Positions 1-64,000 of a stretch of DNA of 64,000 nt are shown here, piece by piece. The DNA lies in the NCBI RefSeq assembly GCF_036967205.1, contig NZ_CP146022.1, positions 5,146,001 through 5,210,000 of the forward strand, written 5' to 3'. A model generated the notes under the pieces. That model was not told the origin of the DNA and made no database searches. It saw only the letters and a list, made by a program, of their open reading frames with translations. The position numbers were made by a program, and so were the translations under genes. The stretch's first letter is position 1. Every line of letters starts with the position of its first letter. This stretch comes from Streptomyces sp. Q6. GTDB lineage: Bacteria > Actinomycetota > Actinomycetes > Streptomycetales > Streptomycetaceae.

Positions 1-53
1 GACACCTCAAGCGGCTCGCCGCGGCGACGGCGGCGGCGCTCAAGGCGCTGTAG
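1..53 (+). CDS. Possible 3' end of an upstream gene (partial)
   Basis: A forward frame open from the left edge reads a short Ala/Leu/Lys-rich tail (HLKRLAAATAAALKAL) and stops at a TAG at 51-53. It looks like an amphipathic C-terminal helix, but only about 16 codons are visible. No family can be named, and it may be chance. Confidence 0.25.
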   Translation, partial: HLKRLAAATAAALKAL

Positions 54-94
54 GCGCTGGCGGCGCTGTCGGCGTCGTTTGTGGACATCCTTTT

Positions 95-191
95 GTTGGC
101 GTTGGCGTTGGCGTTGGCGTTGGCGTTGGCGTTGGCGTTGGCGTTGGCGTTGGCGGATGCGCACCGGTGTCGGCGGATGCGTACCGGTGTC
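95..191. repeat. Tandem hexamer (GTTGGC)x10 plus a duplicated 17-mer
   Basis: Ten perfect head-to-tail copies of GTTGGC occupy 95-154. They are followed by two near-identical copies of GGATGCGYACCGGTGTC at 155-171 and 175-191. The tract is intergenic, between the gene end at 53 and the sigma-factor gene end at 265. It is a simple-sequence tract expected to vary in copy number by slippage. No function is evident. Confidence 0.9.
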
Positions 192-264
192 TTTTCGGGG
201 GCGGTGGTGATGGGCCCGGTGTGGGCCAGGCCGCCGTCCGCCCCGTGACAGAAGCAGGGCGGGT

Positions 265-1184
265 CTAGGGCCGGGCCTCCTCGTCCGCCGTCACGATCTC
301 CAGTTTCGCTAGCGCCGTTTCCTCCGCGACGACGTCGATCCCGGTGATCGCGCCCTGCGTGTCGAACGTGAACGTGAGGACCAGGGCCAGGCGGCCTCCC
401 CGTGCCATGACCAGGCCGGGGACCCCGTCGATGAGGGCCACGCCGGTGAGGCGGGCGCGGGACACCGCCGCCATCGCGCTCTCGGCCACCGCCCGCGCCC
501 CGGCGAGACGCACCGGCTGCGGGGTCGGGATGACCGCCGCGTCCGCGCGCAGGACGACGTCGGGCGCCAGGAGCGAGAGCAGGGACTGGAAGTCGCCGCC
601 CCGGGTCGCCGCGAGGAACGCGTCCACCGCGCTGCGGCGCCGCGTCAGATCCGGGTCCGGCGCGGGCCGCGCCCCTTGACCCGGCGCCGGGCGCGGCTGG
701 CGAGCTGGCGCACGGAGGCCGTGGTGCGGTCGAGGAGCGGCGCGATCTGCTCGAACGGCACCGCGAACGTGTCGTGCAGGACGAACGCCACGCGCTCCGC
801 GGGGGAGAGCGTGTCCAGGACGACGAGGAGCGCCACGCCGACCTCGTCGGCGAGCAGCGCCTCCTCCTCGGGGTGGCCCTGCTCGTCCGGACCGAGCGCG
901 GGGTCGGCGGGGCGCTCGTCGAGCGGGTCCTCGCGGCGGGTGTCGCGCGAACGCAGCATGTTGAGACAGACCCGCGCGACGACCGTGGTCAGCCAGCCCG
1001 CGAGGTTCGCCACGTCCGACGTGTCGGCGCGGGCGGCCCGGATCCAGGCCTCCTGCACCGCGTCCTCCGCCTCGCTGAGCGAACCGAGGATCCGGTACGC
1101 CACCGAGCGCAGGCGCGGCCGCTGTTCCTCGAACCGCCGCGCCAGCTCGTCCTCGTTCGGCGCGCCAACAGCCCTGTCCGTCAC
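265..1184 (-). pseudogene. ECF sigma factor with C-terminal SnoaL-like domain (ECF41/SigJ type), frameshifted
   Basis: Two adjacent minus-strand frames together make one ECF sigma factor. The upstream part (645-1184) has region 2 (RSVAYRILGSLSEAEDAVQE) and region 4 (LSPAERVAFVLHDTF...VRQLASRARRRV). It stops shortly after region 4. In another frame, 265-645 continues with DPDLTRRRSAVDAFLAATR and a SnoaL/NTF2-like regulatory domain containing the ARGGRLALVLTF segment. In this family both parts belong to one protein of about 300 aa. Adding one base to the G or C run at 664-675 joins them into 306 aa. The start is taken as GTG at 1184 because GGGGG lies 7 nt upstream; a longer open reading into the repeat at 1211-1261 has no family support. 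Such sigma factors sense stress through the C-terminal domain and have no anti-sigma factor. The break is probably a sequencing error. Confidence 0.75.
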
Positions 1185-1210
1185 GTGCGTTCCCCCGATG
1201 CCCCGCGTGC

Positions 1211-1261
1211 GATCCATGCGATCAGCGTGATCCATGCGATCAGTGCGTTCAGTGCGTTCAG
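1211..1261. repeat. Short direct repeats in the leader of the sigma-factor gene
   Basis: GATCCATGCGATCAG occurs at 1211-1225 and 1229-1243, followed by TGCGTTCAG at 1244-1252 and 1253-1261. They sit between the NlpC/P60 gene end and the sigma-factor start, so they lie in its promoter or leader. They could be a minisatellite or a paired regulator site; nothing distinguishes the two. Confidence 0.7.
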
Positions 1262-1279
1262 GAGAGTAGATCACGCTGT

Positions 1280-2377
1280 TCAGGCCACGCGGGTGGCTCC
1301 CGCGAAGGGCATCTCGTCGATCGGCGCGATCCGTACGGGCGCACTCGGGTTGGGGGCGTGGATCATCTGGCCGTTGCCGATGTAGAGGCCGACATGGCTG
1401 ATCCCGGAGTAGAAGAACACCAGGTCGCCCGGCTGGAGTTGGGACTTGGGGACGCGCTGCCCCGCGTTGATCTGCGCGTACGTGGTGCGGGGGAGGGAGA
1501 CTCCCGCGGCCCGGTACGCGGCCTGGGTCAGGCCCGAGCAGTCGAAGGCGTTGGGCCCCGTGGCGCCCCAGACGTACGGGCTGCCGAGGGCGCCCCGCGC
1601 GTAGGAGATGGCCGCCGCCGCCCGGGAGTTGGTGGACGCGCCGGAGCCTGCGGCGAGGTCGTCACGGGAGGTGGCGCGAGAGGCGTGCTCGGCGTCTGCG
1701 GAACCGTCGGCGCCCCCCGAACCGCCCGAGCCGCCGGAGCCGCCGGAGATGAGCGTGCGGTCGGCCGGGTCCAGGCGGTCGAGGAGCCGCTTCGCCTCGC
1801 CCAGCTTCTTCGTGACCGTCTTCTTCTGGCGCTCCAACTCCCGCTGTTTGCCGCGCAGTTCGGAGAGCGTCCCGTCGGCCCGCTCCCGTACCTGGTCGAT
1901 CTCGCGCAGCGCCTTGCGGACCCGGGAGACCGTGGCGGCCTGCCGGGTACCGACCCGGTCGGCGAGCGCGGCCTCGTCCAGGTAGCGGTCGGGTGTGGAG
2001 GAGAGGAGGAGCTGGACGGCCGGGTCCACGCCGCCCGTGCGGTACTGGGCCGCCGCCACCGCACCCAGCTTCTGCCGCTGGGAGTTGAGGGCTTCGGTGC
2101 GCCGGGACGCCTCGTCCTGGAGGCTGTCGACCTTCTTCTGGGCCTTCTCGGCCTTCTCCTTCGCGCCGTTGTACTTCTCGGTGGCGACCTCCGCCTCCTG
2201 GTAGAGCTTGTCGACCTTCGCTTTCACCTCGGTCGGGGAGAGCCGTGGCTCCGCGTGCGCCGCGCCGCCGTCGAAGGCGGTGGCGGTCGCCGCGGAGGCG
2301 AGGGCGAGGGTGGCCGCTGTGCGGGCCGTACTGCCACTGAGCGAGCGCTGTCGGGGCTTGCGGTGCGCTGCCGGCAC
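1280..2377 (-). CDS. Secreted NlpC/P60 peptidoglycan endopeptidase (RipA-like)
   Basis: This 365-aa exported cell-wall hydrolase is predicted to cleave D-Glu-mDAP type bonds in peptidoglycan stem peptides. It has an N-terminal signal peptide with an Arg/Lys-rich n-region ending near AHAEP. A long coiled-coil region follows (about residues 50-200, Lys/Glu/Gln rich), then a Gly/Ser linker (GGSGGSGGSGG). A C-terminal NlpC/P60 domain carries the catalytic Cys in NAFDCSGLTQ, the His in ISHVGLYIG and a third polar residue in MIHAPNP. The GTG start has AAAGGAC upstream. It is a paralogue of the gene at 3177-4364, sharing the HRKP start, the coiled coil and the P60 domain, but lacks that gene's riboswitch and has its own strong leader hairpin. 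Confidence 0.93.
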   Translation of the reverse strand: MPAAHRKPRQRSLSGSTARTAATLALASAATATAFDGGAAHAEPRLSPTEVKAKVDKLYQEAEVATEKYNGAKEKAEKAQKKVDSLQDEASRRTEALNSQRQKLGAVAAAQYRTGGVDPAVQLLLSSTPDRYLDEAALADRVGTRQAATVSRVRKALREIDQVRERADGTLSELRGKQRELERQKKTVTKKLGEAKRLLDRLDPADRTLISGGSGGSGGSGGADGSADAEHASRATSRDDLAAGSGASTNSRAAAAISYARGALGSPYVWGATGPNAFDCSGLTQAAYRAAGVSLPRTTYAQINAGQRVPKSQLQPGDLVFFYSGISHVGLYIGNGQMIHAPNPSAPVRIAPIDEMPFAGATRVA

Positions 2378-2413
2378 GTGACGCCACGTCCTTTCGGAAC
2401 GTCCTGCTTACGC

Positions 2414-2456
2414 GTCCGGCGGCGGCCCGCACAGGGGGAGCGGGCCGCCGCCGGAC
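2414..2456 (-). other. Perfect hairpin in the 5' leader of the NlpC/P60 gene
   Basis: GTCCGGCGGCGGCCCGC (2414-2430) is perfectly repeated in inverse at 2440-2456, with a 9-nt loop. It ends 37 nt upstream of the GTG at 2377, so it should be in the mRNA leader. No U-run follows on the minus strand. It may be an mRNA-stabilising element or an attenuator; this is inferred from structure only. Confidence 0.6.
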
Positions 2457-2730
2457 CTTTCTCGGCGGTGGTGTCCGACTGCCGCCCCTGGCCCGGGCGG
2501 CGGTGGGGAGCCGGTCACCTGAGGAAGGACGCTAAACCTGGGCGTAACGGGTTGGCGGCGGATTGTTCGCAACTGGTCCGTTTGTTATGGGTGGTGTCAG
2601 AGAGTGACAGGCGCGTGCCCGCGGATGCTCGTGCGAGGCGCTTGAGAGGTGGGGGAGTGCGAGGGAGCGCGAGGAAGTGCGTGGGGGAGCGGTGGCGGGC
2701 GACGATCACCGCCCGGTTACGCTCCGCCTC

Positions 2731-3084
2731 ATGGACGTACTCATCCACATCTTCGTCGGCCTGCACATCATCGGCATCGCCTCCCTGCTCGGCGGCTTCC
2801 TCACGCAGATGTCCGCGATGGGGCAGGGCACGGCCCGCTTCAACAAGGCCATGCTGCACGGCGCCCTGACCATGCTGGTGACCGGCGTCGCCCTCGTCGG
2901 CCTCAATCAGGCCGACGACAACACCGTGAACAACATCAAGATCGGCGTGAAGCTGGCGATCCTGATCGTCATCCTCGGCATCGTGTACGTGAAGCGCGAC
3001 GAGGAGAAGGCGGAGAAGGGCCTGTTCGCGGCGGTCGGCGGTCTGACGATCGCCAACATCTTCATCGCCGTTCTCTGGACCTGA
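2731..3084 (+). CDS. Small four-TM integral membrane protein
   Basis: This is a 117-aa protein with four predicted membrane segments, roughly residues 2-25, 45-63, 75-92 and 98-116. The short cytoplasmic stretch VKRDEEKAEKG separates the last two. I chose the ATG at 2731, which gives MDVLIHIF; upstream in-frame codons add a polar non-conserved stretch. No Shine-Dalgarno is visible, so it may be leaderless. It is a conserved Streptomyces-type membrane protein of unknown function. It converges on the second NlpC/P60 gene with a shared terminator hairpin between them. Confidence 0.75.
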   Translation: MDVLIHIFVGLHIIGIASLLGGFLTQMSAMGQGTARFNKAMLHGALTMLVTGVALVGLNQADDNTVNNIKIGVKLAILIVILGIVYVKRDEEKAEKGLFAAVGGLTIANIFIAVLWT

Positions 3085-3120
3085 GGGGCCTGGGAGTCCT
3101 GAGGGGGCTCAGAGACCTGT

Positions 3121-3163
3121 GGGTCTCGTTCGGGGCGGTGCAGCACCGCCCCGAACGAGACCC
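3121..3163. terminator. Bidirectional intrinsic terminator hairpin
   Basis: GGGTCTCGTTCGGGGCGGTG at 3121-3140 pairs perfectly with 3144-3163 across a 3-nt loop (20-bp stem). It lies between two convergent genes ending at 3084 and 3177. There is no T-run, as is usual in Streptomyces. Confidence 0.85.
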
Positions 3164-3176
3164 GAGTCAGGCCGGG

Positions 3177-4364
3177 TCAGGCCGGCCGCACCACGCTGTG
3201 GATCGACGACGTGCCGTCGTAGTAGATGGACTCCTCGCGGACGTACGCGCCCGGCTTCGGCGCGTGGATCATCATGCCGTCGCCGAGGTAGAGGCCGACG
3301 TGGCTGATGTCGTCGTAGAAGAACACCAGGTCACCGGGTTGGATGTCGGACAGCGGCACCGTCGTGCCGAACTCGACCTGGTCCCACGTGGTGCGCGGCA
3401 GTGAGATGCCGGCCGCCTTCCACGCGGCCTGCGTGAGCCCCGAGCAGTCGTACGAGTCCGGGCCCGTCGCGCCCCACACGTACGGCTTGCCCTCCTGCGC
3501 CTTGGCGAACGCGAGCGCCTTCGCGGCCTTGGTGGCGTACGAGTCGGAGGCCGAGGAACCGGAGTCCGAGGAGCCCGTGTCGGACGACGAGCCCGCGGCC
3601 TCCTCCTGCTGGGCGGCCTCCTCGGCCGCCTCGCGCTTCGCCTCCTCATCCGCCTTCTGCTGGGCGGCGAGCTCCGCGGCCTTCTTGGCGGCCGCCTCCT
3701 GCTTGGCCTTCTCGATGGCCGCGAGACGCGCCTTCTCCTCGGCGGTCAGCTTGGAGAGCAGTTGGCGCGCGTCGGACAGCTTGGTCTGCACGTCCTGCTT
3801 GGTGGTCTTCAGCTCGGCCTGCGACGTGGTCAGGTCCTCGAGGCCGGCCTGCGCCTCGGTCCGCTTCTTCGCGGTGGTGCGCTGCTGGACCTGGTAGTCG
3901 TCGACGGCCTTCTTCTGCTCACCGGTGAGCCGGCTCATCAGCTGGCGCTGCGAGAAGTAGTCCTCGGGGTTGTCCGCGAGGAACATCGTCGCCGTGTCGC
4001 TGACGCCGCCCGTGCGGTACTGCTCGGCGGCGAACCGGCCCAGCTTCTGGCGTGCCGTGTTCATCTTCTCGGTGCGCTGCGCGATGTCGTCGAGGAGCTT
4101 GTCGACCTGCTTCTTCTTCCCCTCGGTCCGCTCCTTGGCCGCGTTGTACTTCTGTGTGGACACCTCGGCCTGCCGGTACAGGGTGTCGACCTTCTTCTGC
4201 ACCTCTTCGATGCTCGGCCGGTCGGGCTGCGTGGGGGCGGCCTGGGCCGTCTGCGACAGCAGGGCGACGGAGGTGAGCGCGGCGGTCGTGATGCCGACGG
4301 CGGGTGTCGTACGGAGGCCGCCGGAGATCCGGGACCGGCTGCGCGGCTTGCGGTGCGACGCCAA
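3177..4364 (-). CDS. Secreted NlpC/P60 peptidoglycan endopeptidase (RipA-like), c-di-AMP regulated
   Basis: This 395-aa exported peptidoglycan hydrolase has a signal peptide (MASHRKPRSRSR n-region, cleavage near AQAAP). A long coiled coil follows, roughly residues 50-260, with an Ala/Lys/Glu-rich stretch around 215-255 and a Ser/Asp/Gly linker. The C-terminal NlpC/P60 domain carries the catalytic Cys in DSYDCSGLTQ and the His in ISHVGLYLG. The start is TTG at 4364, with GAAGGAG 9 nt upstream. The leader holds a ydaO-type c-di-AMP riboswitch, so expression should respond to this second messenger, as for other Streptomyces wall lytic enzymes. It is a close paralogue of the gene at 1280-2377. 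Confidence 0.94.
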   Translation of the reverse strand: MASHRKPRSRSRISGGLRTTPAVGITTAALTSVALLSQTAQAAPTQPDRPSIEEVQKKVDTLYRQAEVSTQKYNAAKERTEGKKKQVDKLLDDIAQRTEKMNTARQKLGRFAAEQYRTGGVSDTATMFLADNPEDYFSQRQLMSRLTGEQKKAVDDYQVQQRTTAKKRTEAQAGLEDLTTSQAELKTTKQDVQTKLSDARQLLSKLTAEEKARLAAIEKAKQEAAAKKAAELAAQQKADEEAKREAAEEAAQQEEAAGSSSDTGSSDSGSSASDSYATKAAKALAFAKAQEGKPYVWGATGPDSYDCSGLTQAAWKAAGISLPRTTWDQVEFGTTVPLSDIQPGDLVFFYDDISHVGLYLGDGMMIHAPKPGAYVREESIYYDGTSSIHSVVRPA

Positions 4365-4385
4365 GGCAGGCGACTCCTTCCATGG

Positions 4386-4550
4386 TCCGCCTACCGGGTT
4401 AGCTGTCGGGTTCGGGCGGGTGACGCTCGTCGTGCGGAAGGCTGCCCTACGGTCAACTGCCCGGTGCTGCCGGGTCGTTGGTCCGATTCACCCCAAGGTC
4501 GGTGGGTCCCCGGTTCCCTGCCTCGCGGCGTACGGAACTCAGCGGGGGCT
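4386..4550 (-). promoter_or_regulatory. ydaO/yuaA c-di-AMP riboswitch
   Basis: Read on the minus strand, the leader of the NlpC/P60 gene contains the conserved 3' core CCGAACCCGACAGCTAACCC followed by GGTAGGCG. Further 5' are GGGGTGAATC and CCGTAGGGCAGCC. These are hallmarks of the ydaO family (Rfam RF00379), which binds cyclic di-AMP and in actinobacteria precedes resuscitation-promoting factors and NlpC/P60 genes. The 3' boundary (about 4386) is well defined by the conserved core; the 5' limit is approximate. Confidence 0.9.
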
Positions 4551-4823
4551 GTCCGGTCGCCGCGTTGTTCGCGGGCGGGGGGACGGACGGCCCGCGCAGC
4601 ACGGTAGCCAACTCGTGTTGCCGCTGTGAAGGTTGATGTTCGATATGCCCGATACATTTTCGTGACCTTGGATACTCCTGCGGCCCGAGCCTCTCCATGC
4701 CTGGCCGATCCGGAAGGATCTGCGACGAGTTGTCCGTAGATTGGCCGGAGTCTTCACGGAGTTACGGAGTCCGCCGACATGTCCGCACTAGGGTCCTGCT
4801 CCCGAAGGATGAGGGGGTAGCAG

Positions 4824-5930
4824 ATGTCGATCAGCAGTCAGGGACGCAGGGCCGTGGCCGCCACCGCCGGAGCCGCGGTCGCCGTGGGGGTCGGACTGAG
4901 CGCGGGACCGGCCGCCGCCGGCGACGCGCACGGCACCGGAAAGCCGGTGGTCGAAGTGATCGCGGCGAAGCTCGACAACCCGCGCCAGCTCTCCGTCGAC
5001 CACGGCCACGTCTACGTCGCCGAAGCCGGCCGGGGCGGCAAGAAGTGCCTGCCGGGCGGCGGCGGCCCCGAGGGCGACACCTGCCTCGGCACCTCGGCGG
5101 GCGTCACCAAGCTGTACCGGGACGGCGGGCGGTGGCGGCAGGCGACGTTCGTCGCCGGGCTGCCGTCGGCCGCCACCGCGGACGGCGGCTTCGCGACCGG
5201 CCTCGACGGTGTCTCCGTACGGGACGGGCGCGCGTCCGGCGTCATGACGTGGGCGCCGCCGAGCCAGGTCCCCAAAGGCAAACCGTGGAACACGCTCGGC
5301 AAACTCCTCGACCTGGACTGGGGGCACCACCGGGTCGCGGCCGACATCTCGGCCGTCGAACTGAAGTACAACCCGCACAAGGCGTCCGTCGACTCCAACC
5401 CGTACGCCGTGCTCGCGCTGCCCGACGGGCGCCGCGTCGTCGCGGACGCGGCGGGCAACGACCTCGTCGTGGTCTCGCCGGGCGGCAAGGCGAAGCCGTT
5501 CACCGTCTTCCCGAACCACAACGGCCACGAGGCCGTACCCACCTCGATCGCCCTCGGGCCCGACGGCAATCTCTACGTCGGCGACCTGAACGGCGAGGCC
5601 ACCAAACCCACCGCCCGCGTCTGGAAGGTCAGCCCGCGGGGCAGGATCCTCGGCTGGACGTCCGGCTTCGGCTCGATCACCGGCGTCGCCGTCACCGAGC
5701 GGGGCGATCTCTACGTCAGCCAGCTCTTCGCCGGGACCGTCACCAGGATCGACCACGCCACGAAGAAGCGGACCAGCGTGAAGGTGCCCTTCCCGGCCGG
5801 CGTCGCCGTCGACCCGTGGGACAAGAAGGTGTACGTCTCCGCATGGTCGGTCGCGGACCGTGACGGGACGGTCATGGAGGGCGGCAAGAAGTCGCCCGGC
5901 GGACAGGTCTGGCAGATCCTCGGCTTCTGA
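4824..5930 (+). CDS. Secreted ScyD/ScyE family protein (beta-propeller-like)
   Basis: This 368-aa exported protein has a signal peptide (cleavage near AAAGDA, about residue 33) followed by repeated blades of the type NPRQLSVDHGHVYVAEAG, ALGPDGNLYVGDLNG and VAVTERGDLYVSQLFAG. These are typical of NHL/SGL-type beta-propellers and of the ScyD/ScyE family first named from scytonemin clusters. A ScyD/E label does not imply scytonemin synthesis here; in Streptomyces the role is unknown. The ATG has GAGGGGG about 6 nt upstream. It is divergent from the riboswitch-controlled hydrolase, and no neighbour suggests a pathway. Confidence 0.85.
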   Translation: MSISSQGRRAVAATAGAAVAVGVGLSAGPAAAGDAHGTGKPVVEVIAAKLDNPRQLSVDHGHVYVAEAGRGGKKCLPGGGGPEGDTCLGTSAGVTKLYRDGGRWRQATFVAGLPSAATADGGFATGLDGVSVRDGRASGVMTWAPPSQVPKGKPWNTLGKLLDLDWGHHRVAADISAVELKYNPHKASVDSNPYAVLALPDGRRVVADAAGNDLVVVSPGGKAKPFTVFPNHNGHEAVPTSIALGPDGNLYVGDLNGEATKPTARVWKVSPRGRILGWTSGFGSITGVAVTERGDLYVSQLFAGTVTRIDHATKKRTSVKVPFPAGVAVDPWDKKVYVSAWSVADRDGTVMEGGKKSPGGQVWQILGF

Positions 5931-6034
5931 CCAGCCACTTCTCCGAATCCGGGGACGTGCGGACGGCCCGTCTTCGCGCGGTGTCGTGAAGGCGGCGGCG
6001 GGGTGTCAGTGGGGCGGCCTAGACTCGTAGAGCG

Positions 6035-8509
6035 ATGAGCAGCCTCTTTGACGACAACTTCCTGGCCAGCCTCCAGAGCGGTACGCAGGAGCCCCCGCCG
6101 CCGCCCGAGGACACCGACCCCGCGACGGCTCCCGAGCCGATCCCGGACGACCTGTTCGGCGGGAAGTTCGACGTGCCGCCGTCCAGGGACGGCCACTACC
6201 GCGACGGTGCGCCGCGCCCGGTGATCGACTCGGCCGCGCTCCTGGACGGGCTGAACGAGAACCAGAAGGCGGCCGTCGTGCACGGCGGCTCGCCCCTGCT
6301 CATCGTCGCGGGCGCCGGTTCCGGCAAGACCCGTGTCCTGACCCACCGCATCGCGTACCTGCTCGCCGAGCGCGGGGTCCACCCCGGCCAGATCCTCGCG
6401 ATCACGTTCACGAACAAGGCCGCGGGCGAGATGAAGGAGCGCGTCAGCCAGCTCGTCGGCCCGCGTGCCAACGCGATGTGGGTGTCCACTTTCCACAGCG
6501 CGTGCGTGCGCATCCTGCGCCGCGAGTCGAAGAAGCTCGGCTTCACGTCCTCCTTCTCGATCTACGACGCCGCCGACAGCAAGCGGCTCATGGCCCTGGT
6601 CTGCCGCGACCTGGATCTGGACCCGAAGAAGTTCCCGCCGAAGTCCTTCAGCTCCAAGATCTCGAACCTGAAGAACGAGCTGATCGACGAGGAGGACTTC
6701 GCCGCCACCGCCGCCGACGGCTTCGAGAAGACCCTCGCCCAGGCGTACGCGATGTACCAGTCGCGGCTCCGCGAGGCCAACGCCCTCGACTTCGACGACC
6801 TGATCATGACGACGGTGAACCTGCTGCGCGCGTTCCCCGACGTCGCCGAGCACTACCACCGCCGCTTCCGCCACGTCATGGTCGACGAGTACCAGGACAC
6901 GAACCACGCGCAGTACGCGCTGGTGCGGGAGCTGGTCGGCCCGACCGACGGCGAGGGCGCCGACCCGGCCGAGCTGTGCGTCGTGGGCGACGCCGACCAG
7001 TCGATCTACGCCTTCCGCGGCGCCACGATCCGCAACATCCTCCAGTTCGAGGAGGACTACACGGACGCGACGACGATCCTCCTGGAGCAGAACTACCGCT
7101 CCACGCAGACGATCCTCACCGCGGCCAACGCGGTCATCGAGCGCAACGAATCGCGCCGCCCCAAGAACCTGTGGACGAACGCGGGCGCGGGCGCCCAGAT
7201 CACCGGCTACGTCGCGGACACCGAGCACGACGAGGCGCAGTTCGTCGCCGAGGAGATTGACCGGCTCACCGACGCGGGCGACGCGAAGGCGGGCGACGTC
7301 GCCGTCTTCTACCGGACGAACGCACAGTCCCGCGTCTTCGAAGAGATCTTCATCCGCGTCGGCCTGCCCTACAAGGTCGTCGGCGGCGTCCGCTTCTACG
7401 AGCGCAAGGAGGTCCGGGACGTCCTCGCCTATCTGCGCGTGCTGTCGAACCCCGAGGACTCCGTCCCGCTCCGCCGGATCCTGAACGTGCCGAAGCGCGG
7501 CATCGGCGACCGCGCCGAAGCGATGATCGACGCCCTGTCGCAGCGCGAGAAGATCTCCTTCCCGCAGGCGCTGCGCCGCGTCGACGAGGCGTACGGCATG
7601 GCGGCCCGCTCCACGAACGCGGTGAAGCGGTTCAACACCCTCATGGAGGACCTCCGTACGATCGTCGAGTCGGGCGCGGGCCCGGCCACGGTCCTGGAAG
7701 CCGTCCTCGAACGGACGGGATACCTCGCCGAGTTGCAGGCCTCGACCGACCCCCAGGACGAGACCCGGATCGAGAACCTCCAGGAACTCGCCGCCGTGGC
7801 CCTGGAGTTCGAGCAGGAGTCCGGCGCGGCGGAGGAGAACCAGGACGTGGTGAGCGGCGGCACGCTCTCCGACTTCCTGGAGCGCGTCGCACTCGTGGCC
7901 GACTCCGACCAGATCCCGGACGAGGACGACGACGGCAGCGGCGTCATCACGCTGATGACCCTGCACACCGCGAAGGGCCTCGAATTCCCGGTCGTCTTCC
8001 TGACCGGCATGGAGGACGGCGTCTTCCCGCACATGCGCTCGCTGGGGCAGACCAAGGAACTGGAGGAGGAGCGGCGGCTCGCGTACGTCGGCATCACGCG
8101 TGCGCGCGAGCGGCTCTACCTGACGCGCTCCTCGATGCGCAGCGCCTGGGGCCAGCCCTCGTACAACCCGCCGTCCCGCTTCCTGGAGGAGATCCCGGAA
8201 GCGCACCTGGAGTGGAAGCGCAAGGGCGGTGCGGCCCCCGCGCCCTCGACCAAGAGCATCGGCGGCGGCATCGCCGCGTCCCTGTCGTCGTCCCGCTCCC
8301 GTACGACACCGGCGTTCGCCACGCGCCGCGCCAACGAGAAGCCGGTGGTGTCCCTCGCCGTCGGCGACCGCGTCACGCACGACCAGTTCGGCCTTGGCAC
8401 GGTCGTCGGCGTGGGCGGCTCCGGCGGGAACGCGGAGGCGACGATCGACTTCGGCGACCCCAAGCCGAAGCGGCTGCTGCTGCGGTACGCGCCGGTCGAG
8501 AAGCTGTAG
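6035..8509 (+). CDS. pcrA: ATP-dependent DNA helicase PcrA (UvrD/Rep family)
   Basis: This 824-aa superfamily 1A 3'-5' helicase acts in nucleotide excision repair, replication restart and removal of RecA filaments. The first ~75 residues are an acidic, proline-rich actinobacterial extension. The helicase core follows: motif I GAGSGKT (93-99), motif Ia TFTNKAAGEM, motif II VDEYQDTN, motif III VVGDADQSIYAFRGA, motif IV NYRSTQ, motif V LMTLHTAKGLEFPVVF and motif VI VGITRARERLYL. The C-terminal ~70 residues form a Tudor-like tail (VGDRVTHDQFGLGTVVGV) known to contact RNA polymerase in this family. The length fits PcrA/UvrD1. It stands alone on the plus strand. Confidence 0.97.
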   Translation: MSSLFDDNFLASLQSGTQEPPPPPEDTDPATAPEPIPDDLFGGKFDVPPSRDGHYRDGAPRPVIDSAALLDGLNENQKAAVVHGGSPLLIVAGAGSGKTRVLTHRIAYLLAERGVHPGQILAITFTNKAAGEMKERVSQLVGPRANAMWVSTFHSACVRILRRESKKLGFTSSFSIYDAADSKRLMALVCRDLDLDPKKFPPKSFSSKISNLKNELIDEEDFAATAADGFEKTLAQAYAMYQSRLREANALDFDDLIMTTVNLLRAFPDVAEHYHRRFRHVMVDEYQDTNHAQYALVRELVGPTDGEGADPAELCVVGDADQSIYAFRGATIRNILQFEEDYTDATTILLEQNYRSTQTILTAANAVIERNESRRPKNLWTNAGAGAQITGYVADTEHDEAQFVAEEIDRLTDAGDAKAGDVAVFYRTNAQSRVFEEIFIRVGLPYKVVGGVRFYERKEVRDVLAYLRVLSNPEDSVPLRRILNVPKRGIGDRAEAMIDALSQREKISFPQALRRVDEAYGMAARSTNAVKRFNTLMEDLRTIVESGAGPATVLEAVLERTGYLAELQASTDPQDETRIENLQELAAVALEFEQESGAAEENQDVVSGGTLSDFLERVALVADSDQIPDEDDDGSGVITLMTLHTAKGLEFPVVFLTGMEDGVFPHMRSLGQTKELEEERRLAYVGITRARERLYLTRSSMRSAWGQPSYNPPSRFLEEIPEAHLEWKRKGGAAPAPSTKSIGGGIAASLSSSRSRTTPAFATRRANEKPVVSLAVGDRVTHDQFGLGTVVGVGGSGGNAEATIDFGDPKPKRLLLRYAPVEKL

Positions 8510-8519
8510 CCGGCTCCGT

Positions 8520-8625
8520 GGGGCCAGGGCTCTACGGAGCCAGGGTCCTATGGGGCTGCGGCTCCATGGGGCTGCGGCTCTATGGGGCCTGCGGCTCTAT
8601 GGGGCCTGCGGCTCTGCGGGGTTAC
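8520..8625. repeat. Degenerate 17-19 bp minisatellite between pcrA and the M23 gene
   Basis: Several imperfect copies of GGCTCTATGGGGCCTGC-like units lie head to tail between the convergent pcrA and M23 peptidase genes. The two best copies are adjacent, around 8576-8612. The tract resembles expanded, decayed terminator sequence; no further function is seen. Confidence 0.75.
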
Positions 8626-8635
8626 GGGGGAGGGA

Positions 8636-10084
8636 TCAGGTCGGGTCGAGGCCGTGGCTGCGCAGCCACGGCAGCGGGTCGATCGCCGAACCGCCGCCCG
8701 GCCGTACCTCGAAGTGGAGGTGCGGGCCGGTCGAGTTGCCCGAGTTGCCCGAGCGCGCGATGACGTCCCCGGCCTTCACCGGGCCGCTCATCACGGTGTG
8801 CGCGGAAAGGTGGCAGTACCAGGTCTCGGTACCGTCCTTGGCGGTGACTATCGCCATGTTCCCGTACGCGCTGTTCCACTGCGTGCGCACGGTCCCGTCC
8901 GTCGCCGCCATCACCGGAGTCCCGTACGACACGGGGAAGTCGATGCCGCTGTGCACGGACATCCAGTTGATACCGGCCTGGCCGTAGTAGGCGCTGAGGC
9001 CGTGCTCCTTCACCGGCAACGCGAACTTCGGGCGGGCCGCCTCCTTGCGGGCGGCCTCCTCGGCGGCCTTCTTGCGGTCCGCCTCCTGCTTCGCCTTGAG
9101 GTCGATCCGCTCCTGCGTGCGGCTCGCCCGGTCGGCGAAGTCGCCCGCGTCCGCGGAGAGGTCCTGCAACTGCGTGTCCAGCTTGTTGTTCACCGCGGAC
9201 GGCTTCACGGCGCTCGCGTCGGGCGCCGACGCCGCCTGCGTCTCCTTGCCTTCGTCGCCGCCGCCCATCACGGACGCCGCCGCGGCCCCGGCCACGCCGA
9301 TCACGCACACCGAGGGCACGGCGACGGTCAGCAGCGCGGAACGCTTGGCGGGGGTGCGGCGCCGGGCCCGGCCGCGCGACGCGGCACGCGGCGTGAACTC
9401 CGCTTCCGGGGATGCGGGTTCAGGGTCGGGGTGGGGGTGGGGGTGGGGCTGAGGTTCAGGGACGGGCTCGGGGTGGGGCTCGGGTTCCGGTTCGGTGTGG
9501 GCCTGGGCGTGGTCGACCGGGCTGTACTGGTCCGGGATCTGCTCGTGCTCGACCGTTTCACCGGAACCGGCGCTGTTCCACGCCGTGGCGTCGTACGCGC
9601 CGGTGTCGTAGGCCGTCGCACCGAAGACCGGCGCCTCGAAAGTCTGCGTCTCGTAGCTCTGCGCGCCGCCGTAGGCCTGCGTGTCCCACTGGCCGGTGTC
9701 CCACTGGCCGGTCTGCTGCTCCGCGTAACCGGCACCCGCCCAGACGGCGGTCGTGTCGTAGCCGCCGGTGTCGTACGTCGCGGTGGTGGCGCCAGTCGCG
9801 GTCGCGGCCGAGGCAGCGGCGTACGGGTCCGCGTAGGCGGCCTGGTGCTGTGGGTCGGGCGTGTACCACTGGCCCGTGTCGTAGGAACCCGTGTCGTAAG
9901 AACCGGTGTTGTAAGAACCCGTGTTGTGGGAACCGGTGTTGTGGGAGCCAGTGGCATAGCTGCCGGTGTCGTACGGGTCGTTGCCAGGAAGGTCACCGAA
10001 GAGTGGATCGGTGGCGAAGCTGGTCGTGGAGTAACCGTCGTGGGTCGCGTAGTGCGCGGTCCCCGACGGATGACGGTCGTTCAC
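8636..10084 (-). CDS. Membrane-anchored M23 (LytM) peptidase with Asp/Asn-Thr-Gly repeat domain
   Basis: This 482-aa protein has a C-terminal M23 domain (HSGIDFPVSYGTPV, AYGNMAIV, GPHLHFEVRP) that keeps the zinc-binding H-x3-D and HLH motifs, so it should be an active peptidoglycan endopeptidase. One transmembrane segment (about 265-290, LLTVAVPSVCVIGVAG) makes it a type II membrane protein with the peptidase outside. The N-terminal ~200 residues are low complexity, with repeats of [DN]TGS[YH] followed by Asp/Thr/Gly/Gln-rich sequence, then a Pro/Glu/His stretch (PEPEPHPEPVPEP). I prefer the GTG start at 10084, with AAAGAGAAG upstream; an in-frame extension to 10198 has no Shine-Dalgarno. A Lys/Glu coiled coil links the membrane segment to the peptidase. 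Confidence 0.88.
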   Translation of the reverse strand: MNDRHPSGTAHYATHDGYSTTSFATDPLFGDLPGNDPYDTGSYATGSHNTGSHNTGSYNTGSYDTGSYDTGQWYTPDPQHQAAYADPYAAASAATATGATTATYDTGGYDTTAVWAGAGYAEQQTGQWDTGQWDTQAYGGAQSYETQTFEAPVFGATAYDTGAYDATAWNSAGSGETVEHEQIPDQYSPVDHAQAHTEPEPEPHPEPVPEPQPHPHPHPDPEPASPEAEFTPRAASRGRARRRTPAKRSALLTVAVPSVCVIGVAGAAAASVMGGGDEGKETQAASAPDASAVKPSAVNNKLDTQLQDLSADAGDFADRASRTQERIDLKAKQEADRKKAAEEAARKEAARPKFALPVKEHGLSAYYGQAGINWMSVHSGIDFPVSYGTPVMAATDGTVRTQWNSAYGNMAIVTAKDGTETWYCHLSAHTVMSGPVKAGDVIARSGNSGNSTGPHLHFEVRPGGGSAIDPLPWLRSHGLDPT

Positions 10085-10269
10085 CAACTTCTCTTTCGCC
10101 TCGACAACAGGGGCTGCCAGAGCAGTGCGGTGACTGTACCCGGCGGTACGCGGGCACGACAATCTTCGGCCGGTTTCCCGCCTTGCGGAAACGGGCAATC
10201 GGCCGCCTTTGGGTGGACTGTGGGCAGAGCTTTGGCTCTGAGTTCGAGATCCGTTCGAGGTCAGGGAAC

Positions 10270-10338
10270 CGTCAGGCCGCTGTCACGCCGCTGTCACGCC
10301 GCTGTCACGCCGCTGTCAGGCCACCGTCAGGCCGCCGA
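10270..10338. repeat. 11-bp tandem repeat at the 3' end of the lipase gene
   Basis: Units of GCTGTCACGCC are repeated about four times, then degenerate (GGCCACCGTCA, GGCCGCCGAC). The repeat spans the stop codon of the minus-strand lipase gene, so its last codons (VGGLTVA) derive from it. This looks like slippage-prone 3' DNA. Confidence 0.75.
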
Positions 10339-11230
10339 CCGAGTCGGCGGCGAGCTCTCCTTCCGTGGGCTCGGCGTCGAGCGCCTGCCGGATACCGGTC
10401 GCCACCGCCGGGTGCACCGGGAGTGCCAGATGCCCGATCCCCGTGACCCGCACGTTCTGCACGACCAGGTCGGGGTGGTCGACGCACGCCGTCTCCAGCG
10501 GCAGCATCAACTGGTCCATATCGCTCCAGAAGCTGAGGAACCGCGTACGGCACCCCGGCGCCGGCCGCTTCAACTCCTCGACCACCGACGAGCTCGGACG
10601 CATCTGCCGCACGATCGGGTGCGCGTCGGCGAGCGGCGCCACCCGCGTCCCCGCGTGCGGCGTGCCGAGCGTGACGAGCGTACGTACCCGCGCGTCACCG
10701 TTGAGGCGCTGCACGTAGTAGCGGGCTATCAGGCCCCCGAGGCTGTGCCCCACGATGTCGATCCGGTCCCGGCCCGTACGCTCGCACAGCTCCTCCACAT
10801 GCCGGGCCAGCAGCGCCGCCGCCGCCCGTATGTCGCACGTGAGCGGCGAGTAGTTGAGCGACTCGACCTGGTGCCGGCCGTGCTGCGCGAGGGAGCGGCG
10901 CAGCAGTACGAACACCGAGCGGTTGTCCACGAACCCGTGCAGGAGCAGCACCGGGGGTTTCGCCGGAGCGGGCAGGCGCGGTGCCTCGGCCAGCTCCGTC
11001 AGGTCCTCCGCCACCGGGCCCTCCTCGCGGGACGGGCCGCCGGACGGCAGCGGACGCGGATGCCTTCGTTCCGGGAGGATGCCCGAGGGATAGAGGAGCA
11101 GATGCCCCGCGAGGATCGCCAGCTCCAGGGCGGTCGCCTTCAGGAGGGCGATCGAGAGTCCGGCCAGTCTGGCGGGCATCAATGGGCAGAGCGGGCGAAA
11201 GCGAAAGGGCAGGGCCCTCGTGACCTTCAT
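10316..11230 (-). CDS. Alpha/beta hydrolase, esterase/lipase family
   Basis: This 304-aa protein has an N-terminal hydrophobic segment (about 17-42), suggesting membrane anchoring or export. An alpha/beta-hydrolase domain follows: oxyanion-side [16 protein letters not shown], nucleophile elbow [16 protein letters not shown], then [16 protein letters not shown], and a plausible catalytic His in [15 protein letters not shown]. This is the Streptomyces triacylglycerol lipase/esterase pattern related to LipA; the substrate is unknown. I chose the ATG at 11230 because GGGAGG lies just upstream; an in-frame extension to 11491 lacks support. Its 5' end faces the B12-binding gene across a 347-bp divergent intergenic region. 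Confidence 0.88.
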
Positions 11231-11577
11231 CGGTCGACCTCCCGTCGGCACGCGGGAGAGCAGCCCTGTCCCCCGTGTGCACTCATGGGGAGCCGATCGG
11301 AGTAATGACCACGGCCCGGACCGAAGTGCCGACTCATCGGCCCGCGCGACAACCGAAAACACCGTGCCACCGTGCCGTGCGGCTGTCGGCACGGTGGCCC
11401 GGCGACCTCGTAGCGGCTCCCCTCGCGCCGGCCCCGAATACGGCTCATATGCCGCCCGATGGGTGCGTGGCGCGCAGCGAACGTGTCCCACCGTGTGATT
11501 TCCCCCTCGGTCCGCACCGTGAAACGGCCGGTTGCGGGATGCTGTCGATAACGTTCGTTCACTTCAGGGAGGCAGTG
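11231..11577. other. Divergent intergenic region (lipase / B12-binding subunit)
   Basis: These 347 bp separate two divergent starts and must hold both promoters. A clear AGGGAGG ribosome site sits just before the ATG at 11578. I see no conserved operator, riboswitch or hairpin. In particular, no cobalamin-riboswitch B12 box was recognised. Confidence 0.5.
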
Positions 11578-11994
11578 ATGGGTGTGGCAGCCGGTCCGAT
11601 CCGCGTGGTCGTCGCGAAGCCGGGACTCGACGGCCACGATCGCGGGGCCAAGGTGATCGCGCGGGCGCTGCGCGACGCCGGTATGGAGGTCATCTACACG
11701 GGCCTGCACCAGACGCCCGAGCAGATCGTGGACACCGCGATCCAGGAGGACGCCGACGCGATCGGGCTCTCCATCCTCTCCGGCGCGCACAACACGCTCT
11801 TCGCGCGCGTCATCGAGCTGCTCAAGGAGCGTGACGCCGAGGACATCAAGGTCTTCGGCGGCGGCATCATCCCCGAGGCCGACATCGCTCCGCTCAAGGA
11901 GAAGGGTGTCGCCGAGATCTTCACGCCCGGGGCCACCACCGCCTCCATCGTGGACTGGGTTCGGGCCAACGTGCGGCAGCCTGCCGGGGCGTAG
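11578..11994 (+). CDS. icmB: Stand-alone cobalamin-binding subunit of an acyl-CoA mutase (IcmB type)
   Basis: At 138 aa this is one complete B12-binding domain. It has the DxHxxG cobalt-ligand motif in [11 protein letters not shown], the SxL motif in [10 protein letters not shown] and the GG loop in [11 protein letters not shown]. Small subunits of isobutyryl-CoA mutase (IcmB) have this size and motif set; they pair with a separate large catalytic subunit to interconvert isobutyryl- and n-butyryl-CoA. From memory, S. coelicolor icmB occupies the same position between pcrA and sucCD. A paired 2-hydroxyisobutyryl-CoA mutase small subunit is the alternative. ATG start with AGGGAGG 5 nt upstream. 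No large subunit is nearby. Confidence 0.85.
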
Positions 11995-12009
11995 GGCTCG
12001 CTTGTTCTT

Positions 12010-12110
12010 CTGGGGTTCCTGATACTCCTGGGGCTTTTGGGGGTCCTGGTGCTCCTTGGGTTTCTGGTGCTCCTTGGGTTTTTGGGGTTCTCGCTTTTGC
12101 TCCTGTTGGT
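12010..12110. repeat. 18-bp tandem repeat after icmB
   Basis: CTGGTGCTCCTTGGGTTT occurs twice in tandem (12046-12063, 12064-12081), flanked by degenerate relatives such as TTCCTGATACTCCTGGGGCT. It fills the gap between the icmB stop and the end of the convergent DUF5691 gene. The pyrimidine/G-rich units resemble a decayed expansion; no clear hairpin was seen. Confidence 0.75.
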
Positions 12111-12122
12111 CAGGTCGTTCCG

Positions 12123-13710
12123 TTACGCGGGCGCCAGTTCGGTTTGTATTGCTTTGCGTAGGCGTAGCGTTCCGACCAGGCGTTGGAACGCCTCCGCCCA
12201 GTAGCCGCCGGCCCCCGGTGCCGCGTCCTGCGGGTCCTCGACCGTGGCCGTGAGCCCTTCCAGGCGCACGGCCTCCTCGGGGTCCAGGCACCGCTCGGCC
12301 AGGCCCATCACTCCGCTGAAACTCCATGGGTAACTCCCCGCGTCCCGCGCGATGTTGAGCGCGTCGACCACCGCCCTGCCCAGCGGCCGCGCCCAGGGCG
12401 TCTCACACACCCCGAGCAACTGGAACGCCTCGGACAGGCCGTGCGCCGCGATGAACTGTGCGACCCACTCCGCCCGTTCCTCACCCGGCAGCGCCCCCAG
12501 CAGCTTCGCCCGCTCCGCCAGCGACACCGCTCCCGGGCCCGCCGCGTCGGGTGACGTCGGCGCCCCCAGCAGCGCTCGCGACCAGGCGGTGTCCCGCTGT
12601 CTCACCGCCGCCCGGCACCACGCCGCGTGCAGCTCCCCGCGCCAGTCGTCGGCTACCGGCAGCGCCACCATCTCCCTCGGGGAGCGGCCGCCCAGTCTCG
12701 CCGGCCAGCGGTCCAGGGGTGCCGCCTCCACCAACTGGCCGAACCACCACGATCGTTCGCCCCGGCCCGCCGGCGGCTTCGGCACGATGCCGTCCCGCTC
12801 CATCGCCGCGTCGCACTCGTGCGGGGCCTCGACGATGACCGTGTGCGTGGTGCGGTCCAGCGCTACGCAGGACAGGGCTCGGTCCGCCATGCGTGCGGCC
12901 AGGGCGGAGTGCGGCAGCGCCGAGAGCAGCTCGGCCGCCGTGGCTCTTACGTTGCGGCTGCGGTCGGTCAGGGCCTGCTCCAGGAACGGCTCGTCGGCGT
13001 CGGTCAGCCCTGTGCGCAGGGAGTCGAGGAACATCAGGCGGTCCTCGGCGCGCTCTGTGGACCAGGTCGCGGCGAGGAGGGTGCGGGCCGTGGCCGGGGC
13101 GTGGGCGCGGACGGATGCCAGGAGCGCGACCCTCTCCGCGAACAGGCCCTCCTGCCAGAGGAGTTCCACCTGTTCCGCGTCATCGGGCGCGGGCAGGGTG
13201 GTGCCCGCACCCGGGGTCGCGCGCAGGGCGAACTTCCAGTCCGGGTTGAGCCTCGCCAGCCACAGGGCGCGCGGTCCTGCGAACCTGAGGGCCTGCGGGC
13301 GCAGGTCCGTGCGGCCTCTTGCCGCGTCCAGGAGCGCCGGTAGGAGTTCGGGCGGGGGAGCGTAGTTGTAGCTGTTGGCCGCCGCGAGCCACTGCGGGAG
13401 CAGTTCCAGGAGGTCGGGGGTGGAGCCTCGGCGGGTGGTGCCGGTGCCGGGGCGGTCGGTGAGCAGCATCGCCAGGCGGTGGCGGGCCGGGGCGGGCAGG
13501 GGTGGGCGGGGGTCGTTCGCGGCGGGCTCGGGGCGGGGGCGGCTGTGGCGGGGCGCAGGCCGCGCGGCGGCGGACGGTCTGTAGGGCGGCCTCGTCCAGC
13601 AGGGCCTGGGGGGTGCTCGGGGTCGTGACGCCGGGGCGGCGGTCGGTGCCCAGCAGGGCTGTGGTGACCAGGTCTTCCCAGGTGGGAGGTGCGGGCGTGG
13701 GTGTCGTCAT
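12123..13710 (-). pseudogene. DUF5691 family protein, frameshifted near its N-terminus
   Basis: The true start is ATG at 13710 (MTTPTPAPPTWEDLVTTALL), with GGAGAGG upstream. The frame is lost about 50 codons in, and the family sequence resumes in another frame as EPAANDPRPPLPAPARH running into MLLTDRPG and on to the stop at 12123. Adding one base at the short run near 13560 and one in the G run at 13530-13533 restores a continuous 529-aa protein. The body looks like an alpha-helical HEAT-like repeat scaffold (RSRNVRATAAELLSAL is typical). DUF5691 proteins accompany SWIM-finger, MoxR ATPase, DUF5682 and VWA genes; their function is unknown. It lies 200 bp downstream of the SWIM gene on the same strand. 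Sequencing error is the likeliest cause of the breaks. Confidence 0.8.
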
Positions 13711-13909
13711 GTGCCTCTCCGTTGTACGCCTCGGGCTCGGTGGGGTGCGGGGCCGTGTCGGGGTACCTCCTCGGCCGGATGGGTCTCGTCGTTTCCGGAC
13801 GACCAATGTCGCGGCGTCCTGCACTGCATTCCTGCGGAGTCCTGCGGGGGTACCCCGACACGTCCCCTCGCGTTCGTGGGCGGCCGCGGGGCCGTTTGCG
13901 CTTCGCCGG

Positions 13910-15385
13910 TCAGCGCAGGGGGATCAGTCCTGCGGCTTCTCTCGTCCAGGTGGACAAGGGGGTGAAGCCCTTGTGGCCGCATTCACCGAAGACGGTGATC
14001 GGGGTCCCACCGGAGAGGGACACCAGGCGCCACAAGCCGGAGTGTGCGGTGGCCTGCGGGGTGAGGGGGAGGGCCGATTTGCCTTCCGCGTCCGCGAGTT
14101 GCCAGTCGCCCTCCGAGGTCTGCACCGGTATGACATCCCCGAGGGTCACCGGCCAGGACTCCAGCCACGGGTCGGATGAGAGTGCCGTGCCGTAGGTGGT
14201 TAGGGCTGTGGTTGTGTCGACTCCCGCGGGATGAGTCCCGGGGTGGGTCCTTGGGTGAGTCCCGGGATGCGTCGTGGGGTGAGTTCTGGGATGCGTCGTG
14301 GGTTGGGTTGGGGTTGGAGGTGGGGTTGGGGGTGGGGTTTGGGGTGGGCGTGTGGGTGTGGGTGTGGGGTGGTTGTGCAGGTCGGCTCTGAGGGGGGCTG
14401 CTCCGGGGTGGGGGCGGATGTCCGCGTCCAGGAATTGGCCGGGGGGTAGGGCCAGGGAGGGGGCTCGGCCTGCTGCCCCGTAGGAGAGGAGCAGCGCGGT
14501 GCGGGTCGTTTCCGTGCCGTAGAGCCAGATGCGGCGGGTCGTGAGGTGGCCGTCCGTCGTGTCGTACTGGGACAGGACCAGCCAGCGGTCCCGGATCGGG
14601 GGCGCGGTGGGGGTCGGCGGGAGGCCTACGCGGGTGCGGACCGTGGTGGCCAGGTCGGGAGGGAGCCTTTCGCGGTGCAGCCAGCCTTGGTTCAGAAGGT
14701 GGAGGAGCGCGCACTCCTCCAGGAGACGGACGGGCCAGCCGGGGCCGGTCGCCGGGATCGCTCCCAACTCGCGGATGCGCGACGCCAGTCCGGGAGCCTG
14801 GGCGTCGACCATGCGTGCCGCCGCTTCCTCCCACAGGCCGTAGCCGGCCTGCTCCGTCTGGGCCAGGCCGCCGCGGAGGAGGTCAGCGAGGCGCTGCTCC
14901 AGTTCGGTGGTGCCCGACGTGATGCGCTGCGCCCGTCGTTCCGCCCTGCGGCGCGCCGCCTCCGGGTCCGCGGGGGACGGAGTGTCGGTGGTGGTGGGAG
15001 TCGTGGGGTTGTGGTCCGTCGGGTGGGCTCGCTTTCGGCGGGGTTCCAGCCACTGCTCCGCCCAGTCGGGCGGTGTCTGGTCGGGCGGTACCTGTGTGTC
15101 CCCGGCCGTGCGGAGGAGCAGGAGTCCCAGTGCGTGCTTGCACGGGAACTTGCGGCTGGGACAGCTGCACTTGTACGCCGGGACCGCCCCGCTCATGTCC
15201 ACGATCGTCTGGTACGGCTTGCTGCCGCTCCCCTTGCACTGTCCCCATACCGCCCCCTCGTTCGAACTCCCGGTCTGCGACCAGGGTCCCGCCGTCCCGA
15301 GCTTGCTTCCCGCCTTGCGTGACGCCGCGTCAGGTGCCAGTGCAAGCACCTGGTCCGCCGTCCAGCGCACCCCCTGCTGAGTCAT
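13910..15385 (-). CDS. SWIM zinc-finger protein
   Basis: This 491-aa protein has an N-terminal SWIM finger at about residues 61-90 with ligands C73, C75, C82 and H84 (CxCx6CxH), a module that binds DNA or protein. A variable Thr/Pro linker and an Arg/Ala-rich helical region follow. The middle and C-terminal parts are conserved in this family (LVLSQYDTTDG, IPVQTSEGDWQLADAEGK). Residues ~360-410 are a Pro/Thr/His repeat (THPGTHP units) coded by a microsatellite-like tract at 14210-14385. ATG start at 15385; a longer upstream frame is spurious. It is divergent from the MoxR gene 190 bp away, so both arms of the five-gene system probably share a promoter region. Confidence 0.9.
   Translation of the reverse strand: MTQQGVRWTADQVLALAPDAASRKAGSKLGTAGPWSQTGSSNEGAVWGQCKGSGSKPYQTIVDMSGAVPAYKCSCPSRKFPCKHALGLLLLRTAGDTQVPPDQTPPDWAEQWLEPRRKRAHPTDHNPTTPTTTDTPSPADPEAARRRAERRAQRITSGTTELEQRLADLLRGGLAQTEQAGYGLWEEAAARMVDAQAPGLASRIRELGAIPATGPGWPVRLLEECALLHLLNQGWLHRERLPPDLATTVRTRVGLPPTPTAPPIRDRWLVLSQYDTTDGHLTTRRIWLYGTETTRTALLLSYGAAGRAPSLALPPGQFLDADIRPHPGAAPLRADLHNHPTPTPTRPPQTPPPTPPPTPTQPTTHPRTHPTTHPGTHPRTHPGTHPAGVDTTTALTTYGTALSSDPWLESWPVTLGDVIPVQTSEGDWQLADAEGKSALPLTPQATAHSGLWRLVSLSGGTPITVFGECGHKGFTPLSTWTREAAGLIPLR
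14210..14385. repeat. GGGT-rich degenerate tandem tract inside the SWIM gene
   Basis: Degenerate repeats (GGGTGAGTCCC, GGGATGCGTCGT, then GGTGGGGTTGGGGGTGGGG types) encode the His/Pro/Thr tract of the SWIM protein on the minus strand. Units are mostly multiples of three, so the reading frame is kept. Likely a copy-number-variable linker. Confidence 0.7.
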
Positions 15386-15575
15386 GTCTTCGACGGTAGA
15401 TCCCGCCACTGACAATCGGGCCTTCAACTGGCTTGACCTGCGGGGATGGTGGGGGCGAGGGCGATTGTCAGTGGCGTGGTGCACGGTGGGATCCAGCACG
15501 CGACGAGAGCGGGATCCCGGTCTCGTCGTGGTGGTTCGCGTTGCGTGAGTCGCGTGAGTTGGAGGGGGATACGTC

Positions 15576-16685
15576 ATGACCGTTTCTGTCGAGGACCAGA
15601 CCGTGGGCGAGGCGCTGCGGCCGCATGCCGAGGACGCGTTCGCGGGGGAGCTCGCCGCTCTGGCCGCGCAGGACGACCGGCCGCGGCCCGCCCGCTGGCG
15701 TCTGTCGCCGTGGGCCGTCGCCACGTATCTGCTGGGGGGCACGCTGCCCGACGGCACGGTGATCACGCCGAAGTACGTGGGACCCCGGCGCATCGTCGAG
15801 GTCGCCGTGACGACCCTGGCGACCGACCGGGCGCTGCTGCTGCTCGGTGTTCCCGGTACCGCCAAGACCTGGGTGTCCGAACACCTCGCGGCCGCCGTCA
15901 GCGGGGACTCCACCCTGCTCGTGCAGGGCACGGCCGGCACGCCGGAGGAGGCCATCCGGTACGGGTGGAACTACGCGCAGCTGCTCGCGCACGGGCCCAG
16001 CCGGGACGCGCTGGTGCCGAGTCCTGTCATGCGGGCGATGGCGGAGGGGATGACCGCGCGGGTCGAGGAGCTGACGCGCATTCCCGCCGATGTGCAGGAC
16101 TCGTTGATCACCATCCTGTCCGAGAAGACCTTGCCGATACCGGAGTTGGGGGAGGAGGTGCAGGCCGTGCGTGGCTTCAATGTCATCGCCACGGCCAATG
16201 ACCGGGACCGGGGGGTCAATGATCTGTCGAGTGCCCTGCGGCGCCGCTTCAATACGGTGGTGCTGCCGTTGCCGGCGACCGTGGAGGCGGAGGTCGACAT
16301 CGTGTCGCGGCGGGTCGAACAGGTGGGCCGTTCGCTGGAGTTGCCGAGCACCCCCGACGGCATCGACGAGATCCGGCGGGTCGTGACCGTCTTCCGTGAA
16401 CTGCGCGACGGCGTGACCTCCGACGGCCGTACGAAGGTGAAGTCCCCGAGCGGCACGTTGTCGACTGCCGAGGCCATCTCCGTCGTCACCAACGGCCTGG
16501 CTCTGTCCGCTCATTTCGGGGACGGTGTGCTGCGCCCCTCGGACATCGCCGCCGGGATCCTCGGCGCCGTGGTGCGCGATCCGGCGGCGGACCGGGTCGT
16601 CTGGCAGGAGTACCTGGAGGCCGTGGTGCGTGAGCGGGACGGGTGGAAGGACTTCTACCGGGCCTGCCGCGAGGTGAGCGCATGA
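15576..16685 (+). CDS. MoxR-type AAA+ ATPase
   Basis: This 369-aa ATPase has Walker A GVPGTAKT (91-98) and the conserved block ELTRIPADVQDSLITILSEK following an atypical Walker B region (VEELTR rather than the usual DEINR). It also has sensor 1 NVIATANDRDRGVNDL and the arginine-finger segment SSALRRRFNTVVLPLP. MoxR proteins act as chaperone-like ATPases with VWA partners, often to mature or assemble metal-dependent proteins. Here the gene is directly followed, with a 4-nt ATGA overlap, by a DUF5682 gene, and a VWA gene lies 330 bp beyond that. The start at 15576 is 190 bp from the divergent SWIM gene. ATPase identity is certain; the client is unknown. Confidence 0.93.
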   Translation: MTVSVEDQTVGEALRPHAEDAFAGELAALAAQDDRPRPARWRLSPWAVATYLLGGTLPDGTVITPKYVGPRRIVEVAVTTLATDRALLLLGVPGTAKTWVSEHLAAAVSGDSTLLVQGTAGTPEEAIRYGWNYAQLLAHGPSRDALVPSPVMRAMAEGMTARVEELTRIPADVQDSLITILSEKTLPIPELGEEVQAVRGFNVIATANDRDRGVNDLSSALRRRFNTVVLPLPATVEAEVDIVSRRVEQVGRSLELPSTPDGIDEIRRVVTVFRELRDGVTSDGRTKVKSPSGTLSTAEAISVVTNGLALSAHFGDGVLRPSDIAAGILGAVVRDPAADRVVWQEYLEAVVRERDGWKDFYRACREVSA

Positions 16686-18946
16686 CCGCGCCCCTGTTGC
16701 TCGGCGTGCGGCACCACGGACCCGGGTCCGCGCGAGCCGTGCGGCGCGCGCTCGTCGCCGCCTCACCGCGCGTGGTGCTGATCGAGGGGCCGCCGGAGGC
16801 CGACGGGCTCGTCGCGCTCACCGCCGAGGAGGGTATGCGGCCGCCCGTCGCGCTCCTCGCCCACGTCGTGGACGAGCCGGGGAGGTCGGCGTTCTGGCCG
16901 TTCGCCGAGTTCTCGCCCGAGTGGGTGGCCCTCCGGTGGGCCTTGGAGCACGAGGTGCCGGTTCGATTCATCGATCTGCCTGCGGCGCACGGTCTCGCGA
17001 TGCGGGAGGTGGAGGGAGAGGGGGAGGTCGGGGGAGAGGCGGGGGCTCCCGATGTGCGGGTCGATCCGCTGCGTGTTCTCGCCGAGACCGCTGGGTACGA
17101 CGACGCGGAGCGGTGGTGGGAGGACGTCGTCGAGCATCGTGAGGGCGATGCCTTCACCGCCCTCGGCGAGGCCATGGGCGCGCTACGCGAATCGTTCGGG
17201 GACGGCGGGCACGGCCGTGACCTGGTGCGCGAGGCCTATATGAGGCTCCAAGTACGCGCCGCGCAGAAGGAGTTCGGGGCAGGGGAGGAGGTCGCTGTCG
17301 TCTGCGGGGCGTGGCACGTGCCCGCGTTGCGGCAGAGGACGACCGTCACCGCCGACCGCGCCCTGCTCAAGGGGCTGCCCAAGGCGAAGGTCGACATGAC
17401 CTGGGTGCCGTGGACCCACCGCCGCCTCGCCCGTGCCAGCGGCTACGGCGCGGGAATCGAGTCGCCCGGCTGGTACGGGCATCTGTTCAGCGTGCCCGAC
17501 CGGCCCGTGGAGCGATGGCTGACCAAGGTCGCGGGGCTGCTGCGCGACGAGGACCGCATCGTGTCGTCCGCCCATGTCATCGAGGCCGTGCGGCTCGCCG
17601 AGACCCTCGCCGTGATGCGGGGGCGGCCGCTCGCGGGGCTGACCGAGACGACCGACGCCGTGCGGGCCGTGCTGTGCGAGGGCTCCGACGTCCCGCTGTC
17701 GCTCATCCACGACAAGCTCGTCGTCGGCGACGTCCTGGGCGAGGTGCCGGAGAGTGCGCCCGCTGTGCCGTTGCAGCGCGACCTCACCCGGCAGCAGCGC
17801 ACCCTGCGACTCAAACCCGCCGCGTTGGAGAAGGAGGTGGACCTCGATCTTCGAAGCGACACCGACTCCGCGCGCAGCCGGCTGCTGCACCGGCTGCGGT
17901 TGCTCGGCGTCGCCTGGGGGGAACCGGCGAGGTCCGCACGCGGCTCGACCGGCACCTTCCGCGAGACGTGGCGGCTGCGCTGGGAGCCCGAGTTGTCGGT
18001 GCGGGTCGCCGAGGCCGGCGTGTGGGGCACGACCGTGGACGCCGCCGCGACCGCCAAGGCCGAGGCCGACGCCGTCGCCGCGCCCGCCCTCGCCGACGTC
18101 ACGGGGCTCGCCGAACTCTGCCTGCGCGCCGGTCTGTCACGGGCGCTGCCCGTCGTCATGAGCGTGCTCGCCGACCGCGCCGCCCTGGACACGGACGTCG
18201 GCCACCTCGCCCGCGCCCTGCCCGCCCTCGTCCGCGCCCTGCGCTACGGCGACGTGCGCGGCACCGACACCGGAGCCCTCGCCGACGTCGCCGCGGGCCT
18301 CGCCCACCGCGTCTTCGTCGGCCTGCCCCCGGCGTGCGCGGGGCTCGACGCCGACGCGGCGACCGCGATGCGCGGCCACGTCGACGCCGTGCACTCCGCC
18401 GTCGCGCTCCTGGAGGACGCCGAACTGCACGACCGCTGGCGGGCGGTGCTGCGCACGCTCGCCGTACGGGACAGCGTGGCCGGGATCGTCAGGGGCCGGT
18501 GCGCGCGGATCCTGCTCGACGAAGGGGCACTCGACGACGAGGAGGCCGCGCGCCTCATGAGCCTCGCCCTCTCGCCCGGCACGCCCCCTGGCGAGGCCGC
18601 CGCGTGGATCGAGGGCTTCGTCGGTGGCGGCTCCGGCGGGCTCCTCCTCGTCCACGACGAGCGGTTGCTCGCGCTGGTGGACGCGTGGCTGACGGGGGTC
18701 GGCCCGGAGGCGTTCACCGACGTACTGCCGTTGTTGCGGCGCACGTTCTCGGCGTACGAGTCCGGGGTGCGGCGCACCTTGGGGGAGCTCGTGCGGCGTG
18801 GGCCCTCCGCGGGCGGGCCGGTGCCGGGCGCGGGAGCCGTGCACGGGTTCGGGGAGGAGACCGACGTGGAGCGGGGGGATGCGGTGGAGGCAGTTGTGCG
18901 GATGCTGCTGGGGGGCGGGGCGCGTGTGGGGGCCGGTGCCGGGTGA
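16682..18946 (+). CDS. DUF5682 family protein
   Basis: This 754-aa protein starts at the ATG that overlaps the MoxR stop (ATGA), so the two are translationally coupled. The N-terminal ~270 residues carry conserved motifs: LLGVRHHGPGSARAVRRAL, VVLIEGPPEAD, VPVRFIDLP and VVCGAWHVPAL. The spacing of His, Glu and a second His recalls TraB/ChaN/EreA-type folds that may coordinate metal, but that relation is my inference. The remainder is helical and Ala/Leu-rich, with WRLRWEPELSVRVAEAGVWG as a conserved block. Function is unknown; the family occurs in MoxR-VWA operons. It is probably the client or effector of the ATPase. Confidence 0.85.
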   Translation: MTAPLLLGVRHHGPGSARAVRRALVAASPRVVLIEGPPEADGLVALTAEEGMRPPVALLAHVVDEPGRSAFWPFAEFSPEWVALRWALEHEVPVRFIDLPAAHGLAMREVEGEGEVGGEAGAPDVRVDPLRVLAETAGYDDAERWWEDVVEHREGDAFTALGEAMGALRESFGDGGHGRDLVREAYMRLQVRAAQKEFGAGEEVAVVCGAWHVPALRQRTTVTADRALLKGLPKAKVDMTWVPWTHRRLARASGYGAGIESPGWYGHLFSVPDRPVERWLTKVAGLLRDEDRIVSSAHVIEAVRLAETLAVMRGRPLAGLTETTDAVRAVLCEGSDVPLSLIHDKLVVGDVLGEVPESAPAVPLQRDLTRQQRTLRLKPAALEKEVDLDLRSDTDSARSRLLHRLRLLGVAWGEPARSARGSTGTFRETWRLRWEPELSVRVAEAGVWGTTVDAAATAKAEADAVAAPALADVTGLAELCLRAGLSRALPVVMSVLADRAALDTDVGHLARALPALVRALRYGDVRGTDTGALADVAAGLAHRVFVGLPPACAGLDADAATAMRGHVDAVHSAVALLEDAELHDRWRAVLRTLAVRDSVAGIVRGRCARILLDEGALDDEEAARLMSLALSPGTPPGEAAAWIEGFVGGGSGGLLLVHDERLLALVDAWLTGVGPEAFTDVLPLLRRTFSAYESGVRRTLGELVRRGPSAGGPVPGAGAVHGFGEETDVERGDAVEAVVRMLLGGGARVGAGAG

Positions 18947-18985
18947 GGGAGTGGGGTGCGTTGCCGGGTACGGCCGTTGTGGGGG

Positions 18986-19158
18986 CTGGTCGCGCGGTTT
19001 CCCGCGCCCCGAAGGCTGGCGCTGCGCGCGGCCTTCCCCGAGCGGGCGTCGCAGATCAGGCGCCGCAGATCAGGCGCTGCCGATCAGATGTCGATGTCGC
19101 CGATGAGATGCCGCATCGCAGGTGCGTGTCCCAGGGGGGCGGGGAACTGCGCGATCAG
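18986..19158. repeat. Imperfect long inverted repeat of a Streptomyces interspersed type
   Basis: The left arm at 18986-19010 (CTGGTCGCGCGG, then TTTCCCGCGCCCC) matches the reverse complement of the right arm at 19134-19158 at 21 of 25 positions, with ~120 bp between. The arm consensus (gCGCAGTTCCCCGCGCCCCt) is one I recall as a very common intergenic sequence in Streptomyces genomes. It lies in the 329-bp gap between the DUF5682 and VWA genes, and could be a REP-like or MITE-like element or an mRNA-processing or termination structure. Confidence 0.65.
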
Positions 19159-19193
19159 CCAGCCACCGCCCGTCCATCCGGCGACGCACAGCG

Positions 19194-19235
19194 CAGGTGG
19201 CAGGTGGCAGGTGGCAGGTGGCGGTTGGCAGGTGG
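19194..19235. repeat. 7-bp tandem repeat upstream of the VWA gene
   Basis: Six head-to-tail units of CAGGTGG (one variant CGGTTGG) end 40 nt before the VWA start codon. They lie in the leader if transcription runs through from DUF5682. Copy-number change here could alter expression of the VWA gene; this is inference. Confidence 0.75.
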
Positions 19236-19275
19236 CGGACGAGTGGTGCAGCAACGACCTTTTGGAGGCGGCCAG

Positions 19276-20469
19276 ATGACCGGGACCACACATGACAGCG
19301 ACGAGCGGCTGAGGCGGTGGCGGCTTGTGCTCGGGGGTGACGCGGCCGAGGGAACCGGGTGCCGGCTCGCAGGTCAGGACGCCGCGATGGACGGTGCCCT
19401 CACCGCCCTCTACGGCGGCGGCGACGCACAGGGACGCGGAGCCGACCGCCGCGCCGGCCTCGGGGCGTCCGCCCCGTCCGTCGCCCGCTGGCTCGGAGAC
19501 ATCCGCACCTATTTCCCGTCGTCCGTCGTCCAGGTCATGCAGCGCGACGCCATCGACCGCCTCGGCCTGTCCGCGTTGCTGCTCGAACCGGAGATGCTGG
19601 AGGCCGTCGACGCCGACGTGCACCTCGTGGGCACGCTGCTCTCCCTCAACAAGGCGATGCCGGAGACGACGAAGGAGACGGCACGGGCCGTCGTGCGCAA
19701 GGTCGTCGAGGACCTGGAGAAGAAGCTCGCCACGCGTACCCGTGCCACGCTGACCGGCGCCCTCGACCGCAGCGCCCGGGTCACCCGGCCCCGCCACCAC
19801 GACATCGACTGGAACCGCACGATCGCGGCCAACCTCAAGCACTACCTGCCCGAGTACCGCACGATCGTGCCCGAGCGGCTCATCGGGTACGGGCGGGCCT
19901 CGCAGTCCGTGAAGAAGGAAGTCGTCCTCTGCATCGACCAGTCGGGCTCGATGGCGGCGTCCGTCGTCTACGCCTCCGTCTTCGGGGCCGTACTCGCCTC
20001 GATGCGGTCGATCCAGACCCGGTTGGTCGTCTTCGACACCGCCGTCGTCGATCTCACCGACCAGCTCGACGATCCCGTCGACGTCCTCTTCGGCACCCAG
20101 CTCGGCGGCGGCACCGACATCAACCGGGCCCTCGCGTACTGCCAGTCGCAGATCACCCGGCCCGCGGAGACGGTCGTCGTCCTCATCTCCGATCTCTACG
20201 AAGGCGGTATCCGCAACGAGATGCTGAAGCGGGTCGCCGCGATGAAGGCGTCCGGCGTGCAGTTCGTGACGTTGCTCGCCCTGTCCGACGAGGGCACGCC
20301 CGCCTACGACCGGGAGCACGCGGCGGCGCTCGCCGGGCTCGGCGCACCGGCGTTCGCCTGCACGCCCGATCTCTTCCCCGACGTCATGGCCGCCGCCATC
20401 GAGAAGCGCCCCCTGCCGATACCGGACGCGGGGGCGGAAAGCGGGGGAGCGGTGGCGAACCGGATATGA
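19276..20469 (+). CDS. VWA (CoxE-like) domain protein, MoxR partner
   Basis: This 397-aa protein has a helical N-terminal half followed by a von Willebrand A domain with an intact MIDAS metal site: DQSGSMAAS (221-229), GGGTDINRA and VVLISDLYEGG. VWA proteins of this type bind Mg2+-dependent partners and work with MoxR ATPases. The ATG at 19276 has GGAGG upstream. An open frame extends far upstream through the DUF5682 gene but is an out-of-frame shadow there. It is the last gene of the MoxR-DUF5682-VWA arm, separated by 329 bp of repeats, so it could also have its own promoter. Confidence 0.92.
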   Translation: MTGTTHDSDERLRRWRLVLGGDAAEGTGCRLAGQDAAMDGALTALYGGGDAQGRGADRRAGLGASAPSVARWLGDIRTYFPSSVVQVMQRDAIDRLGLSALLLEPEMLEAVDADVHLVGTLLSLNKAMPETTKETARAVVRKVVEDLEKKLATRTRATLTGALDRSARVTRPRHHDIDWNRTIAANLKHYLPEYRTIVPERLIGYGRASQSVKKEVVLCIDQSGSMAASVVYASVFGAVLASMRSIQTRLVVFDTAVVDLTDQLDDPVDVLFGTQLGGGTDINRALAYCQSQITRPAETVVVLISDLYEGGIRNEMLKRVAAMKASGVQFVTLLALSDEGTPAYDREHAAALAGLGAPAFACTPDLFPDVMAAAIEKRPLPIPDAGAESGGAVANRI

Positions 20470-20542
20470 GTACCCATCGGTAACAAGGGGTCACACGGGG
20501 CTTGCGCAGCCTCCCGCGTGCCGTGCGAGGATCGGCGGCACC

Positions 20543-21674
20543 GTGACCTCCCCGCTGATTCTTCCCGCACCCGACGCGCGCCCGCTGCGCGCGACGGCCA
20601 GGCGGCGCGCGCTGCAACTGGCGCTGCTGCTCGGCGGGTTGATCGCCCTCGGCCTCCTCTGCGGCGGCCGGGCCCACGCGGACGACACCCCCGGCACGCT
20701 CGCGCCCCGCTCCACGACGGTCGGCGAGCACGTGGCCGAACCCATACGCGAGGTGCGTGCGCGGGTCGTCGAACCGGTGCGGGACGCGGACCCGGTACCG
20801 GAGACAGCTCCGGAACGGCATGCGGCCCCGGTGCAGAAGACGGCGCCGGAGCGGAATGCCGCCCCGGAGCGGAATGTCGTCCCGGAACGTAATGCCGTCC
20901 CGGTGCGGGGGACGGTCCCGGTGCGAGAGACGGTCCCCGTGGGGGAGATGGCTCCTGTGCGGGAGAAGGTCGTGCGGCCCGCGGTCGACTCCGTGCGGCA
21001 GGGGACGGAACCCGTCGGTGGCGCGGCGGCCCGTGTCACCGCTGACGCCGCCCATCTCGGTGCCCGCGCTGCCGGTACTGCCGATGTCACCGGTGGCGTC
21101 GTCGGTCGTACCACCGACCTTGTCGTCGGCGTGGTCGGCACGGTGTCACGGGTGACCGGGGACGTCGTCGGGGGCCTCGCCGCCGTGGCCCCCGAGCCCC
21201 TGCCGTCCGGCACCCCGGAACTGCCCGGACTCCCCGCCCTGCCCGGCTGGTCGGAACCCCGGCCGCGCAGCCCGCGCCCGCCCCGGCGTCGCCGCGCGAA
21301 GCAGCCCCGGAATCCGGGACGCGTCCGGCGTCGGGCGGGAAGCATGCCGGTCGGTCGCACCCCGTGGTGTCGACGGGCCCGACGACGTTCGGCGCCGCGT
21401 GGTTCAGCGGCGTACGCGGGACCCATGCGCACCGTGCGGACGCCTCCGCGCATCTCGCCGTACCGCCTGCCGCGCCCGGCGTTCCCGCGCGGCCCGACGG
21501 AGTGCCCGCGGCCAACGCGTCCGCGGGGACGGCGGTTCGACCCGGCACGGCGATCTGCACGCGGCGGCGTTCGGCGCCCGCGTGCCCGTGCTGCTGCCGC
21601 CCGGCGCTCTGGCGTCAGGACGGCCCGCGCCGGTGGCCGACCGGCATCGCGACATTCCCGAATTCCCCGGCTAG
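20543..21674 (+). pseudogene. Secreted low-complexity protein, frameshifted
   Basis: The GTG start gives a signal peptide (LALLLGGLIALGLLCGGRAHA). A region of heptad-like repeats rich in Val, Pro, Arg and Glu follows (units such as PVRETVP, APERNA), then a Val/Gly stretch. After WSEP the frame becomes Arg/Pro junk; the plausible protein continues in another frame (HPVVSTGPTTFGAAWFSG) and later in a third (GDLHAAAFGARVPVLLPPG), ending DRHRDIPEFPG at 21674. Adding one base to the C run at 21257-21260 and one to the G run at 21525-21528 gives a continuous 377-aa protein with a C-terminus I recall from Streptomyces hypothetical proteins. Unknown function, probably exported. Next to another secreted repeat protein. 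Confidence 0.7.
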
Positions 21675-21784
21675 GGCAGCCAGTTCCCCACTCGTGACCT
21701 GCCGCGCGGGGGCGGAACAGGTCTGCCCACCCCGGACACCCCTCTCTCCGGGACAGCCAGGAATTCGAAGGAACTGACGTACCC

Positions 21785-22936
21785 ATGAACAAGAACATCC
21801 GCCGCTCGATCGTCATAGCCGCCGGCGTCTCCGGGGCTTGGGCCCTCGGCTCGGCCGCGGCCAGCGCCGACGAGCTGCCCACGCACGCGGTCTCCGTACC
21901 GGACGTGGCCGGCGATGCCGTCGCGGGCGTCGCCGATGTCACCGATGCCGCCGACGTCGCCCACATCCAGGACACCGCCTCGCAGCTCACGGACAAGGTC
22001 ACCAACACCAAGGTCACCAGTACCAAGACCACCCGCACGAACGTCGCCGGCAAGGCCCAGTCGGCCGTCTCCCACGTCGCCGCCAAGACCGTCACCGCCA
22101 AGACCGACGCCGTCAGGACGGAAGCCACCGAGCAGGTCGCCGACGCCCAGGCCGACGCCCGGACCGGCGCCCAAGCCGCCGCCTCCCACGCCGCCGCCTC
22201 CCACGCCGACGTCGACTACCTCTTCGGCCCCCTGTCCGCCTTCGCCCCGCACCTTCAGGACGCACCGGCGCAGGTGGGCGCCGCCGCGGGGCCGGTCGTC
22301 GACGAGACGGCCACCGCCGTTCTGCCGCCTGTCGCCGCCACCGCCGTGCACGGCGTGCTCCCGGTCGCGGGTGGGGCCGTCGGTGACGTCACCGTGCTCG
22401 CGGACGGCGCCGTCGCGGACGTGGCCCCGTTCGTGACGGGGGTCGTCGGGGACGACGTGGCGCCCTTCGCCGCCGGTGTGACCGGCCAGGTGCGGCCGCT
22501 GGCCGACGGTGTGGTCGGCGAGGTCGGCCCGTTCGCGCAGGGTGTGGTCCTCGGGGACGTGACGCCGTTCGCCGGTGGCGTCGTGGGCGCGGTGTCGCCG
22601 CTCGTGGAGACCGTCGCCGACCAGGTCAGGCCCGTGGTCGACGGCGTCGGCACCAGCGCGCGGGGACTGGCGAACGGCGTGACCGGTGACGTGACGCCGT
22701 TCGCGTACGCCGTGGTCGGCGAGGACGTCGCGCCCTTCGCGCGGACCGTGGTCGGCGACGGTGTGGCGCCGCTCGCGGGCGGGGTCGTCGGCGACGTCGC
22801 CCCGTTCGCGCAGGACCTGACCGGCACCGTCACCGCCGACGTCCAGCCGCTCGCGGGGCACGCGGTCACCGGCGTCCGGGGCGTCGCGGGCTCCGTCGCG
22901 CCCAGCTACGTCCGCGGTTACGTCCAGAACCTCTGA
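21785..22936 (+). CDS. Secreted repeat protein of unknown function
   Basis: This 383-aa protein has a signal peptide (MNKNIRRSIVIAAGVSGAWA, cleavage after ASA). A middle region is rich in Ala, Thr and Lys, and the C-terminal ~200 residues are built from about ten degenerate units of the form GVVGDVAPFAxGV. The repeats are regular enough to suggest a beta-rich or solenoid surface protein, but no fold is recognised. AAGGAAC lies upstream of the ATG. It follows the frameshifted secreted protein by 110 bp; both are exported, Val/Gly-rich and repetitive, so they may be co-expressed. No known family motif. Confidence 0.8.
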   Translation: MNKNIRRSIVIAAGVSGAWALGSAAASADELPTHAVSVPDVAGDAVAGVADVTDAADVAHIQDTASQLTDKVTNTKVTSTKTTRTNVAGKAQSAVSHVAAKTVTAKTDAVRTEATEQVADAQADARTGAQAAASHAAASHADVDYLFGPLSAFAPHLQDAPAQVGAAAGPVVDETATAVLPPVAATAVHGVLPVAGGAVGDVTVLADGAVADVAPFVTGVVGDDVAPFAAGVTGQVRPLADGVVGEVGPFAQGVVLGDVTPFAGGVVGAVSPLVETVADQVRPVVDGVGTSARGLANGVTGDVTPFAYAVVGEDVAPFARTVVGDGVAPLAGGVVGDVAPFAQDLTGTVTADVQPLAGHAVTGVRGVAGSVAPSYVRGYVQNL

Positions 22937-22985
22937 TCCCTCCGCCAGTACATCTGATCCCTCCGCCGGATCCTCCCGACTCCTC

Positions 22986-23082
22986 CGTCGAACGTGCCGA
23001 GTACGTCGAACCTGCCGAGTACGTCGAACGTGCCGAGTACGACGAACCTGCCGAGTACGTCGAACGCGTCGAACGTGTCGAC
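22986..23082. repeat. 18-bp minisatellite (TGCCGAGTACGTCGAAC)
   Basis: Four tandem copies of TGCCGAGTACGTCGAAC plus one spacer base run from 22995 to 23065, flanked by partial CGTCGAACG units. It lies just after the secreted repeat protein and before two terminator hairpins. No coding potential is supported. Confidence 0.85.
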
Positions 23083-23167
23083 ATCCGATGGAGGGACCGA
23101 GACCGACGTCGGTGGCCCGGACGGCCGAAAGCCATCGGTCCGATCCCGGCCGTGACCGACGCAAGGC

Positions 23168-23195
23168 CGGGCGGCCCGTGGGGACGGGCCGCCCG
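23168..23195 (+). terminator. Terminator hairpin 1 upstream of sucC
   Basis: CGGGCGGCCCG at 23168-23178 pairs perfectly with 23185-23195 across a 6-nt loop; CCCCTTTG follows shortly. It ends transcription from the secreted-protein genes and insulates sucCD. Confidence 0.75.
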
Positions 23196-23231
23196 ACCTG
23201 GGCCCCTTTGTGAATTCTCGGGGCTCTTCGG

Positions 23232-23269
23232 GCGGCCTCACCGTGCGTACCCCCGCACGGTGAGGCCGC
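23232..23269 (+). terminator. Terminator hairpin 2 upstream of sucC
   Basis: GCGGCCTCACCGTGCG at 23232-23247 pairs perfectly with 23254-23269 (16 bp, 6-nt loop). With the hairpin at 23168 it forms a tandem terminator. Confidence 0.75.
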
Positions 23270-23519
23270 ATACAACGGCGGCCAAGCCGCGAAGAGCGCG
23301 ACAAACAGGACGCTCTGTGACCGGTATCACCGCTCAGGTGTGATCTGCGATTTAGAAGGCATCGCTGAGCGGCGATAACCTGCGAGACGGACATGCCGCG
23401 TACTCGGCCACTGTGTACGCCTCGTACGCCTCCCTTGTGACAGCGGAGTCACGTTGCCCATCGCGGCACGCCCACGCAGGAAGATCGAACCGCGAGATCA
23501 CTGATAGGGACGGACGCGC
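23270..23519 (+). promoter_or_regulatory. sucCD promoter/leader region
   Basis: These 250 bp between the second terminator and the GTG of sucC must hold the sucCD promoter. GATAACCT near 23375 is a possible -10 element, but no convincing -35 is paired with it. TAGGGA lies upstream of the start codon. No operator or riboswitch was recognised. Confidence 0.4.
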
Positions 23520-24698
23520 GTGGACCTGTTCGAGTACCAGGCGAGGGACCTCTTCGCCAAGCACGGTGTACCGGTGCTGGCCGGTGAAGTCATCGACACG
23601 CCTGAGGCAGCCCGCGAGGCGACCGAGCGTCTTGGCGGCAAGTCTGTCGTCAAGGCCCAGGTGAAGGTCGGCGGCCGCGGCAAGGCCGGCGGCGTGAAGC
23701 TCGCCGCCACCCCCGACGAGGCCGTTGAGCACGCCACCAACATTCTCGGCATGGACATCAAGGGCCACACGGTCCACAAGGTGATGATGGCCGAGACCGC
23801 TCCGGAGATCGTGGAGGAGTACTACGTCTCCTTCCTCCTGGACCGCACCAACCGCACCTTCCTCTCCATCGCCTCCGTCGAGGGCGGCATGGAGATCGAG
23901 GAGGTGGCGGCCACCCGCCCGGAGGCCGTCGCCAAGACGCCGATCGACGCCAACGAGGGCGTGACCCCCGCGGTCGCCCGCAAGATCGTCGAGGACGCGA
24001 AGTTCCCGGCCGAGGTGGCCGACAAGGTCGCCGACGTGCTGGTGACGCTCTGGAAGACCTTCATCGAGGAGGACGCCCTCCTGGTCGAGGTCAACCCCCT
24101 CGCCAAGGTCGCCTCCGGCGACATCCTCGCCCTCGACGGCAAGGTCTCCCTGGACGAGAACGCGGACTTCCGCCACCCCGACCACGAGGCGCTCCAGGAC
24201 AAGGACGCGGCCGACCCGCTCGAGGCCGCTGCCAAGGAGAAGGGCCTCAACTACGTCAAGCTCGACGGCGAGGTCGGCATCATCGGTAACGGTGCCGGTC
24301 TGGTCATGTCGACGCTGGACGTCGTCGCGTACGCCGGTGAGAACCACGGCGGCGTGAAGCCGGCCAACTTCCTCGACATCGGTGGCGGCGCCTCCGCCCA
24401 GGTGATGGCGAACGGCCTGGAGATCATCCTCGGCGACCCGGACGTCAAGTCCGTGTTCGTCAACGTCTTCGGCGGCATCACCGCCTGTGACGAGGTCGCC
24501 AACGGCATCGTCCAGGCGCTCGCGCTCCTCGAGGAGAAGGGCGAGAAGGTCGAGAAGCCCCTCGTCGTGCGTCTCGACGGCAACAACGCCGAGCTGGGTC
24601 GCAAGATCCTCTCCGACGCCAACCACCCGCTGGTGCAGCGCGTGGACACCATGGACGGCGCGGCCGACAAGGCCGCCGAGCTCGCGGCCGCGAAGTAA
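23520..24698 (+). CDS. sucC: Succinyl-CoA synthetase, ADP-forming, beta subunit
   Basis: This 392-aa subunit carries the N-terminal ATP-grasp domain that binds nucleotide ([37 protein letters not shown]) and the C-terminal CoA-ligase-type domain ([38 protein letters not shown]). It catalyses succinyl-CoA to succinate with substrate-level phosphorylation in the TCA cycle. GTG start, weak AGGGA upstream. sucD follows by 21 bp, so the two are co-transcribed. The length is normal for the family, and the gene shows no frame damage. Confidence 0.98.
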
Positions 24699-24719
24699 GG
24701 GACGAGGGACAGAACAGCC

Positions 24720-25601
24720 ATGGCTATCTTCCTCAACAAGGACAGCAAGGTCATCGTCCAGGGCATGACCGGTGCCACGGGCATGAAGCACACCAAGCTC
24801 ATGCTGGGTGACGGCACGAACATCGTCGGCGGCGTGAACCCGCGCAAGGCCGGCACCGAGGTCGACTTCGACGGCACGTCGATCCCCGTCTTCGGTTCGG
24901 TCGCCGAGGCGATCGAGAAGACGGGCGCCAACGTGTCCGTGCTCTTCGTCCCGCCGGCCTTCTCCAAGGCCGCCGTGGTCGAGGCGATCGACGCCGAGAT
25001 CCCCCTCGCCGTCGTCATCACCGAGGGCATCGCCGTCCACGACTCCGCCGCGTTCTACGCGTACGCGAAGTCGAAGGGCGACAAGACCCGCATCATCGGC
25101 CCGAACTGCCCCGGTCTCATCACGCCGGGCCAGTCGAACGCCGGCATCATCCCGGGCGACATCACGAAGCCGGGCCGCATCGGTCTGGTCTCGAAGTCCG
25201 GCACGCTGACGTACCAGATGATGTACGAGCTCCGTGACATCGGCTTCTCGTCGGCCGTCGGCATCGGTGGCGACCCGGTCATCGGCACCACGCACATCGA
25301 CGCCCTCGAGGCGTTCGAGGCGGACCCCGACACCGACCTGATCGTCATGATCGGTGAGATCGGCGGTGACGCCGAGGAGCGTGCGGCCGACTACATCAAG
25401 GCCCACGTCACCAAGCCGGTCGTCGGTTACGTCGCGGGCTTCACCGCCCCCGAGGGCAAGACCATGGGCCACGCGGGCGCCATCGTCTCCGGTTCGTCGG
25501 GCACCGCCCAGGCGAAGAAGGAGGCCCTGGAGGCCGCGGGCGTCAAGGTCGGCAAGACCCCGACCGAGACCGCGAAGCTGGCCCGCGAGCTGCTTTCGTA
25601 G
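24720..25601 (+). CDS. sucD: Succinyl-CoA synthetase alpha subunit
   Basis: This 293-aa subunit has the Rossmann CoA-binding domain ([13 protein letters not shown]) and the [12 protein letters not shown] block. The phosphorylated catalytic His lies in [19 protein letters not shown]. It forms the heterotetrameric TCA enzyme with SucC. The ATG start lies 21 bp after sucC. A 24-bp perfect hairpin follows the stop and ends the operon. Confidence 0.98.
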
Positions 25602-25611
25602 TCCGTACGCC

Positions 25612-25663
25612 GTCTCACCAGTGGGCCCGCACCTTCTCGAAGGTGCGGGCCCACTGGTGAGAC
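25612..25663. terminator. Bidirectional terminator after sucCD
   Basis: A perfect 24-bp stem (GTCTCACCAGTGGGCCCGCA and four more bases) closes with a CTCG tetraloop at 25636-25639. It serves sucD and the convergent gene ending at 25668. Confidence 0.9.
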
Positions 25664-25667
25664 GGGA

Positions 25668-26867
25668 CTACTCGGCGACCGGTGCCAGCCGCTCCGGGCC
25701 GCCGCTCAGCTCGGCCCGCAGCTGCCGGCGCAGTTCCCGCTCGTGCTCCGTCAGGTGCCCGGGGCCGGTCAGGGCCGGGACCCCGCTGATGGGAGCGCCG
25801 GGCGCGGGCACCGGCTCGTACTGGGTCGGCGCCACCCGCAGCGTCAGCGCCGTCGTGCCGACGATCAGGACGGTCACCGCGATCGCGGCCCGCGTCCAGA
25901 ACCGGACCCGCTTCTCGCCGCCGGTGCGCACCAGCGTCGACCCCGGGGCGTCGAGCTTCTCCGCGCCCGCCAGCTCGGTCAGCCGCCGGTGCAGCTGCTC
26001 CGGTACGGCCAGCTCGGGGAACTGCTCGGCGACGGCCTCACGGGCGTGCAGGATGCGGTTCGCGGCGGCCGGCGTGCTGGCCTCCGTCTCCGCCGCGGTC
26101 TCCGGCAGGTCCAGGCCCACACCGTCGTAGAGCAGCAGCGTGCGCCGGTAGGCGGGCGGCAGGCTCAGGAGGACGTCGAGGAGCTTGCGGTCGTCCGGGT
26201 CGGCGGGCGGCGCGTCCGGGTGGCGGTGCGATCGGCGCATCCGGTGCCAGGGCGACATCGCGTACTCGTACGCCGCCGCCCGCACCCAGCCCGCGGGGTT
26301 CGGGTCGACCGCGACCTCCGGCCAGCGCTGCCAGGCCAGCTGGAACGCCCGCTCCACGGACTCGCGGGCGAGCGTGCGGCGGCCGGTGAGCAGGTAGGCC
26401 TGGCGGACGAGGAGCGGGGCGGTGCGCGTGTAGAGCGCGTCGAAGGCCTCGGCCGGGGTCGTCGGGCGCGTCGGCTCGGGCTCGGGGGCGGGGTCGGACA
26501 CGGTGTGTCGCGGCTTCGACGGGTCCGCCCGGCCCGCGCGGTTCGGCTGGGCCGTCTGGGCCGTACGGTCGGCCGGAGGTGCGGAGGATGCCGCTACGGC
26601 CACCAGTTCGGGTCTCCGGTGCGCGCGTCGATCCCGGCCGTCGTGGGCCGGTGTCCGTTCCGGTGTGCTGGACAGCTCCGTGAGCAACCTCGCGTACACC
26701 TCCCGCTTGCGCCCTCTGGGGGAGGTGCGGCCGGTCTCCCAGGACCGGACCGTTTCGCGTGTCACGCCGACCTTCGCGGCGACCTGAGCCTGTGTCAGGG
26801 ACTTCGCCTCGCGGAGCCTGCGGCGCTCCTTCGGCGTCGGCAGTGGGGTGGCAGGGCTCTGCGTCAT
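25668..26867 (-). CDS. XRE-type HTH protein fused to a sigma-70-like region, membrane-anchored
   Basis: This 399-aa protein has three parts. The first is an N-terminal XRE-type HTH (about 10-65, [22 protein letters not shown]). After a disordered Pro/Ala linker comes a region resembling ECF sigma-factor regions 2 and 4 ([43 protein letters not shown]). A transmembrane segment near 320-340 ([17 protein letters not shown]) precedes a ~50-residue extracytoplasmic tail. I start it at ATG 26867, with GGAG 6 nt upstream; an in-frame extension to 26927 is unlikely. The sigma-like part may have lost sigma function and act as a DNA-binding membrane-tethered regulator. It is convergent with sucD and divergent from the DUF6350 gene. 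Confidence 0.85.
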
Positions 26868-26980
26868 GGGGAACTCCACACACCCTTTCGCGCGAAAAAG
26901 TACATAAACGTATCTTGAGCGACACATCCATACTTCGCCTGTTACGGGGTGAAAGCGCGTGTCGTTGGGAGCATGGGCCG

Positions 26981-28438
26981 GTGACCCAAATGACCGGCCG
27001 TGGACTGTCGTTGCCCGTGCTCCTGACCCGGGTGCGGGAACGCTCGCCCGGACCCGCCGCCGGAGTGTTCGGGGGTGCGGTGGCGGCGGGGCTCGGGCTC
27101 GGCGCGTTCGCGGTCCTGGTGATGGCCCTGTGGATCAGTTCGCCGTACCCGGACAGCGGGCCCGGCGGGGCCCTGCACACCGCCGCCGCGCTGTGGCTGC
27201 TGGCGCACGGCGCCGACGTCGTCAGGACGGACACCCTGTCGGGGGTGCCGGCCCCGCTCGGCGTGACCCCGCTGCTCCTCGTCGCGGTGCCGGTGTGGCT
27301 GGTGCACCGGGCCGCGCGCGACGCCGCGGACCCCGAGGACGGCGAGCCCGATGTGCCCGCCGGCGCCGCCTGGGGCGGGGTCGTCCTCGGATATCTGCTG
27401 GTCGGCGCCGCGGCCGCGTACTACGCCTCCGGTGGTGAACTGCGACCGGCGTGGGTGAGCTGCGCGGCGCATCTGGTCCTGGTGACCGTCGCGGCGGCCG
27501 CGGCCGGGGTGTGGACCGCGCACGGCCGGCCGCGCGGACCGCTGCCCGCGGCGCTGCGGCGGCACGTGGACCGGCTGCCCCGGAGCTCGTGGAGGAGGTG
27601 CTGCCGGTCGCCGCGCGGGCCGCCGCAGCCGGGGTCCTGGCCCTGGTCGCCGGGGGCGCGCTGGTGGTCGCGGCGGGGCTCGCGGTGCACGGGGAGCGGC
27701 GCGGGAGTCGTTCCTGCACCTGACGGCGGCGTGGTCGGGGCGGTTCGCGGTGCTGCTGCTCTGCCTGTCCCTGGTGCCGAACGCCGTGATCTGGGGGCCG
27801 CGTACGCGCTCGGTCCCGGTGTCGTGATCGGCGCGGGCCACACGGTGGGGCCGCTCGGGGCCTCGGGCGGGTCGCTGCTGCCCGCGTTCCCGCTGCTCGC
27901 GGCGTTGCCCACGGCCGGTGCCGGGTCGCCGCTGACCTGGGCGGCCGGGGCGGTACCGGTGGCCGCGGCGGTGACCGTGGCCTGGTTCGTGGCGGGCGAG
28001 GCGCGGCTGCGGGACTGGTCGCGGGGGCGGCTGGTCCGCGCGACGGCGGTGGCGGCCGTGCTGTGCGGGGCGGCGATGGCGGGGCTCGCGGCCGCGGCGG
28101 GCGGTGCGCTCGGTGTCGCGGCGCTCGCCGAGTTCGGGCCCGTGGGGTGGCTGACCGGGGCGGTCACGGTGGCCTGGATCGCCGGGGTCGGGGTGCCGGT
28201 GGCGCTCGGGGTGCGGTGGTGGCGGGGGCGCGAGTCGTCGGTGCGGCCGCGGGTGACGGCGTGGGCCGAGTCGGTGGTGGCGGCGCGGCGCCCGGCTCCG
28301 GCGGAACCCGAGCCCGGCCGGGATCCGGCCGGGTTCGAGCCCTACGACTTCTTCGACGAGTCGTCGCGGGACGCGCGCTGGACGCTTCTGAAGGAGGCGT
28401 CCAGCGATCCGTCGCAGCCGGGCGAACCCGGTGTGTGA
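26981..28438 (+). pseudogene. DUF6350-type multi-pass membrane protein, frameshifted
   Basis: Ala/Val/Leu/Gly-rich transmembrane segments run from the start to HVDRLP. An Arg/Trp/Pro-rich stretch ([12 protein letters not shown]) follows that cannot be membrane protein, and hydrophobic sequence returns at [14 protein letters not shown]. In the neighbouring frame, 27582-27700 encodes the missing helices ([20 protein letters not shown]). Adding one base in each of the runs at 27578-27581, 27703-27705 and 27793-27797 restores a single 486-aa protein with about ten membrane helices. From memory, the Streptomyces protein upstream of purN is of this DUF6350 type; function unknown. Three errors in 220 bp argue for base-calling error over decay. 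GTG at 26981 is the probable start; an ATG at 26990 is possible. Confidence 0.75.
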
Positions 28439-28444
28439 GGTGCC

Positions 28445-29275
28445 TCAGCGGGTGCCGAGCAGCGGGCGCAGTTCCTTCGGGAGGAGGTCCTCGCAGGACT
28501 TCTCCGCCGCGTTCGTCAGGGCGTCCGCGCGGCACTCGTAGTAGTCGCTGTAGGCCAGCTTCGCCGCGAACATCGACGCGACCATCGCCAGGGCGAGGCC
28601 GCCGGTGACCAGGCCGCTGACCGCGGCCGTCGTCTGCGGACGCGTGGAGTCCGTGCCGGGCGCGGCCGGTGCGGGCTGCGCGGTGCCCGTGGCGGTCGTG
28701 CCCGACGCGGCCGGGTTCGTCGCCGGGCCGGACGTGGCGCGCAGGGCGCTGATGCCCCAGTACAGGGCGAGCGCGCCGAGCAGCAGGGCCACGGAGGGCC
28801 AGTCGAACAGGGCGAAGAAGAAGCCCCACATGCCGGCCAGGAGCGCGTAGCGGGCGCGGCGCTGGGCCGGGTCCGTCGGGTCCCAGCGCATCCCGCCGCC
28901 CTGGCCGGGGCCCTGGCCCTCGGGGCCGCCCTGTCCCGTGCCGTTGTTCCCCGGGCGGTCGCCGAAGAGGCCGCCGCCCTGGGAGCGGCCGGGCTGCCGG
29001 TCGCTCCACTGGCCGCCCCACGGGGAACCGCCCTTGCCGGACGATCCGGACCGGTCGGAGTCGGACGGGTCGTCGGAGCCCTCGGGACGGCGCGGCTGCC
29101 ACGGGCGGTCCGGGGCGTCCTCGGGCGGCGGTGCGAACGGGTTGTCGGCGTCGCCGCCGCGGGAGTCCTTGGAGTCCTTCGGCGACGGTGACGGCGGCGA
29201 CGGCGGCGTCGGTCGGCCTTCGCGCGGCAGGACGGCGCCGGCGGACAGCGTGTGGCGAAGGCTTCGGTCCTGCAT
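28445..29275 (-). CDS. Pro/Gly-rich membrane protein of unknown function
   Basis: This 276-aa protein has a disordered N-terminal ~130 residues (Pro/Ser/Asp/Gly; PWGGQWSDRQPGRSQGGGLF). Two closely spaced membrane segments follow (YALLAGMWGFFFALFDWPS, VALLLGALALYWGISAL), then a Pro/Ala/Thr linker and a third segment (VSGLVTGGLALAMVASMFAA). The extracytoplasmic tail holds two Cys (YYECRADALTNAAEKSCEDL) that could form a disulfide. I chose ATG 29275 because AGGGGAAG precedes it; GTG at 29308 is an alternative. It is convergent with the DUF6350 gene, divergent from purN. No family function. Confidence 0.75.
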   Translation of the reverse strand: MQDRSLRHTLSAGAVLPREGRPTPPSPPSPSPKDSKDSRGGDADNPFAPPPEDAPDRPWQPRRPEGSDDPSDSDRSGSSGKGGSPWGGQWSDRQPGRSQGGGLFGDRPGNNGTGQGGPEGQGPGQGGGMRWDPTDPAQRRARYALLAGMWGFFFALFDWPSVALLLGALALYWGISALRATSGPATNPAASGTTATGTAQPAPAAPGTDSTRPQTTAAVSGLVTGGLALAMVASMFAAKLAYSDYYECRADALTNAAEKSCEDLLPKELRPLLGTR

Positions 29276-29587
29276 CAGGTGTGCGTCTTCCCCTAGGTCG
29301 GCGGTCACCTACGTCGTGGGTCGTGGCGCGGCCCGGTCGGTAGGTACGGCGTGGTTCGCGGCTGGTTCGTTCGTGCGGCCTGTCTCGTTCATTAGGGCAA
29401 CGCCCGATGGCCGCGCAGCGTTCCGTGACGATGACGCTACCTGGCGGCTGTGCCCCCGTCCCGTGGGGCCCGTCCGGTGTGCCGGTATCGTTGCTGACGG
29501 TCGGCCGCTTCGTAGGGTTCCCCGTATCGGGGAGCACGAAGCCTTCGTACGACCGTACAAAGAAGCTCTGCGAGAAAGGGCCCCGCC
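29276..29587 (+). promoter_or_regulatory. Divergent region with purNH promoter candidate
   Basis: This gap separates the divergent membrane-protein gene and purN. TTGCTG at 29491 and TAGGGT at 29513 are spaced 16 bp and could be -35/-10 elements for purNH. A small hairpin follows (CTTCGT 29508-29513 with ACGAAG 29536-29541, inner stem TCCCCG/CGGGGA). No purine riboswitch was recognised. Confidence 0.35.
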
Positions 29588-30217
29588 GTGGCCAAGGCCA
29601 AGCGCCTCGTCGTGCTGGTCTCCGGATCAGGTACGAATCTGCAGGCTCTGCTGGATGCCATCGCGGCCCAGGGAGTGGACGCGTACGGCGCCGAGGTCGT
29701 CGCCGTCGGCGCGGACCGTGACGGCATCGCCGGCCTGGAGCGCGCCGAGCGCGCCGGGATCCCGACCTTCGTGTGCCGGGTGAAGGACCATGCCGCGCGC
29801 GAGGACTGGGACCGCGCGCTCGCCGAGGCGACGGCCGCGTACGAGCCGGACCTGGTGGTGTCCGCGGGCTTCATGAAGATCGTGGGCAAGGAGTTCCTCG
29901 CTCGTTTCGGCGGCCGGTTCGTGAACACGCACCCGGCCCTGCTGCCCAGTTTTCCCGGTGCGCACGGTGTGCGGGACGCGCTCGCGTACGGCGCCAAGGT
30001 CACCGGATGCACCGTCCACTTCGTCGACGACGGCGTCGACACGGGCCCGATCATCGCTCAGGGCGTGGTCGAGATCGTGGAAGAGGACACGGACGACGGG
30101 GAGAGCGCTCTGCACGAGCGCATCAAGGAAGTCGAGCGCACGCTGCTCGTCGATGTCGTGGGGCGCCTGGCCCGTAACGGCTTCAGCATTGAGGGACGAA
30201 AGGTAGTTATCCCGTGA
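29588..30217 (+). CDS. purN: Phosphoribosylglycinamide formyltransferase
   Basis: This 209-aa folate-dependent GAR transformylase catalyses step 3 of de novo purine synthesis, using 10-formyl-THF. Visible motifs are the N-terminal [16 protein letters not shown], the active-site block [38 protein letters not shown] with the catalytic Asp, and [15 protein letters not shown] start. Its stop overlaps the purH GTG start (GTGA), so the two are translationally coupled. folD, downstream in this window, supplies the 10-formyl-THF cofactor. Confidence 0.97.
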
Positions 30218-31788
30218 CCGCGGAAAGCACTGTCGAGAGCAGCAAGCGGCCCATTCGCCGGGCGCTGGTCAGCGTCTACGACAAGACCGGTCTGGAGGAG
30301 CTGGCGCGCGGGCTCCACGAGGCGGGTGTCGAGCTGGTCTCCACCGGTTCCACCGCCGCGAAGATCGCCGGTGCGGGTGTGCCGGTCACCAAGGTCGAGG
30401 AGCTCACCGGGTTCCCGGAGTGCCTCGACGGGCGCGTGAAGACGCTGCACCCGAAGGTGCACGCGGGCATCCTGGCCGACCTCCGTCTGGAGGATCACCA
30501 GAAGCAGCTCGCCGACCTCGGTGTGAAGCCGTTCGACCTGGTGGTCGTGAACCTGTACCCGTTCAAGGAGACCGTCGCCTCGGGCGCGACCCCGGACGAG
30601 TGCGTCGAGCAGATCGACATCGGCGGTCCTTCGATGGTCCGCGCCGCCGCCAAGAACCACCCGTCGGTGGCCGTGGTCGTGAACCCGGGCGCGTACGGGG
30701 ACGTCCTGAAGGCCGTCGTGGACGGCGGGTTCGACCTGCGGTCCCGCAAGCGTCTGGCCGCCGAGGCGTTCCAGCACACCGCGTCGTACGACGTGGCGGT
30801 CGCCTCCTGGTTCGCCGCCGACTACGCGGCTGCCGACGACAGCGGTCACCCGGACTTCCTGGGCGCCACGTACGAGCGCAAGAACGTCCTGCGGTACGGC
30901 GAGAACCCGCACCAGGGCGCCGCGCTCTACGTCGACGGCACGGGCGGCCTCGCCGAGGCGGAGCAGCTGCACGGCAAGGAGATGTCGTACAACAACTTCA
31001 CGGACACGGACGCCGCGCGCCGTGCCGCGTACGACCACGACGACCCGTGCGTCGCGATCATCAAGCACGCGAACCCGTGCGGTATCGCCGTCGCCTCGAA
31101 CGTCGCGGAGGCGCACCGCAAGGCCCACGCCTGTGACCCGGTCTCCGCGTACGGCGGCGTGATCGCGGTCAACCGGCCGGTCACCAAGGAGATGGCGGAG
31201 CAGGTCGCCGACATCTTCACCGAGGTCATCGTCGCGCCCGACTACGAGGACGGCGCCCTCGAAGCCCTCACCAAGAAGAAGAACATCCGCGTGCTGCGCG
31301 CCCCGAACGGCCCGTCGGCCCTCGTGGAGACCAAGCAGATCGACGGCGGTGCGCTCCTTCAGGTCACCGACCGCCTCCAGGCCGACGGCGACAACCCGGC
31401 GACCTGGACCCTCGCGACCGGCGACGCGCTGTCGCAGGGCGAGCTGGACGAGCTCGCGTTCGCCTGGAAGGCGTGCCGCGCGGTGAAGTCCAACGCGATC
31501 CTGCTCGCCAAGGACGGCGCCTCGGTCGGCGTCGGCATGGGCCAGGTCAACCGTGTCGACTCCTGCAAGCTCGCCGTCGAGCGGGCGGGCGAGGAGCGGG
31601 CGCGCGGTGCGTACGCCGCGTCCGACGCGTTCTTCCCGTTCCCGGACGGCCCGCAGATCCTGATCGACGCCGGCGTCAAGGCGATCGTGCAGCCGGGCGG
31701 CTCGATCCGTGACGAGCAGGTCGTCGAGGCCGCCAAGAAGGCGGGCGTGACGATGTACTTCACGGGGACGCGCCACTTCTTCCACTGA
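30214..31788 (+). CDS. purH: Bifunctional AICAR formyltransferase / IMP cyclohydrolase
   Basis: This 524-aa enzyme does the last two steps of IMP synthesis. The N-terminal ~200 residues form the MGS-like IMP cyclohydrolase domain ([52 protein letters not shown]). The rest is the AICAR transformylase domain, including the catalytic Lys-His pair in [14 protein letters not shown] and a C-terminal [14 protein letters not shown] typical of PurH. GTG start overlaps the purN stop by 4 nt. The operon ends at a strong hairpin at 31826. Confidence 0.98.
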
Positions 31789-31825
31789 TCCGCACCGCCC
31801 GGACGGCACCACGTCCCGGCACGAA

Positions 31826-31870
31826 CGATGGCCGCGACTCCCCTGCTGGAAGGGGGAGTCGCGGCCATCG
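31826..31870. terminator. Bidirectional terminator after purH
   Basis: CGATGGCCGCGACTCCCC at 31826-31843 pairs perfectly with 31853-31870 (18 bp, 9-nt loop). It lies between purH and the convergent RDD gene. Confidence 0.85.
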
Positions 31871-31883
31871 GCGATCCTGGGCG

Positions 31884-32537
31884 TCAGCCCTTGACGTGGA
31901 CGACCACCGTGCTCGCGACCTTGTCGTGCCAGCCCTGCTTGCGGCCCGACTTGTCCCAGAACGGCGAGAGATAGACGACGAGTTGGCCGATGCCGCAGGC
32001 GAACGCGCCCACCGTCGGGATCACCCAGCGCAGGAAGGCGCCGCCGATGCCCGGCTTCGCGCCCGTCTCGGCCTTCAGGACGCGGATGCCGACGGCCAGC
32101 TTGCCCAGGGTCGCGCCGACGAAGGCGATCAGCAGGATCTCGTAGGCCAGCATCAGGACCATGAACGTGGCGGCGACCGGCAGCATCGTCGACTGGAAGT
32201 CGGAGAGCGCGTCGTTCACACAGGTGTCGTACGTGGACGAGGTCGAGTCGCAGGCCTGCACGTCGTCGATCAGCGTGGTGAACTTCGGCGCCAGGAACAC
32301 CGCGTAGACGACGAAGAGCAGCACGCCGTCGATCAGGCGCGCGCCGAGCCTGCGGCCCATTCCGGCCAGCGGCGGCACCCCGGGCATCGGGGCGGCCTGC
32401 TGCGGGTAGCCCGGGTACTGCTGCTGTTGCGGGTAGCCGTAACCCTGCTGCGGCACCCCCTGCGGGGCCTGTTGCCCGTACGGGTTGCTCTGCGGCTGCT
32501 GCTGTCCGTAAGGGTTGTTCGGGTCGCCGAAACTCAT
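31884..32537 (-). CDS. RDD family membrane protein
   Basis: This 217-aa protein has an N-terminal Gln/Tyr/Pro/Gly-rich cytoplasmic tail (about 1-58). An RDD domain follows: [20 protein letters not shown] gives the Arg and Asp signature residues of the first helix, the second helix is near [19 protein letters not shown], then [14 protein letters not shown], and the third helix near [18 protein letters not shown] proteins have been linked to ion transport, but the substrate here is unknown. ATG 32537 has GAGGAA upstream; a much longer open frame upstream is spurious. It is divergent from folD. Confidence 0.92.
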
Positions 32538-32678
32538 GGCGTGGTTCCTCCGGGGACGGTGAGGGGAGCGGCGTCGATCATGCTTCTGGGCCGGACACCT
32601 CCCTGTCCAGCGGCTCTCCCGGGCCGTTGTGCAAGTGCAACTTGGGTGAATCCGTGCCGCCCTGAAACAATGGGCGGC

Positions 32679-33542
32679 ATGACTGCCCAGATTCTCGATG
32701 GCAAGGCCACCGCAGCCGCGATCAAGTCCGATCTGACCGCCCGCGTGGCGGCGCTGAAGGAGAAGGGCGTCACGCCCGGCCTCGGCACGATTCTCGTGGG
32801 GGAGGACCCCGGAAGCCAGAAGTACGTGGCAGGAAAGCACCGTGACTGCGCGCAGGTCGGCCTCGCCTCCATCCAGCGCGAGCTGCCCGCGAGCGCCACG
32901 CAGGAGGAGATCGAGGCGGTCGTCCGCGAGCTGAACGAGGACCCGGCCTGCACCGGCTACATCGTCCAGCTGCCGCTGCCCAAGGGCATCGACGAGAACC
33001 GCATCCTCGAACTGATGGACCCGGACAAGGACGCCGACGGCCTGCACCCGATGAACCTGGGCCGCCTCGTCCTGAACGAGCCGGGCCCGCTGCCCTGCAC
33101 CCCGTTCGGCATCATCACGCTGCTGCGCGAGCACGGCGTGGAGATCAACGGCGCGGAGGTCGTGGTCGTCGGCCGCGGTGTCACCATCGGCCGCCCGATG
33201 CCGCTGCTGCTCACCCGCAAGTCCGAGAACGCGACCGTCACCCAGTGCCACACCGGTACGCGTGACCTCGCCGCGCACCTGCGGCGTGCCGACATCGTCG
33301 TGGCCGCCGCGGGTGTCCCGCACCTGATCAAGCCCGAGGACATCAAGCCGGGCGCGGCCGTGCTCGACGTCGGCGTCTCGCGCGACGAGAACGGCAAGAT
33401 CGTCGGCGATGTCCACCCGGGCGTCGCCGAGGTCGCGGGCTGGATCTCCCCGAACCCGGGCGGCGTGGGCCCGATGACCCGCGCCCAGCTCCTGGTGAAC
33501 GTCGTCGAGGCCGCCGAGCGGAACGCGCGCGGTGTTCGCTGA
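32679..33542 (+). CDS. folD: Methylenetetrahydrofolate dehydrogenase / methenyl-THF cyclohydrolase
   Basis: This 287-aa bifunctional enzyme interconverts 5,10-methylene-, 5,10-methenyl- and 10-formyl-THF with NADP. Motifs seen: [13 protein letters not shown] with the catalytic Tyr-x3-Lys, [23 protein letters not shown], and the NADP-binding [17 protein letters not shown]. The C-terminal [15 protein letters not shown] is also present. I start at ATG 32679; an upstream in-frame extension crosses the divergent RDD gene and is false. One-carbon supply links it to purN, purH and glyA. The DUF3017 gene starts inside its last codons. Confidence 0.97.
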
Positions 33543-33948
33543 CGCGTCGGGGGGCAAGAAGCGGGGCACGCGGCGCTTCCCGCTGTGGACGCGGGACACC
33601 GCCCGTCCCGAGGGCGGCGGCCGTGCCGCCCCGAGCGACGCGCCGGCGCCCGCCCGCCAGTGGCCGCTGATCGCGGTCCTCGCGGTCACCGGCGTCGGAC
33701 TCCTGATCACGGCGCTCGACCACTTCAGGGCCGGCTGCCTGCTGATCGGGGCGGCGCTGCTCGGCGGGGCCGTGCTGCGCTGGGTGCTGCCCGGCGTCGG
33801 CATGCTCGCCGTCCGCTCCCGCTTCACCGACATGATCACGTACGGGATCCTGGGCCTCGCCATCGTGCTGTTGACGATGATGGCGCAGCCCGACCCGTGG
33901 CTGACTATCCCGTTCCTTCAGGACACTCTGCACTTCACCGTGCGATGA
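33532..33948 (+). CDS. DUF3017 domain membrane protein
   Basis: This 138-aa protein has a polar, basic N-terminal ~45 residues. Three membrane segments follow ([56 protein letters not shown]). GTG start at 33532 overlaps the end of folD by 11 nt, so the genes are coupled. DUF3017 proteins regularly follow folD in actinobacteria; their function is unknown. Confidence 0.88.
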
Positions 33949-34294
33949 GTGCTGCGGGAGCGGCCGTGAGTGACGGACGGGGCGCCCGCGCCGGAGTCCC
34001 GCCGTCCTCGTGTGGCGATCTCCGGTCAACTTCGGGGATTTTCTCGTACCAGGTTGGACACGACGCCTAGCCTGGACAATCGGGACTCTCCTGGACGTCC
34101 CGGGCCTGGATCATGCGAGGGGGCGTGATCAGGCACCGTCTGCTCGTCGAACGCTGTCGAATGCCCCCGTGCGCCCTCACCCGGGGAACTGACATCCTGG
34201 CTACTCGCATCCCATTGGGTAGCCAGTGGAGGCGAGTGCGCTGGCGCGGCGCAGGGGGAATTCAGGCACGTATGGGGGGAATAGGGGGAACGCA
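33949..34294. other. Intergenic region upstream of the XRE-DUF2690 gene
   Basis: In these 346 bp I see no supported gene. A 7-bp inverted repeat, TGGCTAC (34198-34204) with GTAGCCA (34219-34225) across 14 nt, lies 70 bp before the ATG and could be an operator for the HTH protein. GGGGG precedes the start codon by a few bases. Confidence 0.4.
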
Positions 34295-35331
34295 ATGCCT
34301 CGTTGGAGGGCGCTACCGGACGAACTCGACCCGCAGGTCAAGGAGTTCGCCAGCCAGTTGCGCCGGCTGGTGGACCGCAGCGGGCTCGGGATCGCCGCAC
34401 TGGCGGACCGCACCGGGTACAGCAAGACCTCGTGGGAGCGGTATCTGAACGGACGACTGCTCGCACCCAAGGGTGCGATCGTCGCGCTCGCCGAGGTGAC
34501 CGGTACCAGTCCCGTTCACCTGACCACGATGTGGGAGCTCGCGGAGCGTGCGTGGAGCCGCTCCGAGATGCGCCACGACATGACCATGGAGGCCATCCGG
34601 ATCTCCCAGGCGCGGGCCGCGCTCGGCGAGTTCGGCGGGCCCGCCGCGCAGGCGTCCGGCAAGGGCGGCGGCAAGAACGGCAGCGCGACGGCGGCCCGCC
34701 CCACCGGGATCGCCGGACCCGCGGGGTCTCGCCGACCGTGCCGCCACAGGCGCAGGCGCCGCGCGGGGACCAGTTCGGGCCGCCGTCGGCACCGTCGGCG
34801 CCCTCGGCGCGGCCCGCCCCGTCCGGGGCGAGCGGCGGCAGGCGCCGGCTGACCATGTTCCTGGCCGGGGTCCTCGGCGCGGCCGTCGTCGTGCTCATCG
34901 CCTACGTCCTCACCAGTGGTGGCGACGGCGACAAGGACAACGACGCGAAGCCCACGCCGTCCCCGACGACCAGTGCGCCACAGCTGCCCGCGGGGGTGCA
35001 GTGTGTGGGCGCCGACTGCACCGGCAAGGACCCGGAGGCCATGGGCTGCGGCGGCGATCTCGCCGACAGCTCCGCCAAGGCGACGGTCGGCGCGGGCACG
35101 GTCACCGTCGAGGTCCGCTACAGCAAGACGTGCAAGGCGGCCTGGGGCCGGATCCAGGGCGCCACGCCCGGCGACAGCGTCACGCTCGACGTGGGCGCCA
35201 AGTCGTCGAAGAAGGGCCTGGTCGGCGACGCGGACACGGACGCGTACACCCCGATGATGGCCGTCGGCTCCGCCGCGGACGCGAAGGCCTGCGCGACCCT
35301 CGCCGCCGGGCAGAAGGGCTGCACCGAGTAG
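34295..35331 (+). pseudogene. XRE HTH-transmembrane-DUF2690 protein, frameshifted
   Basis: The ATG at 34295 gives an XRE-type HTH (LVDRSGLGIAALADRTGYSK, then TSWERYLNGRLL) and a helical stretch to about residue 140. The frame then turns Arg-rich (SRRPCRHRRRRRAGTSS). In the next frame the protein continues as VSPTVPPQAQAPRGDQ, a Pro/Ala/Ser linker, a transmembrane helix (FLAGVLGAAVVVLIAYVL) and a C-terminal DUF2690 domain (VQCVGADCTGKDPEAMGC). Adding one base to the G run at 34723-34726 gives a 345-aa protein with the HTH inside and DUF2690 outside. This architecture occurs in Streptomyces and suggests transmembrane control of a DNA-binding domain. The break is probably an error. Confidence 0.8.
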
Positions 35332-35543
35332 CGCGAACGGCAGGACCGGGTGACCCGTGCATGGGGGCCGCGCTTCGGGGAAGGCGCAGCAGTACCCCCA
35401 CGGGAGTGGTCACGCGAGTGACATCCCACGGCGGCCGCCGAGCCCACTCTCCCGGGCCGGCGGCCGTCCCGTCCCCCGTCTGTGGGGCGAGCCACACGAA
35501 CCCGGGGGTCCGGTCCCTGCGGGGCGCGATAGCCTGACGAGCG

Positions 35544-36591
<1,048 letters not shown>

Positions 36592-36627
36592 TCACCGGTT
36601 CTCGTCACCGGTCGCCGCAAGGCTTCC

Positions 36628-36667
36628 GACCGCCCGCGGCGGGTCTCACGACCCGCCGCGGGCGGTC
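36628..36667 (+). terminator. Terminator after mdh
   Basis: GACCGCCCGCGGCGGGT at 36628-36644 pairs perfectly with 36651-36667 (6-nt loop), followed by GTGTTT. Confidence 0.88.
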
Positions 36668-36853
36668 GTGTTTCCGGGCACCCGGCGTAGTGACACGGCC
36701 CACTTTCGAACGACGATCGCGCATGCTTTCCAGGCCCCGGGGCAGGGGCTTCCGACATCACGGCGGAGACATTTCGAGCGGACCTGACGGACCCCGTCCG
36801 TCCTCCTCTGCCGTGCTCGGGGGACTGCTCAGGAACGGAAGGCGACGCAGGAC

Positions 36854-38356
36854 GTGTCAGTACAGAAGACCATCCATGTAGGCGGCCAGTGGCGTGGTGC
36901 CGCTTCGGGCGCCACCCGCGACATCATCGACCCCGCGGATGCCAAGCCGTTCGCCGTGATCGCCGAGGGCGGTGCCGAGGACGCGGACGCCGCGATCGCC
37001 GCGGCCCGCCGCGCCTTCGACGAGGGCCCCTGGCCGACGACACCCGTCGCCGAGCGGGCCGCGCTGCTGCGTCGCGTCGCCGACCTCCTCGTAAGGGACC
37101 GGGAGAAGATCGGTCTCCTGGAGAGCCGGGACGCGGGCAAGACCGTCGAGGAGGGCCGCGTCGACGTCGACTGTGTCGCCGACGCCTTCCGCTACTTCGC
37201 GGACCTCGTCATCGGTGAGGGCGCGGGCCGGGTCGTCGACGCCGGGTCCGACGAGATCCACAGCGTCGTCGTGCACGAGCCGGTCGGCGTCTGCGCGATG
37301 ATCACGCCCTGGAACTACCCGCTGCTCCAGGCGAGTTGGAAGATCGCCCCGGCGCTCGCCGCGGGCAACACCTTCGTCGTCAAGCCCAGCGAGATCACAC
37401 CGCTGACCACCGTCGTCCTCGTCGAACTGCTCGTCGAGGCCGGGCTGCCCGCCGGGGTCGCCAACATCGTGACGGGGCCCGGGAGTTCGGTCGGCGCCCG
37501 GCTCGCCGACCACCCCGACGTCGACCTGGTCTCCTTCACCGGCGGCCTGGTCAGCGGCACCAAGGTCGCGCAGGCCGCGGCCGCCGACGTCAAGAAGGTC
37601 GCCCTGGAACTCGGCGGCAAGAACCCGAACGTCGTCTTCGCCGACGCCTGCGAGACGGAGGAGGGGTTCGACACCGCCGTCGACCAGGCACTCAACGCCG
37701 CGTTCATCCACAGCGGCCAGGTCTGCTCCGCCGGGTCCCGGCTCATCGTCGAGGAATCGGTGCGCGAGCGCTTCGTCGCCGAACTCGCCCGGCGCGCCGA
37801 GAAGATCCGCCTCGGCCGCGGCACCGAGGACGGCGTCGAGTGCGGGCCGCTGGTCAGCGAACCGCAGCGCGCCAAGACCGAGGCGTACGTCGCCTCCGCG
37901 CTCGCCGAGGGTGCCGTCCTGCGCTGCGGCGGCAAGCGCCCCGAGCCCAGCGACGTGCGCCCCGCCACCGGCTACTTCTACGAGCCGACCGTCCTCGACC
38001 AGTGCCACCGTGAGATGCGGGTCGTGCGTGAGGAGACCTTCGGGCCGATCCTCACCGTCGAGACGTTCCGCACCGAGGACGAGGCGGTCGCCCTCGCCAA
38101 CGACACCGAGTACGGCCTCGCCGGCGCCGTCTGGACCACCGACGCGGGCCGCGCCCGCCGGGTCGCCGGACGTCTGCGCCACGGCACCGTCTGGATCAAC
38201 GACTTCCACCCCTATCTGCCGCAGGCCGAGTGGGGCGGCTTCGGAAAGAGCGGCGTGGGCCGCGAACTGGGCCCCGCCGGGCTCGCCGAGTACCGCGAGA
38301 GCAAGCACATCTACCAGAACCTCGCGCCGAAGCCGGTGCGCTGGTTCGCGGGCTGA
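36854..38356 (+). CDS. betB: Aldehyde dehydrogenase, betaine-aldehyde dehydrogenase type
   Basis: This 500-aa NAD(P)-dependent aldehyde dehydrogenase has the catalytic Cys in FIHSGQVCSAGSRL and the general-base Glu in VALELGGKNPNVVF. The oxyanion Asn lies in MITPWNYPLLQASWKIAPAL, and the C-terminal EETFGPILTVETF block is present. Its position next to a GMC oxidase and a glycine-betaine ABC importer points to betaine aldehyde to glycine betaine as the reaction; the enzyme family alone would not prove that substrate. GTG start at 36854. It leads a run of five same-strand genes to 44072. Confidence 0.9.
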   Translation: MSVQKTIHVGGQWRGAASGATRDIIDPADAKPFAVIAEGGAEDADAAIAAARRAFDEGPWPTTPVAERAALLRRVADLLVRDREKIGLLESRDAGKTVEEGRVDVDCVADAFRYFADLVIGEGAGRVVDAGSDEIHSVVVHEPVGVCAMITPWNYPLLQASWKIAPALAAGNTFVVKPSEITPLTTVVLVELLVEAGLPAGVANIVTGPGSSVGARLADHPDVDLVSFTGGLVSGTKVAQAAAADVKKVALELGGKNPNVVFADACETEEGFDTAVDQALNAAFIHSGQVCSAGSRLIVEESVRERFVAELARRAEKIRLGRGTEDGVECGPLVSEPQRAKTEAYVASALAEGAVLRCGGKRPEPSDVRPATGYFYEPTVLDQCHREMRVVREETFGPILTVETFRTEDEAVALANDTEYGLAGAVWTTDAGRARRVAGRLRHGTVWINDFHPYLPQAEWGGFGKSGVGRELGPAGLAEYRESKHIYQNLAPKPVRWFAG

Positions 38357-38437
38357 GCTCGTCCCCGTAGCCCGTCCGCCCTGGACTTCGTACGCCCTCA
38401 TTACGCGAAGTACTTTGCAACGCCTTGGAGTTGACCT

Positions 38438-40000
38438 ATGCCCGAGATACCCGAGATGGCCGAGACCGCGCAGGATCCCGTGTACGACTACGTGGTGGTC
38501 GGCGGCGGCACGGCCGGGTCGGTGATCGCCTCCCGGCTCACCGAGGACCCGGACGTCACCGTCGCCGTCATCGAAGGCGGCCCCAGCGACATCGACCGCG
38601 ACGACGTGCTGACGCTGCGCCGCTGGCTCGGTCTGCTCGGCGGCGACCTCGACTACGGCTACACCACCACCGAGCAGCCGCGCGGCAACTCGCACATCCT
38701 GCACAGCCGCGCGAAGGTGCTCGGCGGCTGCTCGTCGCACAACACGCTCATCTCGTTCAAGCCGCTGCCCGGCGACTGGGACGAGTGGGCGGCCGCGGGC
38801 GCCGAGGGCTGGGACCACAAGGCGATGGACCCGTACTTCGGGAAGCTGCGCAACAACATCGTGCCGGTCGACGAGAAGGACCGGAACGCCATCGCCCGCG
38901 ACTTCGTCGAGGCCGCCCGGACGGCGACCGGCGTGCCGCGCGTCGAGGGCTTCAACAAGGCCCCGTTCAAGGACGGCGTCGGCTTCTTCGACCTCGCCTA
39001 CCACCCCGAGAACAACAAGCGCTCCAGCGCGTCCGTGGCGTATCTGCATCCGCACATGGAGGCCGGTGACCGGCCCCATCTGACGCTCCTGCTCGAAACG
39101 TGGGCGTACAAGCTGGAGTTCGACGAGGGACTGCGGGCGCGCGGGGTGCGGGTGCGCGCCAAGGACGGCTCCGAGTCGCTCGTCTCCGCGCGGCGCGAGG
39201 TCGTCGTGTGCGCGGGCGCCGTCGACACGCCCCGGCTGCTCCTGCACTCCGGCATCGGCCCCAAGGCCGACCTGGAGGCCCTCGGCATCCCCGTCCTGCA
39301 CGACCTGCCGGGCGTCGGCGAGAACCTCCTCGACCACCCGGAGTCGGTCATCGTCTGGGAGACGAACGGGCCGATCCCCGAGAACAGCGCCATGGACAGC
39401 GACGCGGGTCTGTTCGTCCAGCGGGACCCCGAGGCCGCGGGCCCGGACCTGATGTTCCACTTCTACCAGATCCCGTTCACGGACAATCCGGAGCGGCTCG
39501 GCTACGAGAAGCCCGAGCACGGCGTCTCCATGACGCCGAACATCCCCAAGCCCCGCAGCCGCGGCCGCCTCTACCTGACCAGCGCCGACCCCGAGGTCAA
39601 GCCCGCCCTCGACTTCCGCTACTTCACGGACGAGGACGACTACGACGGCCGCACCCTGGTCGACGGCATCAGGATCGCCCGCGAGATCGCGAAGACGGAA
39701 CCGCTCGCCGGCTGGCTGGGCCGCGAGGTCTGTCCGGGCCCCGACGTCGTCGACGACGAGGCGCTCGGCGAGTACGCGCGCAAGATCGCCCACACCGTCT
39801 ACCACCCGGCGGGCACGTGCCGAATAGGTGCCCCGGACGATGAACTCGCCGTGGTGGATCCCGAGTTGAGGATCCGCGGGCTGCAAGCCATCCGAATCGC
39901 CGACGCGTCCGTCTTCCCGACGATGCCCGCGGTGAACCCGATGATCGGGGTGCTCATGGTCGGGGAGAAGTGCGCCGAGCTGATGGGTGGTGACGCGTGA
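38438..40000 (+). CDS. GMC oxidoreductase, probable choline dehydrogenase/oxidase
   Basis: This 520-aa FAD enzyme has the N-terminal [19 protein letters not shown]-binding motif and the GMC signature block around [18 protein letters not shown]. The second signature is [16 protein letters not shown], and the C-terminal catalytic pair region is [13 protein letters not shown]...[10 protein letters not shown]. In this cluster the likely role is oxidation of choline to betaine aldehyde, feeding the upstream dehydrogenase. GGAG precedes the ATG. The stop overlaps the ATP-binding gene start (TGATG). Confidence 0.9.
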
Positions 40001-41136
40001 TGAGTACGACCACCGCGAACCTGAAGGGCGCCGAAGGCGCTGACGGCGCGGGCGGCGAGAACGAGGCCGTGTTCTCCGTCCGCAACCTGTGGAAGGTGTT
40101 CGGACCGAAGGCCGAACGCGTCCCCGGGGACGCCGAGTTGGCCGCGCTGAGCGCCGCCGAACTGCGGGAGCGTACCGGCTGCACCGCCGCCGTGCGCGAC
40201 GTCTCCTTCGACGTGCGGCGCGGCGAGGTCTTCGTCGTCATGGGCCTGTCGGGCTCCGGCAAGTCGACCCTGGTGCGCTGTCTGACCCGGCTCATCGAGC
40301 CGACGTCGGGCACCCTGTCCATCGACGGCGAGGACGTCCTCGCCATGGACAAGAGCCGGCTGCGCGCCCTGCGCCGGCACCGCGCCGCCATGGTCTTCCA
40401 GCACTTCGGGCTGCTCCCGCACCGCACCGTCCTCGACAACGTCGCCTACGGCCTGGAGATCCAGGGCATGAGCCGCGCCGAGCGGCGCGCGAAGGCGGCC
40501 GAGGTCGTCGCCAAGGTCGGCCTCGAAGGACTTGAGGGGCGCCGCCCCGGGCAGCTCTCCGGCGGCCAGCAGCAGCGCGTCGGGCTGGCCCGCGCGCTCG
40601 CCGTCGACCCCGAAGTGCTGCTGTTCGACGAGCCGTTCAGCGCGCTCGACCCGATGATCCGCCGCGACATGCAGGAGGAGGTCGTGCGGCTGCACCGTGA
40701 GGAGGGCCGCACGATGGTCTTCATCACGCACGACCTGAACGAGGCGCTGCGCCTCGGTGACCGCATCGCCCTCATGCGCGACGGCCGGATCGTCCAGCTC
40801 GGCACCCCCGAGGAGATCGTCGGCTCGCCCGCCGACGACTACGTCCGCGAGTTCGTCCGTGACGTACCGCGCGAGCAGGTCATGACGGTCCGCAGAGCCA
40901 TGCGGCCCGCCGACGCGGACGAGGCGCGGCGCGGCGCCGCCGTCGCCCCCGACGCCACGGTGTCCGAGGCCATCGAGGCCGTGGCGCGCACCGGTTTCGC
41001 GGTGCGTGTGATGGACGAAGGCAGGTGCCTGGGCGTCGTCGACCACGAGCGGCTCATCTCCGTGGTCGGCGGCGGCGCCCCGGCCCGGCCGCCACGGCCG
41101 CCGCGAAGTCCACGGGCGAGGAGGCGGAATAGATGA
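40000..41136 (+). CDS. Glycine betaine/proline ABC transporter ATP-binding protein (ProV/OpuAA type)
   Basis: This 378-aa ATPase carries Walker [11 protein letters not shown], signature [15 protein letters not shown] and Walker [16 protein letters not shown]-terminal regulatory stretch contains one CBS-like unit ([20 protein letters not shown]). It energises quaternary-amine uptake with the fused permease and binding protein downstream. The ATG overlaps the preceding TGA. The last ~17 residues read [15 protein letters not shown], which is odd. Adding one C in the run at 41078-41081 would give a Gly/Ala-rich tail ending STGEEAE with a TAG at 41130-41132, directly before the permease ATG, so the tail may be a base-call artefact. 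The overlap with the permease start is natural in either case. Confidence 0.92.
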
Positions 41137-43106
41137 CCGCCGCCGCCACCACCGCCCCGCTGGAGAAGGGCGCGGGCCCCCTCGTGGCCCTGCGCCGCAA
41201 CCGCGCCGTCGGCAAGCTCCTGCTGCTCGCCGTCGCCGCGGCGATCCTCGTCCCCCTCGCCCACTCCCACTGGGCCAGCGGCACCTGGCCGCACGCCCTC
41301 ACCGTCGACCTGACCGAGCCGCTCGGCAGGACGACCGACTGGGTCATCGACAACCGGGACAGCCACCCGCTGTTCCTCTACTTCCTCGGCCACGTCAGCA
41401 ACGCGATCGTCGTCTCCATCCGCGCCGTCTACCTCGTGCTGCTGGCCGCCGGCTGGGCCGGTGTGACCGCGGCCGCCGGACTCGTCGCCTGGCGCGTCGC
41501 CGGCCCGCGCCTCGGCGCGACCGCCGTCGTCGCGTTCCTCGCCTGCGGCGCCCTCGGCATGTGGATCCCCACCATGCAGACCCTCGCCCTGATGGTGGTC
41601 GCCGTCCTCGCCTCGGTGATCCTCGGCGTCCTCCTCGGCCTCGGCGCGGGCCTCAACGACCGCCTGTTCCGCGGCCTGCGCCCGGTCCTCGACACCATGC
41701 AGGTGCTCCCCGCGTACGCGTACCTGCTCCCCGTCGTCCTCGTCTTCGGCATGGGCGTGCCGGCCGCGGTCCTCGCCACCGTCGTCTACGCCGCTCCGCC
41801 GATGGCCCGGCTCACCGCGCTCGGTCTGCGCTCCGCCGACGGCGGTGTCATGGAGGCCGTCGCCTCGCTCGGCGCGACCGCCCGCCAGCGCCTCTTCACG
41901 GCGCGCCTGCCGCTGGCCCGCAAGCAGATCCTGCTCGGCCTCAACCAGACGATCATGATGGCGCTCTCCATGGCCGTCATCGCCTCGGTGATCGGCGCGG
42001 CCGGTCTCGGCGACCGCGTCTACCAGGCCCTCGCCTCCGTCGACGTCGGCGCCGCGCTCGCCGCGGGCATCCCGATCGTGCTGCTCGCCGTCGTCCTCGA
42101 CCGCGTCACCGGCGCCGCGGGGGCGCGCATCGGCTCCCACGAGACGCCGTCCGGGCGCGGGAAGCGGGACGTCCTCGCCGTCGTCGTCGGCACCGCGGTC
42201 GTCGCCCTCGCGGGCCGCTTCGCCGACCGCCTCGACTGGCCCGACTCCTGGGTCGTCACCATCGCCACGCCCGTCAACGACGCCGTCGACTGGATGACCG
42301 ACCACCTCTACACCGGCGTCCCCTACATCGGCGGCACCGCCGACTGGGCCGCCCACTTCACCACCTGGATCCTCGACCCGGTCCGCGACGGCCTGACCTG
42401 GCTGCCGTGGTGGTCGGTGCTGCTGATCGTCGCCGCGCTCGCCTGGCTGATCGGCACCTGGCGCACCGCCCTGACCGCCGTGCTCGCCATGGCCGCGATC
42501 GGCGTGCTCGGCGTGTGGAAGCCGTCGCTGGACACGCTGTCCCAGGTCCTCGCCGCCGTCGCCGTGACCCTGGTGCTCGGCTTCGCGATCGCCGTCGCCG
42601 CGGCCCGCAGCGCACGCGTCGAGAAGACACTGCGGCCCGTCCTCGACGTCTTCCAGACGATGCCGCAGTTCGTCTACCTGATCCCGGTCGTCGCCCTGTT
42701 CGGCGTCGGCCGCGCCCCGGCCGTCGCCGCCGCCGTCGTCTACGCGCTGCCCGCCGTCGTCCGCATCACCACGCAGGGCCTACGAGGAGTCGACCCGGCC
42801 GCGATGGAGGCGTCCCGCTCGCTGGGCGCCACCCCGGGCCAGCAGTTGCGCCAGGTCCAACTCCCGCTCGCCCGACCGGCGTTGCTCCTCGCCGTCAACC
42901 AGGGCGTCGTCCTGGTCCTCGCCGTCGTCATCATCGGCGGCCTGGTCGGTGGCGGCGCGCTCGGCTACGACGTCGTCTTCGGCCTCGCCCAGGGCGACCT
43001 CGCCACCGGGCTGGTCGCGGGCGCCGCGATCGTCTGCCTCGGCCTGATGCTCGACCGCGTGACACAGCCGACGCAACGGCGCGCGCGCAACGGAACGGAG
43101 GCCTGA
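41133..43106 (+). CDS. Glycine betaine ABC transporter permease, two fused permease modules
   Basis: This 657-aa membrane protein has two homologous BPD-type permease halves. Each ends with an EAA loop that contacts the ATPase: [20 protein letters not shown] in the first and [20 protein letters not shown] in the second. About a dozen membrane helices are visible. Typical ProW/OpuAB permeases are single-module (~300 aa), so this is a fusion or tandem duplication seen in some actinobacteria. ATG overlaps the preceding gene's stop; the binding-protein gene starts 3 bp after its end. Confidence 0.93.
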
Positions 43107-43109
43107 GCC

Positions 43110-44072
43110 ATGCGCACCCGCAAGCTTCTCACCGCGGTCGCGGGAGCCGGACTGCTCACGGTCGTCACCGGCTGCGGAGCAGCCGACATGACCGAGCAGG
43201 CGTCCCCGTTCGCCAACGCCCAGGGCGCGAGGACGGTGACCCTGTCCGTCCAGTCCTGGGTCGGCGCGCAGGCCAACGTCGCCGTCGCCCAGTATCTCCT
43301 GGAGCACGAGCTCGGCTACCGCGTCGACACCGTCCAGGTCGACGAGGTCCCCGCCTGGGACGCCCTCAGCCAGGGCCGCGTCGACGCGATCATGGAGGAC
43401 TGGGGCCACCCCGAGCAGGAACAGCGCTACGTCAAGGACAAGAAGACGATCGTGAACGGCGGCGACCTCGGTGTCACCGGGCACATCGGCTGGTTCGTCC
43501 CGACGTACTTCGCGAAGCAGCACCCCGATGTCACGGACTACAAGAACCTCGACAAGTACGCCGACCGGATGAAGACGGCGGAGAGCGGCGGCAAGGGCCA
43601 GCTGCTCGACGGCTCACCCTCGTACGTCACGAACGACAAGGCGCTCGTCGACAACCTGAAGCTGGACTACCAGGTCGTCTTCTCCGGCTCCGAGGCGGCG
43701 CAGATCACCCAGATCAAGCAGTTCGCCAAGCAGAAGAAGCCGTTCCTGACGTACTGGTACCAGCCGCAGTGGCTGTTCAAGAAGGTCCCGATGACGGAGG
43801 TGAAGCTGCCCGCCTACAAGGAGGGCTGCGACGCCGATCCGAAGAAGGTGGCCTGCGCCTACCCGAAGACGCCGCTCCAGAAGTACCTCAACGCCGACTT
43901 CGCCGAGGGCGGCGGCAAGGCGGCGGCCCTCCTGAAGAACTTCCGGTGGACGACGGAGGACCAGAACGAGGTCTCGCTCCTCATCGCCGACCGGAAGCTG
44001 ACCCCGGAACAGGCCGCGAAGAAGTGGGTCGACGCGCATCGCTCGACGTGGGAGGCGTGGCTGCCCCGTTAG
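43110..44072 (+). CDS. Glycine betaine ABC transporter substrate-binding lipoprotein
   Basis: This 320-aa lipoprotein has a signal peptide with lipobox VTGC (Cys22), so it is membrane-anchored outside the cell. An OpuAC-type domain follows (VTLSVQSWVGAQANVAVAQY, EDWGHPEQEQRYVKDKKTIV, HIGWFVPTYFAKQHPDVTDY). Trp and Tyr residues suited to cation-pi binding of quaternary amines are present (SWVG, EDWGH, YWYQPQWLF), but pocket residues were not verified structurally. Last gene of the osmoprotectant cluster; a hairpin follows at 44090. Confidence 0.94.
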   Translation: MRTRKLLTAVAGAGLLTVVTGCGAADMTEQASPFANAQGARTVTLSVQSWVGAQANVAVAQYLLEHELGYRVDTVQVDEVPAWDALSQGRVDAIMEDWGHPEQEQRYVKDKKTIVNGGDLGVTGHIGWFVPTYFAKQHPDVTDYKNLDKYADRMKTAESGGKGQLLDGSPSYVTNDKALVDNLKLDYQVVFSGSEAAQITQIKQFAKQKKPFLTYWYQPQWLFKKVPMTEVKLPAYKEGCDADPKKVACAYPKTPLQKYLNADFAEGGGKAAALLKNFRWTTEDQNEVSLLIADRKLTPEQAAKKWVDAHRSTWEAWLPR

Positions 44073-44089
44073 GCGGGCAGGTCTTCTGG

Positions 44090-44125
44090 GTGCCGGGTGC
44101 TTTTCCTGACGGGGGCGCCCGGCAC
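44090..44125. terminator. Terminator between betaine cluster and PEP-mutase-family gene
   Basis: GTGCCGGG (44090-44097) pairs with CCCGGCAC (44118-44125). The stem extends three more pairs, including one G-T wobble, and contains TTTT in the loop. It lies between convergent genes. Confidence 0.65.
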
Positions 44126-44144
44126 CACTGCGTCCGCCCCGGGT

Positions 44145-44876
44145 TCAGCGCAGCTCGGCCGCGATCTCCCGCAGCGCCGCCGTCGCCCTGCGCTGGAGGC
44201 CGGGGCCGAAGGTGATCCGGGTCGCGCCCAGAGCGCCCCATTCCTGGAGCGAGGGACCGCCGGGCGGGGCGCCGACGTTGATCGGGCCCTCGATCTCCGC
44301 GCGCAGCCGGGGGAGCGCGTCGGCCGGGGCGCCGATCGGATAGACGCAGTCGGCGCCGGCGGCCACGTACAGCCGGGCCCGTGCGACGGCCTCGGCCACC
44401 GGGTCGGCGGCGCCCCTGATGAACGGGTCGACACGGGCGTTCAGGAACAGCCGGTCACCGGCCGCCGCACGCACCTCGGCCAGCCGGCTCGCCTGCTCGG
44501 CGGGGTCGTCGAGGGTGCCGTCGGGGCCGGAGTCCTCCAGGTTGCAGCCGACCGCGCCCGTCTCCAGGAGCCGCTCCACCAGCTCCTTCGGCGGGAGTCC
44601 GTAGCCGCCCTCGATGTCCGCCGACACCGGCACGGAGACCGCCCGCACGATGCGCCGCACCGCCGCGAACATCTCGTCCGCGGGCGTCGACCCGTCCTCG
44701 TGGCCGAGCGACGCCGCGACCCCGGCGCTCGGCGTCGCGAGCGCCGGGAAGCCGGCCTCCTCGAAGACCCGCGCGCTCGCCGCGTCCCACGGCCCCGGCA
44801 GGACCAGGGCGTCGCCGGGCGCACGGTCGTGGTGCAGGGCGCGGAACACGGCGGCGGGGTCTGCGGAGTTCACCAT
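44145..44876 (-). CDS. Isocitrate lyase/PEP mutase family protein
   Basis: This 243-aa TIM-barrel enzyme of the ICL/PEP-mutase superfamily has an N-terminal LPGPWDAASARVFEEAGFPA and TPSAGVAASLGHEDG. The metal-binding block is VPVSADIEGGYG, followed by GAVGCNLEDSGPDGTL and LFLNARVDPFI. The classic lyase KKCGH cysteine loop is not evident; the equivalent loop is GHEDGS. The family includes 2-methylisocitrate lyases and oxaloacetate or phosphonopyruvate hydrolases, so the substrate is open. ATG 44876; it overlaps the 3' end of the AhpD-like gene by 7 nt, the last of three coupled genes. Confidence 0.85.
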   Translation of the reverse strand: MVNSADPAAVFRALHHDRAPGDALVLPGPWDAASARVFEEAGFPALATPSAGVAASLGHEDGSTPADEMFAAVRRIVRAVSVPVSADIEGGYGLPPKELVERLLETGAVGCNLEDSGPDGTLDDPAEQASRLAEVRAAAGDRLFLNARVDPFIRGAADPVAEAVARARLYVAAGADCVYPIGAPADALPRLRAEIEGPINVGAPPGGPSLQEWGALGATRITFGPGLQRRATAALREIAAELR

Positions 44877-45319
44877 GCGGGGCCTTCGGGCTCGATGCGG
44901 CGGCTGACCATCAGCCGGTTCCAGGAGTTGATCACGGCGATCGCCCCGATGAGGTGGGCGAGTTCGGCCTCCGTGAAGTGCCGTGCGGCCCGCTCGTACA
45001 CCTCGTCCGGCACGAAGCCGTCCGTGAGGACCGTGACCGCCTCGGTCAGCGCGAGCGCCGCCCGCTCCCGCTCGCTGAAGACGTCCCCGGCCTCCTGCCA
45101 GGCGTCGAGCAGCGCCAGCCGCCGCGCGCTCTCGCCGTACGTGTCGACCGCGATGCCGACGTGCATGTCCAGGCAGAACGCGCACGCGTTGATCTGCGAC
45201 GCCCGGATCATCACCAGCTCCGCGAGGCCGGGTTCCCCGAGGCCCTTCTTCGCGGCCGCGCCCAGCGCGACCAGCGCGCCCCGGACGGCCGGGTCCAAGT
45301 AGGTGGTGCGCGCGGTCAC
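44870..45319 (-). CDS. Carboxymuconolactone decarboxylase/AhpD-like protein 2
   Basis: This 149-aa AhpD-fold protein has the peroxidase-type CxxCxxxH motif in NACAFCLDMHVG. A conserved second half follows (ERAALALTEAVTVLTDGFVP, AHLIGAIAVINSWNRL). Such proteins often act as peroxide reductases rather than decarboxylases. GTG start overlaps the preceding stop (GTGA), and its 3' end overlaps the PEP-mutase-family gene. It is a paralogue of the next gene upstream, sharing most of the second half. Confidence 0.9.
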   Translation of the reverse strand: MTARTTYLDPAVRGALVALGAAAKKGLGEPGLAELVMIRASQINACAFCLDMHVGIAVDTYGESARRLALLDAWQEAGDVFSERERAALALTEAVTVLTDGFVPDEVYERAARHFTEAELAHLIGAIAVINSWNRLMVSRRIEPEGPAW

Positions 45320-45822
45320 TTGAAGTCGCCGGGGGTGTAGTGGCCGGGCGACTGGCGGGTCGAGACGCCGAAGCGGTTCCAGGCGTTGATCGTCGTGATC
45401 GCGGCGATCAGCTGGGTCAGCTCCCGCTCGTCGTAGACCTTCGCCGCCCGCTCGTACACCTCGTCCGGGACGAAGCCGTCGGTGAGGACGGTGATCGCCT
45501 CGGTCAGCTCCAGGGCGGCGATCTCCTTCTCCGTGTAGAAGTGCTTCGACTCCTCCCACGCGCTGAGCTGGATGATCCGCTCCACGCTCTCGCCCGCCGC
45601 GAGCGCGTCCTTGGAGTGCATGTCGAGGCAGAGCGCGCAGCGGTTGAGCTGCGAGGCGCGGATCTTGACCAGCTCGGCCGTCTTCGGGTCGACGCCCGCG
45701 CGGGCCGCCGCGTCCAGCTTGATCATCGCCTTGAAGACCTCGGGGGCGTGCCGGGCCCAGTCGAGGCGGGGCGTGTGCTCGTGCGCGTAGTCGGTGTCGG
45801 TGGTGTCGTTCGTGGTGGTCAT
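45316..45822 (-). CDS. Carboxymuconolactone decarboxylase/AhpD-like protein 1
   Basis: This 168-aa AhpD-fold protein has CxxCxxxH in NRCALCLDMHSKDAL. It shows close similarity to its downstream paralogue (LTEAITVLTDGFVPDEVYER). First gene of a three-gene overlapping operon; it begins 46 bp from the divergent MocR regulator gene, whose product probably controls it. Likely role: peroxide or thiol-linked detoxification, inferred from the active-site motif. Confidence 0.9.
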   Translation of the reverse strand: MTTTNDTTDTDYAHEHTPRLDWARHAPEVFKAMIKLDAAARAGVDPKTAELVKIRASQLNRCALCLDMHSKDALAAGESVERIIQLSAWEESKHFYTEKEIAALELTEAITVLTDGFVPDEVYERAAKVYDERELTQLIAAITTINAWNRFGVSTRQSPGHYTPGDFK

Positions 45823-45868
45823 GGTTCGACTCTACGAACGCATTAGCCCAGGAGTATGGTCCATTTCC
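45823..45868. promoter_or_regulatory. Divergent promoter region with TGGTCCA-type site (MocR operator candidate)
   Basis: These 46 bp lie between divergent start codons. They contain TATGGTCCATTTCCAT with TGG/CCA symmetry, next to the MocR start. MocR regulators commonly bind such half-sites in their own divergent promoters. The site is inferred from position and symmetry only. Confidence 0.45.
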
Positions 45869-47302
45869 ATGGCAGAAAACTGGGCCACTTCGCCCTCCGG
45901 GCAGGCGCTCGGCATCGACCTCCACATCGATCCGGCGGGCACCGGTACGGGCTCCGGCCTGCGGCGCGGGCTCACCGACGCGCTCCGCGAGGCCGTACGC
46001 GGCGGACGCCTCGCCCCCGGCACCCGGCTGCCCTCCTCGCGCACTCTCGCCGCCGACCTGGGCATCGCCCGCAACACCGTCGCCGACGCCTACGCCGACC
46101 TCGTCGCCGAGGGCTGGCTCACCGCCCGGCAGGGCTCGGGGACGCGGGTCGCCGAGCGGCCCGTCGAGGCCCCGCGCCCGGCCGCCGCCCCGGGCCGCCG
46201 CGCCTCCGCAGGCCTGCGCCACAACCTCCACCCGGGCACGCCCGACCTCTCCTCCTTTCCCCGCGCCGCATGGCTCAAGGCCGCCCGCCGCGCCCTGACC
46301 GCCGCCCCGAACGAGGCCCTCGGCTACGGCGACCCCCGCGGCCGCCCCGAACTGCGCACCGCCCTCGCCGGCTACCTCGCCCGCGCCCGCGGCGTCCACG
46401 CCGACCCCGACCGCATCGTCGTCTGCGCCGGGTTCGTCCAGGGCCTGATGCTGCTCGGCGAGGTGCTGCACCGCAGGGGCGTCCGCGACGTCGCCGTGGA
46501 GTCGTACGGGCTCGAAGCGCACTGGAACGTCCTGACCCGCCCCGGGCTGCGCGCCCGCCCCCTCCCGTTCGACGAACTCGGCACGGACATCGGCGCGTTG
46601 GACACCTGGCCGCCCGGCACCGGCGCCGCCCTGCTCACCCCCGCGCACCAGTTCCCGATGGGCGTCCCCCTGCACCCGGACCGCCGCGCCGCCGCCGTCG
46701 ACTGGGCCCGGCGCACCGGCGCGCTGATCCTGGAGGACGACTACGACGGCGAGTTCCGCTACGACCGCCAGCCCGTCGGCGCGCTCCAGGGCCTCGACCC
46801 CGACCGCGTCGTCCACCTCGGTACGACCAGCAAGTCCCTCGCCCCCGGCCTGCGGCTCGGCTGGATGGTCCTGCCCGCCTCCGTCGCCGACGAGGTCGTC
46901 GAGGCGAAGGGGGCCAGCGACTGGTCGTGCGGCGTCCTCGACCAGCTCACCCTCGCCGAGTTCATCGACTCCGGCGCGTACGACCGTCATCTGCGCGGCG
47001 TCCGCCTGCGCTACCGGCGCCGCCGCGACCAGCTCGTCGCGGCCCTCGCCGAGCGCGCCCCCGCGGTCCGCGCCACCGGGATCGCCGCGGGTCTCCACGC
47101 GGTCCTGCGGCTGCCGCCCGGCACCGAGCAGTCCGTCGTCCGGGCCGCGGCCTGGCACCGCCTCGGCGTGGCCGGACTCTCCAGCTTCCGCCACGAGGCC
47201 GCGGCCGGTACGCCGCCGGACGCCCTGGTCGTGGGGTACGGGACGCCTCCGGACCACGCGTGGGCGGGGGCGTTGGACGCGCTGTGCCGGGTCCTGCCGT
47301 AG
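45869..47302 (+). CDS. MocR/PdxR-family transcriptional regulator (GntR HTH + aminotransferase-like domain)
   Basis: This 477-aa protein has a GntR winged helix at about 20-85 (LTDALREAVRGGRLAPGTRL, NTVADAYADLVAEGWL). A fold-type I aminotransferase-like domain follows, with the PLP-binding Lys in HLGTTSKSLAPGLRLGW and EDDYDGEFRYDRQPVGAL. It is a PLP- or amino-compound-responsive regulator. ATG 45869 is 46 bp from the divergent AhpD operon, its most likely target. Confidence 0.92.
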   Translation: MAENWATSPSGQALGIDLHIDPAGTGTGSGLRRGLTDALREAVRGGRLAPGTRLPSSRTLAADLGIARNTVADAYADLVAEGWLTARQGSGTRVAERPVEAPRPAAAPGRRASAGLRHNLHPGTPDLSSFPRAAWLKAARRALTAAPNEALGYGDPRGRPELRTALAGYLARARGVHADPDRIVVCAGFVQGLMLLGEVLHRRGVRDVAVESYGLEAHWNVLTRPGLRARPLPFDELGTDIGALDTWPPGTGAALLTPAHQFPMGVPLHPDRRAAAVDWARRTGALILEDDYDGEFRYDRQPVGALQGLDPDRVVHLGTTSKSLAPGLRLGWMVLPASVADEVVEAKGASDWSCGVLDQLTLAEFIDSGAYDRHLRGVRLRYRRRRDQLVAALAERAPAVRATGIAAGLHAVLRLPPGTEQSVVRAAAWHRLGVAGLSSFRHEAAAGTPPDALVVGYGTPPDHAWAGALDALCRVLP

Positions 47303-47437
47303 CGCCTGCGGGGCGGTCGGCTCGGCGCATCGGCCGCGGGTGCGGCGTGGCGCGAGGAACCGCGAGACCAGCGCGCACGCCCCGGGACCGACCAGGCCGG
47401 GGCGACCGCCGGCCCGCGCCGCCCCCACGTCCCCCGT

Positions 47438-48279
47438 TCAACCGACGGAGTCGGCCGGCGCCTCCCGAAGCGGGCCAGCGCAAGCGCCCCCGCCACGGCC
47501 ACCGCGAACCCGAGGACCGCCAGCCACTCCAGGCCCGGCCGCGTCCGGTCCCCGAGCCACACCACGCCCACCAGCGCCGGGCCCACCGTCTCCCCGAGGA
47601 CCATCCCCGCCGTCGCCACCGTCACCGAACCCCGCTGCAACGCCGACGTCAGGAGCAGGAACGCCGCGCCGCCGCCGAGCAGCAGCGCGTACGTCGCCGG
47701 GTTGGCGAGCAGCGCCCCGGGCGAGACGTCGTCGACGAGCCGCACGCTCACCTCCACCACCCCGAACCCGAACCCCGCGCCGAGCCCCAGCGCCAGGGCC
47801 CGCGCCCGCCCCGGCAGCCGCCCGGCGACGACCCCGAGCAGCAGCACCCCGCCCGCCACCGCGAGCATCGCGCACCGCAGCGCGTCCGACCCGGCCCGGT
47901 CACCCTCCGCCCCCGACGCCAGCCCCAGCATCGCGAGCCCTGCGCACACGGCGCCCACCGCGCCCCACTCGGCCCCGCTCAGCCGCACCCGCAGCAGCCG
48001 CGCCGCGACCACCGCGGTCACCGCCAGACTCGCGGCGAGCGCCGCCCCGACCGCGTAGATCGGCAGTGACCGCAACGCCACGACCTGCAACACGAATCCG
48101 ACCCCGTCGAGCCCGAGCCCGGCGACGTACCGCCACTGCCGCAGCGCCCGCAGCAGCAGCGCCGCGTCGACCCCCGACCCGCTCCCCGGCACGGCCGCCC
48201 GCGCGGCCATCGCCTGCAACACGGACGCCGTACCGAAGCAGACCGCCGAACCCAGCGCACAAACCATTCCCAGAGCCAC
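47438..48279 (-). CDS. DMT/EamA-type membrane transporter, C-terminus frameshifted
   Basis: The GTG start at 48279 gives about ten membrane helices in two EamA-like halves (MVCALGSAVCFGTASVLQAM, VTVATAGMVLGETVGPALVG, WLAVLGFAVAVAGALALAR). As sequenced the frame continues past the helices as Arg/Pro/Ser-rich sequence to 47011, running antisense through the end of the MocR gene. One added base in the CCC at 47464-47466 gives a natural end, ARFGEAPADSVG, with TGA at 47438, 280 aa total and no overlap. I therefore place the end at 47438. Drug/metabolite exporter superfamily; substrate unknown. Confidence 0.78.
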
Positions 48280-48407
48280 AAAGCGACTCTAGGAGCGCAC
48301 CCGTCCCGGGAGCCGCCCGCCACCCGCCCGCGTCCTTCTTCTACGCTGGCGGGCGCATCCGCAGCACCGGCGGCACACGACCGACGACGACACACGGGGG
48401 ACATCCG

Positions 48408-48734
48408 ATGACGGACACGCGACGACGGCTGCGCTCCGGCACGGTCGTGCTCGGCGGCGTGGGGCTCCTCGCCGCCACCCTGACCGCCTGCTCCGACGAC
48501 GACCCCGACAAGCGCTGTGTCGACCGCGACAGTTACACCGCGGCGAAGGGCTACAAGGTCGTCGACGACAAGTACTGCAAGGACGGCTCGTCGTCCTCCG
48601 GCACCCACGGCACCTGGTACTACGGCGGTTCCAAGAGCGGCAGCCGCGTCTCTGACGGGTCGTTCGGCAAGAGCGGCGGCTCCGGAGTCTCCCGGGGCGG
48701 ATTCGGCGGCGGCAAGGGCGGCTCGGGCGGCTGA
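48408..48734 (+). CDS. Small Ser/Gly-rich lipoprotein
   Basis: This 108-aa lipoprotein has an Arg-rich n-region and a hydrophobic core ending in lipobox LTAC (Cys28), so it should be membrane-anchored outside. The mature part has two Cys (DKRCVDRDS, DDKYCKDGS) that may pair. A Ser/Gly-rich tail follows. ATG 48408 is preceded by GGGGGA. It is followed 5 bp later by the glutathionylspermidine-synthase-like gene, so the pair is an operon. Unknown function. Confidence 0.8.
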   Translation: MTDTRRRLRSGTVVLGGVGLLAATLTACSDDDPDKRCVDRDSYTAAKGYKVVDDKYCKDGSSSSGTHGTWYYGGSKSGSRVSDGSFGKSGGSGVSRGGFGGGKGGSGG

Positions 48735-48739
48735 CCACG

Positions 48740-49923
48740 ATGCGACGACACACCATCACCCCGCGCCCCGACTGGCAACGCACGGTCGAGGAACAGGGGT
48801 TGATCTACCCCCTCACCCGCTACCCCGACGACACCCTGCGCCCCTACTGGGACGAGAGCGCCTACTACGCGTTCTCGCTCCCCGAGATCGAGACCCTGGA
48901 GGACGTCGTCGAGGAGCTGCACGCGATGTGCCTGGCCGCGGCCGGGCACATGGTCGCCCACGACCGCTTCGCCGACCTCGGCATCACCGACCCGCGCGTC
49001 GTGCGCGCCGTCACCGAGTCCTGGCACCGCCGCGCCGAACTCCCGTCCCTCTACGGCCGGTTCGACCTCCGCTACGACGGCAACGGACCGGCGAAGCTCC
49101 TGGAGTACAACGCCGACACCCCCACCTCGCTCGTCGAGGCGGCGAGCCCCCAGTGGTTCTGGATGGAGGAGCGCTTCCCCGGCGCCGACCAGTGGAACTC
49201 CCTCCACGAGCGTCTCGTCGACGCCTGGAAGACGCAGGCCGCGCTCCTGCCGCCCGGCAGCCCGCTGCACTTCGCGCACTCCAGCGCCGACGAACTCGGC
49301 GAGGACCTCATGACGGTCGCGTACCTGAAGGAGACCGCCGAACAGGCCGGCCTCGCCACCGACTGGATCTCCATGGAGGAGATCGGCTGGGACGGCCTCT
49401 CGGGCCGCTTCGTCGACAACCGGCTCCGGTTCATCCGCAGCTGCTTCAAGCTCTACCCGTGGGAGTGGCTCACCACGGACGCGTTCGCCGAGCACGTCCT
49501 CGACACCCTCGACAACGGCGGCGGCACCGGCACCACCCTGTGGATCGAGCCCGCCTGGAAGATGCTGCTCAGCAACAAGGCCCTGCTCGCCGTCCTGTGG
49601 GAGCTGTACCCCGGCCACCCGAACCTGCTCGCCGCCCACCTCGACGCCCCCGCGACCTCGCCACCACCACCGGTTACGTGGCGAAGCCCCTGCTGGGCCG
49701 GGAGGGCGAGGGTGTCACCCTCCACGCACCGGGCGATCCCGTGCCCCTCCGCGAAGAGCCCTGCTGTTACCAGGAGTTGGCCCCCTTGCCTGACTTCGAC
49801 GGCAACCGCACGGTCCTCGGCGCCTGGGTCGTCGAGGGCGCCGCTGCGGGCCTCGGCATCAGGGAGTCCGCGGGGCCGGTCACGGACGAGTACGCCCGCT
49901 TCCTGCCCCACGTCATCCTCTGA
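48740..49923 (+). pseudogene. Glutathionylspermidine synthase-like ATP-grasp protein, frameshifted
   Basis: The ATG at 48740 opens a protein with hallmark blocks of the GSP-synthase C-terminal family: YGRFDLRYDGNGPAKLLEYN, ASPQWFWMEERFPG and TLWIEPAWKMLLSNKALL. At HLDAP the frame is lost. The family continues in the next frame as RDLATTTGYVAKPLLGREGE and ends DEYARFLPHVIL at 49923. Adding one C to the run at 49647-49651 restores 394 aa. These ATP-grasp ligases join carboxylates to amines; since actinomycetes use mycothiol rather than glutathione, the true substrate is probably another peptide or polyamine. The break is probably an error. Convergent with rocD. Confidence 0.82.
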
Positions 49924-49936
49924 ACGCCCCTGTCGC

Positions 49937-51142
49937 TCAGGCGCCCAGGACGGCCCGGAGCTGATCGAGCCCCCAGTCCAGATCGTCCTTGCTGATCACC
50001 AGCGGCGGCGCGATCCGGATCGTCGACCCGTGGGTGTCCTTCACGAGGACGCCCCGGTCCATCAGCTTCTCCGAGATCTCCCGGCCCGTGCCGTACGCGG
50101 GGTCGATGTCGACGCCCGCCCACAGCCCGCGCCCGCGCACCTGCGTGACCTTGCCGGTGCCCGCGAGCAGGCCCAGCTCCGCGTGCAGGTGCTCGCCCAG
50201 CTCCGCCGCCCGCTGCTGGAACTCCCCGCTCTCCAGCATCGCGATCACTTCGAGCCCGACGGCGCACGCCAGCGGGTTCCCGCCGAACGTCGAGCCGTGC
50301 TCGCCCGGCCGGAACACCCCGAGCACGTCCTTGCTCGACACCACCGCCGACACCGGCACGACACCGCCGCCGAGCGCCTTCCCGAGCACGTACACGTCCG
50401 GCACCACGCCCTCGTGCTCGCACGCGAAGGTGCGTCCCGTGCGGCCGAGCCCCGACTGGATCTCGTCCGCGACGAACAGCACGTTCCGCTCGCGCGTCAA
50501 CTCCCGTACGCCCGCGAGGTATCCGGCCGGCGGCACCAGCACGCCCGCCTCGCCCTGGATGGGTTCGAGGAGCACGGCCACGGTCTCGTCGGTGACGGCC
50601 GCCCGCAGCGCCTCCAGATCCCCGTACGGGACGATGTCGAACCCCGGCGTGTACGGCCCGTAGTCCGCGCGGGCCTCGGGGTCGGTCGAGAAGCTGACGA
50701 TCGTCGTCGTACGCCCGTGGAAGTTGTCGCTCGCGACCACGATCCTGGCCCGCCCGTCCGGCACGCCCTTGACCCGGTACCCCCACTTTCGGGCGGTCTT
50801 CACCGCGGTCTCGACCGCCTCCGCGCCCGTGTTCATCGGCAGCACCATCTCCATGCCGCACAGCGCGGCGAGCCGCGTACAGAACTCGGCGAACCGGTCG
50901 TGGTGGAAGGCCCGCGAGGTCAGCGTCACCCGCTCCAGCTGGGCCTTGGCCGCGTCGATGAGCCGCCGGTTGCCGTGCCCGAAGTTGAGCGCCGAGTACC
51001 CGGCGAGCATGTCGAGGTAGCGGCGCCCCTCGACGTCCGTCATCCACGCCCCCTCCGCCGTGGCGACGACCACGGGAAGCGGGTGGTAGTTGTGCGCGCT
51101 GTGCGCGTCGGAGGCACTGATGTAGTCCTGCGTGGCGGTCAC
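49937..51142 (-). CDS. rocD: Ornithine aminotransferase
   Basis: This 401-aa class III PLP aminotransferase catalyses ornithine plus 2-oxoglutarate to glutamate-5-semialdehyde plus glutamate, in arginine/ornithine catabolism and proline synthesis. Motifs: HNYHPLPVVVATAEGAWMTD (OAT N-terminus), NTGAEAVETAVKTARKWGY, the PLP block LFVADEIQSGLGRTG, and the Schiff-base Lys in YVLGKALGGGVVPVSA. It has length and motifs of RocD rather than ArgD. ATG 51142. Confidence 0.95.
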   Translation of the reverse strand: MTATQDYISASDAHSAHNYHPLPVVVATAEGAWMTDVEGRRYLDMLAGYSALNFGHGNRRLIDAAKAQLERVTLTSRAFHHDRFAEFCTRLAALCGMEMVLPMNTGAEAVETAVKTARKWGYRVKGVPDGRARIVVASDNFHGRTTTIVSFSTDPEARADYGPYTPGFDIVPYGDLEALRAAVTDETVAVLLEPIQGEAGVLVPPAGYLAGVRELTRERNVLFVADEIQSGLGRTGRTFACEHEGVVPDVYVLGKALGGGVVPVSAVVSSKDVLGVFRPGEHGSTFGGNPLACAVGLEVIAMLESGEFQQRAAELGEHLHAELGLLAGTGKVTQVRGRGLWAGVDIDPAYGTGREISEKLMDRGVLVKDTHGSTIRIAPPLVISKDDLDWGLDQLRAVLGA

Positions 51143-51264
51143 GGGATCTCCGTTCGTACGGTTCGTACGGGCTCGTAGCGCTCTGCGCGAGGCGGGCTTG
51201 TGGCCCGTTCCTATCGTGGCTCGGATCGTGGACGCGGAAACCTCGCCCGACGGCGCGCCCGGTA

Positions 51265-51358
51265 ATGTGGCGGCAGGGCCGTGACTGGCGCGCTGGGATG
51301 GGATCGACCATCAGGGAGCGGCCCGAGCAGTGTGTGCCGTGCGCCTGGGCCGACCCGT
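51265..51358 (+). promoter_or_regulatory. ZTP riboswitch (pfl motif) upstream of glyA
   Basis: The leader contains the conserved GGGCCGTGACTGGCG core (from about 51276), then CATCAGGGAGCGGCCC and, after a linker, CCGTGCGCCTGGGCCG, the pseudoknot half. This is the pfl/ZTP motif (Rfam RF01750), which senses ZMP/ZTP that accumulates when 10-formyl-folate is short and typically turns on one-carbon genes. glyA starts 30 nt downstream, a direct functional match. Boundaries are approximate. Confidence 0.88.
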
Positions 51359-51386
51359 GAACCGACCGCTTCCGGAGGCTGCCCCC

Positions 51387-52829
51387 ATGTCCGAGCTCAC
51401 CCCCGAATCCACCGCGTACCGCGCCGCCCTCGACGTCGTGAGGGCCGTCGAGCCCCGGGTCGCCGACGCCATCGCGCAGGAGCTGACCGATCAGCGCGAG
51501 ATGCTCAAGCTGATCGCCTCCGAGAACTACGCGTCCCCGGCGACGCTGCTCGCGATGGGCAACTGGTTCTCCGACAAGTACGCCGAGGGCACCGTCGGCC
51601 GCCGCTTCTACGCGGGCTGTCGCAACGTCGACACCGTGGAGTCGCTCGCCGCCGAGCACGCCCGGGAGCTGTTCGGCGCCCGCCACGCCTACGCGCAGCC
51701 GCACTCCGGCATCGACGCGAACCTCGTCGCCTTCTGGGCCGTCCTCGCCGACCGTGTCGAGGCGCCCTTCCTGGAGAAGACGGGCGTCCGCCAGATCAAC
51801 GACCTCACCGACGCCGACTGGGCCGAGCTGCGCCAGGCCTTCGGCAACCAGCGGATGCTCGGCATGTCCCTGGACGCCGGCGGCCACCTCACCCACGGCT
51901 TCCGGCCCAATATCTCCGGAAAGATGTTCGACCAGCGGTCCTACGGCACCGACCCGGTCACCGGACTCGTCGACTACGAGGCGCTGCGCGTCCAGGCCCG
52001 CGAGTTCAAGCCGATGATCATCGTCGCCGGATACTCCGCGTACCCGCGCCTGGTGAACTTCCGGATCATGCGCGAGATCGCCGACGAGGTCGGCGCCACG
52101 CTCATGGTCGACATGGCGCACTTCGCGGGTCTCGTCGCGGGCAAGGTCCTGACCGGCGACTTCGACCCGGTCCCGCACGCCCAGATCGTGACGACCACCA
52201 CCCACAAGTCGCTGCGCGGCCCGCGCGGCGGCATGGTCCTGTGCGACGACTCGCTCAAGGACCAGGTCGACCGCGGCTGCCCGATGGTGCTCGGCGGCCC
52301 GCTGCCGCACGTCATGGCGGCGAAGGCGGTCGCCCTCGCCGAGGCGCGGCAGCCCGCGTTCCAGGACTACGCGCGGCGCATCGTCGACAACGCCCGCGCC
52401 CTCGCCGAGGGCCTCATGCGCCGCGGCGCCACGCTCGTCACCGGCGGCACCGACAACCACCTCAACCTCATCGACGTGGCGAGTTCCTACGGGCTCACCG
52501 GCCGCCAGGCGGAGACGGCGCTGCTCGACTCCGGCGTCGTCACCAACCGCAACGCGATCCCGGCCGACCCGAACGGCGCCTGGTACACCTCCGGCATCCG
52601 CATCGGCACCCCGGCGCTCACCACGCGCGGCCTCGGCGCCACGGAGATGGACGAGATCGCCGCGCTCATCGACCGGGTCCTGACCGCGGCCGAGCCGGGC
52701 ACCACCAAGTCCGGCGCCCCGTCCAAGGCGAGCCACGTCCTGGACCCGAAGATCGCCGACGAGGTCGCGCGCCGCGCCACCGACCTGCTCCAGCCGTTCC
52801 CGCTGTACGGGCGGATCGACCTCGGCTGA
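51387..52829 (+). CDS. glyA: Serine hydroxymethyltransferase
   Basis: This 480-aa PLP enzyme converts serine plus THF to glycine plus methylene-THF, the main one-carbon source for purines. Motifs: [39 protein letters not shown], the Schiff-base Lys in [19 protein letters not shown] and [15 protein letters not shown]. It is longer than typical (~420 aa), with an insertion around residues 130-180 that I recall from a second actinobacterial GlyA type. The ATG follows GGAGG and a ZTP riboswitch, tying its expression to folate state. Confidence 0.96.
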
Positions 52830-52849
52830 GAGCCGACGCCGGCCTCGGC

Positions 52850-53527
52850 TCAGCGTTCGAGTTCGTAGAGCTCCTGACGCGGTTCCCGCGGCTCCCGCGG
52901 GAACCGCCGTCGTACGTGCCATACGGCCGCCGCCCCGGCGGCGGCCGCTCCGGCGCCGAGGCCGACCAGCGCCCAGCGCACCTTCTGCTCCGCCGTCGGA
53001 CGCGCCGCGACGCGCCCGGCCGTGAACATTCCGTGCCGGATCAGGACGTCGACGTCGGCGCGGGCCGCCCGGTGCCACCGGATGTCGTCGTCGTTCACGT
53101 CGACCGCCGGGTCCGTACGGATCCACGGCGTGCCGTCCCGCGCGTAGAACACCTGGTCCTGGCGCTCGATGGCGGTGTCACCGCCGGGGGCCCGCCGGGT
53201 CTCGGGCCAGCCGCCGATGCCGGTCAGACCCCACACCACGGTGCCGACCACGGGCGGCAGATCCCCCTCCTGCCAGGCCTCGGGCACCTGCTCGGTGACC
53301 GTGTCGAAGTCCGTGGTCAGCCGCTCCAGACGGGCGAAGTCACGCTCCCCTTCGTGCACGCTGACGGTGCGCCCGGTGCTCCCCGCGATCACCACGGCGA
53401 GATCGGGCAGGTCCACGCCGCCGGGCCGCGTCGGCCGGGCGGCCGCGCCACCGCTCCCCAGCAGGACCAGCGACAACGCCGCGACCACGGCACACGCCGC
53501 CCGCCGCCCTCCCCGTGTTCCGCCCAT
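52850..53527 (-). CDS. Membrane-anchored secreted protein of unknown function
   Basis: This 225-aa protein has a signal peptide (AACAVVAALSLVLLGSGGAA). The extracytoplasmic domain of ~150 residues is rich in Asp/Trp (VVGTVVWGLTGIGGWPETRR, DDIRWHRAARADVDVLI). A C-terminal membrane segment near 185-205 (WALVGLGAGAAAAGAAAVWH) is followed by a basic cytoplasmic tail. Its 3' end is 20 bp from the convergent glyA stop. I do not recognise a family with known function. Confidence 0.75.
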   Translation of the reverse strand: MGGTRGGRRAACAVVAALSLVLLGSGGAAARPTRPGGVDLPDLAVVIAGSTGRTVSVHEGERDFARLERLTTDFDTVTEQVPEAWQEGDLPPVVGTVVWGLTGIGGWPETRRAPGGDTAIERQDQVFYARDGTPWIRTDPAVDVNDDDIRWHRAARADVDVLIRHGMFTAGRVAARPTAEQKVRWALVGLGAGAAAAGAAAVWHVRRRFPREPREPRQELYELER

Positions 53528-53653
53528 CGGCCACTCCCGAAGCCCCGCCCCACGTGACCCATGTCACGCCGTCAAGCTACCGGCGGGCACGGACAACGAC
53601 CAGGTCGCCTCGCGCTGTCGTGTACCTGCCCCCGATCCATGAGAGACACCTGA

Positions 53654-54733
<1,080 letters not shown>

Positions 54734-54787
54734 GCCCGTACCGCCGCACGTCCCGACCCGCCCACCACACGACGACAGGAGTACGAC

Positions 54788-55369
54788 GTGGGGACCGTAA
54801 CGATCGGTGTCTCGATCGCGGTCCCGGAGCCTCACGGCAGCCTGCTCCAGGAGCGGCGTGCGGGCTTCGGCGACCCCGCGGCGCACGGCATCCCCACGCA
54901 CATCACCCTGCTCCCGCCCACCGAGGTGGACGGCGGGGACCTGCCGGCGATCGAGGCGCATCTCGCGGAGGTCGCCGGCGGGGGGCGGCCGTTCGCCATG
55001 CGGCTCTCGGGCACGGGCACCTTCCGCCCGCTGTCGCCCGTCGTCTTCGTGCAGGTCGTCGAGGGCGCCGAGGTCTGCGCCTGGCTCCAGAAGCAGGTCC
55101 GCGACGCGTCGGGCCCGGTCGCCCGCGAGTTGCAGTTCCCGTACCACCCGCACGTCACCGTGGCGCACGGCATCGCCGAGGACGCCCTCGACCGCGCCTA
55201 CGCCGAGCTCGCCGAGTACGAGGCGGCGTGGCCGTGCACCGGCTTCGCCCTCTACGAGCAGGGCGTGGACGGAATCTGGCGCAAGCTGCGCGACTTCGCC
55301 TTCGGCGGCAGGACGCTCCCGGCGCAGACCCCGCCCTCGCTCAAGAAGGGCCGCCTGCGCGCCCCGTAG
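54788..55369 (+). CDS. 2'-5' RNA ligase / phosphoesterase family protein
   Basis: This 193-aa 2H phosphoesterase-fold protein has the two HxT motifs, THITLLPP (about 38-45) and HVTVAHGI (about 119-126). Family members cyclise, ligate or hydrolyse RNA 2'-phosphodiester bonds; the native substrate here is unknown. GTG start at 54788. It lies 54 bp after trpS and may be co-transcribed. Its stop is 12 bp from the convergent dprE2 stop. Confidence 0.9.
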   Translation: MGTVTIGVSIAVPEPHGSLLQERRAGFGDPAAHGIPTHITLLPPTEVDGGDLPAIEAHLAEVAGGGRPFAMRLSGTGTFRPLSPVVFVQVVEGAEVCAWLQKQVRDASGPVARELQFPYHPHVTVAHGIAEDALDRAYAELAEYEAAWPCTGFALYEQGVDGIWRKLRDFAFGGRTLPAQTPPSLKKGRLRAP

Positions 55370-55381
55370 GCGGCTGAGGTC

Positions 55382-56137
55382 CTACACCGGCAGCCGCCGG
55401 AACACCGGGCGCGGCACGTGCCGCAGCGCCGACATCACCACCCGCAGCGCGCCCGGCACCCACACGGTCTCCGACCTGCGCCGCAGCCCCGTCTCGATGG
55501 CCAGGGCCACCGCCTCCGGGGTCGTCGCCAGCGGCGCCTCCGCCATTCCCGCCGTCATCTTCGACCGGACGAACCCGGGCCGCACCACCATCACGTGGAC
55601 CCCGGTGCCGTGCAGCGCGTCGCCGAGCCCCTGCGCGAACGCGTCGAGGCCCGCCTTGCTCGACCCGTAGATGAAGTTGGCGCGGCGCGCCCGCTCCCCG
55701 GCGACCGACGAGAGCACCACCAGCGAGCCGTGCCCCTGGGCCTGGAGGGAGCGCGCGCACACCAGGCCCGCCGAGACGGCGCCGGTGTAGTTGGTCTGCG
55801 CGACGCGGACCGCCGCCATGGGGTCGTCCTCGTCGTGGGCCTGGTCGCCGAGGATGCCGAAGGCGAGCAGCACCATGTCGATGTCGCCCTCGGTGAAGAC
55901 CTTGCCGAGCACCTCCTCGTGGGACGCCGAGTCCAGCGCGTCGAACGCGACGGTACGGGCGTCCGCGCCGAGGTCACGCAGCGCGGCGGCGGCCTTGTCG
56001 AGCGCCGGGGACGGCCGGCCCGCGAGCCACACCGTGCGGGTGCGGCGGGCGATGAGCCGGCGGGCCGTCGCGAGCGCGATCTCGGAGGTGCCGCCGAGGA
56101 TCAGCAGGGACTGGGGGGTACCGAAGGCGTCTTTCAA
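55382..56137 (-). CDS. dprE2: SDR-family decaprenylphospho-2-keto-ribose reductase-like (DprE2)
   Basis: This 251-aa short-chain dehydrogenase has the nucleotide-binding ILGGTSEIALATARRL in DprE2 style (GGTSEI) and the catalytic SSVAGERARRANFIYGSSKAG with Ser, Tyr and Lys. In mycobacteria DprE2 reduces the 2-keto sugar made by DprE1 to give decaprenylphosphoryl-arabinose. The adjacent dprE1 on the same strand supports the call. ATG at 56137. Confidence 0.88.
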   Translation of the reverse strand: MKDAFGTPQSLLILGGTSEIALATARRLIARRTRTVWLAGRPSPALDKAAAALRDLGADARTVAFDALDSASHEEVLGKVFTEGDIDMVLLAFGILGDQAHDEDDPMAAVRVAQTNYTGAVSAGLVCARSLQAQGHGSLVVLSSVAGERARRANFIYGSSKAGLDAFAQGLGDALHGTGVHVMVVRPGFVRSKMTAGMAEAPLATTPEAVALAIETGLRRRSETVWVPGALRVVMSALRHVPRPVFRRLPV

Positions 56138-56165
56138 CAGGGGCTCCAGGGAGGGGAGGTACGGG

Positions 56166-57557
56166 TTACAGGCCGAGGCGGCGGGACAGGTCCGAGCGGA
56201 ACACCCCGCGCGGGTCGAGCCGCGCGCGCAGCGACCGGAAGTCGGCGAGGCGCGGGTACATGGCGGTGAGCAGCTCGGGGCGGAGCCGGGAGTCCTTGGC
56301 GAGGTAGATGCGCCCGTCGGCGGCGGCTACCTCCTCGTCGAGCTCGTCGAGGAACGCGCCGAGCCCCGGCAGGTTCGCCGGGATGTCCAGGGCGAGGGTC
56401 CAGCCCGGCATCGGGAAGGACAGCCAGCCCGCGTCGCCGTCGCCGAACCGCTTGAGCACGGCGAGGAAGGAGGGGCAGCCGCGCTCCGAGATGCGCCGGA
56501 CGATGTGGCGCAGGGCCTCCTCCTTCCCGTAGCCGACGACGAACTGGTACTGCACGAAGCCGCTGCGCCCGTAGATCCGGTTCCAGTGCGGGACGCCGTC
56601 GAGGGGGTGGAAGAACGTGGAGAGCTTCTGGATCTCGCCGGTGCGCGCCTTCGGGGCCTTGCGGTACCAGAGCTCGTTGAAGAGGCCCACGGTCGTGCGG
56701 CCGAGGAGTCCTTCGGGCAGGAACGCGGGCGCCGCGGGGAGTTGGCCGGGGCGGAAGGCGAGGGGCGTGCGGCGGGCGCGGGCGGGCAGCGCGTCCAGCG
56801 GGGCGTGGTCGCCTCGGGTGAGGACGGAGCGGCCCATCGCGGTGCCGCGCGCCAGCAGGTCGATCCAGGCGACGGAGTAGCGGTAGCGGTGGTCGGTGGC
56901 GGTCAGCCGGGCCATCAAGTCGTCGAGATCGGTGGCCCGTTCGGTGTCGACGGACATCAACGACGTCTCGACGCGCTGGAGTTGGACGGTCGCCGTGAGG
57001 ATGATGCCGGTCAGGCCCATGCCGCCGGCCGTCGCGTCGAAGAGGTCGGTGCCGCGCTCGACGACCCGCACCTCGCCGTCGGCGGTCAGGAGTTCCAGGG
57101 CGAGGACATGGCGGGCGAAGGACCCGGACACGTGGTGGTTCTTGCCGTGGATGTCGGCGCCGATCGCGCCGCCGACCGTGACGTAGCGGGTGCCGGGGGT
57201 CACGGGCACGAACCAGCCGAGCGGCAGCAGGACTTCCATCAGCCGGTGCAGCGAGACACCGGCGTCGCACAGGACGGTGCCGCCGTCCGCGTCGATGGCG
57301 TGGATCCGGTCGAGGCCGGTCATGTCGAGGACGGCGCCGCCCGCGTTCTGCGCCGCGTCGCCGTAGGCCCGGCCGAGCCCGCGGGCGATGCCGCCGCGGT
57401 GTCCGGGCGCGGCGCAGTCGCGGACGGCGGTCACGGCCTCTTCGTAGGAGCGGGGGCGCACCACGTGTGCGGAGGTGGGGGCGGTACGGCCCCAGCCGGT
57501 CACGGGCACGGTGGCGGAAGCAGGGTCGGCAGCCATGCCCGCGACCGTATCGTCCAT
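56166..57557 (-). CDS. dprE1: FAD-dependent decaprenylphosphoribose 2'-oxidase-like (DprE1)
   Basis: This 463-aa VAO-family FAD oxidase has an N-terminal FAD domain (GGIARGLGRAYGDAAQNAGG, VTVGGAIGADIHGKNHHVSG). A C-terminal DprE1-type domain follows (TTVGLFNELWYRKAPKARTG, HPLDGVPHWNRIYGRSGFVQ, SFLAVLKRFGDGDAGWLSFP). It would oxidise decaprenylphosphoryl ribose to the 2-keto form. The loop corresponding to mycobacterial GWNICVDF reads GWTLALDI here, so the Cys targeted by benzothiazinones is Ala. ATG 57557. dprE2 lies 28 bp downstream. It is divergent from PAP2-UbiA-GtrA. Confidence 0.9.
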   Translation of the reverse strand: MDDTVAGMAADPASATVPVTGWGRTAPTSAHVVRPRSYEEAVTAVRDCAAPGHRGGIARGLGRAYGDAAQNAGGAVLDMTGLDRIHAIDADGGTVLCDAGVSLHRLMEVLLPLGWFVPVTPGTRYVTVGGAIGADIHGKNHHVSGSFARHVLALELLTADGEVRVVERGTDLFDATAGGMGLTGIILTATVQLQRVETSLMSVDTERATDLDDLMARLTATDHRYRYSVAWIDLLARGTAMGRSVLTRGDHAPLDALPARARRTPLAFRPGQLPAAPAFLPEGLLGRTTVGLFNELWYRKAPKARTGEIQKLSTFFHPLDGVPHWNRIYGRSGFVQYQFVVGYGKEEALRHIVRRISERGCPSFLAVLKRFGDGDAGWLSFPMPGWTLALDIPANLPGLGAFLDELDEEVAAADGRIYLAKDSRLRPELLTAMYPRLADFRSLRARLDPRGVFRSDLSRRLGL

Positions 57558-57659
57558 ACAAGGAGCTTTTGCCCGAAACCTCCATATCCCTCACCGAAAT
57601 GGGTGATTGATCGGGTGTCATACTAAATTGCCCAAGCTACGGGCTATTTGGGATCCAGA

Positions 57660-58187
57660 GTGAGCCACATGGACGACATGGACCGCCGATTGCTGTCGGC
57701 ACTGCGCGACTGTGGCACCGACCGGCGCGTGGCGGCCACCGCGCGCGCCCTGTCCTGGGCCGGTGAACACGGGGCGCTCTGGCTGGCGGCGGGCCTGGTG
57801 GGCGCCGCCGCCGACCGCGAACGCCGCTCCGCCTGGCTGCGCGGCACCGCACTCACCGCCGGCGCGCACCTGGCGAGCATGGGCGTGAAACGCGTCGTAC
57901 GCAGGCCCCGCCCCGAAGCGGGCATCGGCGTCGAGACCCCTCGTACGGACCGCGGGCCGGCACTCCTTCCCAGCTCGCACGCCACCTCCGCGGCGGCCGC
58001 GACCGTCGCCTACGGCGCGCTGCGCCCGGTCGGCGCCCACGTCGTACCGCCCCTCGCCGCCGCCATGTGCGTCTCCCGGATGGTCGTCGGCGTGCACTAC
58101 CCGTCCGACGTCGCGGCGGGCGCCGCACTCGGCGCCCTCACCGCACGCCTGGGCGCACGCTGGATGACCGGGGGAGCGGCCCGATGA
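57660..58187 (+). CDS. PAP2-superfamily phosphatase (DPA-pathway type)
   Basis: This ~175-aa membrane phosphatase has the three PAP2 motifs: KRVVRRPRP, LLPSSHATSAAA and SRMVVGVHYPSDVAAG. In the mycobacterial pathway a PAP2 protein (Rv3807c) is thought to dephosphorylate decaprenylphosphoryl-5-phosphoribose made by the UbiA enzyme. Here the UbiA gene overlaps its stop (ATGA). Start uncertain: GTG 57660, ATG 57669 or TTG 57648; I chose 57660. Confidence 0.85.
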   Translation: MSHMDDMDRRLLSALRDCGTDRRVAATARALSWAGEHGALWLAAGLVGAAADRERRSAWLRGTALTAGAHLASMGVKRVVRRPRPEAGIGVETPRTDRGPALLPSSHATSAAAATVAYGALRPVGAHVVPPLAAAMCVSRMVVGVHYPSDVAAGAALGALTARLGARWMTGGAAR

Positions 58188-59152
58188 CCGAACGCACCGA
58201 ACGCACCGAACGACTCGCCGTCCTCGACAGGCCACGCGAAGCCCGGCGGACCGCACCACGCGTCACACCGCTCGCACTGCCCGCCGGACTGCTCAGGACG
58301 GCCCGCCCACGCCAATGGGTCAAGAACGTCCTCGTCGTCGCCGCGCCCGCCGCCGCCGGAGAACTCTTCTCCCGCCACGCCCTCCACCAAGTCACCCTGG
58401 TCTTCGCCCTGTTCACGGCCGCCGCCTCCGCCGTCTACCTCGTCAACGACGCCCGCGACGCCGACGCCGACCGCGCCCACCCCGTGAAACGCAACCGCCC
58501 GGTCGCCGCCGGACACGTCCCCGTACCCGTCGCCTACGCCGTCGGCGGCGCCCTCGCCGTCCTCGCCCCGGCCGCCGCCGCGATCCTCTGCAACCCGGCC
58601 ACCGCCGCCCTGCTGACCGCCTACGTGGCCATGCAACTCGCCTACTGCGTCAGCCTCAAGCACGTCCTCGTCGTCGACCTCGTCGTGGTGACCACCGGCT
58701 TCCTGATGCGCGCGATGATCGGCGGACTCGCGCTCGACATCCCGCTCTCGCGCTGGTTCCTGATCACCACCGGCTTCGGCGCCCTGTTCATGGTCTCCGC
58801 CAAGCGCTACTCCGAAGCGGTCCAGATGGCGGGCAAGGACGGCGCGACCCGCGCCCTGCTCACCGAGTACACCACCGGCTACCTGCGCTTCGTCTGGCAG
58901 TTGGCGGCCGGCGTCGCCGTCCTCGCCTACTGCCTGTGGGCCATGGAGGAAGGCGGCGTCGCACGCAGCAGCCTGCTGCCCTGGCGCCAGCTCTCCGTGG
59001 TCGCGTTCCTCCTCGCCGTCCTGCGCTACGCCGTCTTCGCCGACCGGGGCACCGCCGGAGAACCCGAGGACGTCGTCCTGCGCGACCGGGCCCTCGCCGT
59101 GATCGGACTCGTCTGGATCGCCATGTACGGACTCGCGGTCGCGGACTGGTGA
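58184..59152 (+). CDS. UbiA-family prenyltransferase, decaprenyl-phosphate phosphoribosyltransferase-like
   Basis: This 322-aa multi-pass membrane enzyme has RPRQWVKNVLVVAAPAAAGE in the Rv3806c style. The aspartate-rich motif is YLVNDARDADADRAHPVKRN, and a second conserved block reads VSAKRYSEAVQMAGKDGA. In mycobacteria this enzyme transfers 5-phosphoribose from PRPP to decaprenyl phosphate, the first step towards DPA. It is coupled to PAP2 upstream and GtrA downstream and divergent from dprE1-dprE2, which together match the DPA set. Confidence 0.9.
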   Translation: MTERTERTERLAVLDRPREARRTAPRVTPLALPAGLLRTARPRQWVKNVLVVAAPAAAGELFSRHALHQVTLVFALFTAAASAVYLVNDARDADADRAHPVKRNRPVAAGHVPVPVAYAVGGALAVLAPAAAAILCNPATAALLTAYVAMQLAYCVSLKHVLVVDLVVVTTGFLMRAMIGGLALDIPLSRWFLITTGFGALFMVSAKRYSEAVQMAGKDGATRALLTEYTTGYLRFVWQLAAGVAVLAYCLWAMEEGGVARSSLLPWRQLSVVAFLLAVLRYAVFADRGTAGEPEDVVLRDRALAVIGLVWIAMYGLAVADW

Positions 59153-59160
59153 GGCACCCC

Positions 59161-59616
59161 ATGCGCGAACGCCTCAGACGACTGGGCCCCGAACTGCTCG
59201 GCTTCGCGGCCGCCGGAGTCTGCGCGTACGCCGCCGACCTGGGCCTCTTCATCTGGCTGCGCGGGCCCGTCGGCATGGACCCGCTCACCGCCAAAGCCCT
59301 GTCGTTCGTCGCCGGCTGCTCCGTCGCCTACGTGGGCAACGCCCTCGGCACCTACCGGCGCAAGACCGCCCAGGTGTCACGACTGCGCCAGTACGGCGTC
59401 TTCTTCGCGGTCAACGTGGCGGGCGCGCTCGTCCAGTTGCTGTGCATCGCCGTCTCCCACTACGGCCTCGGCCTCACCTCGCAGCGGGCCGACACGATCT
59501 CCGGCGCGGGCATCGGCATGGCACTGGCCACGGTCCTGCGGTTCTGGGGTACCCGGACCCTGGTCTTTCGCACGGGACCTCGGACGCACTACAGGGTGGG
59601 GTCATGGACTGGCTGA
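59161..59616 (+). CDS. GtrA family membrane protein
   Basis: This 151-aa protein has four membrane helices (LLGFAAAGVCAYAADLGLFI, KALSFVAGCSVAYVGN, FAVNVAGALVQLLCIAV, ISGAGIGMALATVLRFWGT). GtrA proteins move or help use polyprenyl-phosphate sugars; Rv3789 beside dprE1 in mycobacteria is of this family. ATG 59161 has TGAGG upstream; GTG at 59149 overlapping the UbiA stop is an alternative. It overlaps YihY by 13 bp. Confidence 0.88.
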   Translation: MRERLRRLGPELLGFAAAGVCAYAADLGLFIWLRGPVGMDPLTAKALSFVAGCSVAYVGNALGTYRRKTAQVSRLRQYGVFFAVNVAGALVQLLCIAVSHYGLGLTSQRADTISGAGIGMALATVLRFWGTRTLVFRTGPRTHYRVGSWTG

Positions 59617-60512
59617 AGAATCTTCCCGTCATCGGGCCGCTCGTCGTCCGCCTGATGCGGACCCACGCCTGGCAGGCGTACGAGCGTCTCGACGAGGTCA
59701 AATGGGCACGGCTCGCGGCCGCGATGACCTTCATCAGCTTCCTCGCGCTGTTCCCCCTGCTCACTGTGGCCGCCGCCGTCGCCGCGGGCACACTCAGCAC
59801 GGCCCAGCAGCAGAAACTGGAGGACCAGCTCAGCGACCAGGTCCCGGGCATCTCCGACCAGCTCGACATCGCCTCCCTCGTCGACAACGCGGGCACCATC
59901 GGCCTCGTCGCCGGCGCCCTGCTCCTGTTCACCGGCATCGGCTGGATCGGCTCCATGCGGGACTGCCTGCGCGACGTGTGGGAGATGCCCGACAGCGAGG
60001 AGAACCCGATCCTGCGCAAGGTCAAGGACGCCGGCGTCCTCGTCGGACTCGGCGCCGCGGGACTCGCCTCGGTCGCCGCGTCCACCTCGGCGTCCACCGC
60101 CGTCGGCTGGACCGCGGACCGGCTCGGCATCGACGAGAACGGCTGGGGCGGCGTCCTGCTCCAGGTGGCGGCCTTCGCGATCGCGGTGCTCGCCGACTTC
60201 CTGGTCCTGACCTACGTCCTGGCCCTCCTGCCCGGAGTGCACCCGCCACGACGGGACCTGGTCATCGCGGCCCTGATGGGCGCCGCCGGATTCGAACTCC
60301 TGAAACTGCTGCTCGGCGGCTACATGAAGGGCGTCGCGGCCAAGAGCATGTACGGCGCGTTCGGCACACCGGTCGCCCTGCTCCTGTGGATCAACTTCAT
60401 GGCGAAGCTCGTACTGTTCTGCTCGGCGTGGACAGCCACCCACAAGAAGGAGTCCGCGGCTCCCGGAGCGGCGGACCCCGAAGAGGAAGCGGCGGCGCCG
60501 CCCGTCGACTGA
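59604..60512 (+). CDS. YihY/virulence factor BrkB family membrane protein
   Basis: This 302-aa protein has about six membrane helices. Its start is typical of the family (AAAMTFISFLALFPLLTVAA, then TGIGWIGSMRDCLRDVWEMP), and the block MYGAFGTPVALLLWINFMAK follows near the C-terminus. An acidic Ala/Pro/Glu tail ends the protein. Role unknown; despite the old name it is not an RNase. ATG 59604 lies within the end of GtrA. A hairpin spans its stop and that of the convergent carboxypeptidase. Confidence 0.9.
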   Translation: MDWLKNLPVIGPLVVRLMRTHAWQAYERLDEVKWARLAAAMTFISFLALFPLLTVAAAVAAGTLSTAQQQKLEDQLSDQVPGISDQLDIASLVDNAGTIGLVAGALLLFTGIGWIGSMRDCLRDVWEMPDSEENPILRKVKDAGVLVGLGAAGLASVAASTSASTAVGWTADRLGIDENGWGGVLLQVAAFAIAVLADFLVLTYVLALLPGVHPPRRDLVIAALMGAAGFELLKLLLGGYMKGVAAKSMYGAFGTPVALLLWINFMAKLVLFCSAWTATHKKESAAPGAADPEEEAAAPPVD

Positions 60513-60535
60513 CGGCGCCCCGCCCCGTCAGTCGT
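60507..60535. terminator. Terminator hairpin between YihY and carboxypeptidase genes
   Basis: CGACTGACGG (60507-60516) pairs perfectly with CCGTCAGTCG (60526-60535). It overlaps both stop codons and serves both convergent genes. Confidence 0.75.
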
Positions 60536-61760
60536 TCGTCCGCAGCGGCCACTTCTTGCGGACCACGAACACCGCACCCGCCAGGAGCACCAGCACACCA
60601 CCGGTGATCGCCAGCGCGATCCCGATACCGCTGGAGCCACCGGACGTCGACACCGCCGCGTGCGCGGCCGGCTTCGCGGCGGGACCAGCGTCACCCGTGG
60701 GACTCGACGCCCCCGCGGCCGGCGACTCGGTCCCCTCGGCCCCGACGAGCCGCCCCACCGGAGTGACCTTGCCGTCCGCCGCGAAACCCCAGTCGAGCAG
60801 CCGCGCGGTCTCCTTGTAGACGGCGTGCGACTCCTTGCTGTTCTGCGGGGTCATCACCGTCACGAGCAGCACCTTGCCGTCGCGCTGGGCGACGCCCGTG
60901 AACGTGGCGCCCGCGTTCGTCGTGTTGCCGTTCTTCACCCCCGCGATGCCCTTGTACGGGGAGAGGTCGCCCTCGCCGGTGAAGAGCCGGTTGGTGTTCT
61001 GGATCTCGAAGGTCTCGGTCGTCTTCCCCTTCTTCTGCTTCTTGGGGAGCTTCGCCGTGACCGTCGAGCAGTACTCGCGGAAGTCGCCGTTCTGCATACC
61101 GGAGCGGGCGAACAGCGTCAGGTCGTACGCGGACGAGTACTGGCCCTTCTCGTCGTAGCCGTCGGGGGTGACCACATGCGTGTCCTTCGCCCCCAGCTCG
61201 TCCGCGTGGGCCTGCATGTCCGAGACGGTCTGCGGAACACCGCCGTTCATCGCGGACAGCACGTGCACCGCGTCGTTGCCGGACCGCAGGAAGACACCGA
61301 GCCACAGGTCACGGACGGTGTACGTGTACTCCTCCTTGATGCCCGCGACGCTGGAGCCGGTGCCGACGCCCTGGAGGTCCGACAGCTCCACCTTGTGCTT
61401 CTGCGTCTTCGGGAACTTGTGCAGGAGCGTGTCCGCGAACAGCATCTTCAGCGTGCTCGCCGGGGGCAGCCGCCAGTGCGCGTTGTGCGCGGCGAGCACC
61501 TCGCCCGACTCGGCGTCGGACACGATCCAGGACTTCGCCGTCAGCTCCTTGGGCAGCACGGGGGCGCCCGCCCCCAGGTTCACCTGGGTGCCCGGCTTGC
61601 CGAGCTGCGCACCACCGACCGTCGACATCCGAGCCGGGGGCTTGTCGGCCGCGGCCGCGGGAGCCGTCGCCGAGAGGGCGAGCCCGGAGGCGCTGAGCGC
61701 GACGGCGGCGGCGGTGACCGCGGACTTCTTCAAAAAATACGACGCATGGGTGGCAGGCAC
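60528..61760 (-). CDS. D-alanyl-D-alanine carboxypeptidase (DacA/DacC type PBP)
   Basis: This 410-aa serine DD-peptidase trims the terminal D-Ala of peptidoglycan. After a signal peptide (AAAVALSASGLALSATAPAA), the S11 domain shows SxxK in PPASTLKMLFAD, SxN in FLRSGNDAVHV and the third box as IAGVKNGNTTNAG. A C-terminal membrane anchor (IGIALAITGGVLVLLAGAVF) and a short basic tail follow. I start it at GTG 61760; the longer open frame upstream crosses non-conserved sequence. From memory its orthologue in S. coelicolor neighbours the SCO4848 gene, as here. Confidence 0.92.
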   Translation of the reverse strand: MPATHASYFLKKSAVTAAAVALSASGLALSATAPAAAADKPPARMSTVGGAQLGKPGTQVNLGAGAPVLPKELTAKSWIVSDAESGEVLAAHNAHWRLPPASTLKMLFADTLLHKFPKTQKHKVELSDLQGVGTGSSVAGIKEEYTYTVRDLWLGVFLRSGNDAVHVLSAMNGGVPQTVSDMQAHADELGAKDTHVVTPDGYDEKGQYSSAYDLTLFARSGMQNGDFREYCSTVTAKLPKKQKKGKTTETFEIQNTNRLFTGEGDLSPYKGIAGVKNGNTTNAGATFTGVAQRDGKVLLVTVMTPQNSKESHAVYKETARLLDWGFAADGKVTPVGRLVGAEGTESPAAGASSPTGDAGPAAKPAAHAAVSTSGGSSGIGIALAITGGVLVLLAGAVFVVRKKWPLRTND

Positions 61761-61869
61761 GGACGTGAACGTACATGTACCCGGCCCGTAAGTCTCCGCC
61801 GAGGTGTTCTGTGTCTCCTTGTCCCCACCCCGGCGGCGGTGCGCGATACCCGCTGGCGATATTGAACGC

Positions 61870-61953
61870 ATGAAGCTCAGCCGCCCCGTCTCCTGGTTCC
61901 TGCTCGCCTTCGGGGTGTGGAGCTGGTTCATCTGGATCACTTTCTACGTGTGA
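61870..61953 (+). pseudogene. 5' remnant of a small SCO4848-like membrane protein, cut by element integration
   Basis: Only 27 codons remain: MKLSRPVSWFLLAFGVWSWF, then IWITFYV and TGA. This matches, from memory, the N-terminus of the ~75-residue Streptomyces membrane protein (SCO4848 in S. coelicolor) that carries the phiBT1 attB site. In the intact protein the sequence continues after IWITF with VKNLVKD. Here it diverges right after TGGATCACTTTC and ends two codons later. The rest should lie at the other end of the integrated element, beyond the window. Confidence 0.85.
61933..61941. mobile_element. Hybrid attachment-site core (attL or attR) of a phiBT1-type element
   Basis: TGGATCACT at 61933-61941 is the reverse complement of AGTGATCCA, the 9-bp core I recall as shared by phiBT1 attB and attP. 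To its left is host gene sequence, to its right non-host sequence leading to the integrase 46 bp later. Identity with the host gene may run three bases further (TTC). The exact crossover needs the other junction. Confidence 0.82.
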
Positions 61954-61998
61954 CTAATTGCTGGCGCTTCAACGACACGGAAGAGCAGGTGAGAGGCC

Positions 61999-63741
61999 AT
62001 GACTCCCTTCGTCTCCCCTGTGGGAGCCGAGCATCTGGACACGGTGCGGGTGGCTGTCTACGCACGGCAGTCCACAGCCCGCCCGGACTCCTCCGAGGCG
62101 TCCCCGGAAGCGCAGCTGGCGTCCGGCCAGGCGCTGGCCGCGAGCCGGGGGTGGGAGGTGGTTCACACCTTCAAAGACGTCGGAAGGTCCGGTTGGGATC
62201 CACAAGTGGTCCGTCCGGCTTTCGAGAACCTCATGGCCGCCGTGCGCGCGGGCGAGGTCGACGCCGTGGTGGTCAACGAACTGTCCCGGCTGACCAGGCA
62301 GGGCGCACACGACGCCCTGGAGATCGACAAGGAGTTCAAGAAGTACGGTGTGCGGTTCGTCTCCGTCCTCGAACCGTTCCTCGACACCTCGAACCCGATC
62401 GGCGTGGCGATCTTCGCGCTGATCGCGGCGCTCGCGAAGCAGGACAGCGACATCAAGGCGGAACGCCTGCGCGGAGCCAAGGACGAGATCAGGGCGGTCG
62501 GCGGCCGGCACTCCAGCTCCGCGCCGTACGGCATGCGGGCGGTCCGCGAGAAGATCGGCAACCTTGTCGTCTCCGTCCTGGAGCCGGACGAGGACAACCC
62601 GGACCACATCGCGATCGTCGAGCGCATGGTGGAGATGTCGTTCGCCGGAATCCCCGACAACAGGATCGCGACGACGCTGGAGTCAGAGGACGTACCGGCC
62701 CCGGGGGAGGCCGAGCGCCGGGCGACGGAGAAGCGCATGAGCTCCATCAAGAAGCGCCGTGTGTCGCACGACGACAGCCCCATCCGGTGGCGAGCCCAGA
62801 CGGTCCGCTGGATCCTCTCCCACCCGGCCGTCGGAGGCTTCGCGAGCGAGCGCGTGAAGCGGGGCAAGGCGTACGTGAACGTGATCGCCCGGGATGAGGG
62901 CGGCGCACCCCTGACACCTCACCGGGGCATTGTTGCGGGCGCCAGGTGGCTCGCACTCCAGGAGAAGCGAAACAAGCGCACCAAAGCCAACCGGCAGCCC
63001 GGCGGTGAGGCGACACCGACTCTCCTCAGCGGTTGGCGCTTCGCGACCTGCGAGGTCTGCACGGGTTCCGTGGGCCAGAGCAAGAACAACGGCGGCCAGG
63101 ACTACTACATGTGCGCCAACCCGAAGGGCCATGGCGGGCTGAGCATCAAGCGCAAGGACGCCGACGACCACGTGGCCCGCTCGGTATGGGCGCGCCTGAC
63201 CACGGCGGACCCGGACAACGACGCGGACAGGGAGTGGCTCGCGCAGGCGGCACTCCGGTTCGCGCTTCAGCGCGATCTCTCCGGAGTCCAGGAGGAACGG
63301 CGAGAAACGGAAGCCCACTTGGAGCACGTCCGCGACTCCATCACCGAACTCCAGGCCGACCGCAAGGCGGGCGTCTACCGAGGCCGCGACGAACTGTCGA
63401 TGTGGCGCGCGACGATGGAGCAGTACCGGACCTTCGAGGACCAGTGCACGGCCAGGCTTGAGGTTCTGAACGAACAGACCGCCGCAGCGATCCAGGTCCC
63501 GACGGAATGGCACGAACCGGGGGAGGACCCGTTGGGCCCCGGCTCGCCCTGGGCGACGTGGGATGTGTTCAAGCGCCGCGAGTTCCTCGACCTCTTCCTT
63601 GAGGGCGTCTCGGTCGGCCCCGGCAGGGACCTGGAGACCCGGAAGTACATCGCCGTAGAGGACCGGGTGACGCTCAACTGGCGGAGCCTTGAGTCGGACG
63701 ATGACCACGAGGACGACGAAGAGACTCTGGCCGCCCTCTGA
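61999..63741 (+). CDS. int: Large serine integrase, phiBT1 type
   Basis: This 580-aa large serine recombinase has an N-terminal catalytic domain with the nucleophile Ser25 in VYARQS and the block NELSRLTRQGAHDALEIDKE. LEPFLDTSNPIGVAIFALIA and AKQDSDIKAERLRGAKDEI follow. The recombinase domain includes WRAQTVRWILSHPAVGGFA. A zinc-ribbon follows (CEVCTGSVGQ, YYMCANPKGHGG), then a coiled-coil region and a C-terminal DNA-binding part. Sequence and order match the phiBT1 integrase closely from memory, and the insertion site agrees. ATG with GAGAGG upstream. It should catalyse attP x attB integration, with excision needing a directionality factor. Confidence 0.96.
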   Translation: MTPFVSPVGAEHLDTVRVAVYARQSTARPDSSEASPEAQLASGQALAASRGWEVVHTFKDVGRSGWDPQVVRPAFENLMAAVRAGEVDAVVVNELSRLTRQGAHDALEIDKEFKKYGVRFVSVLEPFLDTSNPIGVAIFALIAALAKQDSDIKAERLRGAKDEIRAVGGRHSSSAPYGMRAVREKIGNLVVSVLEPDEDNPDHIAIVERMVEMSFAGIPDNRIATTLESEDVPAPGEAERRATEKRMSSIKKRRVSHDDSPIRWRAQTVRWILSHPAVGGFASERVKRGKAYVNVIARDEGGAPLTPHRGIVAGARWLALQEKRNKRTKANRQPGGEATPTLLSGWRFATCEVCTGSVGQSKNNGGQDYYMCANPKGHGGLSIKRKDADDHVARSVWARLTTADPDNDADREWLAQAALRFALQRDLSGVQEERRETEAHLEHVRDSITELQADRKAGVYRGRDELSMWRATMEQYRTFEDQCTARLEVLNEQTAAAIQVPTEWHEPGEDPLGPGSPWATWDVFKRREFLDLFLEGVSVGPGRDLETRKYIAVEDRVTLNWRSLESDDDHEDDEETLAAL

Positions 63742-63751
63742 CGCCCAAGCC

Positions 63752-63790
63752 AAGCCCCGGTAGTCCCTTTCCGGGCCGCCGGGGCTTTCT
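63752..63790 (+). terminator. Terminator after the integrase
   Basis: AAGCCCCGG (63752-63760) pairs with CCGGGGCTT (63779-63787), followed by TCT. A good intrinsic terminator directly after the int stop. Confidence 0.75.
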
Positions 63791-64000
63791 GATGCCCGCA
63801 CACGGAGTGGGCGGGGCCCTTCGGCGGACCGAGTGCCCGCTCTCTCGCAGCTCTGCCCGTGCACCACGCGCGGGGCGCACTTCGGTCTCGCGATGCCTGC
63901 CGGGGCTGCGGTGGTCGCGCGACGCCGCCACCCGTCAGCCGGTCCGGCGGCGCGAGCACTGAGCGGGACGACTCCCCGGCGGCCCCGTCCGTGCGCTTCC
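63791..64000. other. Window end inside the element, no supported gene
   Basis: About 210 bp of GC-rich DNA with no family-like reading frame on either strand. It may be a promoter region for the next element gene. Confidence 0.4.

Follow-up and report, generated by a model that had tools for sequence, protein, structure and literature searches.

A probable small prophage remnant at the phiBT1 site of Streptomyces sp. Q6 and the inverted spare copies of the target gene carried by its relatives

Streptomyces genetics makes standard use of the phiBT1 site for docking DNA. The site was once taken as neutral, but a delay in sporulation was reported later, and phiBT1 vectors placed there have been reported to delay development through the downstream gene SCO4849 (PMC7460540, PMC13346255). 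In Streptomyces sp. Q6 (genome G000) an integrase gene stands at this site directly behind the cut 5' end of a small membrane-protein gene, and the locus raises the question of what has entered there and what became of the gene that was cut. The DNA studied, hereafter the window, is the whole 64,000-nucleotide stretch G000:C1:5146001-5210000, and plain positions count from its first letter.

The left flank of the junction is formed by a D-alanyl-D-alanine carboxypeptidase gene (60528..61850, minus strand, start approximate; PF00768, E 1.3e-36). It is followed by the 5' remnant of the small membrane-protein gene (61870..61953, plus strand), which runs from the ATG at 61870 through 27 codons (MKLSRPVSWFLLAFGVWSWFIWITFYV) to a stop codon at 61951-61953, its final codons being element DNA. 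The attL core TGGATCACT, compared with 48 element-free loci and with phiBT1 attP, lies within this remnant at 61933..61941 (+), and the crossover dinucleotide AC of the left junction is at 61939-61940. An integrase-side attP arm together with the integrase leader, similar in other elements, occupies 61941..61998 (+) and leads into the gene of a large serine integrase of 580 aa (61999..63741, +), whose start is 45 bp past the stop of the 5' remnant. The remainder of the window (63742..64000, +) is the non-coding right part of the element, which extends beyond the window.

The integrase reading frame is open and carries Resolvase and Recombinase domains. Of 50,697 phage records, that of the phiBT1 integrase matches best, at 63.8% identity and 97% coverage, the next different phage reaching 28.0%, and the phiBT1-type integrase proposed in the preliminary description was thus borne out. 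The phiBT1 core that had been placed at the cut also held: the exact host core pattern is present in 272/392 genomes of the genus, a count in which at least three (G000, G346 and G291) match inside a broken 5' piece, and the small membrane-protein gene was matched in 379/392 Streptomyces genomes. Considering this distribution of both gene and core, together with the phiBT1-like integrase, the cut in the gene is real rather than a chance resemblance. Comparison of the 48 element-free loci places the integration site in the phiBT1 core within an SCO4848-type gene, where the equation of the target with SCO4848 rests on core, description and literature, the S. coelicolor DNA not having been aligned by name. 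At E <= 1e-60 the integrase was detected in 21/392 genomes, seven of which have an integrase at least 70% identical (G000, G371, G346, G385, G224, G333 and G322) and 14 one that is 36-46% identical.

The second core that the preliminary description expected further to the right is present. A search of the genome with the end of the window returned a second copy of the gene's 5' part, 86% identical, at C1:5210136, and here an 80-codon hybrid gene (G000:C1:5210137-5210379, +) contains the core TGGGTGACTTTC with its crossover AC at C1:5210206-5210207, which puts the right junction 206 bp past the window end. From crossover AC to crossover AC the insert measures 2,267 bp and holds the integrase gene and non-coding DNA only; head, tail and replication genes are absent from these 2,267 bp, and the cargo that had been predicted between the junctions did not materialize. 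A metallophosphatase gene (PF00149) lies 9 bp 3' of the hybrid gene, and host genes continue from there. We conclude that a small prophage remnant lies at the Q6 locus rather than one end of a large island. Ahead of the hybrid gene, an inverted stretch of 33 bp (G000:C1:5210024-5210056) was recognized by sequence comparison as the tail of a spare copy of the same gene, and a phage-type promoter sits between this tail and the hybrid gene. As we read the sequence, this new promoter and new 5' codons are fused in frame to the host gene in Q6. The 27-codon remnant of a disrupted gene described earlier is real, but the gene was not simply lost, a complete hybrid standing at the right junction.

Relatives of the element possess a second, full-length copy of the target gene in inverted orientation, which we call the spare. 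Among the 16 loci with integrase relatives in named Streptomyces that were first surveyed, 14 showed the inverted copy, 11 the 5' remnant and seven the host 3' remnant, and the complete layout (L030, L036) consists of carboxypeptidase (-), 5' remnant (+), integrase (+), full-length copy (-), 3' remnant (+) and metallophosphatase (+). The two loci without a copy were L037, where the prophage exceeds the fetched stretch, and L039, which is near a contig end, and on a wider look both genomes proved to contain the spare. Sorting the genes by strand gave 87 divergent from the carboxypeptidase (including the Q6 hybrid and one duplicate), 22 on the same strand and hence inverted, nine that could not be sorted and four loci without a full-length gene (L037, L039, L174 and L131, in which the spare is split over two frames); L081 (identical to L072 and from the same genome) and L132 (a second copy of L032) were left out, and the set of host genes used for comparison consists largely of the query's best matches, not of a random sample. 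Full-length inverted copies were found in 23 loci besides Q6, 22 by the carboxypeptidase strand and L164, one of the nine unsortable cases, by the metallophosphatase strand.

Element size is approximately 2.2-2.3 kb in L036 and L034 and 3.4-8.3 kb in the others with a whole integrase, right ends being estimates wherever the host 3' remnant is absent; in S. wedmorensis the spare adjoins the host 3' remnant. The exact spare core pattern was detected in 12/392 genomes, and a spare-type gene or part of one in at least 15/392 (these 12 plus G000, G333 and G223). Among the 14 distant integrase loci (L096-L109, 34-44% identical), self-comparison over up to 20 kb showed only short local repeats, a weak comparison that revealed the spare in one of three known spare loci (L110-L112) and whose span a 40-kb prophage exceeds. 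In L042 (~16.5-18.2 kb; L112, ~15.1-16.9 kb) the host 3' remnant is accompanied by a second, inverted integrase fragment, which measures 179 bp and has 94% identity to the first, as if there had been two insertions or one rearrangement.

A whole prophage with a spare is found in S. natalensis ATCC 27448 (L037, G447), where the 5' remnant and the inverted spare are 41 kb apart (41,414 bp core to core), a length close to that of phiBT1 (41.4 vs. 41.8 kb). The spare is positioned at the right end of this prophage, and its core reads TGG TCT TGG GTG ATC TGG ACA ACC TTC GCG AAG AAC. Among six prophage proteins compared with PHROGs, a terminase large subunit, a major head protein, minor tail proteins, an HNH endonuclease and an exonuclease were identified, and 11/51 predicted ORFs match the phiBT1 genome, with identities of 64% for the integrase, 47% for the DNA polymerase, 40% for the primase and 48% for the exonuclease. 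Because both ends are common to them, the family would be a phage lineage of which the small elements, including that of Q6, are remnants. The spare protein had no match in the phage collection, phiBT1 genome included; in IMG/VR patterns matched and none was confirmed; and in plasmids the only match (39.7%) was on a 1.35-Mb Arthrobacter record. Searching IMG/VR with the integrase yielded one contig, which does not differ from the S. natalensis prophage in the stretches compared.

The Q6 hybrid is made up of both gene types. Its codons 1-23 differ from the L030 and L036 spares at 0/69 bases (best host 0.10), whereas its codons 25-80 are nearer to host genes (best host 0.077 vs. best spare 0.216). 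At the 15 diagnostic sites, 8/8 up to nt 69 are spare-type and 7/7 from nt 72 are host-type, and the switch falls at the crossover AC, between nt 69 and nt 72. In a comparison of Q6 with L030, a direct match of 67 bp (91%) is immediately adjoined by an inverted one of 84 bp (94%), the two overlapping by 2 bases. We read this scar as the trace of an inversion at the core in which the middle of the spare and the attR phage arm were lost. The hybrid pattern occurs in 1/266 genomes, that of Q6 alone.

Both junctions, the hybrid, the scar, the spares of the relatives and the whole prophage with its spare are direct observations, and the explanation that we favor, at a probability of roughly 0.8, is that the Q6 element is a deletion remnant of a phiBT1-related phage that carried an attB-altered inverted spare, half of which flipped at the AC in Q6. 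A temperate phage related to phiBT1 would enter the phiBT1 attB in the conserved Streptomyces membrane-protein gene while holding, at the end that becomes attR, an inverted spare of its target gene with its own promoter and ribosome site. After integration the spare would replace the broken gene in its role, prophage genes would decay first and the integrase thereafter, and the spare would remain. In Q6, an inversion would have brought the spare promoter and first 23 codons up to the host 3' part, with the join at the crossover dinucleotide, and would thereby have restored a whole gene at its original position, 9 bp ahead of the metallophosphatase gene, while the spare's middle and the attR phage arm were lost and the 33-bp inverted tail was left behind. 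As attR is lost in Q6, normal excision should be impossible. The spare and the hybrid are both predicted to be functional.

Perhaps the spare is altered at attB so that the phage's own integrase does not attack it, and this is the weakest point of the account. The AC crossover corresponds to nt 70-71 of the gene, the core reads ACT TTC in all 48 element-free loci (L048-L095, 47 genomes), and codon 24 is ACT in 78/85 host genes and ACC in 19/20 spares. In an alignment of 85 host and 22 spare genes over 75 codons (225 nt), five differences are nearly fixed, i.e., at more than 85% within each group, namely at nt 52, 53, 60, 72 and 77. These are all in or next to attB, and they include a two-base change within serine (AGC to TCN). 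The minimal attB of phiBT1 has been given as 36 bp (PMC5937489), which would be nt 53-88 if centered on the AC. Permutation of the excess of host/spare over within-group difference gave p 0.018 for codons 18-30, which cover attB (6/63 windows were as high), p 0.007 for codons 16-28, p 0.003 for codons 13-27, a window picked after viewing the table, and p 0.16 for codons 19-29. We place moderate confidence in an excess at attB, the result depending on the window chosen.

These differences may equally have arisen by donor inheritance, drift or codon use with no selection for escape from the integrase, an explanation to which we give slightly under even odds. The clustering of all five nearly fixed differences within nt 52-77 of the 225 nt, with a two-base serine change among them, speaks against it. 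On the other side, the spares form one clade in the whole-gene tree (support 100/99), so the differences may date from one ancestor, and the Thr codon ACC is common in G+C-rich genomes, where Thr ACT is rarely used. The phiBT1 integrase is also tolerant of many attB changes, accepting changes inside the 9-bp core in Streptomyces and integrating at sites 27-48% identical to attB, given a GT core (PMC5937489). Resistance of the spare may be partial or absent, since the spares retain the AC/GT dinucleotide and the flip implies that the spare core recombined once. The wider proposal would be that of a phage lineage that breaks a gene and rescues its host with an attB-altered spare used poorly by its own integrase and by rivals, upon which the host becomes dependent and the prophage may decay, the gene being left inverted in the locus, with phage-type genes in at least 15/392 genomes, one per species, and with the native direction restored by the recombination site in at least one strain. 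We advance this proposal tentatively and would sooner doubt than endorse it, our estimate being kept low by the tolerance of the phiBT1 integrase for many attB changes (PMC5937489).

With regard to the flip, we infer that the integrase made the inversion, either directly or via a second phage copy followed by attL x attR. Serine integrases are described as pairing attP x attB, or attL x attR with a directionality factor, and no others (PMC3783163), and under these rules a direct inversion between attR and the spare core would be irregular. A regular route can be drawn on paper, in which a second phage copy would enter the spare core and the new attL and old attR would invert the piece to give the hybrid. 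For either route the spare core must have been open to recombination at least once, an argument against complete resistance. Alternatively, the spare and the host 3' remnant could have given rise to the hybrid by ordinary homologous recombination or gene conversion, not at the integrase site. In L036 and L030 they form inverted repeats separated by approximately 100 bp, repeats of this kind can invert with no integrase involved, and an attR x attB-type reaction is not regular for serine integrases (PMC3783163). However, the switch is at the AC, with which the host 3' remnant opens and the homology starts, and a crossover in the shared codons 25-75 would leave spare-type codons where 7/7 sites are host-type, so that we consider this origin unlikely. 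Far less probable still is that the element simply brought a forward replacement 5' end and promoter in the manner of SXT at prfC, with neither spare nor inversion: the right junction does have this form, in that a new promoter and new 5' codons precede the host 3' part, but the spare's last 33 bp are inverted before the promoter, the promoter region matches that of the spares in inverted order and the copy is inverted in 23 other loci, and we reject it on account of the inverted tail and the scar. The view of the preliminary description, that the window catches one end of a large mobile element with its cargo to the right, had the left junction and integrase as they are and could point to bigger versions elsewhere (~3.4 to 8.3 kb, up to 41.4 kb), but is left with practically no probability, being ruled out by a second junction and a complete gene just past the window, 2,267 bp away with only the integrase between and the metallophosphatase and further host genes next.

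The remnant of a phiBT1-related phage that we favor lies in Q6 in the orientation opposite to that expected for phiBT1. In the alignment of the integrase-side arms, L032 reads TGGATC-AC-TTTCCATATG and phiBT1 TGGACA-GT-GATCCATGGG, and since the two dinucleotides are complementary, integration into the same attB should take the opposite direction; that the central dinucleotide sets the direction has been established for Bxb1 and phiC31 (PMC3783163). phiBT1 presumably integrates antisense, and an antisense RNA that spans the site in three species might drive the integrase (PMC3765725). The Q6 integrase is in the sense orientation, 45 bp behind the 5' remnant, and might be driven by the host gene's own promoter. 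It should also be noted that codon 24 is kept as Thr ACT in 78/85 host genes and that the antisense RNA covers this site in three species (PMC3765725); a DNA or RNA signal may hold the host codon in place.

With a dN/dS of 0.16 in 231 pairs, against 0.18 in 400 sampled pairs of host genes, we judge the spares to be under purifying selection. The integrase is reduced to a fragment or missing from the fetched stretch in nine loci whose spare is full-length (L043-L045 and L125-L130), and host remnants are strongly decayed or absent in L034 and L040. In L126 (G023) and L127 (G259) a spare-type gene stands on the carboxypeptidase strand, with no match to either integrase or metallophosphatase in 16 kb, and these loci would represent an old relic or the lineage that the spare was taken from. 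A single origin of the spares is strongly indicated by the whole-gene tree and is unsettled without codons 13-28, where the spares grouped in just 39% of bootstrap trees and a single clade was not rejected (p-AU 0.39). Integrase and upstream-flank identities disagree in L032/L033 (97.2% and 81.0%) and in L030/L039 (75.7% and 86.5%), which points to separate arrivals of the elements, while over all 66 pairs the two identities correlate (rho 0.39), and part of the spread may thus be vertical.

Host genes and spares are also preceded by different leaders. A GATAC-type motif was detected in 71/86 host rows (one a duplicate), 12 nt before the start codon in 70/71, and it lies 41-43 nt upstream of the start in 19/22 spares; a ribosome-site-like stretch precedes 22/22 spares vs. 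7/86 host rows. In the host genes, the spacing of 12 nt between this GATACT-type -10 motif and the start codon suggests a leaderless message.

Among known systems, phiBT1 (Lomovskayavirus BT1) shares the target gene and core with the Q6 element and has a 63.8% identical integrase, but its genome is without a match to the small protein, and GT replaces AC as the central dinucleotide on the aligned strand, hence the opposite integration. Synthetic cleave-and-rescue gene drives disrupt a gene while providing a recoded version meant to escape the enzyme that makes the break; as these are synthetic and nuclease-based, the likeness is one of logic only. Elements that restore the gene they enter are known, namely IMEVchUSA3 at dusA and SXT at prfC (PMC8409611), and as in Q6 a new 5' part is joined to the cut host gene. 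These differ in being forward 5'-end replacements and in not being phages, whereas relatives of the Q6 element carry a full-length inverted spare and the forward form would have come later via inversion. The phiBT1-based pNG vectors of Gonzalez-Quinonez et al. 2016 supply SCO4849 behind the SCO4848 promoter (PMC7460540, PMC13346255), and at the same site thus carry host DNA to cancel the harm of integration; however, they are man-made and provide the downstream SCO4849, not a spare of SCO4848. Searching open-licence papers with a few phrases, which is no proof of absence, we recognized no element equipped with a copy of the gene it targets and found no description of a phage-carried full-length inverted spare altered at attB.

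What makes the locus interesting is the spare gene and the way in which it would have been put back at the crossover site. The existence of spares suggests that the gene, or its operon, is important enough to be worth carrying for a virus, and that the spare outlives the virus. If the account is true, it can be tested how an integrating element breaks a useful gene at little cost to the host, natural attB variants become available for work on integrase specificity, and the family provides a natural example of a core dinucleotide that reverses the direction of integration.

Two minor observations concern the neighborhood of the site. Genes for PAP2, UbiA and BrkB family membrane proteins stand in a row beside it (57648-60512 in the window; Pfam) and are perhaps a cell-envelope lipid cluster. 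A second carboxypeptidase-like frame, 62% identical to the flanking one, lies approximately 8 kb downstream at L004:12135-12983 (-).
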